A stretch of DNA of 64,000 bases from Streptomonospora salina. GTDB taxonomy: Bacteria; Actinomycetota; Actinomycetes; Streptosporangiales; Streptosporangiaceae. The stretch is from assembly GCF_014204715.1 (NCBI RefSeq), contig NZ_JACHLY010000001.1:2998501-3062500 (forward strand), given 5' to 3'. Below are positions 1 to 64,000 of the stretch, in pieces. The position numbers were made by a program, and so were the translations under genes. Each line of letters begins with the position of its first letter. Positions within the stretch are counted from its first letter, which is position 1. The notes under the pieces were generated by a model. The model was not told the DNA's origin. It was given only the letters and a program-made list of their open reading frames with translations, and did no database searches.

Positions 1-418
1 CTGCCCTGACTTTGATGCTTTGCTCCGGAGCGCCGTGGTTGTCGCATTCCCGGCGCATGACCCAGCGGATGTAGGTCTCGCATTGGAGGAGGCCCGGGAT
101 GAGGAGCGGCTGGTACTCCCAGATCTCTTTGGCGGCCCGTTCCAGCTTGATGAAGTCGCGCCACTCTTCGGGAATCTCAGCGGCATGGCTCATGTCTTGC
201 CAGAGCTGCCACAGAGCGCCGCCTGTAGACAAGTGCCCGTCAAATTTGCTGGCAATGTCGGATTTCGGTGCTCTTGTGGCCATCTCATATTTGCTGACGA
301 CTTGTCGGCTCATGTTGGCTGCCCGTGCGAGCTGAGTCTGCGTCATACCAGCTAGTTCCCGGTTCTGCTTGAGAGCAGTGGCCCAAGGCAACCATTCTTC
401 ATGTACGTGCTCAACCAT
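1..418 (-). CDS. XRE-family HTH regulator with DUF5753-type C-terminal part (3' end outside window)
   Basis: The 139 visible residues begin MVEHVHEEWLPWATALKQNR. They contain a Cro/C1-type helix-turn-helix at about residues 15-60 (MTQTQLARAANMSRQVVSKYE), then the start of the DUF5753 domain (IWEYQPLLIPGLLQCETYIR), which is characteristic of a large actinobacterial family of cytoplasmic DNA-binding proteins. Full members have about 270-285 residues and usually have a DUF397 gene next to them; here the frame runs off the left edge, so neither can be checked. The ATG at 416-418 is the first start before the HTH. Base composition is clearly poorer in GC than the genes from 2 kb onward, suggesting transfer. 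It is divergent from the tiny-protein cassette at 592-1207. Its regulatory target is unknown. Confidence 0.85.
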   Translation of the reverse strand, partial: MVEHVHEEWLPWATALKQNRELAGMTQTQLARAANMSRQVVSKYEMATRAPKSDIASKFDGHLSTGGALWQLWQDMSHAAEIPEEWRDFIKLERAAKEIWEYQPLLIPGLLQCETYIRWVMRRECDNHGAPEQSIKVRA

Positions 419-532
419 GCGTCCATCGTGCTCTACCTGTCTTCAGGCTGTCTACGGATTCTCTAAAAAGACCCGATTGTGTAGCGATCATAGAAGGTTC
501 GCATTGCGCAGGGGATCCTTGAACGCGAAAGA

Positions 533-591
533 CCCCCGCGACACGGGCGGTGTCCGGGGGCATGGTCCCCAGCTGAAGTGGAGCTGACGAC
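533..591 (+). promoter_or_regulatory. Two-hairpin leader of the tiny-protein gene at 592
   Basis: Hairpin 1 spans 533-560: six C/G pairs (533-538 with 555-560), one bulged C, then GACAC pairing with GTGTC around a GGGCG loop. Hairpin 2 spans 570-586: CAGCT pairs with AGCTG around the 7-nt loop GAAGTGG, which carries the purine-rich ribosome-binding bases. The ATG lies 5 nt after hairpin 2. The same order occurs at 58853-58909. Seen by eye; a regulatory role is inference. Confidence 0.5.
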
Positions 592-717
592 ATGTCGATC
601 CTAGTAGGGCTGCTCGGCCCGGTGGCGCTCGTCGCCCGACTGGTGCGCCCGTCACGCGGTCTGCACGCCGCACCCGTCCGGTGGGTCCGCTTCGAGCCGG
701 GCCCGGTGGCGCTGTGA
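592..717 (+). CDS. Tiny protein, first gene of accessory cassette (41 aa)
   Basis: Encodes 41 residues starting MSILVGLLGPVALVARLVRP, with a hydrophobic N-terminal half followed by the block RLVRPSRGLHAAP. That 13-residue block recurs exactly in the 67-residue protein at 58910-59113, although the DNA differs at many positions; this argues that both are translated and under protein-level selection. A GGAG sequence lies about 7 nt before the ATG, and the stop overlaps the next start (GTGA). The hydrophobic stretch could be an amphipathic or membrane-associated helix. Function is unknown. The gene is too short for most gene finders. Confidence 0.6.
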   Translation: MSILVGLLGPVALVARLVRPSRGLHAAPVRWVRFEPGPVAL

Positions 718-1022
718 GGGCCGCGAAGGGGCTGGTCGAAAGCCCGCGCTCGTGGCGCGACGTCCCCGAGTCGGGAGCCGTCTACCGCATCGGCGCCGAA
801 GCCGGGGCCGTACTCATGGAGTGGCGACCGGCTCCGGACGGGAGGTGCGTCGACGTCTTCATCCACCGCGCGGTCTACGACCGCCGCCGCGGGGTGCGGC
901 TCGCCCTTCCGGCGGCGGACTTCCAGCTCCGACTGTTCAACCGGATCCGCTTCCAGTCGTGGGATCCGTGCATCTACCCCCTCGGCTTTCCCCGCGACCG
1001 GGAAGAAGGAGGTGCGCCGTGA
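714..1022 (+). CDS. Unrecognised small protein of the tiny-protein cassette (102 aa)
   Basis: The GTG start overlaps the stop of the 41-residue gene, so translation is probably coupled. The 102-residue product is soluble-looking, with no signal peptide or membrane segment. It is rich in aromatic and arginine residues in its second half (QLRLFNRIRFQSWDPCIYPL). I recognise no family. It is followed by an overlapping zinc-ribbon gene, so three proteins would be made from one message. It is not visibly similar to the second or third gene of the cassette at 58910-59797, which suggests that the partners of the tiny protein vary. Confidence 0.6.
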   Translation: MRAAKGLVESPRSWRDVPESGAVYRIGAEAGAVLMEWRPAPDGRCVDVFIHRAVYDRRRGVRLALPAADFQLRLFNRIRFQSWDPCIYPLGFPRDREEGGAP

Positions 1023-1207
1023 GCGCGCAGCGGTGGGCGTGCCGGCTCTGCACGCGCCCCAACACCGGGACGGTCTGCGGCTTCTGCGGGAACCCGCTGT
1101 CGGAGCAGTGGCGCCTACCGCCCCTGACCGCCGAGCGCGGCAGATCCCGCCGCGACCGGACCGCCCGCGTACGCCCCTACGTCCGGGCGTTCACCGGCGA
1201 GCCGTAA
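1019..1207 (+). CDS. Small zinc-ribbon-like protein (62 aa)
   Basis: The 62-residue product has a compact four-cysteine knuckle near its N-terminus: CRLC, then CGFC eight residues later, a CxxC-x8-CxxC arrangement typical of structural zinc ribbons. It then has a basic tail rich in Arg. A strong GGAGG ends about 6 nt before the GTG, which itself overlaps the stop of the preceding gene. Zinc binding is inferred from the cysteines. Nucleic-acid or protein binding is possible given the basic tail, but nothing more specific can be said. It ends the cassette; the next gene is on the opposite strand. Confidence 0.6.
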   Translation: MSAQRWACRLCTRPNTGTVCGFCGNPLSEQWRLPPLTAERGRSRRDRTARVRPYVRAFTGEP

Positions 1208-1368
1208 GACCGCCCTGATTCCCGCCCCGGTACGGCCGCCTCGGGTCAGCGGGGGCGGTCGGAGCCCGAGGCGGTGCCGGGGCGTGACCGCCGCGCAGAA
1301 GCGATGGCCGTGGCAGCGCCACGAGATCCCCGTGAGCGCCGGTCACGCCTTCGCGGGATCAGCCCGGA

Positions 1369-1575
1369 CTAGCCGCCGTGGGAGGTGGGCGTCGACGGCC
1401 GCAGGAACCGCGCCCCCGCTGCGCAGACCACGGTGAGGCACGCGAGCATCCCGACGGCCCAGACGCTGCCCTGCTCGCCCGAGTGGAACAGCGGTGGGAT
1501 GAGCGATATCAGCACGGCAGCCGACACGGACATCCCGAGCAGGCTGACCACGAACATCCACGTCTTCTTCATCAT
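1369..1575 (-). CDS. Small two-helix membrane protein (68 aa)
   Basis: The 68-residue product starts MMKKTWMFVVSLLGMSVSAA and contains two hydrophobic stretches (about residues 6-28 and 38-58) separated by a short polar turn, then a short hydrophilic tail. This fits a small integral membrane hairpin protein. The two adjacent ATG codons give start positions 1575 or 1572. It lies about 50 nt downstream of the VOC gene on the same strand, so it could share its transcript. I recognise no family and assign no function. Confidence 0.55.
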   Translation of the reverse strand: MMKKTWMFVVSLLGMSVSAAVLISLIPPLFHSGEQGSVWAVGMLACLTVVCAAGARFLRPSTPTSHGG

Positions 1576-1624
1576 GGACCCGATCGGATCATCCGGCGGC
1601 GGCTCCGGCGCGGCTGCCCCGCGT

Positions 1625-2011
1625 TCAGGGGTGGCGGCTTCCGAGGACGCAGAACTCGTTGCCCTCCGGGTCGGCGAGTACGACCCAGTCCGTATCGCCT
1701 TGGCCGACGTCGACGCGCCGTGCGCCCAGATCGAGCAGGCGGCGGACCTCGTCGTCCCGTTCCCCGTCGGTCGGGTTGACGTCGATGTGGACCCGGTTCT
1801 TGGCGGCCTTCCCTTCGGGCACGGGCAGGAACGTCAGCGTCGGCGGCACCGGGCCCGGGCGGTCCTTGCCTTCGGGCACCGCAGGGGAGCCGATCGCGAC
1901 GCCCCCTTCTTCCTGGGCCTGCACCTCGTAGCCGAGGACCGCGCACCAGAACCGGGCGAGACCGGCGGGATCGGCGCAGTCGATCGCGAGCTCGGTGAAT
2001 TTGCTCGTCAT
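1625..2011 (-). CDS. VOC-superfamily (glyoxalase/bleomycin-resistance-like) protein
   Basis: The 128-residue product carries the two beta-alpha-beta-beta-beta modules of the vicinal oxygen chelate fold: an N-terminal unit starting FTELAIDCADPAGLARFW and a C-terminal unit ending VVLADPEGNEFCVL. The latter closing motif is typical of glyoxalase-like domain proteins. Such proteins bind a divalent metal and act on varied small substrates (isomerases, dioxygenases, antibiotic sequestration); the substrate is not deducible. The ATG at 2011 (MTSKFTEL) is preferred over upstream in-frame starts because the upstream codons read as low-complexity sequence. It may be co-transcribed with the small membrane protein downstream. 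Confidence 0.85.
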   Translation of the reverse strand: MTSKFTELAIDCADPAGLARFWCAVLGYEVQAQEEGGVAIGSPAVPEGKDRPGPVPPTLTFLPVPEGKAAKNRVHIDVNPTDGERDDEVRRLLDLGARRVDVGQGDTDWVVLADPEGNEFCVLGSRHP

Positions 2012-2266
2012 GTCAGGGCCTCCCGGGCGAGTAGCGGATCCGCCCGACGCAGCACGCCGATCGCGGACCGGGGCGTCGCCGGCGCCGTCTTGAGCGTCTC
2101 CCGGCATACGTGCGGCCGCGGAGGCGCTACCGGGGTGCTGTGCGTTTTCCGCGAGACGTGCGGAACCGAACGGGTGTGTGCGGCGTCAGAACCGACAGAG
2201 GCCGAACAGGGCGGCCGGGGAGGGAACCGGGGGCCCGGGCGGTGGTTCTGCAACACCGGGGTCTCT

Positions 2267-2644
2267 TCACGCGGCTGTGAGGGACGGGGCGTGGTGCCTG
2301 CCGCGTTGGAAGGGGCTGGAGAGGGGGAACGTGAGTGCGCTCAGCAGCTGTGCCGCTCCGGCGGGGTCGCTGGCCGGGTGCGTGACGGTGCTGCCGACGA
2401 GGTCGTTCCAGAAGAACTTTCCGTCGCGGCACCAGACGTTGATGCCGCGCATGACCGAGATGACTGCGAGTTCGGACGTTCCGGCCTGATACATCGGCCG
2501 GGCCGCGACCGCGACGAGTTCGTCCCACAGTGCGGTGACGGCTCGTTCGGCGCAGAACGCGTGCCGAGGTCTGTGTTTCACGCGGTTGGCCAGTGCAGCC
2601 TTCACACGGTTCGCCCGCGGGTTGTTCAACCGCCAGTGACTCAC
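2267..2644 (-). CDS. Hypothetical protein (125 aa), accessory-module type
   Basis: The product starts MSHWRLNNPRANRVK. Its centre (LAVISVMRGINVWCRDGKFF, then W-N-D-L) resembles small actinobacterial proteins found beside XRE/DUF5753 regulators, in which a short beta segment with a Trp-x-x-Asp-Gly turn is followed by a helix that scans a 'DPAGAA' motif; this resemblance is from memory and is weak evidence. The GTG start has AGGAG about 9-10 nt upstream. There is no signal peptide or membrane segment. The 255 bp between it and the VOC gene (2012-2266) show nothing I recognise. Confidence 0.5.
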   Translation of the reverse strand: MSHWRLNNPRANRVKAALANRVKHRPRHAFCAERAVTALWDELVAVAARPMYQAGTSELAVISVMRGINVWCRDGKFFWNDLVGSTVTHPASDPAGAAQLLSALTFPLSSPFQRGRHHAPSLTAA

Positions 2645-3372
2645 TTCGACGTCTCCTGATCAGTTCGGTTTCCGCCGAGGGGCGCCGCCTCCGGGCGAGC
2701 CGGCGCGCTACCGCGGTCAGAGCATGGGTCGGTCAGTCGAAAGACCCACGATCCTGCAAAGTTGGTAGGCAGCGAACCCTGTCGTTACCTCCTGGTTATT
2801 CTTTGCGTTCCGGATAGTAGCAGCAATCGCCCCCTAGGGGTCGACCCTCGAAAATGTGACCCATGACACAGATGGAACTCGGGTGACTGGCGGGTGTACA
2901 GGGAGTTTTTCCTGTTCAGGAGGGGTTTCGAGGTGCTCTGGGGGTGAATCGGGCGCGCTTCGGCGCCTGGGGGATGTCGGGTCCGTCACCGGGGTCGGCC
3001 GGGCGGTTCGGGGTGCGTCATCCCCGGTCGTGCGGGGGTTCCCGGTAATCGCCGGGGTGTCGCTCCCGGTGTGTGCGCCCCGAAACCTGTTGAACCGTAC
3101 AAAACTTCTCGTCGGTATTCGGAACGGCCGTTGTCCGGAGGTTGTGATCGGCTTTCGGTGGTCGACGGGTTGCGGAGCGTGGTAATCGGGTCGCGCGCTC
3201 GCTCGGTGGGGGTGCCGCATCGCCTTCTGCGGCGTGAGGCGCGGCTCCGGACGGAACGACCGTCTCTTCGGGGTTTCGCCGACTGCTTCGGGGCGGACGT
3301 GGTACGGGCCACCCCGTCCGTTTCCGCTGCCTCTGTGCACGCACCCGCGGGCGCGGTTAGCATAGATACAAG
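2645..3372. other. 728-bp stretch without a supported gene
   Basis: Open frames here (for example 2834-3382 on the minus strand) read as Arg/Pro/Thr-rich low-complexity sequence without a ribosome-binding site or recognisable domain. The segment is less GC-rich around 2760-2900 and includes a CCCCTAGGGG palindrome near 2831. It must hold the promoter of the gene at 2644 (minus) and that of the GntR gene at 3373 (plus). No RNA gene was recognised. Confidence 0.4.
3358..3372 (+). promoter_or_regulatory. Candidate -10 element of the GntR-MFS pair, leaderless start
   Basis: TAGCAT (3358-3363) fits a TANNNT -10 box and lies 9 nt before the ATG at 3373. The transcript would then start at or next to the start codon, giving a leaderless mRNA. 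There is no Shine-Dalgarno sequence before the ATG, in agreement. No clear -35 was seen. Confidence 0.35.
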
Positions 3373-4017
3373 ATGCATACAACGACCTCGGCGACCGACC
3401 GCGCCTACAGCTACGCCAAAGACGCGATCCTCGACCGGCGTTACGCCGGAGGCGACCTCATCAGCGAGGGCGATATCGCGGCCGGTGTCGGCGTGTCCCG
3501 AACCCCCGTGCGCGAGGCGCTGCTGCGGCTGCAGGCCGAAGGGCTGGTACGGCTCTATCCCAAGCGCGGGGCCCTGGTCGTCCCGGTGTCGCAAGGCGAG
3601 ATCGACGACGTGATCGAGACCCGGCGGATGGTCGAGGGCCACACCGCGCGCAAAGCCGCCGGCGCCGACGCCGATACGCGCGGAGCGCTCGTCCGCCGGC
3701 TGGGCGAGCTGCTCGACCGGATGCGCGCGGAGGTCGACGGGGACCGCCAGGCGTTCGTCGTGGCCGACCGCGGTTTCCATCGGGAGATCGTCGCCGCGAG
3801 CGGCAACGACATCCTCGCCGGTACGTACGACTCGTTGCGCGACCGGCAGTTGCGCATGATGGAAGAGGGGGTCCGCACCGTGGCGCGGATGTGCAGGAAC
3901 ATCGACGAGCACGCCGCCATCCTCGCGGCGATCGAAGCGGGGGACGCCCCGGCCGTCGACCGCGCCGTGCGGATCCACATGGACGGGGCCGCGGAGCTGC
4001 TCGGGGCCCGGACGTGA
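3373..4017 (+). CDS. GntR-family regulator, FadR/FCD subfamily
   Basis: The 214-residue product has an N-terminal winged helix (about residues 8-75) with the typical VSRTPVREALLRLQAEGLV recognition region and the PKRGALVVPVS wing, then an all-helical FCD ligand-binding domain containing RRMVEGHTARKAA and the FHREIVAASGN motif. FCD regulators bind carboxylic acids, often through a metal held by Asp/His residues. The stop overlaps the GTG of the following MFS transporter, so the two are probably co-transcribed and the regulator probably controls the transporter. The ligand is unknown. Confidence 0.9.
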   Translation: MHTTTSATDRAYSYAKDAILDRRYAGGDLISEGDIAAGVGVSRTPVREALLRLQAEGLVRLYPKRGALVVPVSQGEIDDVIETRRMVEGHTARKAAGADADTRGALVRRLGELLDRMRAEVDGDRQAFVVADRGFHREIVAASGNDILAGTYDSLRDRQLRMMEEGVRTVARMCRNIDEHAAILAAIEAGDAPAVDRAVRIHMDGAAELLGART

Positions 4018-5402
4018 GCGGCCCGCCGTCCGCGGCCGACGGGACCGGCGCCGCCCGCGCCCCGCAAGAGCCGGTCCGAACCACGCAGGCGCACGCACGC
4101 ACCGATTCATCCGGTGACCGGGTGTCCACGGCGTCCGCGGACGCCGCGTCTCCGCCCCCCGCCATCCCCGCGGAACCCGCCGGCGGCGCCCGCGCCTGGC
4201 TGGTGTGGGGGATCGGCGTCGGCGTCTACTTCCTGGCGATGTTCCACCGCAACGGCCTCGGTGCGGCGGCGTTGCAGGCCCAGGAGCGCTTCGACGCCGG
4301 ACCGGCGCTGCTCTCCCTGCTTCCGATGCTGCAGCTGCTGGTCTACGTCGTGCTGCAGGTGCCCACCGGACTGCTCGCCGACAGGGTCGGCCCGCGCGTG
4401 TCGCTGACGGCGGGGTCGGTGCTGATGGCGCTGGGCGTGGCGCTCTTCGCGGTCGCGCCCTCCATCGAGGCGGCCGTCGCCGGCCGGGTGCTGATCGGTG
4501 TCGGCGACGCCGTAACCTTCCTCAACGTCATCCGCCTCGCCGCCCTGTGGTTCCCCCGTTCCCAGTACGCCCTCGTCAGCGGGCTCACCGGGGTCGCCGG
4601 CGGGATCGGCCAGGCGGCCAGCGTCGCCCCGTTGGCGTTCGCGCTGCGCGGCATGGGCTGGACCGGCGCTTACCTCTTCTTCTCCGGCTTGACCGTGGTG
4701 ATGGCGCTGCTCGTGGTGCTGGTGGTGCGCGACCGCCCTTCGGGCCGCGGATCCGCACCGGCCCGTTCCCCCGTGCGCGCGTGGGAAAGCGTCCGCGAGG
4801 CGCTGCGCACCCGCGGAACCCGGCTGGGCCTGACCCACCACGCCGCGATCATGCCGCCCTATACGATGCTCGGCGTGCTGTGGGGATACCCCTTCCTCGT
4901 CGAGGGGATGGGCTTCGCCCCGGCCCTGGCCGGGACACTGCTCTCCGGCGTCGGCCTGTCCGTGCTGTGGCTGTCCCCGCTCATCGGCGGACTCATCGGC
5001 CGCCGCCCCGGCATGCGGCGCCCGCTGGCCACGGCCCTGGTCGGCTTGTTCGTCCTGGGCTGGTTCGCGGTGGTGGGCTGGCCCGGCGGCCTGCCGCCGT
5101 CCCCAGTGGTGGTGACGGTCCTGGTGGTCAGCGCCGCCGGTGCGGTGGCCGCCCCGGCGCTGTCGTTCGACTTCGCCCGCGACGGGCTGCCCGCCGAGCG
5201 CACCGGTGTGGCGTCGGGGCTGGTGAACATGAGCGGATTCCTGACCACCGTCGTGGTGACGGTGGCCGCGGGGCTGGTCCTGGAAGCCGACGCCGGATTC
5301 CAGGCGGCGTTCGTTCCGCTGACGGTCACCACCGCGCTCGCGGGCGGCGCACTGCTGGCCATGCTCTGGAAGCGGCCCCGGGCGGCGTCCGCCGGCGCCT
5401 GA
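4014..5402 (+). CDS. MFS transporter, NarK/nitrate- or sugar-phosphate-like type, 12 TM
   Basis: The 462-residue membrane protein has 12 predicted hydrophobic segments. The major facilitator signature between helices 2 and 3 is visible (GLLADRVGPRVSLTAGSVLM), as is a second gating motif near IGGLIGRRPGMRRP. The GTG at 4014 overlaps the GntR stop (GTGA) and gives a polar N-terminal extension of about 55 residues; a GTG at 4122 would remove most of that and cannot be excluded. Coupling to an FCD-type GntR suggests import or export of an organic acid, but the sequence does not identify the substrate. Confidence 0.88.
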   Translation: MSGPPSAADGTGAARAPQEPVRTTQAHARTDSSGDRVSTASADAASPPPAIPAEPAGGARAWLVWGIGVGVYFLAMFHRNGLGAAALQAQERFDAGPALLSLLPMLQLLVYVVLQVPTGLLADRVGPRVSLTAGSVLMALGVALFAVAPSIEAAVAGRVLIGVGDAVTFLNVIRLAALWFPRSQYALVSGLTGVAGGIGQAASVAPLAFALRGMGWTGAYLFFSGLTVVMALLVVLVVRDRPSGRGSAPARSPVRAWESVREALRTRGTRLGLTHHAAIMPPYTMLGVLWGYPFLVEGMGFAPALAGTLLSGVGLSVLWLSPLIGGLIGRRPGMRRPLATALVGLFVLGWFAVVGWPGGLPPSPVVVTVLVVSAAGAVAAPALSFDFARDGLPAERTGVASGLVNMSGFLTTVVVTVAAGLVLEADAGFQAAFVPLTVTTALAGGALLAMLWKRPRAASAGA

Positions 5403-5570
5403 GACCCGCCGAGGGCGGGCCGGCGGCGCCGGATCTGGCCGCTTCCGGACAATCCGCATCTGCGGTCTGCACCTCCCCGCCCCCGGTTCGGTAGCGTCGT
5501 GGCGCGCGTGCCGGAACCGCGGTGCGGCGGTCGTGGTGCGTAGCCGACAGGGAAACACGAGACACAGCCC

Positions 5571-6218
5571 ATGAACGGTCTGCTCGAAGCCTCCCTCGCT
5601 TTTCCCACGGTCCTGTTCAGCTTCCTGCTGCTGGTGGTCGTCGGCTACTGGCTGTTCGTCGTCCTGGGCGCCGTCGACACCGACATCCTCGACTTCGACG
5701 CCGAACTCGACTCCGGCTCCGCCGGCGGGCTCGGCGGTGCGCTCGGGGCGGTCGGCCTCGGCGGCGTCCCGGTGACCGTGGTGCTGTCGCTGATGATCGC
5801 GGTGGCCTGGTTCGTGAGCCTGGTGGGAACCGTGCTGATCGATTCGCTGTCCGACACGTCGCCGCTGATGATCGCGTTGGGTCTGGTGGTCCTGGTCGCG
5901 GCCGTGGTCATCGCCTGGGGCGTCACCAGCGCGATCGCGATGGGCGTACGCGCGTTCCTGCCACCCGAGCGCCAGAGCCGCGGGGCCGACTTCGTCGGCC
6001 GGACCTGCGTGGTGCGCACCGGCCGGGTCGACCGGGACTTCGGCCAAGCCGAGATCTCCGCCGGCGAGGGCTCGTCGTCGCTGATCGAGGTCCGCACCAT
6101 CGGCGACGAGCGGCTGACGTCGGGAAGCACGGCGCTGATCTTCGACTACGACGCCGACGCCGGCGTCTACCGCGTCACCCCGTTCGACTCCGCGCTCGAC
6201 CCCGGTTCGCCGGACTGA
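5571..6218 (+). CDS. YqiJ-like (NfeD/OB-fold) membrane protein
   Basis: The 215-residue product has an N-terminal hydrophobic segment (about 10-35), two more membrane segments (about 65-90 and 95-122), then a soluble C-terminal beta-rich domain from about 140 (GRTCVVRTGRVDRDFGQAEI). That domain resembles the OB-fold domain of NfeD/YqiJ proteins. Length and layout match E. coli YqiJ (about 209 residues), the partner of the flotillin YqiK. A YqiK-type flotillin follows at 7473, with one oxidoreductase gene between. Family knowledge suggests a role in organising flotillin membrane microdomains; direct function is unproven. Confidence 0.75.
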   Translation: MNGLLEASLAFPTVLFSFLLLVVVGYWLFVVLGAVDTDILDFDAELDSGSAGGLGGALGAVGLGGVPVTVVLSLMIAVAWFVSLVGTVLIDSLSDTSPLMIALGLVVLVAAVVIAWGVTSAIAMGVRAFLPPERQSRGADFVGRTCVVRTGRVDRDFGQAEISAGEGSSSLIEVRTIGDERLTSGSTALIFDYDADAGVYRVTPFDSALDPGSPD

Positions 6219-6308
6219 GGCGTGGCGGGTGCTCCGCCGGGGAGCGCTCCGTCCACAAGCGCGGCAACGCCGTTGCCCGCCCGGATCCGGGCGCGGTAGG
6301 AACGGAGC

Positions 6309-7181
6309 ATGACGACACTCGGTGCCGTGTTCCGGCCCCAACTTCCCCCCGAACGCCTCCGCCCTGTGGTCCGCGCGGCCGAGGACGCGGGCCTGGAGGA
6401 ACTGTGGCTGTGGGAGGACTGCTTCATGGAAAGCGGTATCGCCACGGCGTCGGCGGCTCTCGCCTGGACCGAGCGGCTGCGGGTCGGAGTCGGCCTGCTT
6501 CCCGTACCGCTGCGCAACGTCGCTCTGACCGCCATGGAGGCGGCCACCCTGTACCGCCTGTTCCCGGACCGTGTCACGCTCGCCGTCGGCCACGGAATCC
6601 AGGGCTGGATGGACCAGGTCGGCGAACGGGCGGATTCGCCCATGACACTGCTGGAGGAGCACCTTGCGGCGCTGCGGGCGCTGCTGCACGGCGAACGCGT
6701 CACCACCGAGGGCCGTTACGTCCGCCTCGACGGCGTCGCCCTCGACTGGCCGCCCGCCGTCCCGCCCCGGCTCCTCGCCGGTGCGCGCGGCCCGCGCACG
6801 GTCCGCTTGTCGGGCAGCGGCGCGGACGGAACCGTGCTCGACTGCGCAGCGGGGCCCGACGACGTTCGGCGGGCCCGGCGGCTGATCGACGAGGGCCGCG
6901 CGCAGGCGGGGCGCACCGGCGACCACCGGGTGGTGTCCTACATCGTCGCCGCGACCGGTCCGGGTGCCGACGAGCGGCTCGCCGCCGAACTCGACACGGA
7001 GGCGATCGCTTCGGTGCCCGACGTCGCGGTGTCCGGCGACGCGGACGCCGTCGCCGCCGCCGTGCGGCGCCGTGCCGAGGCCGGAGCCCATACCGTCGTC
7101 CTCCAGCCCACCTCCGACGAGCCGGACCCCGAGGGGTTCGTGCGGTTCGCCGCCGAGGAGGTCCGTCCGCTGATCGGCTGA
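6309..7181 (+). CDS. LLM-class (luciferase-like) F420/flavin-dependent oxidoreductase
   Basis: The 290-residue product follows the luciferase-like monooxygenase TIM-barrel pattern: an N-terminal strand plus RPVVRAAEDAGLEELWLWED, a central RLRVGVGLLPVPLRNVALTAMEAATL segment typical of the family, VTLAVGHGIQGWMDQVG, and a C-terminal PEGFVRFAAEEV. Related actinobacterial enzymes use F420 or FMN to oxidise or reduce varied small molecules; the substrate here is not deducible. The gene separates the YqiJ-like and flotillin genes, all on one strand, but a terminator-like palindrome directly follows it, so it is probably not part of the flotillin transcript. Confidence 0.85.
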   Translation: MTTLGAVFRPQLPPERLRPVVRAAEDAGLEELWLWEDCFMESGIATASAALAWTERLRVGVGLLPVPLRNVALTAMEAATLYRLFPDRVTLAVGHGIQGWMDQVGERADSPMTLLEEHLAALRALLHGERVTTEGRYVRLDGVALDWPPAVPPRLLAGARGPRTVRLSGSGADGTVLDCAAGPDDVRRARRLIDEGRAQAGRTGDHRVVSYIVAATGPGADERLAAELDTEAIASVPDVAVSGDADAVAAAVRRRAEAGAHTVVLQPTSDEPDPEGFVRFAAEEVRPLIG

Positions 7182-7201
7182 CCGGGGCGGATCCGCCCCG
7201 G
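7182..7201 (+). terminator. Terminator-like 20-bp palindrome after the LLM oxidoreductase
   Basis: A perfect GC-rich palindrome of the form CCGGGGCGGATCCGCCCCGG lies immediately after the stop. There is no T-tract, which is usual for actinobacterial hairpin terminators. The remaining bases to 7472 show nothing else I recognise. Confidence 0.5.
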
Positions 7202-7472
7202 CCGCCGGCGGTGTCCGGCCGGTTCCGGACAGGGCGGCGGCTGCCGGGAACCCGTCCGGGCCCGTCGGCGTCCTACACCCGGGGCTGCGCCGCAGTAGGG
7301 AGGGTCCGAGTGCGCGGTGCCCCGATCCCCTGTAATCGTTCCCCCGATTCCCCCCGTCCCTCCGCCCTCGCACCGCGCCCGCGCGCCCGTCGCCGCCGGC
7401 CCGCCCGCCGAGGCGACGGCGCTCCGCGGCGCCCGCGTCCGAGGCTTCCAGGATGAAAGAGAACACTTCCTG

Positions 7473-9509
7473 ATGGATTCGAGCACCATCACCACCGGGG
7501 CAGGCGTGCTGCTGGCCGTCGCGCTGCTGGTCGTCGTCGGTCTGGTACTGACGATCTCCCGCCTGTTCCGCAAGGTCGAACAAGGCAAAGCGCTGATCGT
7601 CTCCAAGGTCCGCAAGGTCGACGTCACCTTCACCGGCGCCGTGGTCCTGCCCGTGCTGCACCGCGCCGAGGTCATGGACATATCGGTCAAGACCATGGAG
7701 CTGGAGCGCAACGGCACCGACGGGTTGATCTGCAAGGACAACATCCGCGCCGACATCAGCATCAAGTTCTTCGTCCGGGTCAACCCCACCACCGACGACG
7801 TGCTGCGCGTGGCCAAGCTGATCGGCGTGGACAACGCCAGCAGCCAGGACAAGCTGCAGGACCTCTTCAGCGCCAAGTTCTCCGAGGCGCTCAAGACCGT
7901 CGGCAAGCACTTCGAGTTCGAGGACCTCTACACCCGCCGCGCGGAGTTCCGCGACCGGATCATGGAGGTCATCGGCCAGGACCTGAACGGCTACGTCCTC
8001 GACGACGCCGCGATCGACTATCTGGAGCAGACGCCCAAGGGCCGGCTGGACACCGACAACATCCTGGACGCCCAGGGCATCCTCAAGATCACCGAGCAGA
8101 CCAAGCCCAAGAACGAGCGCACCCACCTGCTGGAGCAGGACGAGGCCAAGGAGAAGGACCGCCAGACCACCGAGTCCATGGAGGCCCGCGAGGAGCTGCG
8201 CCGCCGCCGCGAGGAGGCCGAGTCCAAGGCCGCGCGCGAGATCGCGACCCTGCAGGCCCGCGAGGAGGCCGAGACCGAGCGCGTCCAGGCCGAGGAGCGG
8301 CTCAAGGCCCAGACGGCCCGGATCCGCACCGACGAGCAGCTCGGCGTGCAGAACCAGAACCAGCAGCGCGAGATCGCCGTCGCCGAGAAGAACCGCGAAC
8401 GCGTCATCTCCATCGAGGGAGAGCGGATCGAGAAGGACCGGATGCTGGAGGTCGTCGGCCGCGACCGCGAGACCGAGCTGGCCAGGATCGCCAAGGACAA
8501 GGAGGTCGAGGGCGAGAAGCGCGAGGTCGCCGACGTGGTGCGCGAGCGCGTCGCCGTCGACAAGACCGTCGCCGAGCAGGAGGAGAACATCAAGAAGCTG
8601 CGCGCGGTCGAGGAGGCCGAGCGCCAGCGCCAGGCCACGGTGATCCAGGCCGAGGCCGAGGCGCAGGAGAACCTGGTCAAGGACATCAAGGCCGCGGAAG
8701 CCGCCGAGCAGTCCGCCAAGCACCGGGCCAACGAGGAGCTGACCCTGGCCGAGTCCCGCCAGCAGGCCTCCGAGCTCGACACCCGCGCCAAGATCCGCCA
8801 CGCCGAAGGGCTCCAGGCCGAGTCCGCCGCCGAGGGCCTGGCCGCCGTCCAGGTGCGCGAACAGGACGCCGAGGCCGTCGAGAAGGTCGGCCGCGCCGAA
8901 GCCTCCGTGGAACGCGAGAAGGCCAAGGCCCAGGCCGAGGGCGCGCGCGAGAAGCTCCGGGCCGAGGCCGAAGGCCTCAACGACAAGGCCGGCGCCATGG
9001 CCGCCCTCGACGAGGTCGGCCGCGAGCACGAGGAGTACCGCCTTCGCCTGGAGACCGAGAAGGACGTCCGCATGGCGGGCATCGACGTGCACCGCCAGGT
9101 CGCCGAAGCCCAGGCCTCGGTACTGGCCAGCGGCCTGGACAAGGCCGACATCAACATCGTCGGCGGCGACGGCATGTTCTTCGACCGCATGGTCAACTCC
9201 ATCGGCATGGGCAAGGCCGTCGACGGGTTCGTCGACAACTCCGACGTCGCCCGGAACCTGGGCGGATCGTGGCTGGAGGGCTCCCAGGACTTCGCCCGGG
9301 ACCTCTCCCGTGCGCTGGGCGAGGTCGGCACCGACGGCATCAAGAACCTGACGATCTCGGCGGTGCTGATGCGGTTGATCGACTCCGGCGGCCCCAACAC
9401 CGAGCAGTTGCGCGAGCTGTTGAGCACCGCCAAGCGGCTGGGTGTCGACGAAGCCCCCGTGTCCGCCCTCGACAGCGCGAACCCCGACGGCGCGAAGGCG
9501 AAGCGGTGA
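7473..9509 (+). CDS. YqiK-type flotillin family protein
   Basis: The 678-residue product has a single N-terminal membrane segment (about 8-30), an SPFH/prohibitin domain (about 35-210: GKALIVSKVRKVDVTFTGAV through FEDLYTRRAEFRDRIMEVIG), and a very long charged alpha-helical coiled coil (about 215-575, rich in Glu/Arg/Ala heptads). A small globular C-terminal part includes GLDKADINIVGGDGMFFDRM. Flotillins oligomerise at the inner face of the membrane and organise protein assemblies there. The ATG at 7473 directly precedes the membrane helix. The giant AAA+ ATPase gene starts 4 nt after its stop, so the two are almost certainly translated from one message and may form one complex. Confidence 0.92.
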   Translation: MDSSTITTGAGVLLAVALLVVVGLVLTISRLFRKVEQGKALIVSKVRKVDVTFTGAVVLPVLHRAEVMDISVKTMELERNGTDGLICKDNIRADISIKFFVRVNPTTDDVLRVAKLIGVDNASSQDKLQDLFSAKFSEALKTVGKHFEFEDLYTRRAEFRDRIMEVIGQDLNGYVLDDAAIDYLEQTPKGRLDTDNILDAQGILKITEQTKPKNERTHLLEQDEAKEKDRQTTESMEAREELRRRREEAESKAAREIATLQAREEAETERVQAEERLKAQTARIRTDEQLGVQNQNQQREIAVAEKNRERVISIEGERIEKDRMLEVVGRDRETELARIAKDKEVEGEKREVADVVRERVAVDKTVAEQEENIKKLRAVEEAERQRQATVIQAEAEAQENLVKDIKAAEAAEQSAKHRANEELTLAESRQQASELDTRAKIRHAEGLQAESAAEGLAAVQVREQDAEAVEKVGRAEASVEREKAKAQAEGAREKLRAEAEGLNDKAGAMAALDEVGREHEEYRLRLETEKDVRMAGIDVHRQVAEAQASVLASGLDKADINIVGGDGMFFDRMVNSIGMGKAVDGFVDNSDVARNLGGSWLEGSQDFARDLSRALGEVGTDGIKNLTISAVLMRLIDSGGPNTEQLRELLSTAKRLGVDEAPVSALDSANPDGAKAKR

Positions 9510-9513
9510 GCTG

Positions 9514-12500
9514 GTGACCGACGCCGCGACCGGGGGGTCCGCCGAGCCGGACCCCCCGCCTTCCAGCCCCGCCGGCGATATCGACGCCGGAACCTACGAG
9601 GTACTGCGGTCGCGCCTGTCCGGCCAGGCCAAGGAACTGGCCCGGCGCGCCGAACAGCTCAACAGCCGCCGCGTGGAGGTGTTCGGCGGCAACGAGCTGA
9701 CCCTGGCCGGGACGGCGCGGATCCGCACCGCCGACAACTGCGTCCCGCGCGACATCGTCTCGGTCGGCGGGCACATGCTCTTCGGCTACAACGCTTCCGC
9801 CGGCCTCAAGCCCGAGACCCGTGTGGGCGACGTGTTCTCGCTGCACACCTTCGTCCGCGAGTCCGAGGACGGCTCCGGCGCGTTCCGGTTCGACGACGCC
9901 GAGTCCGTGCCCGAACTGCTGGCCGACCCCCAGTTCGAACGCGACTTCGGCGAGCTGTACCGCTACTACCGCGAGACCCGGCTGATGCAGCTGCGGCGGG
10001 TCGAGGAGAAACTGCTCGCGGTGTTCCAGACCGGCCCGCGCACCGCAGACGTGCGGGTGCTGCGCTGGGACGTGCGCGCCGACGGCTCGATCGGCTACCT
10101 CGACAACCGGGGCGAGCGCGACCACGTGTTCCCGTCGCCCTACGACTTCGAGTGGATCCCCACCACCCGCGACGACCACGTGCAGGGCCGCCACCCCCAC
10201 ATCTCCGTTCTCGGCGAGCTGTTCGTCGAGACGGTCGGGGGCACGCTGACCGTCAAGGTCGTCAACGACACCGAGACCGGCGAGGGCATCTACAGCGAGC
10301 CCGTCGACGAGCGGCTGCAGAGCCTGGCCGACGCCGAGGTCTCCTACGCCCGCATCGGTGCGCTCATCCTGCTGCGGGTGCTGCCCTACAACGAGTCCCA
10401 GGCCCGGCACCTGGTGTTCAACACCCGCACCGCGGACGTGGTGCGGCTGGACGGCATCGGCCGGGCGTGCCGGCGGCTGCCCGACGACCAGGGGATCGTC
10501 TTCCCCGGTGGCTACTACCTGTCGACGGGGGCGGTCAAGACCTTCGACACCGATCTGCAGGAGCTGGAGTTCGAGAAGGCCGTCCGCTCGCCCAACGGCG
10601 AGGACGTCCTCTACGTCTTCCACGCCCGCAGGGAGGGCCGCAGCCTGCTGCTGCCCTACAACGTCATCCGCAAGGAGGTCGCCGCCCCGATCCCCTGCCA
10701 CGGGTACTGCCTGTTCGACGACGGGACCCTGGCGGTGTTCCGCGCCGTCTCCGACGAACCCACGCGCGTGCACCCCGTGCAGGTGTGGCGGACCCCCTAC
10801 GTCTCCGACGACTACGCCGCCGCCCAGCCCGTAGGAAGCGGCCCGTTGGAGCGGGTCGGCAACGCCGAGCTGGTGCGCGGCGTCTCCGACTTCCTGTCGG
10901 TGGCGCGCATGGTCGAGGAGATGACGCCGTCCACAGCGGTGTTCGAGGCGCTGATCGCCAACTGCCGCCGGGCGGGTGACCACTACCCGTGGATCGGCGA
11001 CCCCGAGCTCGGCGGCCTGGACGAGCCGCTGGGCGAGGTGCGCGCAACCGCCGAGCAGGTCCTCGACGAGTTCGAGAAGGCGCAGGAGCTGACCGCCCAG
11101 GCCGAGAAGGCCGTGGCCGAAGCCGCCGAGCAGGTCGCGTCGCTGGTGCGCCGCTCCCGCGGCGAGATGCCGCGCTCGGCCCCGGCGTGGGTCTCCCGGC
11201 TGTCCGAGCTGCGCCGCGCCCAGGGCCGTCTCGTCACGCTGCGGGAGATGCGCCATGTCGACACCGGCCGGGTCGAGGAGCTGGACTCCGAACTGGCCGC
11301 GGAGCTGACCGACGCCGGCAAGCGCGCCGTGGAGTTCCTGCAGGGCGAGGACGCCTTCACCGGCTACCACACCGAGGTCGACCGGCTGGTCGCCGACGCC
11401 GAAGCCATCACCGCCGTGGCCGAGGCCGCGCAGGTGGCCGAGCGCATCGCCGAGCAGACCGAGGGCCTGGAGACCGTCACCGAGGTCGTGGGGTCGCTGG
11501 AGATCGCCGACGCCCGTGTGCGGACCTCCATCCTGGAGCGCGTCGGCGAGGTCCTGGGCGGCGTCAACCGGGCCCGCGCCACGCTGGAGGCGCGCCGGGG
11601 CGAGCTGCTCGACGCCGAAGGGCGGGCGGAGTTCGCCGCGGAGTTCGCACTTCTGGGACAGGCCGTCACCGGCGCGCTGGCGGCCGCCGACAGCCCGGAC
11701 CGCTGCGACGAGCAGCTGGGCCGGCTGATGCTGCAGCTGGAGAACCTGGAGTCGCGCTTCGCGGAGTTCGACGAGTTCCTCGACGAGCTCTCCGCCAAGC
11801 GCGACGACGTCTACGAGGCGTTCTCGGCCCGCAAGCAGTCGCTGCTGGATGAGCGGGCCCGCCGTGCCGACCGGTTGGTGGAGTCGGCCGAGCGCGTGCT
11901 GTCCACCGTCACCCGGCGGGTGGCGGCCTTGGACTCCCTCGACGAGGTCAACACCTACTTCGCTTCCGACGCGATGGTCGCCAAGCTCCGCTCCAGCGCC
12001 GGGGAGCTGCGCGAGCTGGGCGACACGGTGCGCGCCGAGGAGTTGGAGGGGCGGCTCAAGGCCGCCCGCGAGGAAGCCGGGCGGTCCCTGCGCGACCGCG
12101 TCGACCTCTACGACGGCGGCGACACCATCCGGTTGGGGCGGCACCGCTTCGCCGTCAACAACCAGCCGCTGGATCTGACGCTGGTGCCCGGCGAGGGCGG
12201 GATGGCGCTGAGTATCACCGGCACCGACTTCCGCATGCCGGTGACCGACCCCGACTTCCTGGCCACCCGGGCGTTGTGGGAGCAGTCGGTGGTCTCGGAG
12301 AGCCCCGAGGTCTACCGCGCCGAGTACCTGGCGGTGTCGCTCCTGCTCGACGCGGAGTCGGGCGCCGGCGCGACGCCCCTGTCCGAGCTGCACCGGGCCG
12401 CGGCCCAGGGCGGGGAGGACGCGGGCGCCGGGCTGCTGCCCGTGGTCCGCGCGGCCGCCGAGGAACGCTACGACGAGGGCTACGAACGCGGCGTGCACGA

Positions 12501-14532
12501 CCACGACGCCGCGCTGCTGCTGGGGGCGCTGCTGCGCCTGTACGCGGACGCCGACCTGCTGCGCTATCCGGCGCCGGCCCGCGCGGCCGCCCAGGTCTTC
12601 TGGGCGTTCGGCGCCGGGGAGGACGCCAAAGCGGCCTGGTCCACCCGGGCCGCGTCGCTGGCGCGTGCGCGCGCCGCCTTCGGCGGGCACCGCTCGCCGG
12701 CGATCGACGTGCTGTGCGCCGAACTGGACCGGGCGGTGGCGGCGTTCCTGCCCGAGGCCGGGTTGGAGCGGGCGTTCGAGGACACCGATTCGGCGGGGGA
12801 GTACCTGTTCGAGGAGCTGGCCCACGGCGGCGGGTTCGTCACCGCTGCGGGGGCGCGCACGCTGCTGGACCGGTTCCGCCGCGCCCTGGGCCCCACGGCG
12901 GCCGCCGCGCGGCAGGACTTCGAGCGCGACGTGCGGTCCCTGGACGGCGACCCGGCAGCACGCCACCAGTTGGTGCACGCGTGGCTGGAGTCCTACCTGG
13001 CGTCCTCGGGCGCCGAGGCGGGACCCGACCTGGTCGAGGCGGCGGCGGTCGAACTGTGCGGTTCGGCACTGGACCGCCGCGACTCCGCGGCCGAGCTGAG
13101 TACCGGGGTCACCGGGCTGCTGGGGACCCACCCGCGCATCGCCGAGCGCCGGGCCGTGCTGCGCCTGGACGAGGTGCTGGCGCGGGTGCGCCGCTTCCGC
13201 ACCGAGCGCGTCCCGGCTTTCCGCGACTACCAGCGCCGCCGCCACGAGCTGGTGGCGCGCGAACGCGCCCGGCTGCGGCTGGAGGAGTACCGGCCCGCGG
13301 TGATGAGCGGGTTCGTGCGCAACCGGCTGCTGGACGAGGTCTACCTCCCGCTGATCGGCGACAACCTCGCCAAGCAGATCGGCGCGTCGGGCGAGGACAA
13401 GCGCACCGACCAGTCGGGCCTGCTGCTGCTGATCTCGCCGCCGGGGTACGGCAAGACAACACTGATGGAGTACGTGGCCAGCCGGCTCGGCCTGGTGTTC
13501 GTCAAGGTCGACGGGCCGTCGCTGGGGCAGTCGGTCACGTCGCTGGATCCGGCCGAGGCCCCCGACGCGACGGCGCGCCGGGAGGTCGAGAAGATCAACT
13601 TCGCACTGGAGATGGGCGGCAACACCCTGCTGTACCTGGACGACATCCAGCACACCGACCCGGAGCTGCTGCAGAAGTTCATCTCGCTGTGCGACGGCCA
13701 GCGGCGCATGGAAGGCGTCTGGGAGGGCCGCACCCGCACCTACGACCTCCGGGGCAAGCGGTTCGCGGTGTGCATGGCCGGCAACCCCTACACCGAGCAG
13801 GGCAGCCGGTTCCGGGTGCCGGACATGCTGGCCAACCGCGCCGACGTCTACAACCTGGGCGACGTGCTCTCGGGCCGGGACGAGTCGTTCGCGCTGAGCT
13901 ACATCGAGAACGCGCTGACGTCCAACCCGGTGCTGGCCCCGTTGTCCACCCGTGAGCGCGGCGACGTCGAACTGCTGGTGCGCATGGCCGACGGCGACGA
14001 GTCGGTGCGCGCCGACCGGCTCTCCCATCCCTACTCCGCGGTGGAGCTGGAGCAGATCCGGGCGGTGCTGGCCACGCTTCTGCGCATGCAGCGGGTGGTG
14101 CTGGCCGTCAACCGGGCCTACATCGCATCGGCGGCCCAGGCCGAGGAGTCGCGGACCGAGCCGCCGTTCCGGCTGCAGGGCTCCTACCGCAACATGAACC
14201 GGCTGGCGGAGAAGGCGGTGCCGGTGATGAACGACGCCGAGCTGGAGGCGGCGATCGACGACCACTACCGGGGCGAGGCTCAGACACTGACCTCCGGAGC
14301 CGAAGCCAACCTGCTCAAGCTGGGGGAGCTGCGGGGCACGCTCACCGCCGAGCAGGCCCGGCGCTGGGAGGAGGTCAAATCCGCCTACGTCCGCGCCAAG
14401 GCACTGGGCGGCGAGGGCGACGATCCGGTGAACCGCGCGGTGGGCGCTGTGGGGATGCTGGCCGACCGGGTCGGCGCGGTCGAGACGGCCATCGGGCGCG
14501 CCGCCGACCGGATGCGCCCCGGCGGCGGCTGA
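9514..14532 (+). CDS. Giant AAA+ ATPase of the 'DNA repair ATPase' family
   Basis: The product is 1672 residues. The N-terminal two thirds (about 20-1200) match the layout of the DUF3686-type 'DNA repair ATPase' N-terminal region, with beta-rich blocks (for example VEVFGGNELTLAGTARIRTA) followed by long coiled coils (about 530-880). An AAA module starts near residue 1280, with Walker A SPPGYGKTT near 1308 and Walker B NTLLYLDDIQ near 1368. The family name is historical; the biochemical role is not established. Placement directly after a flotillin gene is known for this family and suggests a membrane-anchored ATP-driven assembly. The GTG at 9514 is the only sensible start after the flotillin stop. 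Confidence 0.85.
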   Translation: MTDAATGGSAEPDPPPSSPAGDIDAGTYEVLRSRLSGQAKELARRAEQLNSRRVEVFGGNELTLAGTARIRTADNCVPRDIVSVGGHMLFGYNASAGLKPETRVGDVFSLHTFVRESEDGSGAFRFDDAESVPELLADPQFERDFGELYRYYRETRLMQLRRVEEKLLAVFQTGPRTADVRVLRWDVRADGSIGYLDNRGERDHVFPSPYDFEWIPTTRDDHVQGRHPHISVLGELFVETVGGTLTVKVVNDTETGEGIYSEPVDERLQSLADAEVSYARIGALILLRVLPYNESQARHLVFNTRTADVVRLDGIGRACRRLPDDQGIVFPGGYYLSTGAVKTFDTDLQELEFEKAVRSPNGEDVLYVFHARREGRSLLLPYNVIRKEVAAPIPCHGYCLFDDGTLAVFRAVSDEPTRVHPVQVWRTPYVSDDYAAAQPVGSGPLERVGNAELVRGVSDFLSVARMVEEMTPSTAVFEALIANCRRAGDHYPWIGDPELGGLDEPLGEVRATAEQVLDEFEKAQELTAQAEKAVAEAAEQVASLVRRSRGEMPRSAPAWVSRLSELRRAQGRLVTLREMRHVDTGRVEELDSELAAELTDAGKRAVEFLQGEDAFTGYHTEVDRLVADAEAITAVAEAAQVAERIAEQTEGLETVTEVVGSLEIADARVRTSILERVGEVLGGVNRARATLEARRGELLDAEGRAEFAAEFALLGQAVTGALAAADSPDRCDEQLGRLMLQLENLESRFAEFDEFLDELSAKRDDVYEAFSARKQSLLDERARRADRLVESAERVLSTVTRRVAALDSLDEVNTYFASDAMVAKLRSSAGELRELGDTVRAEELEGRLKAAREEAGRSLRDRVDLYDGGDTIRLGRHRFAVNNQPLDLTLVPGEGGMALSITGTDFRMPVTDPDFLATRALWEQSVVSESPEVYRAEYLAVSLLLDAESGAGATPLSELHRAAAQGGEDAGAGLLPVVRAAAEERYDEGYERGVHDHDAALLLGALLRLYADADLLRYPAPARAAAQVFWAFGAGEDAKAAWSTRAASLARARAAFGGHRSPAIDVLCAELDRAVAAFLPEAGLERAFEDTDSAGEYLFEELAHGGGFVTAAGARTLLDRFRRALGPTAAAARQDFERDVRSLDGDPAARHQLVHAWLESYLASSGAEAGPDLVEAAAVELCGSALDRRDSAAELSTGVTGLLGTHPRIAERRAVLRLDEVLARVRRFRTERVPAFRDYQRRRHELVARERARLRLEEYRPAVMSGFVRNRLLDEVYLPLIGDNLAKQIGASGEDKRTDQSGLLLLISPPGYGKTTLMEYVASRLGLVFVKVDGPSLGQSVTSLDPAEAPDATARREVEKINFALEMGGNTLLYLDDIQHTDPELLQKFISLCDGQRRMEGVWEGRTRTYDLRGKRFAVCMAGNPYTEQGSRFRVPDMLANRADVYNLGDVLSGRDESFALSYIENALTSNPVLAPLSTRERGDVELLVRMADGDESVRADRLSHPYSAVELEQIRAVLATLLRMQRVVLAVNRAYIASAAQAEESRTEPPFRLQGSYRNMNRLAEKAVPVMNDAELEAAIDDHYRGEAQTLTSGAEANLLKLGELRGTLTAEQARRWEEVKSAYVRAKALGGEGDDPVNRAVGAVGMLADRVGAVETAIGRAADRMRPGGG

Positions 14533-14625
14533 GCGCCCCGGGGTCCGCGGGCGGCCGCCGCCGGTCGGCGGGGAGTGAGAGGACTCTCTCGAAAGGGGTG
14601 GGGGGTGGGCGCTGGCGACCACTCC

Positions 14626-14662
14626 TACCGGCTAGTAACCTTGACTTGTTACTAGTCAGTAG
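14626..14662 (+). promoter_or_regulatory. Paired operator-like palindromes upstream of the acyl-CoA dehydrogenase
   Basis: Two imperfect copies of a TTACT-N4-AGTAA palindrome: TACCGGCTAGTAA (14626-14638) and TTACTAGTCAGTAG (14649-14662). Together they also form an 8-bp inverted repeat, CTAGTAAC...GTTACTAG. A perfect copy precedes the Fe-S oxidoreductase gene at 24701-24714. A TetR-family repressor of fatty-acid oxidation genes is a plausible binder; that is inference. Confidence 0.6.
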
Positions 14663-14706
14663 ATCGCGTGTGCACACACAGCGGCCCGGACAAGCGGAGC
14701 GCGCCC

Positions 14707-16530
14707 ATGTCGCATTACCAGAGCAATCTCCGTGACCTCGAATTCAACCTCTTCGAGGTCTTCAAGCGCCAGGACGTGCTGGGTAGCGGCCCGTTCGAGG
14801 AGCTGGACGAGGACACGGCCCGTACCATCCTGACGGAGGTCAACCGGCTGGCGACCGGGGTCGTCGCCGAGTCCTTCGAGGACTCCGACCGCAACCCGCC
14901 GGTGTTCGACCCCGCGACCAGCAGCGTCACGGTCCCCGACAGCCTCAAGAAGTCCTACAAGGCCTACATGGACGCCGGCTGGTACAACCTCGACCTTCCC
15001 CAGGCGCTCGGCGGCCTCAACGCCCCCCGCTCGCTGGCCTGGGCCGCCTCCGAAATGATCCTCGGCGCCAACCCGGCCGTGCACATGTACTCCGCCGGCC
15101 CCGGCTTCGCCAAGATCCTCTACGAAGAGGGCAACGACGCCCAGAAGCGCTTCGCCGAGCAGGCGATCGAGCGCGGCTGGGGCGCCACCATGGTCCTCAC
15201 CGAGCCCGACGCGGGCTCCGACGTCGGCGCCGGCCGCACCAAGGCCGTCGACCAGGGCGACGGAACCTGGCACATCGACGGGGTGAAGCGCTTCATCACC
15301 TCCGCCGAGCAGGACATGACCGAGAACATCTTCCACCTCGTGCTGGCGCGCCCCGAGGGCGCCAAGGCGGGCACCAAGGGCCTCTCGCTGTTCCTGGTAC
15401 CCAAGTACCTCGTGAACGAGGACGGATCCCCGGGCGAGCGCAACGGCGCCTACGTCACCAACGTCGAGCACAAGATGGGCCTGAAGGCCTCCACCACCTG
15501 CGAGCTGACCTTCGGCGCCAAGCACCCCGCCGTGGGCTACCTCGTCGGCGACAAGCACGACGGCATCCGGCAGATGTTCCTGGTCATCGAGCACGCCCGG
15601 ATGATGGTGGGAACCAAGGCCATCGCCACGCTCTCCACCGGCTACCTCAACGCTCTGGAGTACGCCAAGGAGCGCAAGCAGGGCGCCGACCTCACCCGCC
15701 AGACCGACAAGACCGCGCCGCGCGTGGCCATCACCAACCACCCCGACGTGCGCCGCAGCCTGATGAACCAGAAGGCCTACGCCGAGGCGCTGCGGGCCCT
15801 GGTCCTCTACACGGCCACCCAGCAGGACGCGGTGCAGATCGCCCAGAACGCCGGCGTCGACTACAGCGACACCGACGCGCTCAACGACCTGCTGCTGCCC
15901 ATCGTCAAGGGCGTGGGTTCCGAGCGGTCCTACGCGCTGCTGTCGGAGTCGCTGCAGACCCTGGGCGGGTCCGGGTACCTGCAGGACTACCCGATCGAGC
16001 AGTACATCCGCGACGCCAAGATCGACACCCTCTACGAGGGCACCACGGCCATCCAGGCCCAGGACTTCTTCTTCCGCAAGATCGTCAAGAACAACGGCGA
16101 GGCCTTCGGCCGCCTCGTCGGCGAGATCAAGGAGTTCGCCGCGGGCGAGGCCGGGAACGGCCGCCTCAAGCAGGAGCGCGCCGCCCTCGCCGAAGCCGCC
16201 GGCAACGTCGAGAAGATGGTCGAGCACATGGTCGGCGACCTGATGCGCTCGGCCGAGCAGACCGAAGAGGTCTACAAGGTCGGGCTGAACACCACCCGGC
16301 TGCTGATGAGCTCCGGCGACCTGGTGCTGGGCTGGCTGCTGCTGCGCCAGGCCGAGGTGGCCCTGAACGCGCTCGACGGCGCCGAGGGAACCGACCGCGA
16401 CTTCTACACCGGAAAGATCGCGGCCGCCCGCTTCTTCGCCGATCAGGTCCTTCCGGGCCTGGCCACCGAGCGCGAGATCGTCGAGAACGTCGACACCGGC
16501 CTCATGGAGGTCCCCGAGTCCGCGTTCTGA
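14707..16530 (+). CDS. fadE5: Acyl-CoA dehydrogenase, FadE5-like
   Basis: The 607-residue FAD enzyme catalyses the first step of fatty-acid beta-oxidation, introducing a trans-2,3 double bond in acyl-CoA. It starts [19 protein letters not shown] and closely follows the mycobacterial FadE5 pattern over its whole length (about 611 residues there). Visible motifs include [69 protein letters not shown] and [19 protein letters not shown]. The extra C-terminal helical region is the feature that makes this subgroup longer than classical 390-residue dehydrogenases. Electrons would pass to ETF and then to an EtfD-type oxidoreductase; such a gene lies at 24779 with the same operator motif. Two operator-like palindromes precede it and a strong hairpin follows it. 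Confidence 0.95.
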
Positions 16531-16592
16531 GTACGCGGCGCGTCCGGCAGACCGGACTCCCTCGCTCCGGGGCGGCGATCCCGCCTCGGTGA

Positions 16593-16633
16593 CAGCGGCC
16601 CGGTGCGCATTACCCCTGCGCACCGGGCCGCTG
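16593..16633 (+). terminator. Strong hairpin terminator after the acyl-CoA dehydrogenase
   Basis: A 16-bp perfect stem (16593-16608 with 16618-16633, core AGCGGCCCGGTGCGC) with a 9-nt loop lies about 60 nt after the stop. The rest of the 334-bp gap (16531-16864) holds no gene that I can support. Confidence 0.75.
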
Positions 16634-16864
16634 CGGTTCGAGGTGCGGCTGCGGCGGGCGACGTGCGGGCACACGCGCTGCGGGCGATCGGCCCCCGTCT
16701 CCGCGCCCCCCTGCGGCGCCCCGCCCGGCACGGTCCCGGAGAGGGCTTTCGCGACCGGTTCCGGACCGGAACCGGGCGACGGCGGGCGTTCCGGGATGGC
16801 GGGCCGACGAGCGGGTAGAAGTAGCCGACGGGAGCGCAAACCAAGCGGTGCGGAGGCAGTCGCA

Positions 16865-17074
16865 ATGGGAGTAGGACTCGGCATATTCCTGCTGGTCATC
16901 GGGGCGGTGCTGTTTTACGGCATCACCGCCGACGTCGCCGGACTCGACCTGGACGCCATCGGCATCGTCCTCATGATCGCCGGAGTGGCCGTGGTCGCGT
17001 TGACCCTCATCCTGATGATGATCCGCCGCGACCGCACCAGGAGGCCGATCGAGAACGACACCGACGTGATCTGA
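16865..17074 (+). CDS. DUF6458-like small membrane protein (69 aa)
   Basis: The 69-residue product starts MGVGLGIFLLVIGAVLFYGI and has two hydrophobic helices (about 3-20 and 28-52) joined by a short acidic turn with a conserved-looking DLDAIG, then a basic cytoplasmic tail (RRDRTRRP). This layout is that of the actinobacterial DUF6458 family of unknown function. The start follows a purine-rich stretch (GGAGGCAGTCGCA) that supplies a ribosome-binding site. The gene converges on clpB, from which it is separated by a symmetrical hairpin. Confidence 0.8.
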   Translation: MGVGLGIFLLVIGAVLFYGITADVAGLDLDAIGIVLMIAGVAVVALTLILMMIRRDRTRRPIENDTDVI

Positions 17075-17091
17075 CGACCGGTCGCCCCCGA

Positions 17092-17139
17092 CGACGACGG
17101 CGGTCCCGGCGGCACACGCCGCCGGGACCGCCGTCGTCG
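17092..17139. terminator. Bidirectional terminator between the DUF6458 gene and clpB
   Basis: A perfect 22-bp stem (17092-17113 with 17118-17139) with an ACAC loop lies in the gap between two convergent genes. Its symmetry allows it to act on both transcripts. Confidence 0.8.
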
Positions 17140-17162
17140 CGGGTCCGCCGCAGGGACCGCCG

Positions 17163-19775
17163 TCAGCCCGCCGCGGGCTCCGCGGCGGCCGGGCGCACGC
17201 TGAGCGCGTCCCGGCCCTCGTCGAGGTCGACGACGACCGTGTCGCCCTCCGACAGCTCGGCCGACAGCATCGCCTTGGCCAGCGGGTCGCCGATGGCCGC
17301 CTGCACCAGCCGCCGCAGCGGCCGGGCGCCGTAGACCGGGTCGTAGCCGGTCAGCGCCAGCCACTCCCGGGCGGCCGGAGTGACCTCCAGCGTCAGCCGC
17401 CGCTCGCTCAGCCGCGCCGCCAGCCGGTCCACCTGCAGGTCCACGACCCGGGTCAGCTCATCGGTGGACAGCGTCTCGAAGACGATGAGGTCGTCCAGCC
17501 GGTTCAGGAACTCGGGTTTGAAGGTGCCGCGTACGGCCGCCATCACCTTCTCCCGCCGCTCGCCGCTGTCCAGCGCCGGGTCGACGAGGAACTGCGAACC
17601 CAGGTTGGAGGTCATGACCAGCAGTGTGTTGCGGAAGTCGACGCTGCGGCCCTGGCCGTCGGTGAGTCGGCCGTCGTCGAGGACCTGCAGGAGGGTGTCG
17701 AACACCTCGATGTTGGCCTTTTCGACCTCGTCCAGCAGCACCACCGTGTAAGGCCGCCGGCGCACGGCCTCGGTGAGCTGCCCGCCCTCCTCATAGCCGA
17801 CATAGCCGGGAGGCGCCCCCACGAGCCGCGCGACCGAGTGCTTCTCGGAGTACTCGCTCATGTCGATGCGCACGATCGCGCGCTCGTCGTCGAACAGGAA
17901 CTCCGCCAGCGCCTTGGCCAGCTCGGTCTTACCGACCCCGGTGGGGCCCAGGAACAGGAACGAACCGGTGGGGCGGTCCGGATCGGAGATCCCGGTACGG
18001 GCGCGGCGCACCGCGTCGGAGACCGCGCCCACCGCCTTGTCCTGGCCCACCAGGCGCTTGCCCAGCTCCTCCTCCATGCGCAGCAGTTTGGCGGTCTCAC
18101 CCTCCAGCAGCCGGCCCACGGGGATGCCGGTCCACGACGACACCACGTCGGCGACGTCGTCGGCGCCGACCTCGTCCTTGACCATGGTCGGCTCGGTTGC
18201 GGCGTCCTTCTCCTCTTCCGCGTGGGAGGCTTCCTCCAGCTGCTTCTCCAGCTGCGGGATCTCGCCGTACATCAGCCGTGAAGCCTCGGTGAAGTCGCCG
18301 TCGCGCTGGGCGCGGTCGGCCTGGGTGCGCAGGTCGTCCAGGCGCTCCTTGAGCTCGCCGACCCGGTTCAGCCCGGCCTTCTCCTGCTCCCAGCGCGCCA
18401 CCAGGCCGTCGAGCTCCTCCTGCCGGTCGGCGAGGTCGGCCCGCAGCCGCTCCAGACGCTGAAGGGAGGCGGCGTCGGACTCCTTGCCCAGCGCCATCTC
18501 CTCCATCTTCAGCCGGTCGACGGTGCGCTGCAGCTCGTCGATCTCCACCGGCCGGGAGTCGATCTCCATGCGCAGCCGCGACGCGGACTCGTCGATCAGG
18601 TCGATGGCCTTGTCCGGCAGGAACCGGGCGGTGATGTAGCGGTCGGACAGCGTGGCCGCCGCCACCAGCGCCGAATCGGCGATCTGCACCTTGTGGTGGG
18701 CCTCGTAGCGGCCCTTGAGCCCGCGCAGGATCGCGACGGTGTCGGCCGCCGACGGCTCGCCTACCTGGACTTGCTGGAACCGGCGCTCCAGCGCCGCGTC
18801 CTTCTCGATGCGCTCGCGGTACTCGTCCAACGTGGTGGCGCCGACCATGCGCAGCTCGCCGCGCGCCAGCATCGGCTTGAGCATGTTGCCCGCGTCCATG
18901 GCGCCTTCGGCGGCGCCGGCGCCGACCATCGTGTGCAGCTCGTCGATGAAGGTGATGATCTGGCCGTCGCTCTGCTTGATCTCGTTGAGGACGGCCTTGA
19001 GGCGCTCCTCGAACTCGCCGCGGTACTTCGCTCCGGCCACCATCGACGACAGGTCCAGCGCGATCAGCCGCTTGTCGCGCAGCGACTCGGGTACGTCGCC
19101 GGCCACGATGCGCTGCGCCAGCCCTTCGACCACAGCGGTCTTGCCCACGCCCGGTTCACCGATGAGCACCGGGTTGTTCTTGGTGCGCCGCGCCAGCACC
19201 TGCACGACGCGGCGGATCTCGGAGTCGCGCCCGATCACCGGGTCCAGCGAGCCCGAACGCGCCCGGCCGGTGAGGTCGACGCCGTACTTCTCCAGCGCCT
19301 GATACGTGTCCTCGGGGTTCTCGGTCGTGACCCGGCCCGGTCCGCGCACCCGCGCGAACGCCTCCAGCAGCGCCTCCGGCGTGGCACCGGCGTCCTTGAG
19401 CAGCCGGCTCGCCTCGCCGCCGTCGGCGGCCAAGCCCACCAGCAGGTGCTCGGTCGAGACGAACTCGTCCTCCATCTGCTGGGCGCGCTGGGCCGCGGTG
19501 TTGAGCGCGACGACGAGCTGGCGCGAGCTCTGCGGCGCCCCCACACTGGTTCCGGCGGCCGCGGGCAGAGCGGACACGGCCTGCTCGGTCTTGGCGGCCA
19601 GGTCGTCGGGGGACGCACCGACCTCCTTGAGCAGCGGGCGGATGATCCCCTCGCCCTGCGAGAGCAGGGCAGCGAGCACATGCACCGGCTCGATCTGCGG
19701 ATTTCCGTCGGTACTGGCACGCCGCATCGCCGTCGAAACGGCTTCCTGGCTCTTCGTGGTGAGTTTGTAGTTCAT
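17163..19775 (-). CDS. clpB: ClpB disaggregase (Hsp100)
   Basis: The 870-residue hexameric AAA+ chaperone resolubilises aggregated proteins together with DnaK-DnaJ-GrpE. The N-terminal domain starts [23 protein letters not shown]1 has Walker [15 protein letters not shown] near residue 205. A middle coiled-coil M domain lies at about 400-525, and NBD2 has Walker [15 protein letters not shown] near 610 and Walker [11 protein letters not shown]. Length is normal for ClpB (about 850-870). It is the last gene of the dnaK-grpE-dnaJ-hspR-clpB series on this strand; the 121-bp gap after hspR shows no HAIR element, so it is probably expressed from the upstream HspR-controlled promoter. Confidence 0.97.
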
Positions 19776-19896
19776 GCGTCGCCGCCCCCTTCGAGCGATC
19801 GCTATGCGGTTGTGAAACGGGTGTCGGGTGCCGGAGGCCGGGGCCTCCGGCGCGCGCGGGCACAGGCAGCCCCGTTCCGGGCGCCGCGGGTCCGGG

Positions 19897-20328
19897 TTAC
19901 TGGTCCTGCTCGGGCGGAGGCGAGGTATTGAAGATCGTCACGCGCGTGCGCCGCACCGGCAGGAGCTCGCCGCCACCGGTCTCGCCGGCGGAGCGCCGCG
20001 CGACCGCCGAACGGGCCGCGTCGAGCTCGTTGCGCAGATGGAACACGTGTTCGCGCAGCTTCTCCACCTCGTACTCCAACTCCAGGATGCGCTTGATTCC
20101 GGCGAGGTTGATGCCCTCCTCCTGGGAGAGCCGCTGCACCTCCCGCAGCGTCCGAATGTCGCGCATCGAGTAGCGCCTGCCCCGGCCGGTCGCCCGCCCC
20201 GGCGAAACCAGGCCGAGCCGGTCGTACTGGCGCAGGGTCTGCGGATGCAGTCCGGACAGCTCAGCGGCCACCGAGATCACATAGACCGGGATGTCGTCGC
20301 CCAGTCCCGGATCGGTCATGACATTCAC
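19897..20328 (-). CDS. hspR: HspR, MerR-family heat-shock repressor
   Basis: The 143-residue product has a MerR-type winged HTH (about 13-75: [20 protein letters not shown], then R-x-x-x-YS-x-R-DI-x-x-L), followed by a coiled-coil dimerisation helix with [20 protein letters not shown] and a hydrophobic C-terminal patch (RVTIFN). HspR represses the dnaK operon at HAIR sites with DnaK as co-repressor. HAIR-like repeats are present upstream of dnaK here. The start overlaps the dnaJ stop (GTG at 20328, ATG at 20319 as alternative), which is typical of translational coupling in this operon. Confidence 0.95.
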
Positions 20329-21488
20329 ATCCCCTTCGCGCGCGTCTCCAGACCACTGCGCGGGTCTTGGTCCGCGGTCGCGGCACGGAACTTCTCCAGT
20401 GCCTCGCGCGCCTCCTCGTTGAGGCGATCCGGTACCGCCACGTCGACGGTCACCAGCATGTCGCCCGCCGTTCCGTCGCGCCGGGTCGCACCCTTGCCGC
20501 GGACGCGGAACGTGCGGCCGTTGGGCGTGCCCGGCGGGATCTTGACGGTGACGGGCAGGCCGTTGAGCGTCGGCACCCGCACATCGGCGCCGAGCGCGGC
20601 CTCGGGGAAGGTCACGGGAACCGTGATCGTCAGGTTGTCGCCCGACTTGCCGAAAACGGAGTGCGCCTGCACATGCACCACCACATAGAGGTCACCGGCC
20701 GGCCCGCCGTGTTCGCCCGGCGCGCCCTTTCCTTTCAGCCGGATCCGCTGACCGTCGGAGACGCCTCCGGGGATCCGTGTCTGGATCGTACGGGTGCTCT
20801 TGCCGCGGCCGCTGCCGCTGCAGGTGGGGCAGGGGTCGTCGACCACCAGGCCGCGCCCCTTGCACTCGCTGCACGGTTCGGAGAGCGAGAATCCGCCCTG
20901 GTTCCGGTTGTCGTGCCCGGTGCCCGAGCAGTTCGGGCACACTCGCGGTGCGGTACCCGCCTTCGCGCCGGTGCCTCGGCAGGTGGAGCATGCGGCCTCG
21001 CTGCTGAGCTTGAACGAGCGCGTGACCCCGGTGGCGGCCTCGCCGAAGGTCAGCCGCGTCTCGGTCTCGACGTCGGCCCCCCGCCGGGGCTGCGTGGTGG
21101 TGCGGCCGCGTCCGCCGAAGAGCCCGCCGAACAGGTCGCTCAGCCGCTCGCCGCCGCCGGCGCCGCCGCTCGGGGCGCCCTGGCCCTGGCCGAACAGGTC
21201 GCCCAAGTCGAAGCCGCCCGCACCGGTGCCGCCTCCGGGCCGGTAGGAGCCGCCGAACAGGGAGCGGGCGTCGTCGTACTCCTTGCGCCGCTTCTCGTCG
21301 CTGAGCACGTTGTAGGCCTCGGAGATCTCTTTGAAGCGCTCCTCGGCCGTGGGATCGTCGGTGTTGGCGTCGGGGTGGTTCGCACGCGCAAGCGTGCGAT
21401 AGGACTGCTTGATCTCGTCCTGCGAGGCGGTCTTTGAGACTCCGAGGACCTTGTAATAGTCCTTTTCGAGGTAGTCCTTCGTGCTCAT
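20325..21488 (-). CDS. dnaJ: DnaJ co-chaperone (Hsp40)
   Basis: The 387-residue product has a J domain at residues 8-75 with the catalytic HPD (RANHPDANTDD), a Gly/Phe-rich linker (about 80-150), and four zinc-binding CxxCxGxG-type repeats at about 160-230 (CSTCRGTG, CPNCSGTG, CSECKGRG, CPTCSGSG). Two C-terminal substrate-binding domains follow. It stimulates DnaK ATP hydrolysis and delivers unfolded clients. The stop overlaps hspR. It resembles DnaJ1 of other actinobacteria, which is encoded in the dnaK operon. Confidence 0.97.
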   Translation of the reverse strand: MSTKDYLEKDYYKVLGVSKTASQDEIKQSYRTLARANHPDANTDDPTAEERFKEISEAYNVLSDEKRRKEYDDARSLFGGSYRPGGGTGAGGFDLGDLFGQGQGAPSGGAGGGERLSDLFGGLFGGRGRTTTQPRRGADVETETRLTFGEAATGVTRSFKLSSEAACSTCRGTGAKAGTAPRVCPNCSGTGHDNRNQGGFSLSEPCSECKGRGLVVDDPCPTCSGSGRGKSTRTIQTRIPGGVSDGQRIRLKGKGAPGEHGGPAGDLYVVVHVQAHSVFGKSGDNLTITVPVTFPEAALGADVRVPTLNGLPVTVKIPPGTPNGRTFRVRGKGATRRDGTAGDMLVTVDVAVPDRLNEEAREALEKFRAATADQDPRSGLETRAKGM

Positions 21489-21620
21489 CGACGTTGCCTT
21501 CTCCCGCTTCGCGCTCTAGGTCCGATGTCCCCGGGAGCCGGTCCCCGCCCTCCGCTGCGGGGGACGGCCCGGAGGCCGCGTGCCCCGGGCGCCGCGCAGG
21601 CGCCCGGGGCCCGGGTACTG

Positions 21621-22349
21621 CTACTTGTCCTCGCCGGTCCCGCCGGAGGACTCGGAACCGGGCTGCCCGCCGGAGGCGTCCGCGTCACCGGACTCGGCCG
21701 ACTCCGATGCCTCAGCGGCATCGTCCCCCGGACCGGCGACCACCACGCGTGCCGGGCGCAGGACCCGCTCGCCGATGGTGTAGCCGGGCTGGAAGACCTC
21801 GATGACCGTGGGAACCGTGGCGTCGGGTGAGGGCATCATGGTCAGGGCTTCGTGGACGTTGGGGTCGAACTCGTCGCCCTGCTCGCCGTACTTCTTCAGC
21901 CCCAGCTTGGTGACCAGCGCCTCCAAGGACTCCCCGACGGACTTGAAACCGCCGGTGAGCTCGTCGTGCTCGCGAGCCCGCCCGATGTCGTCGATGATCG
22001 GCAGGAGGTCGCCCACCACCTGGGCGGTGACCTGCTCGCGCAGGGCCGCCCGGTCGCGCTCGACGCGCTTGCGGTAGTTGGCGTACTCCGCCTGGGTCCG
22101 CTTGAGGTCGCCGGTCAGTTCCGCGACCTGCTCGCGGGCCTTGAGGAGCTCGCTCTCTTCGGCGGTCCCGTCGATGACCACGGGCTCCTCGTCGACGTCT
22201 CCGGCATCGGCCGGGGCCTCGGGGGAGTCGGCGGCGCCCTCGTCCCCTTCGGGCGTGCGGAGCTCGCCGGTCTCGGGATCGATGCGCCGCTTGTCGCGGA
22301 TCACCGGCCCCTCCTGCTCCTCGCCGTTGTCGTTCTCCGGCAGCGCCAT
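21621..22349 (-). CDS. grpE: GrpE nucleotide-exchange factor
   Basis: The 242-residue product starts at the ATG at 22349 (MALPENDNGEEQEG). It has an acidic disordered N-terminus, a long coiled coil (about 68-125: AREQVAELTGDLKRTQAEYA...NYRKRVERDR) and the C-terminal beta domain with the family signature (FDPNVHEALTMMPSP...VFQPGYTIGERVLRPARVVV). It releases ADP from DnaK. The C-terminal tail of about 35 residues is unusually rich in Ser/Ala/Glu/Gly and probably disordered. It lies 34 nt after dnaK and 132 nt before dnaJ on the same strand. Confidence 0.97.
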   Translation of the reverse strand: MALPENDNGEEQEGPVIRDKRRIDPETGELRTPEGDEGAADSPEAPADAGDVDEEPVVIDGTAEESELLKAREQVAELTGDLKRTQAEYANYRKRVERDRAALREQVTAQVVGDLLPIIDDIGRAREHDELTGGFKSVGESLEALVTKLGLKKYGEQGDEFDPNVHEALTMMPSPDATVPTVIEVFQPGYTIGERVLRPARVVVAGPGDDAAEASESAESGDADASGGQPGSESSGGTGEDK

Positions 22350-22383
22350 TGGCTGCGCCTCCCTTGCCTTGCCTATCGGCCGA

Positions 22384-24234
<1,851 letters not shown>

Positions 24235-24254
24235 GAGTTCGTTCCTCCGTCAGA

Positions 24255-24327
24255 GTTGAGTCTTACAGACGTAAGTTTGCTTCGCGGATCATCTACTGTC
24301 AAATCACTTGAGCCGATCCGACTCAAC
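24255..24327 (-). promoter_or_regulatory. dnaK promoter with two HAIR (HspR) operators
   Basis: Reading leftwards, the -35 is TTGACA (24302-24297) and the -10 is CAAACT (24279-24274), with a 17-bp spacer. The upstream HAIR is CTTGAGC-N7-ACTCAAC at 24307-24327, one mismatch per arm from the actinobacterial consensus CTTGAGT-N7-ACTCAAG. A second, poorer copy (GTTGAGT-N7-ACGTAAG, 24255-24275) overlaps the -10 region and start of transcription. This bracketing arrangement fits repression by HspR. Confidence 0.85.
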
Positions 24328-24700
24328 GCCTGTTTTCGCTCCTATAACGGTCGGGGCCACGGCGTTTGTTCCCGATCCGGTGCAGCGGTTGCGCCGTGTC
24401 CGGGCAGTCTCGGGGCGGGGTCAGGGGGCCCTCAGGGGCGGCGCAGCCGGGCATCGGGGGCGTATCGGCGGGGCGGGCGCGCGAGGGTGCGGCTGGTCAC
24501 ACCGGGGCGGCGGGGCCCGTTCCGGGGCGGCGAGCCCCGTTCGCACACCCGGGCGCACGGGTGAGGATGGAGGGGCGGGCGCCGGCGGCCGCGGCGGATG
24601 CGCAGGTGAACCCGCCGATTCGCTGCGGCGCCCGGTCGCCTAACGTTGGGGTTCGCGGCTCCGGCGCGTCCGTGCCATGGGGTGACGGGTCCAGCCGTCA

Positions 24701-24714
24701 TTACTGGCTAGTAA
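24701..24714 (+). promoter_or_regulatory. Operator-like palindrome TTACTGGCTAGTAA upstream of etfD
   Basis: A TTACT-N4-AGTAA inverted repeat with perfect arms, 65 bp before the EtfD start. The motif also occurs twice in degenerate form in front of the FadE5-like gene (14626-14662). The rest of the gap from the dnaK control region to here shows nothing else I recognise. Confidence 0.65.
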
Positions 24715-24778
24715 CATGCGGGGGACCTCCGATGTGTGGCGCATCGGGGCACGACAGCAGGATGGGAGGCCGCGGGCG

Positions 24779-26938
24779 ATGCTCTACATCGTTCTGGGGA
24801 TCATCACGACCCTCGTCGCCGTGGTCGGGGTCGCCATGTTCGCGTTCGGTATCCGCCGGATGGTGCAGACCGTGCGTCTGGGCCGGCCGGCGGAGAGCGG
24901 GCGCACAGGGCCCTTCGGCCGGCGACTGACGACGACGCTGATCGAGGTGCTCGGGCACACCCGGATGCTCAAGCGGCCCTGGGTGGGTGTGGCCCACTGG
25001 TTCGTGATGGTGTCCTTCCCGCTGCTGGTGTTCACCGTCGCCGAGGCGCACGGCGAAGTGTGGGACCCCCGCTTCCATCTGCCGCTGATCTACGACTGGA
25101 CGGTCTACGGGCTGGCCATCGAGCTGATCGCGGCACTGGGTCTGATCGCCATCGTGGGCCTGGCCCTCTACCGCCAGTTCAACGGGCCGCGCCGCCGCGG
25201 GCGCGACTCCCGCTTCGCCAACTCCGTGCACTGGACGGCCTACTACGTCGAGGCCTACATCGTCGCGCTGCTGGTCGCCATCTTCGTGATCCGCGGCTTC
25301 AAGGCCGCGATCGGCGACTTCCCCTTCCCCGTGTGGGCCACCCCGCTCTCGCACGCGCTGGGCGCGGTGCTGCCCGCGAGTGAACCGGCCCTGGCCCTGG
25401 TCGCCGCGTTCAAGCTGATCATCTCCTGGATGTTCTTCATGGTCCTGGCCGCGGTGCTGACCATGGGCATCGGCTGGCACCGCTTCACCGCGCCGTTCAA
25501 CATCTACTTCAAGCGCGACCCCGAGGGCGGGCCCGCGCTGGGCGGCCTCAAGCCGATGATGGACAAGACCGGCAAGGAGCCGCTGGACTTCGAGGAGGCC
25601 GACCCCGACGAGGACCCCTTCGGCGTCGGCAAGGTCGAGGACTTCACCTGGAAGGGCCTGCTCGACTTCTCCAGCTGCACCGAGTGCGGCCGCTGCCAGT
25701 CGCAGTGCCCCGCCTGGAACACCGGCAAGCCGCTCTCGCCCAAGAAGCTGGTCATGGACCTGCGGGACCACGCCAACGCCAAGGCGCCCTACATGATGGA
25801 GGGCATCACCGAGGAGACGCCCGACATCCACGACGACGTCCTCTCCCTGCTCGGCCAGCCCCTGGTGGGCACCGAGGAGGAAGGGGGCATCATCCACCCC
25901 GACGTGCTGTGGTCCTGCACCAACTGCGGCGCGTGCGTCGAGCAGTGCCCGGTCGACATCGAGCACATCGACCACATCATGGACATGCGCCGCTACCAGG
26001 TCATGATCGAGTCCAGCTTCCCCTCCGAGGCCAACACCCTGCTCAAGAACCTGGAGAACAAGGGCAACCCCTGGGGCATGGCCGAGGACCGGCGCATGGA
26101 CTGGATGTCCGAGCTCGACTTCGAGGTCCCCGTCGTCGAGGACACGCTCCCCGAAGGCACCGAGTACCTGTTCTGGGTGGGCTGCGCCGGTGCGCTGGAG
26201 GACCGCGCCAAGAAGACCACCAAGGCCATCGCCGAGCTGCTGCACACGGCCGGCGTGAAGTTCGCGGTTCTGGGCGGTATGGAGGCCTGCACCGGCGACC
26301 CCGCGCGGCGCCTGGGCATGGAGTACGTCTTCCAGATGCTCGCCCAGCAGAACGTGGAGACGCTCAACGAAGCGGGTGTCACCAAGATCGTGGCCAGCTG
26401 CCCGCACTGCTTCAACACGCTGGGCAACGAGTACCCGCAGCTGGGCGGCGAGTACGACGTCGTCCACCACAGCCAGCTGCTGGCCCAGCTGGTGGACGAG
26501 GGCCGCCTCACCCCGGTCCAGCCCGTCGAGGAGAACATCACCTACCACGACCCCTGCTTCCTGGGCCGGCACAACAAGGTCTACACCCCTCCGCGGGAGA
26601 TCATGGAGCAGGTGCCCGGCATCACCACCAAGGAGATGCACCGGCACAAGGAGCGGGGCTTCTGCTGCGGCGCCGGCGGTGCGCGCATGTGGATGGAGGA
26701 GCGCATCGGCAAGCGGATCAACACCGAGCGGGTCGACGAGGCGCTGACCACCGACCCCGACACGGTCTCGACCGCCTGCCCGTTCTGCCAGGTGATGCTG
26801 GGCGACGCGATCAACGAGAAGAAGTCCGCCGGTGAGGCCAAGGAGTCGCTGGAGGTGGTCGACGTCTCCCAGCTGCTGCTGCGCTCGGTCAAGCCCGGCG
26901 CCGAATCCAGTGGAGCGGAGCCCAAGGAGAACGCCTGA
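24779..26938 (+). CDS. etfD: EtfD-like membrane Fe-S oxidoreductase (ETF:quinone electron transfer)
   Basis: The product is 719 residues. The N-terminal part has about six membrane helices (1-250) resembling nitrate-reductase gamma/cytochrome b-type subunits. It is followed by two [4Fe-4S] ferredoxin motifs (CTECGRCQSQCPAW near 300 and CTNCGACVEQCPVDIEH near 380) and a C-terminal pair of CCG-type cysteine domains (MEACTGDPARR, ASCPHCFNT, GFCCGAGGARMW). This is the architecture of mycobacterial EtfD (Rv0338c) and Bacillus FadF, which take electrons from ETF during fatty-acid beta-oxidation and pass them to the quinone pool. The ATG at 24779 has GGGAGG upstream; a longer frame from 24716 would begin right after the operator and is less likely. 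Confidence 0.88.
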   Translation: MLYIVLGIITTLVAVVGVAMFAFGIRRMVQTVRLGRPAESGRTGPFGRRLTTTLIEVLGHTRMLKRPWVGVAHWFVMVSFPLLVFTVAEAHGEVWDPRFHLPLIYDWTVYGLAIELIAALGLIAIVGLALYRQFNGPRRRGRDSRFANSVHWTAYYVEAYIVALLVAIFVIRGFKAAIGDFPFPVWATPLSHALGAVLPASEPALALVAAFKLIISWMFFMVLAAVLTMGIGWHRFTAPFNIYFKRDPEGGPALGGLKPMMDKTGKEPLDFEEADPDEDPFGVGKVEDFTWKGLLDFSSCTECGRCQSQCPAWNTGKPLSPKKLVMDLRDHANAKAPYMMEGITEETPDIHDDVLSLLGQPLVGTEEEGGIIHPDVLWSCTNCGACVEQCPVDIEHIDHIMDMRRYQVMIESSFPSEANTLLKNLENKGNPWGMAEDRRMDWMSELDFEVPVVEDTLPEGTEYLFWVGCAGALEDRAKKTTKAIAELLHTAGVKFAVLGGMEACTGDPARRLGMEYVFQMLAQQNVETLNEAGVTKIVASCPHCFNTLGNEYPQLGGEYDVVHHSQLLAQLVDEGRLTPVQPVEENITYHDPCFLGRHNKVYTPPREIMEQVPGITTKEMHRHKERGFCCGAGGARMWMEERIGKRINTERVDEALTTDPDTVSTACPFCQVMLGDAINEKKSAGEAKESLEVVDVSQLLLRSVKPGAESSGAEPKENA

Positions 26939-26942
26939 CCGT

Positions 26943-26982
26943 GTGCGCCCGGCGCGGGCCGGCGAGCCCGGGCCGGGCGCAC
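26943..26982 (+). terminator. Hairpin terminator after etfD
   Basis: An 11-bp stem (GTGCGCCCGGC, 26943-26953, with 26972-26982) encloses a smaller inner hairpin (GGGC/GCCC) and begins 4 nt after the stop codon. Confidence 0.65.
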
Positions 26983-27134
26983 GGGTCCCGGCAGGGGCTG
27001 TACGGTGCCGCGCCGGACGGCGGCGGGTCCACCCGGCCCACCAGGACCGCGTTCCGGGCAGGCCGCCGCCCGGAGCGCGGCCCTGGTGGGCCGGTCTCCG
27101 TCCGGCGCCGGCCGCCGCCCGCCCCGGACCGTAT

Positions 27135-27338
27135 TCAGCCTGCGCGGTACGGCTGTGCGGGGAGTCGGTGCATGCGGCGCCGCATCTGCTCCGGAACCGG
27201 TGCGCGCACGCCCAGCACGGTGTCGATCTCGTCGTAGGTCAGCCGCCGGTCGGCCCCGGCGACGGCGATCAGCAGTTCGGCGTAGAGCTCGATCTCGGCC
27301 ATTGCCACATGGTCGTGCAGGCGCACGTACGGATCCAT
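27135..27338 (-). CDS. Small conserved-looking protein (67 aa)
   Basis: The 67-residue product starts MDPYVRLHDHVAMAEIELYA and contains a helix-rich segment (ELYAELLIAVAGADRRLTYD), ending with a basic tail. It has no signal peptide. The LTYDEIDTVLGV stretch resembles the small helical proteins carried widely by actinomycetes, but I cannot name a family. GGAGG lies about 9 nt before the ATG. It converges on etfD and is divergent from the gene at 27677. Confidence 0.6.
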   Translation of the reverse strand: MDPYVRLHDHVAMAEIELYAELLIAVAGADRRLTYDEIDTVLGVRAPVPEQMRRRMHRLPAQPYRAG

Positions 27339-27619
27339 CCGCGCCCACCTCCATCGCCTGCACAGCGGGGGGCGCGACCCGCCCGTCCGCATGTATCCCC
27401 GGGTCGAAGCACCGACCGACGTGGGATCCCGCCGGAGACATCCCGCTGGCTGCAGACTACGTCGGGGCAGCGCGATGCCGCATGGCCCGGACGAGCCATT
27501 CTCGGCACCACGTTCGCGTAGCCCGTCGGGGGTAGGCACCCTCCGTCGGGATGCGGTCGCCCTTCGGCCCGGGTGCTGTGCAGTCCGGGCCGCAGGCGGG
27601 ATCCGCAGCGCCCCGGAGC

Positions 27620-27650
27620 GCGGGGCCACGGGATGTTCCCGTGGCCCCGC
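27620..27650. other. Perfect 13-bp hairpin between divergent genes
   Basis: GCGGGGCCACGGG (27620-27632) pairs perfectly with 27638-27650 around an ATGTT loop. It looks like a strong terminator but lies between divergently oriented genes, 26 nt before the GTG at 27677. The remaining bases from 27339 to 27619 hold no gene that I can support. Confidence 0.6.
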
Positions 27651-27676
27651 CGGCCGCCGCATGCGACTATCAGGGC

Positions 27677-28099
27677 GTGCATTTTCACGGGTATTTCTGG
27701 CGCGGATCCGACCGGGAGCGCTCGCGCAAGGCGCGTGACGCTCATATCGACGGGCCCCTGTTCGCCGCCGCCGATGTGCCTCCCGTAAAAACCTGCTGGT
27801 GGTTGCGCAAACCCGCCGCCCGGGTTCGGGGCACCTGGGACGACGCGGAATCCGCCGCGACGTGGATGGTCGCCTGCTACGAGGGGGTGCGGGCCGAGAT
27901 CGACGACGCCGCCGCGTTCTGGGCGCCCACCGGAGACCGCTGCGCCGCGGCCCTGCGCGACATCGCCGACGGGCGCGACATCACCTGGCAGTACCGGATC
28001 GGCGGGGACGAACGCGCCTTCGTCTCCGTCGTCGCCTGTACTCCCAACGCGTGGGACCGCGAGGCCCCCTGCCCTCTCGAAGAGGAGCGGGGCGGCTGA
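27677..28099 (+). CDS. Hypothetical protein (140 aa)
   Basis: From the GTG at 27677 the product reads VHFHGYFWRGSDRERSRKAR and continues for 140 residues without signal peptide or membrane helix. It is rich in Trp and Asp (CWWLRKPAA, GTWDDAESAATWM, ITWQYRI), with a beta-rich C-terminus (RAFVSVVACTPNAWD). The composition is that of a folded soluble protein. I recognise no family. There is no ribosome-binding site before the GTG, so it may be leaderless or start further upstream in the same frame. Confidence 0.5.
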   Translation: MHFHGYFWRGSDRERSRKARDAHIDGPLFAAADVPPVKTCWWLRKPAARVRGTWDDAESAATWMVACYEGVRAEIDDAAAFWAPTGDRCAAALRDIADGRDITWQYRIGGDERAFVSVVACTPNAWDREAPCPLEEERGG

Positions 28100-28199
28100 C
28101 GTCCAGGGATCCTGCACGGGTCGTGGCGCCAGGCGCCCGCGCGCAGGTACCCGTACGCAGGGCCGCCGCCACCGGATCGCGGCACCGTGCCTCGCGCAG

Positions 28200-29420
28200 T
28201 CAGCCCGAGGACCCCGAGGACAGCTTCCGGTCCACCGAGCGGTGGAGGAGGCCGGTGGTGTACTCGAACTCCTCCTGCAGGCGGCCGGCCTCGACGAGGA
28301 GGATGCCGTAAGGGCTGGACCCGTCGGTGACGACGAGCTCGATGTGCTCGGCACGCTCGGACAAGCGCTTCTCGTACTCGCCGGACTGCTCCGTCAGCGA
28401 GTCCAGATGCCGGGCCTGTTCGACGAGCCGGTCCTCGTCCACCTCGCTGAACGCCTCGGCGATCTCGGCCAAGGCGGCGAGGAAGTCCGCATAGAGCCGG
28501 AGGAACTCGGTGCGCTGCGGACCCTCGCGGGTATGGGGGGCGGACTGGTCGAGGGTCCGCGTCACGGAGGCCAGCTGATACGAGATCCGGTCGAGGGCGT
28601 CGACCACGCTCGCGTAGCCGGAGAACGACGGCGAGCGGCGCCGGCGCAGCAGGCGCCCCGGGTTGTAGTAGACGCTCTCCTTGGCGGTGCGCACCGCGCT
28701 CTGCGCCTGGGCCACCGTGGTGCCCAGCCGGTTCGCGCGGTAGCGCCACTGGCCGGTGCGCTCCTGATCGAGGTCGCCTTCGCGCAGCGGTGGGTGCATG
28801 TCCGACAGCAGGCCGCACATCGCGTGGGAGAGCGAGCGGACACCGTACTCGGCGCTGCGGAACCGCATCGGCGGCATGACGACCAGGTTGACCAGCACGC
28901 CGATGCCGCAGCCGATGAGGACCAACAGCAGGATCTGGCCGAGCTGGGCGGCACCATCGAGGGCGCCGGCCGACGTCACGTATATGGCGAAGGCGAAGAG
29001 CGCCGCGGTCACCACCTGCGACCCCTGCGTTCCCAGCCGCGGCCACCGGCCGATGGTCAGGGCGATCAGTGTGACCGCCGCGAACGCGGCCACGCCGGAC
29101 CCGGCCAGGAACCCGACCACCCCTTGTACAGCGACCCCCGCCGAGACCGCGGCGACGTAGCGCAGCGACTGGGCGACGGACTGGTAGATCGTCACCTGGA
29201 TCATCAGCACCGCCGAGAACGGCGCGAACGCGGGCGCCGATGCCTGCAGCACGGTGTAGGAGACGATCCAGGCGAGTGAGGCCGCCAGTGTGCTCTTGAC
29301 GATGAGCAGCAGGGTGGAGCGCTCGTAGCCCTCGCTGCGGGCGCGCAGCAGCCACTGCTTGACGCGCGACCAGCGTCCGGTCGACGCCGGCCGCCTTCCC
29401 GATCTCTCCGACGGCCGCAT
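28200..29420 (-). CDS. FUSC / aromatic acid exporter (ArAE) family protein
   Basis: The 406-residue product has about six membrane helices in its first half (about 30-180), beginning LLIVKSTLAASLAWIVSYTV, with FAPFSAVLMIQVTIYQSVAQ after the second helix, the usual position in FUSC-type proteins. A long cytoplasmic helical half follows (DRISYQLASVTRTLDQSA...). Only one membrane half is present, so two subunits would form a full-length equivalent. Members export aromatic acids or have unknown substrates. The ATG at 29420 is chosen because upstream codons encode Arg-rich sequence that continues past the likely promoter. Confidence 0.82.
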   Translation of the reverse strand: MRPSERSGRRPASTGRWSRVKQWLLRARSEGYERSTLLLIVKSTLAASLAWIVSYTVLQASAPAFAPFSAVLMIQVTIYQSVAQSLRYVAAVSAGVAVQGVVGFLAGSGVAAFAAVTLIALTIGRWPRLGTQGSQVVTAALFAFAIYVTSAGALDGAAQLGQILLLVLIGCGIGVLVNLVVMPPMRFRSAEYGVRSLSHAMCGLLSDMHPPLREGDLDQERTGQWRYRANRLGTTVAQAQSAVRTAKESVYYNPGRLLRRRRSPSFSGYASVVDALDRISYQLASVTRTLDQSAPHTREGPQRTEFLRLYADFLAALAEIAEAFSEVDEDRLVEQARHLDSLTEQSGEYEKRLSERAEHIELVVTDGSSPYGILLVEAGRLQEEFEYTTGLLHRSVDRKLSSGSSG

Positions 29421-29555
29421 CGCCGCTCGCCCCCTTGCCCGACCGTGCTTCCTTGCCCCATAACCAGGAGGCGGCCGGTCATGTGCGCGGCGACGTGCGC
29501 AAACACGGTGCGCCAACGCCGTGCGCCGGGAGTTCGGGCGGGCGCCGTCCCGGTT

Positions 29556-30104
29556 CTACCGTCTGCGCCGCGGGGCGCTGAGCCAGGTGACCTCGCGGTG
29601 GCGCTCGGCGTAGCGGGCGTACTTCTCCGGGGTCTCGGCGAAGCCCGCGCGGTCCTCGTCGGTCAGCTCGCGCACGACTTTGCCCGGAAGCCCGGCCCAC
29701 AGTGTCCCCGCCGGGACCTCCTTGCCCGGCGGCACCAGCGCGCCGGCCGCCACCAGGGCGCCCTCGCCGACGCGGGCGCCGCCCAGCACGATCGCGCCGA
29801 TCCCGATCAGCGCGCCCTCGCCGACTTCGGCGCCGTGCACCATCGCCTTGTGCCCCAGGCTCACCCGGTCACCCAGGACCACGGGTTCGCCGGGGTCGGA
29901 GTGCAGCCCGCACTGGTCCTGGACGTTGCACATCCGGCCGATGGAGACGTCCTCGGTGTCTGCGCGCACGACCGAGCCGTACCAGACGCTGCTGCGGGCG
30001 CCGAGGTGGACGCGTCCGACGAGGACGGCGCTCGGGGCGATCCAGGCGTCGGGGTGGATGTCGGGCTCTCCGAACGGGGCGTCTCCGATGAGCGGAGTGG
30101 ACAC
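29556..30104 (-). CDS. Gamma carbonic anhydrase-like hexapeptide-repeat protein
   Basis: The 182-residue left-handed beta-helix protein has repeated hexapeptides (for example GEGALIGIGAIVLGGARVGE) and the three metal-ligand histidines of gamma-class carbonic anhydrases: one in CGLHSDPG and two in LGHKAMVHGAEVG. It probably hydrates CO2 or is a related acyltransferase-like protein; trimeric. The GTG at 30104 has GGAGG about 6 nt upstream, better supported than the longer frame. Family length is about 170-200. Confidence 0.88.
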   Translation of the reverse strand: MSTPLIGDAPFGEPDIHPDAWIAPSAVLVGRVHLGARSSVWYGSVVRADTEDVSIGRMCNVQDQCGLHSDPGEPVVLGDRVSLGHKAMVHGAEVGEGALIGIGAIVLGGARVGEGALVAAGALVPPGKEVPAGTLWAGLPGKVVRELTDEDRAGFAETPEKYARYAERHREVTWLSAPRRRR

Positions 30105-30466
30105 GTGCACCTCCCTGGGGCCGGGCCGGGTGCCGATCCGCGTCCGAGATGACGCCTCCGGACCCGCGCCGCTGTGAACGGGCATACCTTAGTAGTGCGG
30201 TGCGCTCGGCGGCCGGACCGGCGCGCCGTATGCGCAGGGAGCGTCCAGGCTATTGAGGGGGAGGCGCAGCGGGCACTAACGTAGTCGCCTCCCCATGTGT
30301 TCACTACGTCACACTTCGCACGCTAATCGGGTCTCTGTTGCGGTTTCCCATCACACCGCCAAGCTTGGGGAATGAATGTCATTGACGTGTATTCCGGGTG
30401 TTATGGGAATGATAGGCAGGGAGTCCGGCCACCATCCCATTGGCAGCCAACCTGGTTGATTAGGAC
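30105..30466. other. 362-bp divergent control region of carbonic anhydrase and DivIVA-family genes
   Basis: Locally AT-richer around 30290-30440. TTGACG (near 30381) may be a -35 for the plus-strand gene, but no convincing -10 was seen at the right spacing. No gene or RNA is supported here. Confidence 0.35.
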
Positions 30467-32038
30467 ATGAACGAGCAGAGCGCAGAGATCTTGCCGAACT
30501 TCCTCCGCGAGGAAGCCTTCCCGACCGAGAAGCGCGGTTACAGCAAACGCCAGGTCGACGACTACGTGGTGCGCACGCACAACCAGACCCGCGACCTTCA
30601 GGAGCGGCTGGCGCGCACCCACGACGAGCTGGAGCAGCTCCGCCGCGAGTTGGCCGAGGCCAAAGAGCAGGCCGCGGTCAAGCCTGAGCACGAACAGATC
30701 AGCGAACGCATGTCCAGCATCCTCCGTATAGCGGAGGAAGAGGCGAAGGAGAAGCGCAGCGAGGTCGACAGCGAGGTCGACGGCATCCGCAGCAAGGCCG
30801 AGGAAGAGGCGGCCAAGCGGATGAAGGACGCCGAGGAGCACGCCGAGCGCGTGGTCTCCAGCGCGCGCTCCGAGGCCCAGGAGATGGTGTCGGCGGCCAA
30901 GCAGGAAGCCGAACAGCTCCGTTCGCAGGCCGATGAGGAGTCCCAGCGGCGCATGGCCGACGCCGAGACGCGGTCCAAGAAGATCAACGACACCGCCGAT
31001 CGCCGCCTGGCCACGCTCACCGCGACGCACAACGAGGCGGTGCGCCGGCTCAACGACATGCACGGCACGCTGGCCGAGTTGCTCGACGCCGAGCAGAAGG
31101 CGGGGCCGCTGGAGACGGGACTGACCCAGGCCGAGGTCGAGGCGGAGCAGGAGGCCGCCGGCTCCCCGAAGCAGGGGCAGCAGGGCCAGGGCCAGCCGCC
31201 CCAAAGCCGGCAGGGCGGACAGGGCTCGAAGCCGCAGCAGGCCCAGGGGCAGCAGGCTCAGAAACCGCAGCAGGCCCAAGGGCAGCAGGGTCAGGGCCAG
31301 TCGGCCCAAAGCCAGCAGGGTCAGGGCCAGGGCCAGAAGCCGGATCAGGGTCAGGGCCAGAAGCCGGATCAGGGTCAGGGCCAGAAGCCGGATCAGGGTC
31401 AGGGCCAGAAGCCGGATCAGGGTCAGGGCCAGAAGCCGGATCAGGGTCAGGGCCAGCCGGCCCAAGGCCAGCAGAGCCAGAAGCCGCAGCAGGCCCAGCA
31501 GCCGGCCGGTCAGCAGCAGGGCCAGCAGCAGGGCCAGGACCGGCAGTCCGCGGAACAGCGGCCCGCGGAACAGCAGGCCAAGGCCGTCTCGCCGCAGCAG
31601 CCGCCGGCGGGCGGAGGACGCGGCGACTCGGGGGCCGAGGCCCCGGCGGCGCCGCGCCAGGCCCAGCCTGCCCAGTCCGGGCAGGGCGGCACCGACGCCA
31701 AGGGCGGTTCCGCAGCCGAGCAGGACGCCGGTGAGGAATCCACCGTCCGTCTCGACCCGGACCAGTCCGCCGACCGACAGCACGCCGCGCCGCCGGCCGG
31801 GCAGGGCCCGCAGCCGCAGGGTTCGCCCTACGCGGGGGCTGCGCCGCAGCAGCACCAGGCGCAGCAGCACGACGTTCACAAACAGCAGCAGCCGAACCAG
31901 AGCGGCCAGCCCCAGCAGGCACCGCAACCGGCCAACGACCCGGGGATCACGGCCATCCATCAGCGTTCCGACGCGCCGGCGGCCCAGGGGCCGGACGACG
32001 CGGAGGGCACCGAGGGAGTGCGCATCATCAAGCCGTGA
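30467..32038 (+). CDS. DivIVA-domain coiled-coil protein with long Gln/Gly-rich tail
   Basis: The 523-residue product has an N-terminal DivIVA-like motif (LREEAFPTEKRGYSKRQVDDYV, about 13-35), a continuous charged coiled coil (about 36-220), then about 300 residues of low-complexity Gln/Gly/Pro/Ala sequence and a short acidic end. DivIVA proteins bind curved membrane through the N-terminus and, in actinobacteria, organise polar growth with partners such as Scy and FilP. The tail is unlike canonical DivIVA/Wag31 and probably disordered; it contains five perfect copies of an 8-residue repeat. This is one of three DivIVA-motif proteins in the window (also 55750-56502 and 60007-60594). A polar-growth or cytoskeletal role is inference. 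Confidence 0.8.
   Translation: MNEQSAEILPNFLREEAFPTEKRGYSKRQVDDYVVRTHNQTRDLQERLARTHDELEQLRRELAEAKEQAAVKPEHEQISERMSSILRIAEEEAKEKRSEVDSEVDGIRSKAEEEAAKRMKDAEEHAERVVSSARSEAQEMVSAAKQEAEQLRSQADEESQRRMADAETRSKKINDTADRRLATLTATHNEAVRRLNDMHGTLAELLDAEQKAGPLETGLTQAEVEAEQEAAGSPKQGQQGQGQPPQSRQGGQGSKPQQAQGQQAQKPQQAQGQQGQGQSAQSQQGQGQGQKPDQGQGQKPDQGQGQKPDQGQGQKPDQGQGQKPDQGQGQPAQGQQSQKPQQAQQPAGQQQGQQQGQDRQSAEQRPAEQQAKAVSPQQPPAGGGRGDSGAEAPAAPRQAQPAQSGQGGTDAKGGSAAEQDAGEESTVRLDPDQSADRQHAAPPAGQGPQPQGSPYAGAAPQQHQAQQHDVHKQQQPNQSGQPQQAPQPANDPGITAIHQRSDAPAAQGPDDAEGTEGVRIIKP
31331..31450 (+). repeat. 24-bp tandem repeat, five perfect copies, in the DivIVA-family gene
   Basis: Five identical 24-bp units encode (GQKPDQGQ)5 in frame. 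Flanking sequence contains degenerate relatives rich in CAG/GGC/CAA codons from about 31170 to 31530. Copy number may vary between strains through slippage without frame change. Confidence 0.9.
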
Positions 32039-32059
32039 CCCGGGTGCGGTCCGGATACC

Positions 32060-32086
32060 GGCGGAGTGGCGCGTGCGCACTCCGCC
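32060..32086 (+). terminator. Hairpin after the DivIVA-family gene
   Basis: GGCGGAGTG (32060-32068) pairs with CACTCCGCC (32078-32086), about 20 nt after the stop, with further outer pairing between GGTCCG and CGGACC. Confidence 0.65.
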
Positions 32087-32133
32087 GAAGCGGACCGGGG
32101 CCGGGCTGGAACGGACTCGCTCATGTCTCAGGC

Positions 32134-32160
32134 GGAGCGGGGTGCCGAGCACCCCGCTCC
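32134..32160 (+). terminator. Second hairpin before the GNAT gene
   Basis: GGAGCGGGGTG (32134-32144) pairs perfectly with 32150-32160 around a CCGAG loop. In tandem with the hairpin at 32060 it isolates the acetyltransferase gene from upstream transcription. Confidence 0.6.
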
Positions 32161-32228
32161 GTGCTGTTTGTCCAGGCCTGAGGGCGACGTCGGGCTTATC
32201 CCGGCTGTCGGCTACGATGCCCGAAGCC

Positions 32229-32678
32229 ATGATTATCCGCGCGGCCATCCGGTCTGACCTCGGTGCGATTCTGCGGCTCCTCCGCGAACTCGGCGACTCC
32301 ATCCCCGAGCAGAGCAGCACGGTCCGCATGTCGTCGGCCGCCGTCCGCGCCTGGACCCGGATGGAGAACGACCCGGACCGCTCCGTTCTGGTCGCCGAGC
32401 GCCGCGGACAGATCATCGGGACCCTCGACCTGCTGGTCATCGCCAATCTCACCCATGACGCGCAATCCTGGGCGATCGTCGACAACCTCGTGGTCGACCC
32501 GGACTGCCGCCGCGCCGGTGTGGGGCGCGCGCTGATGGACGAGGCCGTCGACCGCGCCGGGCGCGCCGGCTGCTACAAGATCGAGCTGCTCTCCCACGAG
32601 AACCGCACCGGAACGCAGACGTTCTACGCGGCCGTGGGATTGGAGAGCTCGGCGGAGGGGTTCCGCCGCTACCTGTGA
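32229..32678 (+). CDS. GNAT-family N-acetyltransferase
   Basis: The 149-residue product starts MIIRAAIRSDLGAILRLLRE. It has the GNAT fold with motif A binding acetyl-CoA (IVDNLVVDPDCRRAGVGRAL, the R-x-x-G-x-G/A loop) and motif B near the end (YKIELLSHENRTGTQTFYAA). Substrate unknown; relatives acetylate amines, ribosomal protein N-termini or antibiotics. A TACGAT box at 32213-32218 would place transcription a few nt before the ATG at 32229; an alternative ATG at 32217 overlaps that box and is less likely. Confidence 0.85.
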   Translation: MIIRAAIRSDLGAILRLLRELGDSIPEQSSTVRMSSAAVRAWTRMENDPDRSVLVAERRGQIIGTLDLLVIANLTHDAQSWAIVDNLVVDPDCRRAGVGRALMDEAVDRAGRAGCYKIELLSHENRTGTQTFYAAVGLESSAEGFRRYL

Positions 32679-32747
32679 GGCGCGGGCGGGGGCGCCGCCT
32701 GCCGCACCAGGCCGCGCGCCCCGTGCACCCCCCGTGTACCCGTGCGG

Positions 32748-34343
32748 TCAGCCGCGTCCCGAGCGCAGCGGGATCGGTTTGAAGCAGAGCACGATCACGA
32801 ACCCGACGACGCCGATCGGGACCCCCAGCGTGAACACGGTGTGCATCGCATCGCTGAACGCCTGGATCACCACGTGCTGGGCTTCGGGCGGCAGGGCCCG
32901 GATGGCATCGGGCGATCCGGTGGCCGACCCGGACATCTCCCCCGAACCGCCGGAGGCGCCCGCCGAGCGCGCGAACGCGTTGAGCTCGTCGTGCAGGCGG
33001 TTGGTCATGACCGAGCCGAACATCGCCACGCCGAGCGCGCCGCCGAGGTTGCGGAAGAAGGAGACGGCGGAGGTGGCCGCGGCCAGATCCGTTAGGTCGA
33101 CGGCGTTCTGCGTCGCCAGGATGAGGATCTGCATGCACATTCCCAGCCCCAGCCCGATGAGGCAGACTCCGGCGCCCACCAGGACCAGGCTCGACTCGGT
33201 GTCCAGGAACGTCAGGGTGGTGAAGCCGCAGGCGACGAGCAGCGTGCCCGAGACCGGGAAGAGCTTCCATTTTCCGGTGCGGCTGACGAGGAAGCCCGAA
33301 GAGATCGAGGCGGCCAGCAGGCCGAGCACCATCGGCAGCGTCATCAGCCCGGAGGCCGTAGGGCTGAGCCCCTGCACGATCTGCAGGTACTGCGGGAGGT
33401 AGATCATCACGCCGAACATGCTCATGCCCACCGCCGCCGAGGCGAGTGCGCCCAGCACGAACGTGCGGTTGCGGAACAGGTGCGGCGGCAGGATCGGTTC
33501 GTGGGCGCGGCGTTCGACGAGCACGGCTGCGGCCGTGAGTACCAGTGCCGCGGCGATCAGCGCGAAGGACGGCGCCGAGGCCCAGTCGAACTCCTGGCCG
33601 CCCAGGCTCAGCAGCAGCATCACCGCGCTGGCGGCGCCGACGATGCACGTGGCGCCGCGCCAGTCGATGCGGTGTGCGACGTCGGGCCGCGCGGGCAGCT
33701 TGAGCAGGCGCTGGATGACGACGAACGCCACGGCCGCCAGCGGCACGGTGATGAAGAAGCACCAGCGCCAGCCGAGCGGGCTGTCGACGAGGAATCCGCC
33801 GAGCAGCGGGCCGGCGACGGTGGCGGCGCCGAAGACGGAGCCGAGGAAGCCGGAGTAGCGGCCGCGCTCGCGCGGGGCGACCACGTCGCCGAGGATGATC
33901 TGGGGCAGCGCGGCCAGGCCGCCGGTGCCGATCCCCTGGAACAGCCGCGCGACGATCAGCCAGGTCATGTCGGTGGCGAAGCCGGCGGCGACCGACGAGC
34001 AGATGAAGATCACCAGCGCGGTCTGGAACAGCAGCTTGCGGCCCCACACGTCGGAGAGCTTGCCCCACACGGGCGTCGACGCGGTCATGGTGAGCAGGGT
34101 GGCGCTGGCCACCCACGACAGCCGGTCCTGGCCGCCGAGCTCGCCGACGATCGTGGGCAGGGCCGTGCCCACGATCGACGTGGTGAGCATCGACGTCAGC
34201 ATCGCCAGCATCAGACCGACGAGGATCTCGATCATCTGGCGGCGCGAGTAGTTCGTCTGCGCCTCTGCGCCGGCTGCGGTGCCGGCGTGCTGCCCCGGCA
34301 CGGCCGCGGCCTGCTCGTCGGCAGTGCCTAAGCGTCGCTCCAC
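32748..34343 (-). CDS. DHA2-type MFS multidrug exporter (14 TM)
   Basis: The 531-residue product has 14 hydrophobic segments. DHA2 signatures are visible: motif A GKLSDVWGRKLLFQTALVIF, motif B region LIVARLFQGIGTGGLAALPQ, and the antiporter motif C in GVFGAATVAGPLLGGFLVD-type form (SVFGAATVAGPLLGGFLVD). Family members exchange protons for lipophilic drugs or cations across the cytoplasmic membrane. It is divergent from the TetR gene at 34590 across a promoter region whose inverted repeat overlaps both -35 boxes, so it is very likely repressed by that TetR. Confidence 0.92.
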   Translation of the reverse strand: MERRLGTADEQAAAVPGQHAGTAAGAEAQTNYSRRQMIEILVGLMLAMLTSMLTTSIVGTALPTIVGELGGQDRLSWVASATLLTMTASTPVWGKLSDVWGRKLLFQTALVIFICSSVAAGFATDMTWLIVARLFQGIGTGGLAALPQIILGDVVAPRERGRYSGFLGSVFGAATVAGPLLGGFLVDSPLGWRWCFFITVPLAAVAFVVIQRLLKLPARPDVAHRIDWRGATCIVGAASAVMLLLSLGGQEFDWASAPSFALIAAALVLTAAAVLVERRAHEPILPPHLFRNRTFVLGALASAAVGMSMFGVMIYLPQYLQIVQGLSPTASGLMTLPMVLGLLAASISSGFLVSRTGKWKLFPVSGTLLVACGFTTLTFLDTESSLVLVGAGVCLIGLGLGMCMQILILATQNAVDLTDLAAATSAVSFFRNLGGALGVAMFGSVMTNRLHDELNAFARSAGASGGSGEMSGSATGSPDAIRALPPEAQHVVIQAFSDAMHTVFTLGVPIGVVGFVIVLCFKPIPLRSGRG

Positions 34344-34478
34344 GTTCGGGTTCTCCTCTTCGTCGCCCCGTATCGAACTGGTCGGACGGATCCGGCCGCT
34401 GGCACAGGGGAGCGGCCGTTCCCGGACACGGCGGGCCGCTGCCGCTGAAGCGGGCAGTCCGGTGGAATCTCCTCCTCA

Positions 34479-34523
34479 GGTATAAGTAAACAGTGTTGAC
34501 TTGTCAAGCAGGGCGGTTATAGT
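34479..34523. promoter_or_regulatory. Overlapping divergent promoters with TTGAC-TT-GTCAA operator
   Basis: Plus strand: -35 TTGACT (34496-34501), 16 bp, -10 TATAGT (34518-34523), serving the TetR gene. Minus strand: -35 TTGACA (34507-34502), 17 bp, -10 TATACC (34484-34479), serving the exporter. The two -35 boxes together form the inverted repeat TTGACTTGTCAA (34496-34507), a natural operator for simultaneous repression by TetR. Confidence 0.75.
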
Positions 34524-34589
34524 GCGGAGAACCGAACGTGAGAAGCCGCGCTGAGCTGCGACTCCGCGCCGGTCACAGCAGGGGGCCCG

Positions 34590-35171
34590 ATGAATACGAC
34601 CGACGCCGCCGACACCTGCCACGGGCGGGTTCGCGACCGCGAGGCCACGCGCCGGCGGATCCTCGACAGCGCCCGCGAACTGTTCACCCACGAGGGATAC
34701 GCCGAGGTCTCCTCGCGCAGCATCGCCGCGGCGGCCGGGGTCAACGTCGCCCTGATCAACCGCTACTTCGGCGCCAAACGCGGACTGCTGGCCGAAGTCA
34801 TCGCCGAGGACGCCGCCTTTCCCGACCTCGTCGAGGGCGAGCGCGACACCCTGCCGCGCCGCATCGCCGAGCACGTGGTCCACCGCACGCTGGGTGAGGG
34901 GACTCCGCTGCAGCGGGCGCTGCTGCACTCGCTCGGCGACCCGGACCTCAAGTCGGTGTTCGAGAAGCGGCTGCAGAGCGCGATCATCGGCCCGCTGGCC
35001 GACTACATCGGCGGTCCCGACGCCCGCACCCGCGCGACGCTGGTGGCGGCGCTGCTGATCGGCGTCGGCAACGTCCGCCGGATGGGCGGAGCCGAAGCGC
35101 TCATGGAGGCCGACGGCGACGAGCTGGTGCAGCGGCTCACCGGGGTCGTCGAACGCTGCCTGGAGGCCTGA
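34590..35171 (+). CDS. TetR-family repressor of the adjacent exporter
   Basis: The 193-residue product has an N-terminal TetR HTH (about 12-58: ATRRRILDSARELFTHEGYA...VNVALINRYFGAKRGLLAEV). The C-terminal ligand-binding helices follow (PLQRALLHSLGDPDLKSVFE), resembling the TetR_C subgroup found beside efflux pumps. The ATG at 34590 precedes the HTH by about 12 residues, a normal distance. Divergent arrangement and the shared operator indicate autoregulation plus control of the DHA2 exporter. Confidence 0.92.
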   Translation: MNTTDAADTCHGRVRDREATRRRILDSARELFTHEGYAEVSSRSIAAAAGVNVALINRYFGAKRGLLAEVIAEDAAFPDLVEGERDTLPRRIAEHVVHRTLGEGTPLQRALLHSLGDPDLKSVFEKRLQSAIIGPLADYIGGPDARTRATLVAALLIGVGNVRRMGGAEALMEADGDELVQRLTGVVERCLEA

Positions 35172-35310
35172 CGACCGGCGCGCCAGCCGCCCCGTGCCCA
35201 GGCGGTGTCAATTGAGCGCCGCGTCAGCCGGCGGAGGCACGGGCATCATCGGCGGGTCACTTCGGCGGGTTCAGCTCGTGGTGACCGCACCTTCTCCGAA
35301 GGAGGAACCG

Positions 35311-36666
35311 ATGCCCGACCGTGCTGACGCCCACGCATCCGGAGTGAACCGCCGGCGCTTCCTCGCCGGAAGCGGTCTGGTGGGCGCCGCGACGGCCCTG
35401 CAGGGACTCATGGGTCAGACCACGGCCCACGCCGCCGGCCCCGGAGCCGGAAACAACCGCGGCACCGTCGCCGCCGACAACGGCGGATACGGGCCGCTGC
35501 AACCCGCGGGGCCCGACGGGGAGCTCCTGCTGCCCGCCGGATTCACCTACGCCGCGTTCGGCCGCACCGGCACGCCCATGCGCGACGGCACGCCCACCCC
35601 CGGCCGGCACGACGGCATGGCGGCGTTCGAAGCCGACGACGGCGCGCTGCGCCTGGTCCGCAACCACGAGCAGAGCGGCGGCGAAGCCTTCGCCTCGCCC
35701 AGCTACGACCCGCAGGCCGCGGGCGGAACCACGACGCTGGTCGTCGACCGCGAGGCGATGCGCCTGGTCGATTCCTTCCCCAGTCTCACCGGCACCATCC
35801 GCAACTGCGCCGGCGGCCCCACTCCCTGGGGCAGCTGGCTGTCCTGCGAAGAGACCTTCACCGGTCTGGACACCGCCGACCCGCACGGCTACATCTTCGA
35901 GGTCCCCGTCGACGCCGACGGGCCGGTGGAGCCGGTGCCGTACAGAGCCATGGGGCGCTTCACCCACGAGGCCGTCGCGGTCGACCCCGCGACCGGCATC
36001 GTCTACGAGACCGAGGACCGCGGCAGCTCCGGCCTCTACCGGTTCGTTCCGGACACCCCCGGGCGCCTGGGCGAGGGCGGCAAGCTGCAGATGCTCGCGA
36101 TCAAGGGAGACCCCCGCTACGACACCCGGACCGGCCAGCGCGCCGGCAAACCCCTGGCCGTGGAGTGGGTCGACATCGACGACCCGGACCCCGACAGCGG
36201 CGACTCCCTCGCCGTGTTCAATCAGGGCCGGGCGAAGGGCGGCGCGGTCTTCGCGCGTCTGGAGGGCGCCTGGTACGGCGACGGCGCCATCTACGTGAAC
36301 TCCACCAGCGGCGGTGACGCCGGACTCGGCCAGGTGTGGGAGTACCGGCCGCGCGGCCGCTCGGGCGGACAGCTGATCCTGGTCTACGAGTCGGTCGACC
36401 CGGACCTGCTGCAGAGCCCCGACAACATCTGCGTCTCGCCCAACAGCGGCGGACTGGTGCTGTGCGAGGACGGTTCGGGCGGCGACATGCTGCGCGGGGT
36501 GACCGACCGCGGCGAGATCTTCGATTTCGCGGCGCTGAACAGCACCAACACCAGCGAACTGGCCGGGGCCACGTTCAGCCCCGACGGCCGGACGCTGTTC
36601 TTCAACGTGCAGAGCCCCGGCATCACCTATGCGGTCACCGGCCCGTGGAGCCACGGCGCGCTTTAG
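35311..36666 (+). CDS. phoX: PhoX-family (DUF839) phosphatase, Tat-exported
   Basis: The 451-residue product has a twin-arginine signal peptide at residues 10-40 (NRRRFLAGSGLVGAATALQG ... AHA). The mature part contains DUF839/PhoX hallmarks: LRLVRNHEQSGGEAF, CAGGPTPWGSWLSCEETF, GRFTHEAVAVDPATGIVYET, EDRGSSGLYRF and LQSPDNICVSPNSGGLVLCE. PhoX enzymes are secreted Ca/Fe-dependent alkaline phosphatases; some DUF839 proteins have no proven activity. The ATG at 35311 has GGAGGA about 8 nt upstream. A hairpin terminator follows. Phosphate-starvation control is expected for the family, but I see no clean PHO box. Confidence 0.88.
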   Translation: MPDRADAHASGVNRRRFLAGSGLVGAATALQGLMGQTTAHAAGPGAGNNRGTVAADNGGYGPLQPAGPDGELLLPAGFTYAAFGRTGTPMRDGTPTPGRHDGMAAFEADDGALRLVRNHEQSGGEAFASPSYDPQAAGGTTTLVVDREAMRLVDSFPSLTGTIRNCAGGPTPWGSWLSCEETFTGLDTADPHGYIFEVPVDADGPVEPVPYRAMGRFTHEAVAVDPATGIVYETEDRGSSGLYRFVPDTPGRLGEGGKLQMLAIKGDPRYDTRTGQRAGKPLAVEWVDIDDPDPDSGDSLAVFNQGRAKGGAVFARLEGAWYGDGAIYVNSTSGGDAGLGQVWEYRPRGRSGGQLILVYESVDPDLLQSPDNICVSPNSGGLVLCEDGSGGDMLRGVTDRGEIFDFAALNSTNTSELAGATFSPDGRTLFFNVQSPGITYAVTGPWSHGAL

Positions 36667-36720
36667 CAGCGGCGGTTCCGAGAGCGCGCAGGCCCGGTGC
36701 CCGCGTACGGCGGGGATCGG

Positions 36721-36754
36721 CGGCGGGGCGGCGGTGGAGGACGCCGCCCCGCCG
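36721..36754 (+). terminator. Hairpin terminator after the PhoX gene
   Basis: A 13-bp perfect stem (CGGCGGGGCGGCG, 36721-36733, with 36742-36754) with an 8-nt loop lies about 55 nt after the stop. Confidence 0.7.
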
Positions 36755-36934
36755 CAGCCGAACAACCCGCGCGTTTCCCCCAGCCGTCGGCAAACCGCGC
36801 TTATCCCTCGGAATTTCCGTTCTCCGCTGCTCCCGGGGCGGCGCACCCGCCTATGCGGCGGGAAAATCCGACGCGACACGCCAAGGCGACCATAAGGACA
36901 AGTACGGTCGGCCCCTGTGTTTCCCTATGGAACT

Positions 36935-36948
36935 GTGCCCCGGGGCAC
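36935..36948. other. 14-bp palindrome in the leader of the NlpC/P60 gene
   Basis: GTGCCCCGGGGCAC is a perfect palindrome about 40 nt before the start. Cell-wall hydrolase genes of this type are often under structured leaders (for example c-di-AMP riboswitches) in actinobacteria, but I could not match the riboswitch consensus here. Confidence 0.3.
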
Positions 36949-36987
36949 ACCGCTTCGGGGGAAGCGAAATACGGGGGAACAACGAGC

Positions 36988-37497
36988 ATGTCGATCGGAT
37001 CCGTCCACCCGAAACCGGAAAACAGACCCAGCGTCCTGGTCAGGGCCGCATTGACCTTATCCTCCCTGGCGGTGCTCGCCGCATTCGGAATCGGTTCCGC
37101 CGCCCCTGCGGTCGCCGAAGAGCGGGTGCAGCAGGCGTCGAGCGTCGCCGGGAAAGCCGTTCAGCACGCGAAGAGCCAGGTAGGAAAGCCCTACCGGTAC
37201 GGCGCCGAAGGACCGGGGGCCTTCGACTGCTCGGGCCTTGTGCAGTACGCCTACAAGAAGGCCGGCAAGAACATCAGCCGTACCACCTACACCCAGTTCG
37301 ACCAGGGCAGGTCGGTCTCCTGGTCCAATCTGGAGCCCGGAGACCTCGTCTTCTTCTATTCCGGTCCGAGCCACGTCGGAATGTACGTCGGAAAAGGCCG
37401 CATGGTCCACGCGCCGAGTTCCGGTAAGAAGATCCAGACCACCAGGATGGCCGGCTACTACGGCCGGCATTTCGCAGGGGCCCGCCGCGTCGCCTGA
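36988..37497 (+). CDS. Secreted NlpC/P60 peptidoglycan endopeptidase
   Basis: The 169-residue product has a Sec-type signal peptide (about 1-43, hydrophobic core LVRAALTLSSLAVLAAFGIG, cleavage near AVAEE). A single NlpC/P60 domain follows: catalytic Cys in GAFDCSGLVQYAYKKAG, catalytic His in SGPSHVGMYVGKG, and a further His in MVHAPSSG. Such enzymes cut D-Glu to diamino-acid bonds in peptidoglycan stems. No separate binding domain is present, so it is a minimal enzyme. GGGGGAAC precedes the ATG. It lies alone between two hairpins. Confidence 0.9.
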   Translation: MSIGSVHPKPENRPSVLVRAALTLSSLAVLAAFGIGSAAPAVAEERVQQASSVAGKAVQHAKSQVGKPYRYGAEGPGAFDCSGLVQYAYKKAGKNISRTTYTQFDQGRSVSWSNLEPGDLVFFYSGPSHVGMYVGKGRMVHAPSSGKKIQTTRMAGYYGRHFAGARRVA

Positions 37498-37551
37498 GGC
37501 TCCGCCCGGTGCAGTGAGTCCGGGCGTCGAGACCGGCTGACCGCGCCGCCC

Positions 37552-37632
37552 TGCGGCCGCCGTCCGGCCGGGCGCCGCCGCACCCGCGCTCAGCAGCGCG
37601 CTGCGGCCGACCGCGCCCGGACGGCGGCCGCA
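37552..37632 (+). terminator. Long-stem hairpin after the NlpC/P60 gene
   Basis: TGCGGCCGCCGTCCGG (37552-37567) pairs perfectly with 37617-37632; the 49-nt loop itself contains GCGC...GCGC pairing. Likely terminator; the rest of 37498-37806 holds nothing else recognised. Confidence 0.5.
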
Positions 37633-37806
37633 GCGCCTGCGGACGCGCGGCTGCGGTAGGGGCGGCGGCATCGACGCGGTTCCCCGTTCTGGTACCGGGT
37701 TCTGCGGGCGGTACGGCGGCGGCACGCACAGCGGTGGACGGCGGCACCGGATGCGCGGCGTGCGCAGGCGCGGAACGCGGAAACGGGGGAGTCGGGTAAG
37801 CCGGGT

Positions 37807-38127
37807 TCAGCCCAGCACGATCGCGCCGGCCAGGATCGGATCGCCGAAGGTGGCCGGACCGCGGCCCGAGGCGATCGCCCGGCCGCCCTGGCAGGAGGTG
37901 CCGGCGAAGAGCGCGTACTTGGCCGCGGCCTCGGCCTCGATGGCCACCACACCGCCCTGCGCGGACTCCAGCGACCTGCAGCCGCCGGTGTCCACCACCT
38001 GTCGGTGCCCCGACTCGAAGGTCACGGTGACAGGGCGGACGGTGTCGCCGCTGTCGGAGCGCGTCGGGGACAGGGCGCCGGCGATGGTGGCGGACATCGT
38101 GGCCAGGTTGGTCGGGCGGATCGGCAC
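37807..38127 (-). CDS. Hypothetical protein (106 aa)
   Basis: The 106-residue product from the GTG at 38127 reads MPIRPTNLATMSATIAGALS. It has a beta-rich middle and end (VRPVTVTFESGHRQVVDTGG, KYALFAGTSCQGGRAIASG) with two cysteines that could pair. There is no signal peptide. The pattern of short strands ending in a Cys-containing loop resembles small actinobacterial beta-sandwich proteins, but I cannot name a family. The AT-rich segment 38180-38200 upstream could hold its promoter. Confidence 0.5.
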   Translation of the reverse strand: MPIRPTNLATMSATIAGALSPTRSDSGDTVRPVTVTFESGHRQVVDTGGCRSLESAQGGVVAIEAEAAAKYALFAGTSCQGGRAIASGRGPATFGDPILAGAIVLG

Positions 38128-38206
38128 GGTGCGGCTCTCGTTCCTCGGGTCCTCAGGAGGGCTGAGCGGTCATCACTCACAGTAATTAAACTAAAACCGA
38201 ACGTGT

Positions 38207-38818
38207 CTATTGCGGATTGCGTGCGGTGTGTCGCCGCATCCGGGCGAATCCGGACCGGACACGCCCGAGACGGACTGGAAGAGCCGCGAGGGGCCGCGCC
38301 CCGGACCGCCGGCCCCGGGGGAGCTTCAGGAACCCTCCGGGACAACCGGAGTTGGGCGGGGCGGTGGTCGACGTGGTCGGCTTCCGTCCCGCTGACGTGC
38401 GTATACCCGGCCTGGTCCGGGAGAACGCGGGCGGGTGCGGCCGGGTGTCATCGGCCCCGGGAGAGGACGGGCTTGTCGACCGTGTCGGCGTCGTTGCGGA
38501 TCCGGGGCCGCCTGGGGGGCAATGGGCGGCCCCGGCGGTTGATCCGGTGCGGCGGGCGTTCTGCCAGTGCTGCCAGGCGGTTTCCTGCTCCTGCAACCAC
38601 GTCCACAGTTCGGCGGGGCGCATCCCGCCCGCGTGCCGGTCGCACACGCCGTGAGCGGTGGCGTCGGCGGGGGCGGGCCGGCGTCGGGTGGCGGTCCAGT
38701 ACCACCCGCCGGGGGTGGGTTCGCACGTGATGTGCCAGGTGGCGCCGAAGCGGTGGTTGAGGTATCCGTGCGGGTCGTGGCCGCCGGGGCCGAGTTGGGC
38801 GTCGGGGATAGCGGTCAT
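38207..38818 (-). CDS. Hypothetical protein encoded after a HATPase gene (up to 203 aa)
   Basis: The start overlaps the end of the HATPase gene by 4 nt. The N-terminal 100 residues look like a real domain (HGYLNHRFGATWHITCEPTP, GGWYWTATRRR, PAELWTWLQEQETAWQHWQN). The remainder is low-complexity Thr/Pro/Ser/Arg sequence, perhaps a degraded or disordered tail. Proteins with a similar Trp-rich head commonly follow serine-kinase-like ATPase genes in actinobacterial regulatory modules; this is from memory. Function unknown. Confidence 0.5.
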   Translation of the reverse strand: MTAIPDAQLGPGGHDPHGYLNHRFGATWHITCEPTPGGWYWTATRRRPAPADATAHGVCDRHAGGMRPAELWTWLQEQETAWQHWQNARRTGSTAGAAHCPPGGPGSATTPTRSTSPSSPGADDTRPHPPAFSRTRPGIRTSAGRKPTTSTTAPPNSGCPGGFLKLPRGRRSGARPLAALPVRLGRVRSGFARMRRHTARNPQ

Positions 38819-39243
38819 CGCGCGTGCTCCCGTGCCGTGCGGGCGCTTGCGCTGTCGGGCGTGCCGGTCGGTGCTTGGGTGAGGCTGAGCGTGAAGGAGA
38901 TTCCGTTGCCTCCCGGCAGTGGTTGCCAGGTGTCGGCGACGGCCTCGACCAGTGCCAGGCCGCGCCCGTGATCGTCGGTGATCGAGGTTCGTGCGCGCTC
39001 GGGCCGGGTGGTGGTGCTGCCCGCGTCCTGGACCGCCACGGCCAGGGTGTGTCGGTCGGCGTGGACGTGGACGGTGAAGGTGGAGCCGGGGGCGCCGGTG
39101 GGCGTGTGGCGCAGGGTGTTGGTGGCGGTTTCCGACAGCAGGAGCACGGCTGTGGCGGTGGTCGCGTCGGGGATGCGCCCGGGGGTGCGGGTGAGGGTGT
39201 CCTCCAGCCAGCGGCGGGCGGTGCCGACCTGGTCCGGGGTGCC
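38815..39243 (-). pseudogene. RsbW/SpoIIAB-like HATPase with 5' end deleted
   Basis: The frame encodes a GHKL-type ATPase: N box SETATNTLRHTPTG, G1 region DHGRGLALVEAVADTW. In full relatives, which often act as anti-sigma/serine-kinase-like proteins, a short N-terminus with an ATG precedes the GTPDQV-ARRWLEDTL segment. Here reading back from HGTPDQVGTARRWLEDTL runs directly into foreign AT-rich sequence without a proper start, and the partner gene on the other strand is cut at the same point. A GTG at 39147 could give a shortened product. Called broken for loss of the native start and promoter. Confidence 0.75.
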
Positions 39244-39545
39244 GTGAAGTAATGCAAAAGCAATTGGAACACCTCTATAAGGCGTCGCAATGGGACAACG
39301 TCGAAATACTCGTGGTTCCGCACCCTACATGGAACCATCCTGGCTTAGACGGTGGGTTCCGACTTCTTAAGCTTCCCGACGCCGGTACCATCCTGTACCT
39401 GGAAACAAGGGCCACCGGCGGTATCTTCATCGACGCCGCTACCGTGGATGAACACGTCTCGCTCTTGAGTGACCTGCGCGGCGCAGCTCTGCCTTTCGAG
39501 CCGTCCCGTGCACTAATCGAACGAGCACGAGGAGAGTTTGCATGA
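39244..39545 (+). pseudogene. C-terminal fragment of an XRE/DUF5753 regulator
   Basis: The frame reads ...REVMQKQLEHLYKASQWDNV and continues VEILVVPHPTWNHPGLDGGF to ERARGEFA. This is the last third of a DUF5753 domain (usual form: EVM-x-x-QLEHL-x(4)-PNV...HPG-DG-F...YLE). The HTH and first two thirds are missing, replaced by the HATPase gene in opposite orientation. The segment is markedly AT-rich relative to neighbours. A 97-residue product from ATG 39252 is possible but would lack DNA binding. Confidence 0.85.
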
Positions 39546-39732
39546 CACCGATAGACGAAACCTGGCACAAATCGTCGTACAGCAACGCGGAAAGTAACTG
39601 CGTTGAAACAGCCCTGACCACATGCGGGGGGGCGCGGTGCGCGATACCCAAAACCGGAGCCTTGGGCACCTCGGATTCTCCAAGGATGAATGGGTAAGAT
39701 TTCTAAAGGAAGTTAAGACGGGAATCCTGTAA
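39542..39732 (+). pseudogene. DUF397-family gene, frameshifted at a G7 run
   Basis: Starts MTPIDETWHKSSYSNAESNC, the typical DUF397 opening (W-x-KSSYS-x-x-x-xNCVE). After the G7 run at 39626-39632 the family pattern continues in another frame: VRDTQNRSLGHLGFSKDEWV-RFLKEV, ending at TAA 39730-39732. Without correction translation stops at 39697 (51 residues). One additional G would restore a 63-residue protein of normal length. The ATG overlaps the stop of the DUF5753 fragment, the standard arrangement of XRE-DUF397 pairs. Confidence 0.85.
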
Positions 39733-40121
39733 CGGCAAGCATCCGTGCATGGATATCGTCTCCTCTCGATAAAAAAGAGGAGATTCGCGGCGGTGGCGTC
39801 GGCAGAGCTGTATCTCCTCCCTGCCTCGACCTGACCCCTTTGGCTTCGGCTGAGGGGGTTTCGTCATGTCCGCCGGAGATTGTGTTCAATTCGCGGAGCG
39901 CCGCGGCCTGCGCGATTTCGCGTTTCTGCTGTTCTTGGGGATGCAAATCCGCCGTTGACCATGAGTGCGGATGTTCGAAGGATGCCTGGTGCGGGCACCA
40001 CAACAGGTTGCGGAATGCTGGCGTGGGCGCTGCGCGCGGTCGGCCCCGTCGCCGCAGCCTCCCGGGTGTTCCGGAGCCGACCGGCTCCGCCCTCGGCGGT
40101 GCGCTCGGCGTGCCGGGACTG
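39733..40121. other. 389-bp stretch without a supported gene
   Basis: AT-richer first part continuous with the XRE/DUF397 remnant. An open frame on the minus strand (39713-40003, 96 codons) lacks a recognisable domain and ribosome-binding site, and I do not call it. No RNA gene seen. Confidence 0.4.
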
Positions 40122-40739
40122 TCAGAGCGGGACGTTCACGCAGGCGAGGCGATCGCCCGCTGAACCGGCCTCCCCTGCGGTCGTCGCGGTGTGGTCGGCA
40201 TGGAGTACGACCGAGCCGGCTTCGCCCTCGCGCGGATGCCAGTCGACGTCGGCGTCGGACTCGGCGACTCCGTCGCCGTCGGTGGTGAAGTCCAGCCAGA
40301 CCTCGTTGTCGCCGTTGGCGTACTCGGGGTCGTTCGTGCTCCCTTCCGGCCCTTGCTCGTTCCGGTAGTGCGGTCCGGAGGCGTCGGGATCCTCGCCGCA
40401 GGGCCGCGTATGCAGGTGGGCGCCGTAGGCTTCGTCGGGTTGCAGGCCGCTCACCGCGAGCGTGAAGTCGGTTTCGGCGCCGGCGCGGGTGGCCTGCACC
40501 GTGACGCCGGATCCGGCCGGGACGGCCTGCTCGTCGTAGGTGATGGCCTCGGCGTCGGGAGAGTAGGTCTGGAACCGGGCGACGACGTGGGCGAGACCGG
40601 GGGCGCCCGCGTCGGCGGTCCCGTTCCCGGAGGGGGAGGGGGCGGCCGCCCCCTCGTCGTCGCCTTGGCGGCCGTCGCCGCATCCCGCGAGCAGCAGCGA
40701 TGCTGCGGCTGCGCTGACGATGGCGCGGGTCAGTGACAC
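40122..40739 (-). CDS. sodC: SodC-like (Cu-type) superoxide dismutase lipoprotein
   Basis: The 205-residue product has a lipoprotein signal (AAAASLLLAGC, Cys 20) and a Cu/Zn-SOD-like domain. The copper-site histidines are present: HLH in YGAHLHTRPC, the bridging-type His in GPHYRN, and the last in SVVLHADHT. The region that normally supplies the other zinc histidines reads EYANGDNEVWLDFTTDGDG, so a full zinc site is absent, as in the zinc-free SodC of Mycobacterium tuberculosis. Expected to dismute superoxide at the outer face of the membrane. Starts with GTG at 40739. Confidence 0.82.
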   Translation of the reverse strand: MSLTRAIVSAAAASLLLAGCGDGRQGDDEGAAAPSPSGNGTADAGAPGLAHVVARFQTYSPDAEAITYDEQAVPAGSGVTVQATRAGAETDFTLAVSGLQPDEAYGAHLHTRPCGEDPDASGPHYRNEQGPEGSTNDPEYANGDNEVWLDFTTDGDGVAESDADVDWHPREGEAGSVVLHADHTATTAGEAGSAGDRLACVNVPL

Positions 40740-40868
40740 GGCGATCCCCCCGATACCGGTTCGGCGTCCGGAACAAAGGATACTCCGGGTATCTCTGTCG
40801 TCACGAACAGTGGTGTTCGTGTTCCGGGGTTCACCGCGGCCGGGACCGCGTTCCGCCCCGCGCCCGGC

Positions 40869-41372
40869 TCAGTCGCGTGCGTCGGCCCGGGGTGCGGCGG
40901 GTGCGGCGGGTGTGCCGCTTTCCTGCGGCTCCGGTGGGAAGAACTCGGTGAATGTGAAGGCCTCGGGCGACGGGCCGCGGGAGCGCAGCACCTCCAGGCG
41001 GTCGCCGGCTTCCCGGAGGGTGGGGAGGTGGCCGGCCGGGACCCACCACAGCGCCGCGTGCACGGTGCTCAGCCGGGTGAACCAGTCGCGCCGGCGGCGC
41101 AGTGCGTCGAGGTGGTCGCTGCGGTAGGTGAAGTTCCACAGCGACTCGCGGTCCTGCCACACCGAGAGGTTCACCAGGATGTCGTCGCCGAACGGGCGCG
41201 CGGCGGTGGCGTCGTCGCTGCCCTCGTCGGTGTATCGCCACACGAATCCGGGGCTGGAGTCGGCCAGGGCGTTGACGGGTTCCAGGCGGGCGACGAACTC
41301 GGCCATGGAGGGGTCGTCGAGCGGTGCCTTGAGGGTGCCGATGTTGATCTGGGCCAGGTGGTGGTCGCTCAT
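40869..41372 (-). CDS. DUF3291-family protein
   Basis: The 167-residue product from ATG 41372 starts MSDHHLAQINIGTLKAPLDD. It contains the family features FVARLEPVNALADSSPGFVW, NLSVWQDRESLWNFTYRSDH and ALWWVPAGHLPTLREAGDRL. These form a dimeric alpha/beta (ferredoxin-like) barrel related to antibiotic biosynthesis monooxygenases and haem-binding proteins; the activity of DUF3291 is unknown. An alternative ATG at 41384 adds four residues. TTGACA at 41408-41403 may be its -35. A Pro/Ala-rich tail ends the protein. Confidence 0.85.
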   Translation of the reverse strand: MSDHHLAQINIGTLKAPLDDPSMAEFVARLEPVNALADSSPGFVWRYTDEGSDDATAARPFGDDILVNLSVWQDRESLWNFTYRSDHLDALRRRRDWFTRLSTVHAALWWVPAGHLPTLREAGDRLEVLRSRGPSPEAFTFTEFFPPEPQESGTPAAPAAPRADARD

Positions 41373-41404
41373 GCGGATCAGCATGCTCCCGACCCACTTC
41401 TATG

Positions 41405-42265
41405 TCAACGTGAATTGGTTTTGGAATTCCCGGAGGATGAGATCATCACGCAGCAGCCCTCCGCTGCCGGGGCCATGTCCGCGCGGAAGGCGTCGGCGCC
41501 CGCGCCGCGCAGCAGACCGCGCAGCAGCTCCAGGTTCATCCCGCAGGCCACCGGCGGATGGCTGCGGGCCACCGCGTCGAAGGGGCAGTTGCGCAGCCGG
41601 AGCGCGGGGTCGGCCGCAGGCGCCGCGGCGTCCGCGGCACCGCCCTGCGGCGGGTCCGCCGTCGGGTGCGGGGGGCCGTCGGCGGGGCCGGCGCCGCCGT
41701 CCGCGACGACGGGGACGGGTTCGTAACCGTGGCCCTGCAGCCAGCCGGCGAGCCCTTCCGCCGACACGGGACCGGACGTCGGGGGCGGCGCGTCCCGGGG
41801 CGCCGGCGTGTCCTCCGAAGTGCGGGACTCCGCCGCGCCGTCCGGTTCCGGCCGGGTGCGCGCGGCGCAAGCGGCGCCGCGGCGCTCGCCCTCGGCACGC
41901 GCGGCGGCGTAGAGCGCTTCCTCGGCGCCGGCGCGCTCGACCGCCTCGGCGAGCAGCCCGGCGGCCGTGCCGTAGTCGCGCGGCGGCAACTGGACGGCGT
42001 GCTCACGCGAGGAGCGGCGGTAGAGCTTGGCCGGACGGCCGGACCCGGGCCCGTCGCGTCCGGAGACTTTGCGCCGCTCCACCTCCAGCAGTCCTGCCTC
42101 CACGAGTTTGTCCAGGTGGAAAGCGGCCAGGTTGCGCCGGGCGCCCACGGCCTCGGCGGCCTCGGCGCGGGTGACCTCGCCGCCGCGGCCTGCGACGTAG
42201 TCGTAGAGCCGGTGGCGCAGCGGCTCGGCGAGGACGCTGACGGCGTCGATACCGGATCCGGTCAT
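41405..42265 (-). CDS. ArsR-like HTH regulator with C-terminal Cys motif (COG2345/SufR-like)
   Basis: The 286-residue product has an N-terminal winged helix (about 8-85: VLAEPLRHRLYDYVAGRGGE, AAFHLDKLVEAGLLEVERR). A C-terminal effector domain ends with RNCPFDAVARSHPPVACGMN and EGCCVMI, four or more cysteines placed as in Fe-S-binding SufR-type regulators. Family members have about 210-240 residues; the excess here is an acidic/proline-rich insert (about residues 130-235) with no predicted fold. Divergent from the DASS transporter gene at 42406. Redox or metal sensing is inferred from the cysteines. Confidence 0.8.
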   Translation of the reverse strand: MTGSGIDAVSVLAEPLRHRLYDYVAGRGGEVTRAEAAEAVGARRNLAAFHLDKLVEAGLLEVERRKVSGRDGPGSGRPAKLYRRSSREHAVQLPPRDYGTAAGLLAEAVERAGAEEALYAAARAEGERRGAACAARTRPEPDGAAESRTSEDTPAPRDAPPPTSGPVSAEGLAGWLQGHGYEPVPVVADGGAGPADGPPHPTADPPQGGAADAAAPAADPALRLRNCPFDAVARSHPPVACGMNLELLRGLLRGAGADAFRADMAPAAEGCCVMISSSGNSKTNSR

Positions 42266-42405
42266 GCCCCCATTGTGCGCCGGGGCCGGGCCGGCCGGCG
42301 CACACGTCGTTGCGGGTTCGATACCGCACGGAGGGTTCACCCGCCCGACGACAGGTAGGGAACGTGTGATGTATGGCACTTGTGTGACGGATCCGAGGAG
42401 ATCCC

Positions 42406-43968
42406 ATGACGCAACCGACTGACTCCGGCCCGCACCCCTCCCCCGCGACAGGACCGGTCGGCGGCGGCGCGTCCACCGGCCCCGGCGAAAGCGCCGAAGG
42501 CGGCGACGGTCTCGCGCGCAAACGGATCGGTCTGGGGGCGGGGGCCGTCCTCGCCCTGGCCCTCTACCTCCTCCTCCCCGACTCCCTGGAGCACGCGGGC
42601 AAGGTCACCGCCGCTGTCGCCGCTCTGATGGCCGTCTGGTGGATGACCGAGGCCATACCGCTGCCGGCGACCGCGCTGCTGCCCCTCGTCCTGTTCCCCG
42701 TGCTTGTCGGTACCGACATCGCCGATGTGGCGGCCCCGTACGCCGACGACGTCATCTTCCTGTTCATGGGCGGCTTCATGCTGGCCATGGCGATGCAGCG
42801 GTGGAACCTGCACCGCCGCATCGCGCTGGTGGTCGTCGCCGCGGTCGGTACCGGACCGGTGATGCTCATCGCCGGATTCATGCTGGCCACGGCCTTCCTC
42901 ACGATGTGGGTGAGCAACACAGCGACCACCGTGATGATGCTGCCGATCGGCCTGTCGGTGCTGGGCCTGGTCAACCAGCTGGGCGACGGCAAGGGCGACG
43001 CGAACTTCGCCACCGCGCTCATGCTGGGGATCGCCTACTCCGCCTCGATCGGCTCGGTGTCGACACTCATCGGCACTCCGCCCAACGCCTTCATGGCGGG
43101 CTACCTCTCCCAGAACCACGGCATCGACATCGGATTCGGCCAGTGGATGCTCGTGGGGCTGCCGCTGGCGGCCGTCTTCCTCGTGGTTTCCTGGCTGCTG
43201 CTGACGCGCGTGATCTACCCGCCCGGGATCCGCGAACTCCCCGGCGGCCGGCAGCTCATCCGCGACCAGCTCCACGAGATGGGGCCGATGTCGCGCGGCG
43301 AGTGGACGGTGCTCGCCGTCTTCGCCTGCGCGGCCGCGTCCTGGGTCGGCGTCCCGCTCCTGACCGACACCCCCGCCGTTGCCGACGCGCTGCCGTGGCT
43401 GGCCCACATCTCCGACGCGGGCATCGCCATGGCCGTGGCCGTGGCCCTGTTCCTCATCCCCGTGAAGCCGCGCCGGGGCGTGGCAGCACTCGACTGGCAG
43501 ACCGCACTGCAACTGCCGTGGGGCATCCTCCTGCTGTTCGGCGGCGGCATCTCGCTGTCGGTGCGGTTCGAGGAGTCCGGACTGAGCGGCTGGATCGGTG
43601 AGCGGGTGGGCCTGCTCAGCGCGGTACCGGCCTGGGCGGTGGTGCTGATCGTCGCGGCCCTGGTCCTGCTGCTGACCGAACTGACCAGCAACACCGCCAC
43701 CGCCACCATCTTCCTTCCGGTATTGGCGGGCGTCGCCGCCGGTCTCGGCCTGGACATCATGCTCCTGGTCGTGCCCGCGGCCCTCGCCGCGTCCCTGGCC
43801 TTCATGCTCCCGGTGGCCACCCCGCCCAACGCGATCGCGTTCGGCTCCGGCTACATCCGCATCGGCCAAATGGTGCGGGCGGGCGCCTGGCTGAACGTCT
43901 GCTCGGTGGTCCTCATCATGGCCACGATGTACGGGATCGCCTACTGGGTCTTCTCGATGGGCGGGTGA
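42406..43968 (+). CDS. DASS-family (SLC13) sodium/dicarboxylate or anion symporter
   Basis: The 520-residue membrane protein has 11 or more hydrophobic segments. The two diagnostic SNT motifs are present: WVSNTATTVMMLPIG (about 168) and LTSNTATATIFLPVL (about 428), which form the sodium and carboxylate sites in VcINDY-type transporters. Other family sequence includes MTEAIPLPATALLPLVLFPV and VATPPNAIAFGSGYI. Likely imports C4-dicarboxylates, citrate or sulfate with Na+; specificity is not readable. The N-terminal 45 residues are hydrophilic and Gly/Pro rich. GAGGAG precedes the ATG. Divergent from the Cys-rich regulator, which may control it. Confidence 0.9.
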   Translation: MTQPTDSGPHPSPATGPVGGGASTGPGESAEGGDGLARKRIGLGAGAVLALALYLLLPDSLEHAGKVTAAVAALMAVWWMTEAIPLPATALLPLVLFPVLVGTDIADVAAPYADDVIFLFMGGFMLAMAMQRWNLHRRIALVVVAAVGTGPVMLIAGFMLATAFLTMWVSNTATTVMMLPIGLSVLGLVNQLGDGKGDANFATALMLGIAYSASIGSVSTLIGTPPNAFMAGYLSQNHGIDIGFGQWMLVGLPLAAVFLVVSWLLLTRVIYPPGIRELPGGRQLIRDQLHEMGPMSRGEWTVLAVFACAAASWVGVPLLTDTPAVADALPWLAHISDAGIAMAVAVALFLIPVKPRRGVAALDWQTALQLPWGILLLFGGGISLSVRFEESGLSGWIGERVGLLSAVPAWAVVLIVAALVLLLTELTSNTATATIFLPVLAGVAAGLGLDIMLLVVPAALAASLAFMLPVATPPNAIAFGSGYIRIGQMVRAGAWLNVCSVVLIMATMYGIAYWVFSMGG

Positions 43969-44077
43969 ACCCCGCCTGCACCGGGGCCCGCCCCGCGTGC
44001 GCCCGCCTGCGCCGCGGCCGCCGCAGCGCAGGCGGGCGGGGCCGCTCCCGCCGCGCCCCGTACGATCGGACCCGGAC

Positions 44078-44707
44078 ATGCGAACCATCTCAAGCGGCGG
44101 CGAACACGAGCTGCAGATCAAGAAGTCCCGGTTCATCTGCGCTCTGGCCCGGGTGGACGACGAGGACGCGGCGCGGGCGTTCATCGCCGAGCGCCGGCGG
44201 CTGCATTGGAGCGCCGCGCACAACTGCACCGCCTACGTCGTCGGGGCCGGCGGCGACGTGCAGCGCTCCAGCGACGACGGCGAACCCTCCGGCACGGCCG
44301 GGGTGCCGATGCTGGAGGTGCTGCGCCACCGCGGCATCACCGACACCGCAGCCGTGGTCACCCGCTACTTCGGCGGCGTGAAACTCGGCGCCGGCGGGCT
44401 CATCCGCGCCTACGGCAGCGCCGTCGCCGCCGCCCTCGACGAGGTCGGCGTCCTGGAGCGGCGCACCCTCGCCGTCGTGACGGTCAGCGCCGACTACCTG
44501 ATCGCGGGCAGGCTCGAAAGCGGGCTGCGCGAATCCGCCTACCGGGTGCAGGATGTGCGCTACGGAGCGGGCGTGGACGTCGACGTCGCCGTGGCCGAAC
44601 CCGACCTGCCGGGGTTCGGCGCGTGGCTGGCCGAGGCCACCGGTGGCACGGCCCACTACGAGATCAGCGGCACCACCACCGTCGAAGTCGAACCGGGCTC
44701 CGACTGA
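44078..44707 (+). CDS. YigZ/IMPACT-family protein
   Basis: The 209-residue product starts MRTISSGGEHELQIKKSRFI. UPF0029/IMPACT signatures are clear: AAHNCTAYVVGAGGDVQRSS, DDGEPSGTAGVPMLEVLRHR, VVTRYFGGVKLGAGGLIRAY. The C-terminal DUF1949-like ferredoxin fold follows. Homologues bind nucleic acid or regulate translation; the bacterial role is not settled. Length matches E. coli YigZ (about 205). A TACGAT box at 44061-44066 puts transcription a few nt before the ATG, so the message is nearly leaderless. Confidence 0.93.
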   Translation: MRTISSGGEHELQIKKSRFICALARVDDEDAARAFIAERRRLHWSAAHNCTAYVVGAGGDVQRSSDDGEPSGTAGVPMLEVLRHRGITDTAAVVTRYFGGVKLGAGGLIRAYGSAVAAALDEVGVLERRTLAVVTVSADYLIAGRLESGLRESAYRVQDVRYGAGVDVDVAVAEPDLPGFGAWLAEATGGTAHYEISGTTTVEVEPGSD

Positions 44708-44844
44708 GCGCACCGGCGCCCGCCCCTCGGCCCGAGTCCCCGCGTCCCGCGGGAGCGGCGCTCGCCCCGGCGGGCATGTGTGTGGGGCCGCCCCGCGCGT
44801 TCTAGGATTCCGGTACCTGATGTCGTCGTAGGGAGTGACCGGTC

Positions 44845-46374
44845 ATGCGCACCTGGCGACGGGCGCCGCTGGCAGCGGCCGCGGGCGTCGCGCTGCTTGT
44901 CGCGGGGAGCGCCTGCACGTCCGACGACGAGACCGACGAGGCACCGGAGTCGCCGCGCCCGCTGCCCACCGCCTTCCACGGCGAACTCCCGCCGGGGGTG
45001 GGCGGCGATCCGCTGCGGCACTTGCACGGGCCCGGCGGCGAAGGCCCCGACATCCTCGACGACGACATGGGCGTGCGGCTCTCCTCGGTCGGCGACGCCT
45101 TCCTCATCAGCTCCAACAGCCAGGAGCGCCACCTGCTGCTGGACGCCGAGGACGGGCGGACGCTCTGGCGCGGCGAACGGCACATCCGGCGGTTCGGCCT
45201 GGACGCCGACGGATCGCAGGTGCTGGTCGCCGACGGCAGCGACGGCGGAACCGAGGTGATCGGCGACGACGGCGAGACCGTGTGGTCCGGCACGGGGGAC
45301 CGGGCGTCCTTCGTCGGCGGCGCGGTGGTGCGCCGCCCCGCCGACTGGACCGCCGCGGACCCCTACGGCGACTACACGGTCCGCGCCCCGGACGGCGCGA
45401 AGCTGTGGGAGTACACCTTCCAGGCCCCTCCCGCCGCCGGGGAGGAGACGGGCGACGGCGGCACCGGGGACGACGCCGCCGACCCCGACCCCGACCCCGA
45501 CCGCAACGGCGTGCCCGTCGCGGCCCGCGACGGCGTCCTGCTGCTCGACGACGGCCGCGGACTGCTGCAGGCGCGCGCCATCGGCGAGGACGACGCCGGA
45601 GAACTGCTGTGGAGCGTCGCCGGCGACGCCCCGGAGCTGGCCGGCGGCACCGACGTCCGGCGGCCCCGGCCCCAGGTCGTCGGCGGCTACGAGATCCCGG
45701 CGGGGTCCGAGGACGGCGCGACGACGGACCCGGGCGAGGACGGCACCGGAACCCCGCAGGACGAGCAGAGCTCCTCGCCGGGCCCCGACGCCGGCTCGCC
45801 CTCCGCTGCGCCCCCCTCGCCCGAGGGCACCGGAACCGCTTCCGGCGGCGGCGCGACACGCACCGCCGCACTGGTGCGCTGGACCGTCCCCGAAGAGCCC
45901 TCGGTGCTGTCGCTGCACGACCTGCACAGCGGCGATCTGCTGTGGAGCCTCGCCGAGCCCGGCGCCAACCCCTCCGCCGACGAGTTCGCGCCGCCCCCGC
46001 TGCAGGGCGCCCTCTACGAGCCGGACACGGGCACGGTACTGCTGCCGCAGGCCACCGGCGAGACCCCGCTGATCGCCGTCGACCTGGCGGCCGGCGAGAT
46101 CCGCTGGCAGTTCGAGGACGAATTCGAGCAGGCGATCTCGCCCGCGCTGGCCATGGGCGGCTACATCTACGGCGACGCCCGCGGCAGCGGCGACGCCTCC
46201 GGTGCGCAAGTGGTGCTGAACGCCGAAGACAAGGACGTCGCAGCCGAAGGGATCGGCGCCTACGTCGAAACGGCCACCGACGACGGCTACAGCATCGTCG
46301 TCAGCGGCCGCCAACGCTTCGTCTTCCCGCCCGCCGGGGGCTCCGGAGACGGCGACACGCCCCCGGCCGACTAG
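44845..46374 (+). CDS. Lipoprotein with PQQ/WD-like beta-propeller repeats
   Basis: The 509-residue product has a lipoprotein signal (LLVAGSAC, Cys 25) and repeated blades with PQQ-enzyme-like motifs: LLLDAEDGRTLWRGE, VIGDDGETVWSG, RAPDGAKLWEYTF, HDLHSGDLLWSLAEP, VDLAAGEIRWQFEDE. Between blades lie acidic, Gly/Ser/Pro-rich linkers (about 195-215 and 290-335). No catalytic residues are evident. An extracytoplasmic scaffold or sensor role is likely for such proteins, but no partner is indicated. GGGAGTGACC precedes the ATG. Confidence 0.82.
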   Translation: MRTWRRAPLAAAAGVALLVAGSACTSDDETDEAPESPRPLPTAFHGELPPGVGGDPLRHLHGPGGEGPDILDDDMGVRLSSVGDAFLISSNSQERHLLLDAEDGRTLWRGERHIRRFGLDADGSQVLVADGSDGGTEVIGDDGETVWSGTGDRASFVGGAVVRRPADWTAADPYGDYTVRAPDGAKLWEYTFQAPPAAGEETGDGGTGDDAADPDPDPDRNGVPVAARDGVLLLDDGRGLLQARAIGEDDAGELLWSVAGDAPELAGGTDVRRPRPQVVGGYEIPAGSEDGATTDPGEDGTGTPQDEQSSSPGPDAGSPSAAPPSPEGTGTASGGGATRTAALVRWTVPEEPSVLSLHDLHSGDLLWSLAEPGANPSADEFAPPPLQGALYEPDTGTVLLPQATGETPLIAVDLAAGEIRWQFEDEFEQAISPALAMGGYIYGDARGSGDASGAQVVLNAEDKDVAAEGIGAYVETATDDGYSIVVSGRQRFVFPPAGGSGDGDTPPAD

Positions 46375-46506
46375 GGGCGCCGTCCCCGCGCGCCTGCGGA
46401 CCCCCGGATCCTCCGGGCGGCGGCTGCGGCCCGGACACCTCGGAGCGCCCGGCGGCCCTGCCCCGCATTGGCCCGCCGCGAGCGCGGTTGCCTAACATCC
46501 GGAGGT

Positions 46507-48419
46507 ATGGAGACGCCGGATAGCGGTCCGCAGACCGCGCAAGGGGACGGGGCCGCCGGGCTTACGCTCGCGGACTTTCCCGAGGCCACGTACGAACGGT
46601 GGCGCGAACTCGTCGCCGGGGTGCTGAAGAAGACCGGCGCGGAGGTCGATCCCGACGATCCCGCGCCCGAGGAGGCGCTGGCCACCGACACCTACGACGG
46701 CATCCGGCTGCGCCCGCTGTACACCGACGGAGACACCCCCGACCCCGGTTATCCCGGCCTGGCGCCGTTCACCCGCGGCGGCCGCCCGCACGGCGGCGTC
46801 ACCGACGGATGGGAGGTGCGCCAACAGCACCGCGACCCGCGCCCCGACCGCACCCGGCAGGCGGTGCTCGCCGACGCGGAGAACGGCGTGGGCGCGCTGT
46901 GGCTGGTCTGCGGCGGGTCCGGCGTCCCCGTCGCCGCGATCGGCGAGGTCCTGGCCGACGTCCACCTCGACTTCTGCCCGGTGACCCTCGAACCCGGCAC
47001 CGACTACGCGGCGGCCGCCCGCGAGCTGGTGCGCGCCTGGACCGACCGGGGACTTCCCGCGAGTTCGGTGAGCGGCGGCCTGGGCATCGACCCGCTCAGC
47101 ACCGCGGCCCGCACCGGCGAACCCGCCGAGGTCGGGCAGGCGGCGCACACCGCCGCCGCTTTCGCCGAGCGCCACCCCCGCCTGCGGCTCGTCACCGCCG
47201 ACGCCACGCCCTACCACGAGGCCGGCGGATCCGACGCCCAGGAGCTGGGGGCCGCCGTGGCCGCGGGTGTGGCCTACCTGCGGGCGCTGACCGGCGAAGG
47301 GCTGGAACCGGCTGAGGCCGCCCGGCGTTTGGAGTTCCGTTTCGCCGCGACCGCCGACCAGTTCGCGACGATCGCCAAGCTCCGGGCGGCGCGGGCGATG
47401 TGGGACCGGGTGCTGGAGGCCTGCGGACTGGACGCCGCCGACCGCCCGCCCATGTACCAGCACGCCGCCACCTCGGCGGCCATGGCCACCCGCCGCGACG
47501 CCCACGTCAACATGGTCCGCACCACGCTCGCGTGCTTCGCCGCCGGCGCGGCCGGCGCCGACGCCGTGACGGTACTGCCGTTCGACTCCGCCCTGGGCCT
47601 GCCCGACGGCTTCGCGCGGCGCATCGCCCGCAACACCCACGCGCTGCTGGCGGAGGAGTCCCACCTCACCCGGGTCGTCGACCCCGCAGGCGGCTCGTAC
47701 TACGTCGAGCGCCGCACCGCCGACCTCTACGGCGCCGGCTGGGCGTTCTTCCAGGAGCTGGAGGCCGCGGGCGGCATGGCCGAGGCGCTGGCGGGCGGTC
47801 TGGTCGCCGAGCGGATCGAGGAGGTGTGGCTTCGGCGCCGCGACGCCGTCGCCCACCGGCGCGACCCCATCACCGGCGTCAGCGAGTTCCCCGACCTCGA
47901 CGAAGCTCCGATCGAGCGCGATCCGCACCCCGACGCGGCGCAACCGCCCGCCGCGGGCGGCGCGGCGCTGCCGCGGCGGCGCTACGCCCAGGAGTTCGAG
48001 CGGCTGCGCGACCGCTCCGACGCCCACCTCGCCGCGACCGGTGCGCGTCCGCGCGCCTATCTGGCCACGCTGGGGCCGGTCGCCGGCCACACCGCGCGCG
48101 CAGCGTTCGCCGGCAACCTGCTGCGCTCCGGCGGGATCGAGACCGTGGGCGCGGACTCCACCGGAGGCGCCGACGAAGCGGCAGCCGGCTTCCGCGGCAG
48201 CGGCGCCCGAATCGCCTGCCTGTGCGGCGACGATTCCCGCTACACCGAGCACGCCGCGGCTGCCGCCGCCGCGCTCAAGGAAGCCGGGGCCGAACGGGTG
48301 CTGCTGGCGGGGCGCCCGGAGGCCGCGCCCGCAGAGGCCCCGGTGGACGCGTTCTGCTTCGCCGGATGCGACGCGCCCGAGCTGTTGGCAGACCTGCACG
48401 ACGCCCTGGGGGTGGCCGA

Positions 48420-48423
<4 letters not shown>
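46507..48423 (+). CDS. mutA: Methylmalonyl-CoA mutase small subunit
   Basis: The 638-residue product carries the mutase TIM-barrel fold with family sequence ([60 protein letters not shown]) but lacks the B12-binding DxHxxG motif in its C-terminal domain, as expected for the non-catalytic small subunit. It forms a heterodimer with MutB to interconvert succinyl-CoA and (R)-methylmalonyl-CoA. A TAACAT box (46491-46496) lies 10 nt before the ATG, and GGAGG is only 1 nt from it, so leaderless initiation is plausible. The stop overlaps the mutB start. Confidence 0.95.
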
Positions 48424-50651
<2,228 letters not shown>

Positions 50652-50682
50652 GGCCCGCAGCGCGATCCGCCGGGGAGGCGCG

Positions 50683-51741
50683 GTGAGCCGCACGGTCGAC
50701 ATCGGCGCCTACGCCGAAGGGGTCCTGGCCGGGCACCGCCCCACGCTCGCCCGCGCCATCACCCTCGTGGAGTCCCGCCGGCCCGACCACGCCGAACTGG
50801 CCCAGCAGCTGCTGGTGCGGCTGCTGCCGCACGCGGGCGGCGCGCACCGCGTCGGCATCACCGGTGTTCCCGGGGTGGGCAAGTCGACCTTCATCGACAC
50901 CGCGGGCACCCGGCTGACCGAGCGGGGCCACCGTGTCGCGGTCCTGGCCGTCGACCCTTCGTCCACGCGCAGCGGCGGGAGCATCCTCGGGGACAAGACC
51001 CGGATGGAGCGGCTGTCGATCGACCCGCAGGCGTTCGTGCGCCCGTCGCCCACGGCGGGCACGCTGGGCGGGGTCGCTCGGGCCACGCGCGCGACCATGG
51101 TGCTGATGGAGGCCGCGGGATTCGACATGGTGCTGGTCGAAACCGTCGGCGTGGGCCAGTCCGAGGTCGCGGTGGCCAACATGGTCGACTGCTTCTGCCT
51201 GCTGACTCTGGCGCGCACCGGGGACCAGCTGCAGGGGATCAAGAAGGGCGTGCTGGAGCTGGTCGACCTGGTCGCGGTGAACAAGGCCGACGGCCCGCAC
51301 GAGGCCGACGCCCGCACGGCCGCACGGGAGCTGTCGCGTGCCCTGCGGATGCTGCAGCCGGTGCACCCGGACTGGCGGCCGCCGGTGCTGACCTGTAGCG
51401 GGCTGACCGGAGAGGGGATCGACGGGTTCTGGCAGACCGTCCGCGACCACCGCGGCACGCTGGAGGAGGCGGGCGAGTTCGCCGCCCGCCGCAGCCGCCA
51501 GCGGGTCGACTGGATGTGGGCGCAGGTGCGGGAACGCCTGATGGACAGCCTGACGGCGGATCCGCGGGTGCGCGAGGAGAGCCCGCGCCTGGAGGACGGG
51601 GTCCGCGCGGGGCGGATTCCCGCCGCGTTGGCGGCCGAGCGGATCCTCGCCGCGTTCGCGGGGCCGGGGTTCGGGGGCGGACCGGGTGCCGACGATGCGC
51701 GTCGGGGACGGGATTCGTCACATCACCCGGAGAGCCCGTGA
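50683..51741 (+). CDS. meaB: MeaB/ArgK-type G3E GTPase, mutase chaperone
   Basis: The 352-residue product has Walker [10 protein letters not shown] near residue 61, the MeaB switch segment [20 protein letters not shown], base-recognition NKAD, and the motif [19 protein letters not shown]. MeaB protects methylmalonyl-CoA mutase from inactivation and gates loading or release of cobalamin by GTP hydrolysis. Its position directly after mutAB on the same strand supports that role. GTG start with GGGGAGG upstream. The C-terminal 30 residues are variable and probably disordered. Confidence 0.95.
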
Positions 51742-52054
51742 TCGCGGGGGTGGACGGCGGGCATGCAACAGGTCACAATAGCGGCGCGTCTGGATTGCCG
51801 TTCATGTGGAGAAAATACTTGCGCTACGGCATTCCCGTCGGACGACTGGGCTAATACCGTATGTGGTCGAAGGCCTACGGAATCAGGGCGCCGACGCTCG
51901 GCGTCCCGGCACGTCGGCGCCGGTCGCTCCGCGAGTCCCCCGCCGGCGGTCGCAGCCGAGAGGAACCGCGGATGGACCCCTACCGAAATCCGCAGTTGTC
52001 CGTAGGGTGAGCAAGGGGACCCCTCATCGACACGTGGGGCTGGGAGGAGTGAAC
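51742..52054. other. 313-bp gap before the STAS gene
   Basis: The AT-richer part around 51775-51860 includes TAATAC (51852-51857), a possible -10, but no matching -35 was found. No gene supported. Confidence 0.3.
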
Positions 52055-52426
52055 GTGCAGAGGCTTGGGCTGAGTACCCGGGTCGAGAATCACAGTGTGA
52101 TCGTGAGTGTCGAGGGCGACCTCGACATCGCGACCGCCGACGACCTCCACGAGCATGTCCTGTCCGCGATCGACAAGCACGGGCCGTGGCTGATCCTCGA
52201 TCTGACCGGGCTGGAGTTCATGGACTCCAGCGGTCTGAACGTCGTCATCAACGCCTACCGTGCCGTCAAGGAGCACGGTGGCAGCCTTGCGCTGGCCGCG
52301 CCGAACGAACGGGTGACCAAAGTCGTCCGCCTCGTCGGCCTGCACCGGCAGGTTCCGGTCCACAATTCCGTTTCGGCGGCGGTCAACGCCATGGAGCTGC
52401 TGGAGAGCAAGCAGCAGGCGGGCTGA
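52055..52426 (+). CDS. STAS-domain anti-anti-sigma factor
   Basis: The 123-residue SpoIIAA/RsbV-like protein begins VQRLGLSTRVENHSVIVSVE. The phosphorylatable serine lies in the classical LTGLEFMDSSGLNVVINAYR motif (residue about 58). It would bind and neutralise an HATPase anti-sigma factor when unphosphorylated. The GTG at 52055 has GGGAGG at optimal distance (7 nt), better than the GTG at 52049. Whether it partners the damaged HATPase at 38815 or one outside the window is unknown; BldG-like proteins of this size control development and stress sigma factors in actinomycetes. Confidence 0.92.
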   Translation: MQRLGLSTRVENHSVIVSVEGDLDIATADDLHEHVLSAIDKHGPWLILDLTGLEFMDSSGLNVVINAYRAVKEHGGSLALAAPNERVTKVVRLVGLHRQVPVHNSVSAAVNAMELLESKQQAG

Positions 52427-52591
52427 GCGCCCGCACCGCCATGGCCGCCCGCGCCGCGGCGCGTGGCGCCCCGGGGGTCCGGGGTCGCCGCGGTGCCGTG
52501 CACAGGAACGCATACGACACGCAGCCTCGACGGCCCGCCGGAGGCGCCGCGCGCCCCGCGTTCTCCGGTCCCGCCGAGTGCGCGGTCCGCG

Positions 52592-53062
52592 TTACGGGGC
52601 CGTGTAGTAGGCCTCGCCCTCCTCGCGGGCGTGGGCGATGCGGCGCATGATGCGCTCGTTCATCGCGGGCATCCGCTCCGGGGCGAACCAGCCGACCTCC
52701 AAGGACTCGTCTTCGTCGGCGTGTGCGCTGCCGCCCGCCGGGCGGCAGCGGAAGGCGATGTCCATGAACTGCACCCGGTCGCCGTTGGGATAGGTGAACG
52801 GCGGCTCGGTGACGACGCTGGCGATCCGCTCGGGAACCACGTCGACGCCGGTCTCCTCGGCGACCTCGCGGACGAGGGCGGCCGCCGGCTGCTCACCGGG
52901 CTCCAGGATGCCGCCGGGGGTGCTCCAGGATCCGTCGTCCGCCCGCCGGTGCAGCAGGACCTCCCCCGACTCCGCTATGACCACGGCCGTCACGCCGGTC
53001 AGCCAGAGTGGTTCGTGGCCGACGTGCTTGCGCAGGCTGAGGATGAACTCCGGTGTGGCCAT
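52592..53062 (-). CDS. NUDIX hydrolase
   Basis: The 156-residue product from ATG 53062 starts MATPEFILSLRKHVGHEPLW. It has an intact Nudix box (GGILEPGEQPAAALVREVAE followed by ETGVDV), matching Gx5Ex7REVxEExGU and so able to bind Mg2+ and cleave nucleoside diphosphate derivatives. The WLTGVTAVVIAESGEVLLHR start and the FDIAFRC-like strand are typical of actinobacterial MutT/ADP-ribose-type enzymes; substrate unknown. It converges on the STAS gene. Confidence 0.93.
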   Translation of the reverse strand: MATPEFILSLRKHVGHEPLWLTGVTAVVIAESGEVLLHRRADDGSWSTPGGILEPGEQPAAALVREVAEETGVDVVPERIASVVTEPPFTYPNGDRVQFMDIAFRCRPAGGSAHADEDESLEVGWFAPERMPAMNERIMRRIAHAREEGEAYYTAP

Positions 53063-53174
53063 GGCACCGAGATTACCCAGCCGGGGCGGCGACGGCGGGG
53101 CCCGCGTGCAGGTGCGGCGCGGGCTCGGTTGCGCCGCCCGGCCGTGGCGGGCGGGACGGCCGGGCGGCGGGAGG

Positions 53175-53450
53175 TCATCCCCACAGGCGGCGCATCGTCC
53201 AATCGCCGGTGGTGTCGTCGCAGGTGATGTCGGCGATGCTGAGTTCGCCTTCGGGCGACTCGGCGGCCACGCGGACCAGCCGTACGTCGGTGGCCGTGGC
53301 CTGAGCGCCGCCGCGGGAGGCGGGCTTGCCCGGCGACGACCACGTGCCGATGACGCGCCGGACACGGTAGGTGTGGTCGCGCCAGGCGAAGAACGCAGGG
53401 TGGCCGCCGGTGGTCGATCTGACGTCGATCCGTTCGTTGTAGAGACTCAC
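53175..53450 (-). CDS. DUF6504-like small protein, probably LexA-controlled
   Basis: The 91-residue product from GTG 53450 reads VSLYNERIDVRSTTGGHPAF and then FAWRDHTYRVRRVIGTWSS, ending DTTGDWTMRRLWG. The F-x-W-R-x-x-x-Y-x-V-x-x-V...W and final D-x-x-x-xxW-x-x-x-R-x-W motifs match DUF6504. I recall DUF6504 genes lying beside imuB/dnaE2 mutasome genes in Streptomyces and relatives. No ribosome-binding site precedes the GTG; a TACACT -10 box (53462-53457) 7 nt upstream suggests a leaderless message. An excellent SOS-box palindrome abuts that -10. A DNA-damage role is inference. Confidence 0.75.
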   Translation of the reverse strand: MSLYNERIDVRSTTGGHPAFFAWRDHTYRVRRVIGTWSSPGKPASRGGAQATATDVRLVRVAAESPEGELSIADITCDDTTGDWTMRRLWG

Positions 53451-53462
53451 CCGGGAAGTGTA

Positions 53463-53478
53463 TCGAACCTGTGTTCGA
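53463..53478 (-). promoter_or_regulatory. LexA (SOS) box upstream of the DUF6504 gene
   Basis: TCGAACCTGTGTTCGA has perfect 6-bp arms around 4 bp and matches the Gram-positive/actinobacterial LexA consensus CGAAC-N4-GTTCG. It lies immediately upstream of the -10 box, in the promoter spacer, an ideal repressor position. The rest of the 316-bp gap up to the TetR gene (53479-53766) shows nothing else recognised. Confidence 0.8.
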
Positions 53479-53766
53479 TCGCGCATCGGGTTCGGGCGTG
53501 TCGCGGCGGTTTCACCAGCCTAGGGCCGGTGCCGGCGCCGCTGTCGGAGTACGCGCCGCCGCGGCCGGATCGGGGCCTGCGGTCGTATTCGCGACCTGCG
53601 CGGACGTCGCCGCTTCCGGTTCCGGCCACGGCGTTCGCCGCGGCGTTGCGCGCGGACGGGTGCGCACACTGCGGCGGATCCGTCGGGGTCGTGCGCAGCG
53701 ACCGACCGGATGGTATGTCTATCCTGGAAGCCGCTCCAGCATGAAGGCCGGAAGACGGGAAGACGC

Positions 53767-54426
53767 ATGCAGAACACGGACGGCTCCGAGCGGCCGGCGA
53801 CCGCACCCGACCGCAGCCTCGCGGTTCCCGACCGGCTGCTCTCGGCCGCTTCGCGGCTCTTCGCCGATCGCGGCTTCGAGCGGACCTCGGTGCAGGAGCT
53901 CGTTTCGGCCGCCGGGGTGACCAAGGGGGCGATGTACCACTACTTCACCTCCAAGGACGACCTGCTGTACGCGATCTATCAGCGTGTGCTGACGATGCAG
54001 ATGGAGCGGCTGAACCGGTTCGCCGGTGCCCGAGGGACCCCGCGCGAGCGGTTGTACGGCGCCGCGGCCGACGTCGTGCACACCACGGTGGACAACCTCG
54101 ACGACACCCGGATCTTCTTCCGGTCGCTGCACATGCTCTCCGACGACCGGCAGACCGCCGTGCGCAAGGAGCGCCGCCAGTACCACGAACGCTTCCGTGC
54201 CATCGTCGAAGAAGGGCGGCGCAGCGGCGAATTCCGCGCCGACGTGCCCGCCGACATCGCCGTCACCCAGTATTTCGGCGCCGTCCACCACCTCAGTACG
54301 TGGTACCACGGCGCCGGCGAGCTCACCGGCGCGCAGGTGGGCGCCTACTTCGCCGACCTGCTGCTGTCGGGCCTGACTCCGGATGAGCCGGGCGGCGCGG
54401 ATCCGCCGGGGCCCGCCGTGCAGTGA
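53767..54426 (+). CDS. TetR-family regulator
   Basis: The 219-residue product has a TetR HTH (about 22-70: PDRLLSAASRLFADRGFERT, VTKGAMYHYFTSKDDLLYAI). A C-terminal helical domain includes RIFFRSLHMLSDDRQTAVRK and YFGAVHHLSTWYH, resembling acyl-CoA-responsive FadR/KstR2-like TetR proteins. A lipid-related ligand is therefore possible but unproven. No gene is divergent from it nearby and no TTACT-N4-AGTAA site lies upstream, so I cannot link it to the fadE5/etfD operators. The ATG at 53767 lies at a normal distance from the HTH. Confidence 0.9.
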   Translation: MQNTDGSERPATAPDRSLAVPDRLLSAASRLFADRGFERTSVQELVSAAGVTKGAMYHYFTSKDDLLYAIYQRVLTMQMERLNRFAGARGTPRERLYGAAADVVHTTVDNLDDTRIFFRSLHMLSDDRQTAVRKERRQYHERFRAIVEEGRRSGEFRADVPADIAVTQYFGAVHHLSTWYHGAGELTGAQVGAYFADLLLSGLTPDEPGGADPPGPAVQ

Positions 54427-54447
54427 GCGGGGGACGTCCGCGCGGTC

Positions 54448-55467
54448 TCAGAAGAAGACGCGCCCCGGGCGGGCGGGGTCGCGCAGAGCGGCCATGCGCT
54501 TGGTGTTGGCGGGGCGGCTGGACAGCAGGTTGTACAGGAGCAGGAACAGCCCGCGGTCGGTGCGCGCCCGCTCGGCCATCTCGCTCATGTTGACCTGCTC
54601 GTACAACCGGGTGCCGCCGGCGAGCAGCCGGATCGCGTGCACGCCTTCGGGGCAGTGCGCGTGCGCGTGGTCGTCGGCGGTGTACTCCATCGCCCGCGAC
54701 AGCGACGGTCCCAGCAGGGGCACCAGGCGCCCCGGTGCCGTCGAGGCTCGCAGCCAGAGGGACGCGTGGCCCGCCGCGATGTGGCCCAACTGGTGCGCGA
54801 CCACGAAGCGCAGAGCGTCGGGGTCGCGCACCCCGCCGCCGGTCTCGAACAAATCGCCCGGGACGACGATGTAGCGCCGCCGACCGTGGCCGGGGGCCCA
54901 GGCGCGCTGCCCGCCGGCGACCGGCCACACGTAGGCGTCGGGCGCGCACGGTAGCCCCATCCGGGCGCTGAGCAGGCGGATCGCGTGGTCGGCGGCGGGG
55001 AACTGCGTCGGGGAGATCCGCACCGACTGCGCCCGCTGCCGGGCGTGCCGCAGCCCGCTCGACGCCCAGCAGCCGACCGGTATCCCGGTGAGCACGAGCG
55101 CTGCGGCCCACAGTGCGGCGCCGCCGGGTGCCGTCCACAGGATGTGGACGGACACGGCCGGGACGGACGCGGTCACCAGCGCCGCTGCGGCAGCCAGCGG
55201 CCACTCCCAGGGGTGCCGGGAGACGCAGGGGGCGTCGGCCGGCGTCCCCGCTTCGGTGCGCGGACCGGAACCGGGCGGTGCCGGTGACGGGCGCGGCGGT
55301 ACCCGGCCGGAACCCCCGCCCGGGCGGGCGGGGAGGGGCTGCGGTTCCCGCCGGGTGAGCGCCGCAGGCCCCCCGGCGGCGGACGTGTGCCCGGGGCGCG
55401 GCCGTGTGGCGGAGCGCAGCGGTGGGAGGCGGTGCTGACCGCTGCCGGAGGCCGCCGTTCGCGTCAT
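54448..55467 (-). CDS. M48-like membrane protein with HQLGH in place of HExxH
   Basis: The 339-residue product has a disordered Pro/Arg-rich N-terminus (1-85), two membrane helices (about 88-110 and 115-135), then an M48-type peptidase-like domain: FVVAHQLGHIAAGHASLW, followed by SRAMEYTADDHAHAH. The second motif supplies the zinc-ligand Glu. In active M48 enzymes the first reads HExxH; here the catalytic Glu is Gln, so proteolysis should be lost while zinc binding may remain. It could act as a regulator or scaffold. The first in-frame ATG is at 55467; the true start may lie further in because the first 80 residues are low-complexity. Confidence 0.75.
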   Translation of the reverse strand: MTRTAASGSGQHRLPPLRSATRPRPGHTSAAGGPAALTRREPQPLPARPGGGSGRVPPRPSPAPPGSGPRTEAGTPADAPCVSRHPWEWPLAAAAALVTASVPAVSVHILWTAPGGAALWAAALVLTGIPVGCWASSGLRHARQRAQSVRISPTQFPAADHAIRLLSARMGLPCAPDAYVWPVAGGQRAWAPGHGRRRYIVVPGDLFETGGGVRDPDALRFVVAHQLGHIAAGHASLWLRASTAPGRLVPLLGPSLSRAMEYTADDHAHAHCPEGVHAIRLLAGGTRLYEQVNMSEMAERARTDRGLFLLLYNLLSSRPANTKRMAALRDPARPGRVFF

Positions 55468-55749
55468 GGTGCTGCCCTCCTCCGCGTCCGTCGTGCCAGT
55501 TCCGACACGCGCGTGTACGTCAAGTTATCGCATATAACTGTCAGTATCGGATGGAGGTGCCGGAGATTTGGGCGTGTCCGGAGGCAGGGACCCTGGGGCG
55601 CGGCCGGATCCGGGCCGGTCCGCGGACCGCAGCCCCCGGTCCGCAGTCCCCGGTCCGCAGTCCGCGCCCGCGGAGGGTGCGGTGAGCAGGGCCGGGACGC
55701 GGGAGCGCGGCGATCGGGGATGCGCCGCCCACCAGTGCCCGGGCCCGGG

Positions 55750-56502
55750 CTAGTCGGTGCCTTCGTAGTGGCGGAACTCGTGGGCGAGGAAGTCCAGGAA
55801 GGCGTCGACTTGGGCCGGGTCGTAGCCGGGCCGCGCCCGCGTCGTCGAGAACTTGACGCGGTCCACCTGGGAGCCCGTCAGCGGCGCGCGCTCGGGGTGA
55901 CCGTGAACCAGGGCCTCCAGCGTGGCTTCGGCGCTGTCGAGGAAGGCGTCGACCTCCTCCTCGTGGTAACCGGTGGTGAGCCGGGTCGTGGAGAACTGCT
56001 GGTTGCGGATGTCCTCCGGCCGCAGCGGCGCGCGCCCGGCCTGCGCCGACGGCGGAGGACCGAGGGGGCGGGCCGGCGGGGGCGCGGGGTCCGTCGGAGC
56101 GGGATCCGGTGGAGGAGGCGGCGGGGCGGGCCCGGCGCCGTGCCGCGCGGGCGGCGGTTGCGGCGGTTGCGGCGGTCCGTGCCCGGGCTGCGGACCGATG
56201 GCGGGCCAGGCCGCCTCGGAGGGGTGGATAAGGCCGTGCGCCCGCAGTTCGGCGGCGACGATGTCGAGGAAGGCGTCGACCTCCTGCTCGTCGTATCCGG
56301 GACTCAGGCGTGTAGTCCGGAACTTCGCGTGCTCGACCTCCTCGGCTGTTATGGGCGGCCCGCTGCGCAGGCCCCCTTGGAGGCCCGCGAACGTGGCCTC
56401 CACCCGATCGAGCAGCTGGTCGACGTCATCCTCGTTATAGCCCGGGCGCAAGCGCACCGTGTTGAATTGCTTGTTTCGGATGTCACCGGGTGTCAGAGGC
56501 AT
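55750..56502 (-). CDS. Protein with four DivIVA-like motifs and a proline-rich linker
   Basis: The 250-residue product contains four copies of a DivIVA-domain motif of the form (D/V)IRNKQFNT-xRLRPGYN-xx-VD-x(2)LD: KQFNTVRLRPGYNEDDVDQL (about 11-30), AKFRTTRLSPGYDEQEVDAF, QQFSTTRLTTGYHEEEVDAF and VKFSTTRARPGYDPAQVDAF. Pairs are separated by a linker of about 50 residues rich in Pro/Ala/Gly. No coiled coil follows, so it is not a canonical DivIVA. The ATG at 56502 lies inside direct repeat A; the repeat carries its promoter region and first codons. A membrane-curvature or polar scaffold role is inferred from the motif only. Confidence 0.8.
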   Translation of the reverse strand: MPLTPGDIRNKQFNTVRLRPGYNEDDVDQLLDRVEATFAGLQGGLRSGPPITAEEVEHAKFRTTRLSPGYDEQEVDAFLDIVAAELRAHGLIHPSEAAWPAIGPQPGHGPPQPPQPPPARHGAGPAPPPPPPDPAPTDPAPPPARPLGPPPSAQAGRAPLRPEDIRNQQFSTTRLTTGYHEEEVDAFLDSAEATLEALVHGHPERAPLTGSQVDRVKFSTTRARPGYDPAQVDAFLDFLAHEFRHYEGTD

Positions 56503-56582
56503 GGCTACATTGTGCCGATTCTTCGGCGGACGGTGGGCGAAGGCGCCTCGGTCAGCGTCGTGAACCGGTCCGGCGCCCGCCG
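56477..56582. repeat. Direct repeat A (106 bp) at the left end of the inserted cassette
   Basis: 102 of 106 bases are identical to 59877-59982. It covers the first nine codons of the DivIVA-motif gene and about 80 bp upstream. The two copies are offset by exactly 3400 bp. Confidence 0.95.
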
Positions 56583-56772
56583 TGCGCCCGCCGGCGGCGT
56601 GCGAGGCCACCATGACCGCACGTGGGTGGACCGACGTCGGGTATTACTCGGATACCGGTGTCAGCGGTCGGGATCCCGACGCCACGCCGGTCCGGTTCCA
56701 GCGAGCGTAGGGACGCCGCGCGCGGCGGACGCACAGACGTCGCAGTGGCCATCGCGGGTCTGGAACCTCGTG

Positions 56773-57978
56773 TCATGCCCGGGAGCGGCTCGCGTCCAAA
56801 ACGGCCCGCACCTCCGGCACGTCCCGGAAGTCCGAAAGTCGCGACAGCACCGCGCGGACACGATCCGATGCCCGCGCGGAGGCGACATCGCCGGCCAGCG
56901 CGACCACCCGGGCCGCGACCTCCGCCGCTTGCTCCGGCTCGTTGGCGTCCGCGTAGGCCACGGCTAGCCACGACTCGTACAAGGCCCGCTCCCGCGTGGA
57001 CGTTGCCGGGTAGTCGCGGAGCACGCGAGAGAGTAGCGGGACGGCCCGGAGCGGTCGCCGGAGTTCCGTGTACACCCGCGCGTCCATGACCTCCAGTTCC
57101 GACTCATCTACCCAATAGGCCCAATCGGGAGCGTCCCCGTCGGCTTCCGACAGCGCCTCGTGTGCCTCCGCCAGCGCCCGTACAGCCGCTTGCGCGTCCC
57201 CGGCTTGCGTGTGTGCCCACGCGGCCCGGTCATGGAACAGAGCACGCGTCTTCCCGGGAGCCTCCGGCCCGGCTTCTGCGACGGCCGCAACGGACAGCGC
57301 GACGCCGTCGGCAACGCGGCCGTTGTTGGACCGGTGGTAAGCCAGCGACCCCGCAAGTTGCGCCGCGAGCGGAGCGTCCTCGGCTTCCCGGGCCGCGTCC
57401 AGGCCGAGACGGTATGTCGGCTCCGCGCGCGCGTCCGCCGCGTCGGATGCCACCCAGCCGGCAACCTGTGCCAGTTCCCCGACGGCTCGGAGCAGTTCCC
57501 GCCGGACGGCGTGGCTGTGGGCCGATTCGCGGAGCACGCGAAGGGCCGCGTCCAACTCCCGGAACGCGGGGACGATCACGTCGCCCCCGGCTAGTACATC
57601 GTCGGCAAGCCGCAGGCCGTGCGCACGCGCCGCGAGATCATCCGCCGTCGTCTGGCCGACGCGGCGGCCCGTACGGGACCGGAGCGGCGCGACAGCATCC
57701 CCGGGCGGCAACAGAGCGGCTAGCGTCTCCGGCGGTTCGGGGCCGCTGTCGGCGACGGTGGCGCGCTCAAGCGTCCCTCGTGGAGCTCCCAGCACCTCCG
57801 CGAGCACAGGGAGCCATACGCGCGGGACGCGTTTCCCGCGCTCCCAGCGGGACACGTCGTGCCGCGTCACCGTAGGCCGCTCGGCCGCGGAGCACAGCGC
57901 TTCCGCTAAGCGCGCTTGCGACCATCCCCGGGACTCTCGGAAACGGCGCAGCATCGCGGGAAGCGGTTCGCCGGTCAT
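56773..57978 (-). CDS. XRE-HTH regulator with TPR-like C-terminal domain
   Basis: The 401-residue product has a Cro/C1 HTH at about 8-70 (LRRFRESRGWSQARLAEALC, TVTRHDVSRWERGKRVPRVW), followed by helical repeats resembling TPRs (LAAQLAGSLAYHRSNNGRVA, ALFHDRAAWAHTQAGDAQAA, LYESWLAVAYADANEPEQAA). This architecture is common in actinomycetes, where such proteins sit in accessory modules and may bind peptides or partner proteins through the repeats. It faces away from the small plus-strand genes. The ATG at 57978 immediately precedes the HTH; the longer upstream frame is not needed. Confidence 0.88.
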   Translation of the reverse strand: MTGEPLPAMLRRFRESRGWSQARLAEALCSAAERPTVTRHDVSRWERGKRVPRVWLPVLAEVLGAPRGTLERATVADSGPEPPETLAALLPPGDAVAPLRSRTGRRVGQTTADDLAARAHGLRLADDVLAGGDVIVPAFRELDAALRVLRESAHSHAVRRELLRAVGELAQVAGWVASDAADARAEPTYRLGLDAAREAEDAPLAAQLAGSLAYHRSNNGRVADGVALSVAAVAEAGPEAPGKTRALFHDRAAWAHTQAGDAQAAVRALAEAHEALSEADGDAPDWAYWVDESELEVMDARVYTELRRPLRAVPLLSRVLRDYPATSTRERALYESWLAVAYADANEPEQAAEVAARVVALAGDVASARASDRVRAVLSRLSDFRDVPEVRAVLDASRSRA

Positions 57979-58062
57979 GTCTCCAGTGTGGCCTATGGGC
58001 CCACAGCAGGGCCCACAGTTGGGCACCTCCGCCGCGGCAGTGCGCGCGGGACGCTTGCCGGC

Positions 58063-58313
58063 ATGAACAGTGACACCAGCGACGCGGCGACGCTGGAACG
58101 GCTCAACCGCGAATACCCCTGTGGCGCGTATGGCGCTCCCGCGACGAACGGGGCCGCCCGGCGGCATGGGTGGCCAGCGTCTGCCGGGATGACTCCCTGT
58201 TCGGGCCCACGCTTCACGAGACGACGGCCGAACGGTTGGAAGCCCGGTTACAGCACCCGCCCCGGGCCCGCGGACTGTCCGTGGAAGCGATGCAGCGCGG
58301 GAGTCACGTGTAG
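58063..58313 (+). pseudogene. Small accessory gene, frameshifted at a C run
   Basis: Starts MNSDTSDAATLERLNREYP. At the C4 run (58116-58119) coherent coding continues in another frame: WRVWRSRDERGRPAAWVASV through FGPTLHETTAERLEARLQHP to TAG at 58311. One additional base would give an 83-84-residue protein whose 'LNREYP-x-WRVWR' passage resembles small actinobacterial accessory proteins (LR-x-x-FP-x-W-x-IWR). Either a real frameshift or a sequence error. It is divergent from the XRE-TPR gene. Confidence 0.6.
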
Positions 58314-58497
58314 ACGGCCGCGCGGTCGGCGGTCCGTCCGTGGCCTTCCCACGTCGGCCGTGCGGATTTCCGAAGATTGCCGCATCCGGGCCGCGCGCGG
58401 AGCTGCGGCCCCACGTCGGCCGCGCGGGTACGGGCGGCCCGGGGCCCGGTTGGACACGGCTACGGGTTGACCCTCGTCGGCCGTGTAGACACGGCGG

Positions 58498-58752
58498 TTA
58501 GTCCGGATCCGCTACGTACGTCCCGCGCTGCGGAACCGTGTACGCATCCCCGTCCTGCACGAGCACCGCGATAGCGCGCCGGACCGTTGTCCGTGCAAGT
58601 CCGAACTCCTGTACAAGATCTTTCTCTGTCGCTATGCGCTCGTTTGGTGCCCAGTCTCCGCGAGCGATGCGGGCTCGCAGGATGCCCGCGAGCTGCATAT
58701 ACGGGGTTACCGGTCCCGTCGGATCGATCTCGGCATCGGGGTCGTACGTCAT
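58498..58752 (-). CDS. Minimal GntR-type winged-helix protein (84 aa)
   Basis: The 84-residue product starts MTYDPDAEIDPTGPVTPYMQ. It consists only of a GntR winged helix: LAGILRARIARGDWAPNERI, ATEKDLVQEFGLARTTVRRA, then the wing VPQRGTYVADPD. No effector domain is present. Such short proteins occur in actinobacterial integrative elements and small-gene modules. It is divergent from the tiny-protein gene at 58910 and separated from it by 157 bp containing a promoter with a 14-bp palindrome, its probable operator. Confidence 0.88.
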   Translation of the reverse strand: MTYDPDAEIDPTGPVTPYMQLAGILRARIARGDWAPNERIATEKDLVQEFGLARTTVRRAIAVLVQDGDAYTVPQRGTYVADPD

Positions 58753-58802
58753 AGCTCGAAGCTATTCGCATCAGGTCAAGTCGCTTTCAAGAGATACGCC
58801 GC

Positions 58803-58830
58803 TGGACGTATCGATACGTAGCGCTACACT
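58803..58830 (+). promoter_or_regulatory. Promoter with ACGTATCGATACGT operator for the tiny-protein cassette
   Basis: -35 TGGACG (58803-58808), 16-bp spacer, -10 TACACT (58825-58830). A perfect 14-bp palindrome (58806-58819) overlaps the -35 and spacer. GntR proteins typically bind GT-N-AC type palindromes, so the divergent 84-residue GntR is the likely repressor. Confidence 0.6.
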
Positions 58831-58852
58831 GGGAAGCTCAACCAAAAGCAGA

Positions 58853-58909
58853 GCCCCGGCGGCGATGGTGGTCGCCCCGGGGCCGGACAACCGAAAGGAC
58901 CGGTTGCCA
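58853..58909 (+). promoter_or_regulatory. Two-hairpin leader of the tiny-protein gene at 58910
   Basis: Hairpin 1: GCCCCGG (58853-58859) pairs with 58877-58883, extended inward by GCG/CGC with a bulge. Hairpin 2: AACCG (58889-58893) pairs with CGGTT (58901-58905) around the 7-nt loop AAAGGAC, which is the ribosome-binding sequence. The GTG follows 4 nt later. Same architecture as 533-591 with different stem bases. Confidence 0.5.
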
Positions 58910-59113
58910 GTGAGAATCCTAGTTGGCTTTCTGCACGCGTGCATGCGCCTCGTCCGCCCGTCCCGGGGCCTCCACGCTGCCCCGCGTCACCTCGTCATGG
59001 ACGAGGCCCCCACGCGGCGGGAAGCGCAGCGCGCGGAGCGTGTCGACCGCTCTCGGCTGGACGTCGCGGTGCCGGCCGATATCGCCGCAACCGCCGGGAC
59101 CGGGGTTGCCTGA
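58910..59113 (+). CDS. Tiny protein with RLVRPSRGLHAAP motif (67 aa)
   Basis: The 67-residue product from GTG 58910 starts VRILVGFLHACMRLVRPSRG. Its first 26 residues parallel the 41-residue protein at 592-717 (ILVG-F/L-L ... RLVRPSRGLHAAP). The rest (RHLVMDEAPTRREAQRAERV...) is charged and helical. The purine-rich AAAGGAC lies in the loop of a small hairpin just upstream. Expression is probably controlled by the divergent GntR. Stop and next start are separated by one base. Function unknown; membrane association through the hydrophobic N-terminus is possible. Confidence 0.65.
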   Translation: MRILVGFLHACMRLVRPSRGLHAAPRHLVMDEAPTRREAQRAERVDRSRLDVAVPADIAATAGTGVA

Positions 59114-59114
59114 G

Positions 59115-59444
59115 ATGATCGATTTCACCTGGTATGGCGAATGCACATCCTCCGCCACCCTCGTCTTGGAGGGATACGCCAACGACCCCGGGCACGCGCA
59201 CGGCGCGCTTGTGATGGTGCTCAACGCATGCGCGGCCTGTGCGCAACCGCTCGCGGAGGCGCATATGTGCGACCTGACGGTCTATCGCACGGTTGCGGGC
59301 CGCCCGCGCTCCTGCGGGGACGCGATCCTGTACGACCGCGACGAGGCGGGCCCGGACGGCCCGGCCCCGGCGGCCCCGCTGGCCCCGACTACGGCTCCGG
59401 CCCCGGTGACTACACCGACACCGACGAGGCGGCCCCGGCCGTGA
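59115..59444 (+). CDS. Unrecognised small Cys-containing protein (109 aa)
   Basis: The 109-residue product starts MIDFTWYGECTSSATLVLEG. Its first 75 residues are a compact alpha/beta-looking segment with five cysteines (GECTS, NACAACAQ, HMCDL, SCGDA), followed by a Pro/Ala/Thr-rich tail. The YGEC...GHAHGALVMVLNACAACA pattern is suggestive of a small folded domain, possibly metal-binding; no family recognised. It starts one base after the tiny-protein stop, implying translational coupling. Confidence 0.6.
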   Translation: MIDFTWYGECTSSATLVLEGYANDPGHAHGALVMVLNACAACAQPLAEAHMCDLTVYRTVAGRPRSCGDAILYDRDEAGPDGPAPAAPLAPTTAPAPVTTPTPTRRPRP

Positions 59445-59461
59445 AGGAAGGAGGAATTCCC

Positions 59462-59797
59462 GTGGCTCCCGATATCGAAGACCCGGCCGGAACCCCGGGA
59501 GGCGATCCGGCCGCGTACACCGTGGTCTCCGCCGTCGGCGGGCCGGTGCTCGGCCGCGTGTTGGCCGACGAGGCCGGGGACCGCTGGACCCCCGTGGTCA
59601 CGGTCGCTGGCCGTGACGTGCTCGGCCCGCCGTTCCCCGCCTTCGGGGACGCGGCGCTGTGGGTCTGCGCAAGGCTGACTGTGGTGCTGGACGCGCCGCG
59701 CAGCACGGCAGGGGAAACAAGCCCGCTCTCGGTTCTGGAGCACGGGTATAAGAGGCACGGCGCAATATGGACCAGTGGGTACGAGGGCTACGACTAG
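59462..59797 (+). CDS. Unrecognised small protein, last gene of the cassette (111 aa)
   Basis: The 111-residue product from GTG 59462 starts VAPDIEDPAGTPGGDPAAYT, followed by a beta-rich region (VVSAVGGPVLGRVLADEAGD, RWTPVVTVAGRDVLG) and an amphipathic helix (FGDAALWVCARLTVVLDAP). AAGGAGG lies about 7 nt upstream. No membrane segment or known domain. It ends 63 bp before the right-hand truncated DivIVA copy. Function unknown. Confidence 0.55.
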   Translation: MAPDIEDPAGTPGGDPAAYTVVSAVGGPVLGRVLADEAGDRWTPVVTVAGRDVLGPPFPAFGDAALWVCARLTVVLDAPRSTAGETSPLSVLEHGYKRHGAIWTSGYEGYD

Positions 59798-59860
59798 TCA
59801 CTGGCCGCCGCGAACGAGGGGTCGTCCGGAGCTTCCGGGCGGCCCTTTCGCATGTCCCCA

Positions 59861-59902
59861 TCAGCGCATTCGTATACGGATGTCACCGGGTGTCAGAGGC
59901 AT
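59861..59902 (-). pseudogene. Truncated 5' end of the DivIVA-motif gene (13 codons)
   Basis: Within repeat B the ATG at 59902 reads MPLTPGDIR, identical to the start of the gene at 56502, then diverges to IRMR and stops. It is the leftover of the duplication that accompanied insertion of the cassette. Confidence 0.8.
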
Positions 59903-59982
59903 GGCTACATTGTGCCGATTCTTCGGCGGGCGGTGGGCGAAGGCACCCCGGTCAGCGTCGTGAACCGGTGCGGCGCCCGCCG
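59877..59982. repeat. Direct repeat B (106 bp) at the right end of the inserted cassette
   Basis: Counterpart of repeat A with four substitutions. It ends about 25 bp from the stop of the second DivIVA-motif gene (60007). Confidence 0.95.
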
Positions 59983-60006
59983 GCGCACGGCGGCCTTCGG
60001 CGGCTT

Positions 60007-60594
60007 TCAATCCGGCCCCGGCCCCGGCCCGCTTTCCAGCTCGGCGCAGACGGCGTCGACGGCGGCGTCGACCTGGGCGCGGTCGTAGCCGCGCAGGGCC
60101 CTGGGCAGTGCGCCGCGGCGTTCGCGCAGGCGCGCGGCCGCGGCGCGGGCCCGATCCGTGTCGCTCTCGCCGCTGCGCAGCGCCTCCAGCTCCGCGGTCC
60201 CCGCGTCGAGCAGCTCCACCGCGGCGGCCGCGTGGTAGCCGCGCAGCACCCGGTCGAAGGCGGGCTCCGGCGGCTGCAGCGCCGGTTCCGGCGCCTGCGG
60301 GGCGGGCTCTTCGCCGTGCACCTCCGCCAGGCGGGTCAGCAGGAGGTCGAAGGCGGTGTGCACGTGGCCGCGGTCGTAGCCGCGCAGCACGACGTCGAAC
60401 GCGGCCCTTTCGCGCGCCTGGGCGGGTGTGACGGCGCCGTCGGCGGCGGGATCGGCGATACTGCGCTGCATCGTCTCCAGCAGCGTAAGGACCTGGGCAC
60501 GGTCGTAGCCCCGCAGGACCGCGTCGAATTCGAGCCGAAGTTCGGACACGTCCCGCTGATGGCCGACCGGGAATTCGGGGGATAAATCGGTCAT
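60007..60594 (-). CDS. Protein with four LRGYD-type DivIVA-like repeats
   Basis: The 195-residue product from ATG 60594 starts MTDLSPEFPVGHQRDVSELR. It carries four copies of a motif F-D-x-VLRGYDRAQV: FDAVLRGYDRAQVLTLLETM, FDVVLRGYDRGHVHTAFDLL, FDRVLRGYHAAAAVELLDAG and LPRALRGYDRAQVDAAVDAV. The pattern corresponds to the 'GY-xx-xxVD' core of DivIVA domains as in the gene at 56502, but with a different consensus, so the two genes are distinct relatives. A GATAAT box 6 nt before the ATG suggests a leaderless message. The two genes were probably adjacent before the cassette inserted. Confidence 0.75.
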   Translation of the reverse strand: MTDLSPEFPVGHQRDVSELRLEFDAVLRGYDRAQVLTLLETMQRSIADPAADGAVTPAQARERAAFDVVLRGYDRGHVHTAFDLLLTRLAEVHGEEPAPQAPEPALQPPEPAFDRVLRGYHAAAAVELLDAGTAELEALRSGESDTDRARAAAARLRERRGALPRALRGYDRAQVDAAVDAVCAELESGPGPGPD

Positions 60595-60700
60595 TGTGCG
60601 ATTATCGGGCATCGTTCGGCGGCGCGGAACCCGTCGAGGTGTCCGGAACCGGGCACACGTCCGTCCGGCCCGCGTCAGGACCGCGGCGGCTAGGCCCTGT

Positions 60701-61609
60701 TTAAGAAGGTGTCGTTGCGAGGTCGCGCAGCCAGATGTCGATCACCGCGACCTGGACCGTGGCCTCGTAGCGCAGGGCGAGCTTGTCGTAGCGCGTGGCC
60801 ACCGCGCGGAACTGCTTGAGCCGCCCGATCCCGCACTCCACCGCGTGGCGGTCTCGATAGGCCCGGGCATCGAAGGCCGGCGGGCGGCCGCCCGCCGGCC
60901 CCTTCGCCCGGCGGTGGGCCCGCTGGTCGGCCGGTTCGGCGATGGTCGCGGGGATCTTCCTGCGCCGCAGGTAGGCGCGGTTGGCCCGCGAAGAGTAGGC
61001 CTTGTCGGCCAGCACCCGGTCGGGCCGGGTGCGCGGGCGCCCCGGCCCGCACCGGCCGATGCGGATCCCGCCGAGGACCCGCGCAAACTGCGGGCTGTCG
61101 CCGCTCTGCCCGGCCCCCGCGACCACCGACAGCGGCTTGCGGCCCTGCTCGCAGGCCAGGTGGAGCTTGGTGCCCCACCCGCCGCGCGAGCGTCCCAGCG
61201 CGTGGTCGGCGGGCTCGGGACCGGGCGGCTCGACCTGGTCCTGGGGGGTGCGGCGGGCGCCGGCGGCGTGGGGGTGGGCCCGGCACGTCGTGGAATCGAC
61301 CGAGACCGTCCATTCCACCAGCCCGGCCGCATCGGCCCAGGCCTGCAGCTTGGCCGCGATCAGCGCCCAGATCCCGGCGCGCTGCCAGGCCCGCAGCAGG
61401 TGGTAGACCGATTGCCAGTGGCCGTAGCGTTCGGGCACGTCGCGCCAGGGGGCACCCAGGCGGGTGCGCCAGCGGATGCCGTCCAGCAGTTGCCGGCGAG
61501 TCCACGTGGCCGGTCTCCCGCTGCGGCTGCTGCGGGGCAGCAGCGGTTCCAGGACACGCCACTGGTTGTCGGTGAGGTCTTTGCGTCCTCCGATCGATAC
61601 CCTGGCCAC
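60701..61609 (-). CDS. IS5-family DDE transposase
   Basis: The 302-residue product has the N-terminal DUF4096-like region (LTDNQWRVLEPLLPRSSRSG, LLDGIRWRTRLGAPWRDVPE) and a DDE catalytic domain: first Asp in TVSVDSTTCRAH, second in RVLADKAYSS, and Glu in HAVECGIGRLKQFRAVATRY. All three acidic residues are present, so the enzyme should be active. A single uninterrupted frame is used; no frameshift is needed. The GTG start at 61609 lies 2 nt from a strong hairpin, likely limiting expression by read-through transcripts. Confidence 0.93.
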   Translation of the reverse strand: MARVSIGGRKDLTDNQWRVLEPLLPRSSRSGRPATWTRRQLLDGIRWRTRLGAPWRDVPERYGHWQSVYHLLRAWQRAGIWALIAAKLQAWADAAGLVEWTVSVDSTTCRAHPHAAGARRTPQDQVEPPGPEPADHALGRSRGGWGTKLHLACEQGRKPLSVVAGAGQSGDSPQFARVLGGIRIGRCGPGRPRTRPDRVLADKAYSSRANRAYLRRRKIPATIAEPADQRAHRRAKGPAGGRPPAFDARAYRDRHAVECGIGRLKQFRAVATRYDKLALRYEATVQVAVIDIWLRDLATTPS

Positions 61610-61610
61610 C

Positions 61611-61664
61611 GAGGTCTCCGTGTATATGGGCTGCTTGGTCGTTGACCCATATACCGGAGACCTC
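61611..61664 (-). promoter_or_regulatory. Long hairpin directly upstream of the transposase start
   Basis: GAGGTCTCCG plus TATATGGG pair with CCCATATA plus CGGAGACCTC (about 18 bp with a small bulge, loop of about 15 nt). On the transposase strand it ends 2 nt before the GTG, so it could hide the start in long read-through transcripts. Confidence 0.65.
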
Positions 61665-61724
61665 GCTTATGTGCACCCCCGACATGCCGGAGAAGCAGGA
61701 CAAGCCGGGCTTTTTAAACAGGGC

Positions 61725-62606
61725 CTAGTCCTCCTGCTGCCGTCGGAGGAAGGTGCCGATCCCCGAGGCGACGGATTCCGCAGCCGTTTCCCGCCACTCG
61801 GGATCGGCCAGGTCGGCGGCGTCGGCGCTGTTGCTCATGTTCCCGGCCTCCAGGAACACTTTCGGCACGTCGGAGAGGTTCAGCCCGCCGAGGTCGGTGC
61901 GCTCGTCCAGACCGTCCTCGGCGATGTAGTCGGCGCGCTGCTGGCCGGTGCCCTCTTCGAACCCGTTGCGCACGTCCAGGGCCAGGCGCCGCGAGGGCTC
62001 GGCGATGTCGTCGGTGTAGCCGTCCAGCTCACCGGGGCGGATGATGTGGTAGCCGCGGCCGCTCGACGGTCCGCCGTCGGCGTGCACGGAGATCGCGGCG
62101 TCGGCGCCGGCCTCGTTGCCGATCTCGGCGCGCTCGGTGATGCAGGGCCCCACCCCCGTGTCGTCCTCGCGGGTGAGCACCACCTCGGCGCCGTCGTCCT
62201 CCAGGATGTCGCGCAGCCGCTCGGACAGGTCCCAGTTGAAGGCGTGCTCGGTGTAGCCGTCACCGGTCTCGGCGCCGACGGTGTCGCAGGACTTGCGGCC
62301 GTGCCCGGCGTCGACGAGCTCGCCGATCTCCCCGGACGCCTCGGCGTTGCCGCCGTTGTGGCCCGGGTCGATGACGACGGTCGTGCCCGCGAGCGGTCCC
62401 TGGGCGGAGTCCTCCGCGGCGTCGGCGCCGGAACCGCGCTCGTCCGCCCCGGCCGGGTCGGATCCGCCGGAGGGGGCGGGAGCTGCGGAGGGGTCGGGTG
62501 CATCGCCTCCGGAGACCGGCGAACAGGCGGGCAGCGCGAGGACGGCCGCCGCCGCGAGCGGGGCGATTCGCGGAATCCTCCCCGGTGAGGCGGTGTTCGT
62601 TCGCAT
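61725..62606 (-). CDS. N-acetylmuramoyl-L-alanine amidase (Amidase_3), lipoprotein
   Basis: The 293-residue product has a lipoprotein signal (LAAAAVLALPAC, Cys 28), an acidic Gly/Ser/Ala linker (about 30-72) and an Amidase_3 domain: TTVVIDPGHNGG (zinc His), a further ligand Glu in GDGYTEHAFNWDLSERL, SVHADGGPSSGRGYHII (second zinc His) and PKVFLEAGNMSNSADAADL (catalytic Glu). It cleaves the bond between MurNAc and L-Ala of peptidoglycan. The stop codon TAG lies inside the CTAG target duplication of the IS, so insertion left the protein length unchanged. Confidence 0.92.
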   Translation of the reverse strand: MRTNTASPGRIPRIAPLAAAAVLALPACSPVSGGDAPDPSAAPAPSGGSDPAGADERGSGADAAEDSAQGPLAGTTVVIDPGHNGGNAEASGEIGELVDAGHGRKSCDTVGAETGDGYTEHAFNWDLSERLRDILEDDGAEVVLTREDDTGVGPCITERAEIGNEAGADAAISVHADGGPSSGRGYHIIRPGELDGYTDDIAEPSRRLALDVRNGFEEGTGQQRADYIAEDGLDERTDLGGLNLSDVPKVFLEAGNMSNSADAADLADPEWRETAAESVASGIGTFLRRQQED

Positions 62607-62775
62607 GAGGGTTCAGCGGGTCCTTGTCTCGGGAGCGCCGGGGGTGGCAGGGGGTGAGGACCAACGTAGCCGCTCGGCGGAACTTCCGCCTACGGTAATG
62701 CGTCATATCGTGAGTAGGGCGATGTTCCGGACGTGCGGGCCGGACCGCCGAGACGCACCGATCGAGGTGGAGCCG

Positions 62776-63135
62776 ATGCGCAAGAGCAACCGCGCCGCCG
62801 CCGGGGCGGCGGCATGGCAGGCCGTGCAGCACAGCGCCCGGCCGGGCGCGCCCGGATTGGGGGAGCGCGCCGCAGCGATTCCGCGCATGCTGGTGTCGCG
62901 CCTGCGCGGCGACTACGCCGACCTGAGCGTGCCCCGGCTGCTCGTGTACATCCTGGCGGTCGCCTATGTCGCCTCGCCGATCGACCTGGTCCCCGAGCTC
63001 TTCGTGCCGGTCCTGGGCCTGGCCGACGACGTCGGTGTGGCGGTCTGGCTCGCCACGGGGCTGATGGGCGAGTCGGAGCGCTTCCTGCGGTGGGAGCGGC
63101 GCGACGACCGCGTCCAGGGCCACGTCGTCGGTTGA
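62776..63135 (+). CDS. DUF1232/YkvA-family membrane protein
   Basis: The 119-residue product has the DUF1232 core with LSVPRLLVYILAVAYVASPI, the diagnostic DLVPELFVPVLGLADDVGVA and an adjacent second hydrophobic stretch. The conserved SPIDLIPD-type motif (here SPIDLVPEL) lies between the helices. Function of the family is unknown. The N-terminal 40 residues are basic. GAGGTGGAG precedes the ATG. Divergent from the amidase gene. Confidence 0.88.
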   Translation: MRKSNRAAAGAAAWQAVQHSARPGAPGLGERAAAIPRMLVSRLRGDYADLSVPRLLVYILAVAYVASPIDLVPELFVPVLGLADDVGVAVWLATGLMGESERFLRWERRDDRVQGHVVG

Positions 63136-63219
63136 GCGACTGCCGGGCATCGAGCCGTGCACGGTGAACAGCCGAAAACGAGCGCGGGGCTTCCACCGTT
63201 CGTCTACCGTGCCCGCTCT

Positions 63220-64000
63220 TCAGGACGCCCCTTCGTCGGCGGAGCCGGCCTGCGGCGGCGGCAGCGGCAGCCGGCCGCTCTCCATCGCGTCGACCATCGC
63301 CACGGCGCCGCCCTGCGCCGCAGCGCTGAGCCCCAGCTCCGAGGTCTCGACGACGCAGCCGCCCGCGTCGGGGGCGAAGGAGAGTTCGCGCACCGCCGGC
63401 CGGCATGCGGGCAGCAGCCACGGCGCCAGCGGTACGAAATACCCGCCCAGGACCACCGCGCCCGGGTTGACCAGGTTCACGAGTGTGGCCGCACCCCGCC
63501 CCAGCCACGAACCCGCCGTGTGCAGAGCGTCCACGGCGACGGGGTCCTGGGCGGTCGCGCGTTGGACGGCCGAGTCGACCAGGTCGGCGAGATCGGCTCG
63601 GGAGAGGGCGCCGGCGGGGAAGCGGTCGGGGAGCGCTGCGCGCAGGATCGCCTCGATTCCGGCCAGCGCCTCCAGGCATCCGCGCCGTCCGCAACCGCAC
63701 GGCGGGCCGTCCTCGACCATGCGCACGTGCCCGATCTCGCCGGCGAATCCGGCCGATCCCCGCAGCAGTTCGCCGTTCATCAGCACGCCCGCGCCGATTC
63801 CGACCTCGCCGGTGATGTAGACGAGGTCGCCGGTGCGGGCGAGGTGGCCGCCGCGGTACTCGGCCACAGCGCCGAGGTTCGCGTCGTTGTCGACCAGGAC
63901 CGGCATGGGGGGCGGGCCCGCCGGCTCCATCAGCTCTTCGAGCCGGCTGCGCAGCGGCGTTCCGCGCCACGCGAGGTTGGGAGCCCGGGTGACGACGCCG
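63220..64000 (-). CDS. ROK-family protein (N-terminus outside window)
   Basis: About 260 C-terminal residues are visible. ROK features: PVLVDNDANLGAVAEYRGGH, VYITGEVGIGAGVLMNGELL, the zinc-binding GHVRMVEDGPPCGCGRRGC-LE motif, and the phosphate loop region NPGAVVLGGYFVPLAPWLL. The protein is either a sugar kinase or, because the frame continues upstream with sequence (APNLAWRGTPLRSRLEELM) typical of NagC/XylR-like members, a ROK transcriptional regulator with its winged helix beyond the right edge. The latter is more likely. Confidence 0.85.
   Translation of the reverse strand, partial: GVVTRAPNLAWRGTPLRSRLEELMEPAGPPPMPVLVDNDANLGAVAEYRGGHLARTGDLVYITGEVGIGAGVLMNGELLRGSAGFAGEIGHVRMVEDGPPCGCGRRGCLEALAGIEAILRAALPDRFPAGALSRADLADLVDSAVQRATAQDPVAVDALHTAGSWLGRGAATLVNLVNPGAVVLGGYFVPLAPWLLPACRPAVRELSFAPDAGGCVVETSELGLSAAAQGGAVAMVDAMESGRLPLPPPQAGSADEGAS

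Follow-up and report, generated by a model that had tools for sequence, protein, structure and literature searches.

A CIME (cis-mobilizable element) retains attL and attR and has lost its integration and transfer genes (PMC5704250). In Streptomyces, two further sources describe XSAM1 adjoining pSAM2 (PMC4891641) and a CIME known for TR1 of plant-pathogenic Streptomyces (PMC8369830). The direct repeats of Streptomyces AICEs measure 2–94 nt, 14 of 51 insertions lie in coding genes, and members of an AICE family have different integrases and different sites, while a defective AICE by definition keeps traB and is flanked by direct repeats (PMC9513070). As reported in PMC3218068, the vast majority of tyrosine-integrase AICEs are located at tRNA 3' ends, and Frankia AICEs carry GntR and NsdA-like XRE genes. 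Finally, dusA-associated islands target the 5' end of a gene, the 5' part of which is replaced by element sequence; these islands possess an integrase and a semiconserved att of 21 bp (PMC4482086).

The locus described here consists of about 3.3 kb of DNA (cassette 1, 56583–59876) between two copies, repeats A and B, of the start of a DivIVA-domain gene. It is probably what remains of a site-specific integrative element, bounded by att sites and without an integrase, of the CIME-like or defective-AICE type. This kind of element is already known; what is striking is the 5'-end site and the fact that two sister remnants occur at coding genes unrelated to each other.

A repeat pair at the start of gene A

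In the window (the whole 64,000-nt stretch of DNA that was analysed, to which all positions without a contig refer), the cassette is bounded by the following features:

55750..56502, minus strand: gene A, intact DivIVA-domain protein, 250 aa from MPLTPGDIR (PF05103, 3.4e-26, scanned from 56538)
56477..56582, no strand: repeat A, att-like junction (102/106 identity to repeat B; one copy at the locus in 5/5 congeners)
59861..59902, minus strand: start stump of gene A, 13 codons, translated as MPLTPGDIRIRMR followed by a stop
59877..59982, no strand: repeat B, att-like junction and displaced gene start (repeat identity and congener synteny)
60007..60612, minus strand: gene B, DivIVA-domain protein, native neighbour of gene A (PF05103, 2.9e-7; adjoins gene A in congeners)

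Recomputing the repeats returned the figures of the earlier note, with 102 of 106 positions matching at an offset of 3400 bp. The first 53 positions form an identical block, and the mismatches are at 56530, 56545, 56548 and 56570. The best ungapped 106-mer match at offsets of at least 106 in the 8.5 kb around the site scores 102, against 57–59 in eight first-order Markov controls, and a chance repeat was rejected on this basis. When the 106-bp sequence was sought elsewhere, as had been proposed, the 5.6-Mb genome gave two matches in all (E <= 0.001). With the start codon of gene A at 56502, repeat A covers its first 26 coding bases (8.7 codons, where nine had been noted) and the 80 bases ahead of them. 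The gene-distal part of repeat A is probably element-borne. That of repeat B continues, according to congener synteny, into the native intergenic region and then gene B; the 13-codon stump that had been noted after repeat B was found as described. An IS5-family transposase gene (60701–61609) is situated about 0.7 kb beyond repeat B.

The DivIVA-gene locus has a single repeat copy and no cassette in all five congeners. Therefore, cassette 1 is an insertion that left gene A intact, and the arrangement with both repeats is not common to all relatives, a possibility that the earlier note had raised. It had also taken the outside genes for related proteins that would be neighbours without the insert. 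Indeed, both match PF05103 and they are adjacent in the congeners, where their matched parts are about 0.13–0.24 kb apart in four (G001–G004) and separated by 1.5 kb of unrelated sequence in the fifth (G005). No repeat pair duplicating the gene A start was found at 20 further family loci. An assembly duplication, likewise raised before, is unlikely because the four flanks all differ, the contig measures 5.07 Mb and another cassette built in the same way is present 1.4 Mb away. A vote of the congeners by eye on which half is native at each of the four mismatches gave one clear, one split and two undecided outcomes, which counts against the preferred reading.

Cassette contents and a sister cassette in a GNAT gene

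Between the repeats, cassette 1 contains the following features:

56773..57978, minus strand: NsdA-family XRE/TPR-like regulator, 401 aa (NF053720, 3.9e-67)
58063..58313, plus strand: small ORF divergent from the NsdA-family regulator, apparently frameshift-split (two pieces in different frames)
58498..58752, minus strand: small GntR-type regulator, 84 aa (PF00392, 1.1e-13)
58910..59113, plus strand: 67-aa protein (49% to a 67-aa-like protein of cassette 2, E 2e-5)
59115..59444, plus strand: 109-aa protein (relatives in cassette 2, G001 and G053)
59441..59797, plus strand: 118-aa protein (88% identical paralogue in cassette 2)
59576..59797, plus strand: tract shared by cassettes 1 and 2, 221/222 bases identical, ending at the stop codon of the 118-aa gene

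The NsdA-family regulator shows 79% amino acid identity to a plasmid protein of Nocardiopsis eucommiae, and the small GntR presumably has a KorSA-like role. The split ORF was apparently interrupted by a frameshift, as judged by eye, and neither of its pieces has a relative in the fetched loci. The family scans matched no family for the 67-aa protein. The base composition of cassette 1 is not distinct (0.708 against 0.715), no promoter or terminator signal exceeded that of shuffled sequences, and no known RNA family reached the gathering threshold. Both Pfam on the called ORFs and a six-frame PF00589 genome search yielded no integrase in cassette 1, in agreement with the earlier note, nor in cassette 2.

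This cassette 2 (C1:1644799-1648379, 3.4 kb) emerged from the search for the cassette elsewhere that the earlier note had suggested. It is located in the same genome, about 1.4 Mb from cassette 1, with which it has the gene order 118-109-67-GntR-NsdA in common. Cassette 2 is flanked by 99-bp repeats (97/99) of a GNAT gene's 3' end, and this gene now closes with a 3' end brought by the element. Downstream of the original, displaced end comes the gene (YqeY-like by eye) that also follows it in G001 and G005, and the GNAT site has one full copy in 5/5 congeners. One genome thereby contains a pair of sister remnants in coding genes that are unrelated, the first at the 5' start and the second at the 3' end, and has an integrase-bearing AICE as a built-in control. 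This AICE lies in tRNA-Phe (C1:2273343-2283171) and carries XRE, FtsK-like, RepSA and tyrosine Int genes between repeats that are 95/99 identical, the same repeat length, and 9730 bp apart. The att sequences of cassette 1, cassette 2 and the AICE have no significant mutual similarity.

The six-frame search (E <= 1e-5) gave 17 PF00589 matches in this genome, none of which is in cassette 1 or 2. One integrase match (L150) is enclosed by a 219-bp repeat pair at 80%, 6.7 kb apart; the other own-genome integrase stretches lack a near-identical pair of some 100 bp. The repeat-bearing AICE control is thus a single element, which counts against the preferred reading. In 15 own-genome stretches around integrases, the 118-, 109- and 67-aa proteins were not found, and three of the 15 gave weak GntR matches.

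Comparison with described elements and possible origins

Cassette 1 is CIME-like in being att-bounded (102/106, with cassette-free sites in 5/5 congeners), presumably through site-specific recombination, and in that no integration or transfer genes were found in it (called ORFs; six-frame PF00589). It differs in its small size of only 3.3 kb and its position at the 5' end of a coding gene, and no tandem ICE was seen in the flanks read. As to the origin of CIMEs from an ICE or IME, the regulators fit AICEs, yet a related module in genome G028 is near a phage capsid gene. Shared with AICEs, as described in PMC3218068 and PMC9513070, are the GntR and NsdA-like XRE regulators and direct repeats close to the largest size reported; moreover, one complete AICE is present in the same genome. 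In contrast to AICEs, int, rep and tra were not found in 56583–59876, and unlike in a defective AICE, no FtsK/TraB-type family was matched among the scanned cassette 1 ORFs. Because neither cassette shows a recognisable piece of int, rep or tra, AICE descent is argued from the regulators and repeats only. The site at the gene A 5' end is unusual for such elements, given the preference for tRNA 3' ends described in PMC3218068; insertion targeted to a tRNA was rejected, as the window contains none. Similar to dusA-associated islands, element sequence replaces the 5' end of gene A and synteny locates its original upstream region next to gene B; the target, however, is not dusA and cassette 1 has no PF00589 match.

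The proposed ancestor would have encoded a tyrosine integrase and carried an attP mimicking about 100 bp of the gene A start, which would have recombined with the matching chromosomal attB, with the crossover within the 53-bp identical block. Gene A would have retained everything from its start codon onwards and gained an element-borne upstream region, while the region natively upstream of it would have ended up next to gene B together with the 13-codon stump. The integration, replication and transfer genes would have been lost later, leaving a regulatory end with the small GntR, the NsdA-family XRE regulator and three small proteins. The repeats, the cassette-free sites, the integrase search without a find, the sister cassette with its common gene order and the own-genome AICE of equal repeat length are direct observations, while we infer the tyrosine integrase, the deletion, the present immobility and the gene functions. 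The earlier note's reading, integration into a gene start with the gene restored, is supported by the cassette-free congener sites, the same anatomy of cassette 2 and the integrase-bearing AICE with 99-bp repeats. Of its two options, the derived element stands as the better one, whereas movement in trans found no positive evidence.

Movement in trans would make the cassettes complete minimal elements of att and regulatory cargo, never larger here, that are non-autonomous and borrow the integrases of other elements. The near-equal size, the common gene order and the integrase found in neither would fit this, the 221/222 tract would point to recent exchange between the cassettes or their sources, and some of the 17 PF00589 matches may be helpers. 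However, one helper serving both cassettes is unlikely since the att sequences show no significant similarity, and among the genomes examined neither a second genome with the cassette at the same site nor a helper at either site was found. Such an origin is unlikely, and there is a similarly slim chance that cassettes 1 and 2 represent a family of compact, naturally integrase-free elements, in which integrases of other elements resident in the same genome carry a regulatory module between gene-mimicking att sites to different coding genes, much as transposases carry MITEs. A phage-satellite or prophage-like remnant integrated by a serine recombinase, and not an AICE, is also improbable. In G028, GntR and 118-aa-like matches are found within a 9-kb stretch together with a large serine recombinase (PF07508) and a phage capsid gene (PF05065), and 67-aa-like and 80-aa-like proteins were recognised there by eye, suggesting that the ancestor may have been a phage or satellite. 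Serine recombinases leave only short identical cores, unlike the repeats of 99–106 bp seen here. Furthermore, the G028 stretch is not bracketed by a near-identical pair of about 100 bp (the spanning pairs are 134 bp at 74%, and 28 bp), and Pfam scans matched no capsid, terminase or serine recombinase family in either cassette, serine recombinases and tra genes having been sought among called ORFs only. In contrast to a capsid-bearing phage satellite, integrase, capsid and packaging genes were not found in cassette 1.

Campbell-type homologous integration of a circular DNA carrying a host-gene fragment would likewise duplicate about 100 bp, with element-borne sequence in one copy. It would need two events with unrelated host fragments of 99 and 106 bp and an intact gene each time, and the own-genome AICE has the same repeat length, making this route very improbable. 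Still harder to credit is IS transposition, or a tandem duplication made by repair and followed by DNA capture. The IS5-family gene near repeat B could hint at the former, but the repeats do not enclose it, IS5-family elements duplicate just a few bases of their target, and reading the ORF list around cassette 2 by eye revealed no transposase. The remnant of a site-specific element thus remains the preferred reading, the best reading of the ancestor type of both cassettes being an AICE or a phage satellite. The locus offers a clean case for studying how such elements may shed an integrase with the target gene left intact, and whether the stubs can still move. In the genus Streptomonospora, both the start of the DivIVA gene and the 3' end of the GNAT gene are candidates for attB.

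Relatives in other genomes, viruses and plasmids

A first scan of genome contigs for relatives gave none. The second scan identified five loci with a related GntR, one of which is the G001 locus, and in none of these is the module bracketed by a near-identical repeat pair. One candidate relative of the 109-aa protein (L062 in G216) was dropped, since its match has two internal stop codons and the long frames at that place resemble ordinary genes by eye. In the search for a helper or donor, viral contigs held no exact match to the two att patterns and no relative of the 118-aa protein, and the NsdA-family regulator had no match in phages. In plasmids, neither the att stretch nor the 118-aa or 109-aa protein was matched. 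At the DNA level, cassette 1 matched two plasmid records, both at regulator genes, and cassette 2 matched three over 2–5% of its length, two of them at annotated GNAT genes.

Insertion of cassette 1 between two DivIVA-domain genes

Cassette 1 (56583-59876) is a genuine insertion that has not disrupted its target gene, and a sister insertion is found at an unrelated gene of the same Streptomonospora salina genome. Together with the empty sites in congeners, this bears out the integration with restoration of the gene that the earlier note had proposed. The 106-bp direct repeats on which that proposal was based, A (56477-56582) and B (59877-59982), are identical at 102 positions with an offset of 3400 bp, while Markov controls of the region (n=8) reach 57-59 of 106 at best. 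All four mismatches lie in the second half, with positions 1-53 being identical, and the repeat sequence has two matches in the genome. As the intact DivIVA-domain gene beside repeat A (gene A) starts at 56502, this repeat takes in the first 26 bases of the coding sequence and 80 bases ahead of it, i.e. the start region of the gene, as described from the sequence; repeat B is indeed followed by a 13-codon stump. An IS5-family transposase gene (60701-61609; NF033580, 1.5e-71) is located outside cassette 1, beside gene B, the DivIVA-domain gene beyond repeat B.

From the repeat A end, cassette 1 contains:

NsdA-family XRE/TPR-like regulator (NF053720, 3.9e-67), the first gene
Small ORF, next after this regulator, which looks frameshifted
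GntR of 84 aa, after the small ORF (1.1e-13)
Proteins of 67, 109 and 118 aa, a co-directional set beyond GntR, with no significant match in Pfam or NCBIfam

In each of the five congeners, a 221-bp query spanning repeat A found a single match at the gene A locus; further short matches of 26-45 bases occur at other places in three of them (G003, G004 and G005). In these congener stretches, gene A adjoins gene B without the cassette, so that the predicted empty site with a single repeat, and the predicted pair of neighbours, are present in five out of five. The matched parts of both genes are separated by about 0.13-0.24 kb in G001-G004, and in G005 the same intergenic position holds 1.5 kb of repetitive sequence (L016 3040-4580) in which no gene was recognised. 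In a family sample of 200 genomes, 49 matched the site, counting the own genome and some with short matches only. Carriage of both repeats by all relatives would speak against an insertion; none of the 25 loci tested (five from congeners and 20 taken from the 43 genomes of other genera with a match) was seen to duplicate the gene A start. Other repeats are present in these loci, inside DivIVA genes and elsewhere.

A sister cassette at a GNAT gene

The search for the cassette elsewhere, suggested in the earlier note, revealed an 88% identical paralogue of the 118-aa protein at C1:1645008-1645352, on the contig carrying both cassettes. It is surrounded by 99-bp direct repeats (97/99; 1644799-1644897 and 1648281-1648379) that represent the 3'-terminal part of a GNAT acetyltransferase gene (PF00583). 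Copy 1 completes this gene by supplying a new 3' end. The native end has been displaced and is found in copy 2, after which comes the gene (YqeY-like by eye) that also follows it in G001 and G005. In G002-G004 the similarity ends with the end of the GNAT gene, and therefore the downstream region differs there. Each of the five congeners has a single full-length match to the GNAT site, four of them also with short matches elsewhere. Across the family, 183 of 341 genomes matched, and among the tabulated results two copies occur in the own genome only, with two candidates scored per genome, so that a diverged second copy may escape.

From the 118-aa end, cassette 2 encodes the 118-, 109- and 67-aa proteins, a divergent GntR and an NsdA-family regulator (6.3e-30), which is the gene order of cassette 1, followed by proteins of 80 and 74 aa. 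The latter matches only HTH and sigma-factor families in Pfam; by eye, the N-terminus of this HTH protein (L060 12975-13199), YLRLSKDS, resembles the start of a serine recombinase. The 109-aa proteins of the two cassettes are only 35% identical, whereas their 118-aa genes agree at 221 of the final 222 bases, suggesting that the two elements, or the sources of these, recently exchanged sequence. Just past cassette 2, a third, degenerate module with a GntR and a 67-aa-like frame that looks broken is visible (L060 13905-14859, C1 about 1648904-1649858).

Origin of cassette 1

Cassette 1 is most likely an integrase-less remnant of an already known kind, to which the sister cassette and the 5'-end target add interest. 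As the earlier note had observed, it holds no integrase: none of the 17 PF00589 matches in the genome (six-frame, E <= 1e-5) lies inside it, and no recombinase was found, with serine recombinases sought among called ORFs only.

Fifteen stretches taking in all 17 matches served as a control. In one of them (L139), two nearly identical repeats of about 100 bp (95/99, spacing 9730, target tRNA-Phe) accompany an integrase. Between these repeats lie XRE, FtsK-like, RepSA and tyrosine integrase genes, a predicted int/rep/tra set by which the element is an AICE. At least one complete element in this genome thus left repeats of about 100 bp with few mismatches. L150 has a 219-bp pair (80%; 5901-6117 and 12650-12865, 6.7 kb apart) spanning a PF00589 match; the other stretches have tandem arrays, other repeats or nothing. 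The 118-, 109- and 67-aa proteins are absent from all 15 at E <= 1e-3, and GntR is weakly matched in three. CRISPR-like arrays with repeats of ~28-30 bp and a spacing of 61 bp were seen at L148 2299-4410, L144 11106-12610 and L150 11035-11864.

Since the genome has both long repeats that mimic gene sequence and an AICE of this signature, cassette 1 was probably inserted by a tyrosine integrase. Its int, rep and tra genes would have been lost later, because described carriers of such regulators possess them. PMC3218068 reports GntR and large NsdA-like XRE regulators in some Frankia AICEs, with the GntR related to KorSA, the repressor of pSAM2 replication and transfer. It also places the vast majority of tyrosine-integrase AICEs in tRNA 3' ends, which counts against the usual kind of AICE here. 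According to PMC9513070, Streptomyces AICEs belonging to one family can have different integrases and sites; of 51 insertions reported there for Streptomyces, 14 are in coding genes, and the repeats measure 2-94 nt. At dusA, PMC4482086 describes a gene 5' end replaced by island sequence, and CIMEs are defined in PMC5704250. Among the literature matches listed, judged by title and start of abstract, no publication deals with the cassette pair.

Relatives of the module

Searched with a profile built on the 109-aa protein, 341 family genomes gave strong matches in the own genome (two), G001 and G053, and weak ones in three more; among 345 genomes of the class, only the own genome was matched (E <= 0.001). 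In G001, a partial module without surrounding repeats lies in a gap of 1.7 kb between two genes; in S. salina, the matched parts of these genes are separated by ~0.1 kb.

Judging from its contexts in G028, Glycomyces fuscus and Nocardiopsis, the module seems to accompany integrative elements of more than one kind. In G028, an element-like stretch of ~9 kb (L064 1384-10606) runs from a large serine recombinase through a phage capsid gene to the module, which is represented there by matches to GntR and the 118-aa protein and, by eye, a 67-like protein. The Glycomyces fuscus locus with a related GntR (L168 6716-8350) has no complete tRNA by ARAGORN; its 104-bp repeat pair (88%, about 1.5 kb apart, with about 1.4 kb enclosed) holds a tRNA-Ser 3' piece. 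At three Nocardiopsis loci, a tRNA-Ser gene is located 1.6-2.6 kb from the related GntR.
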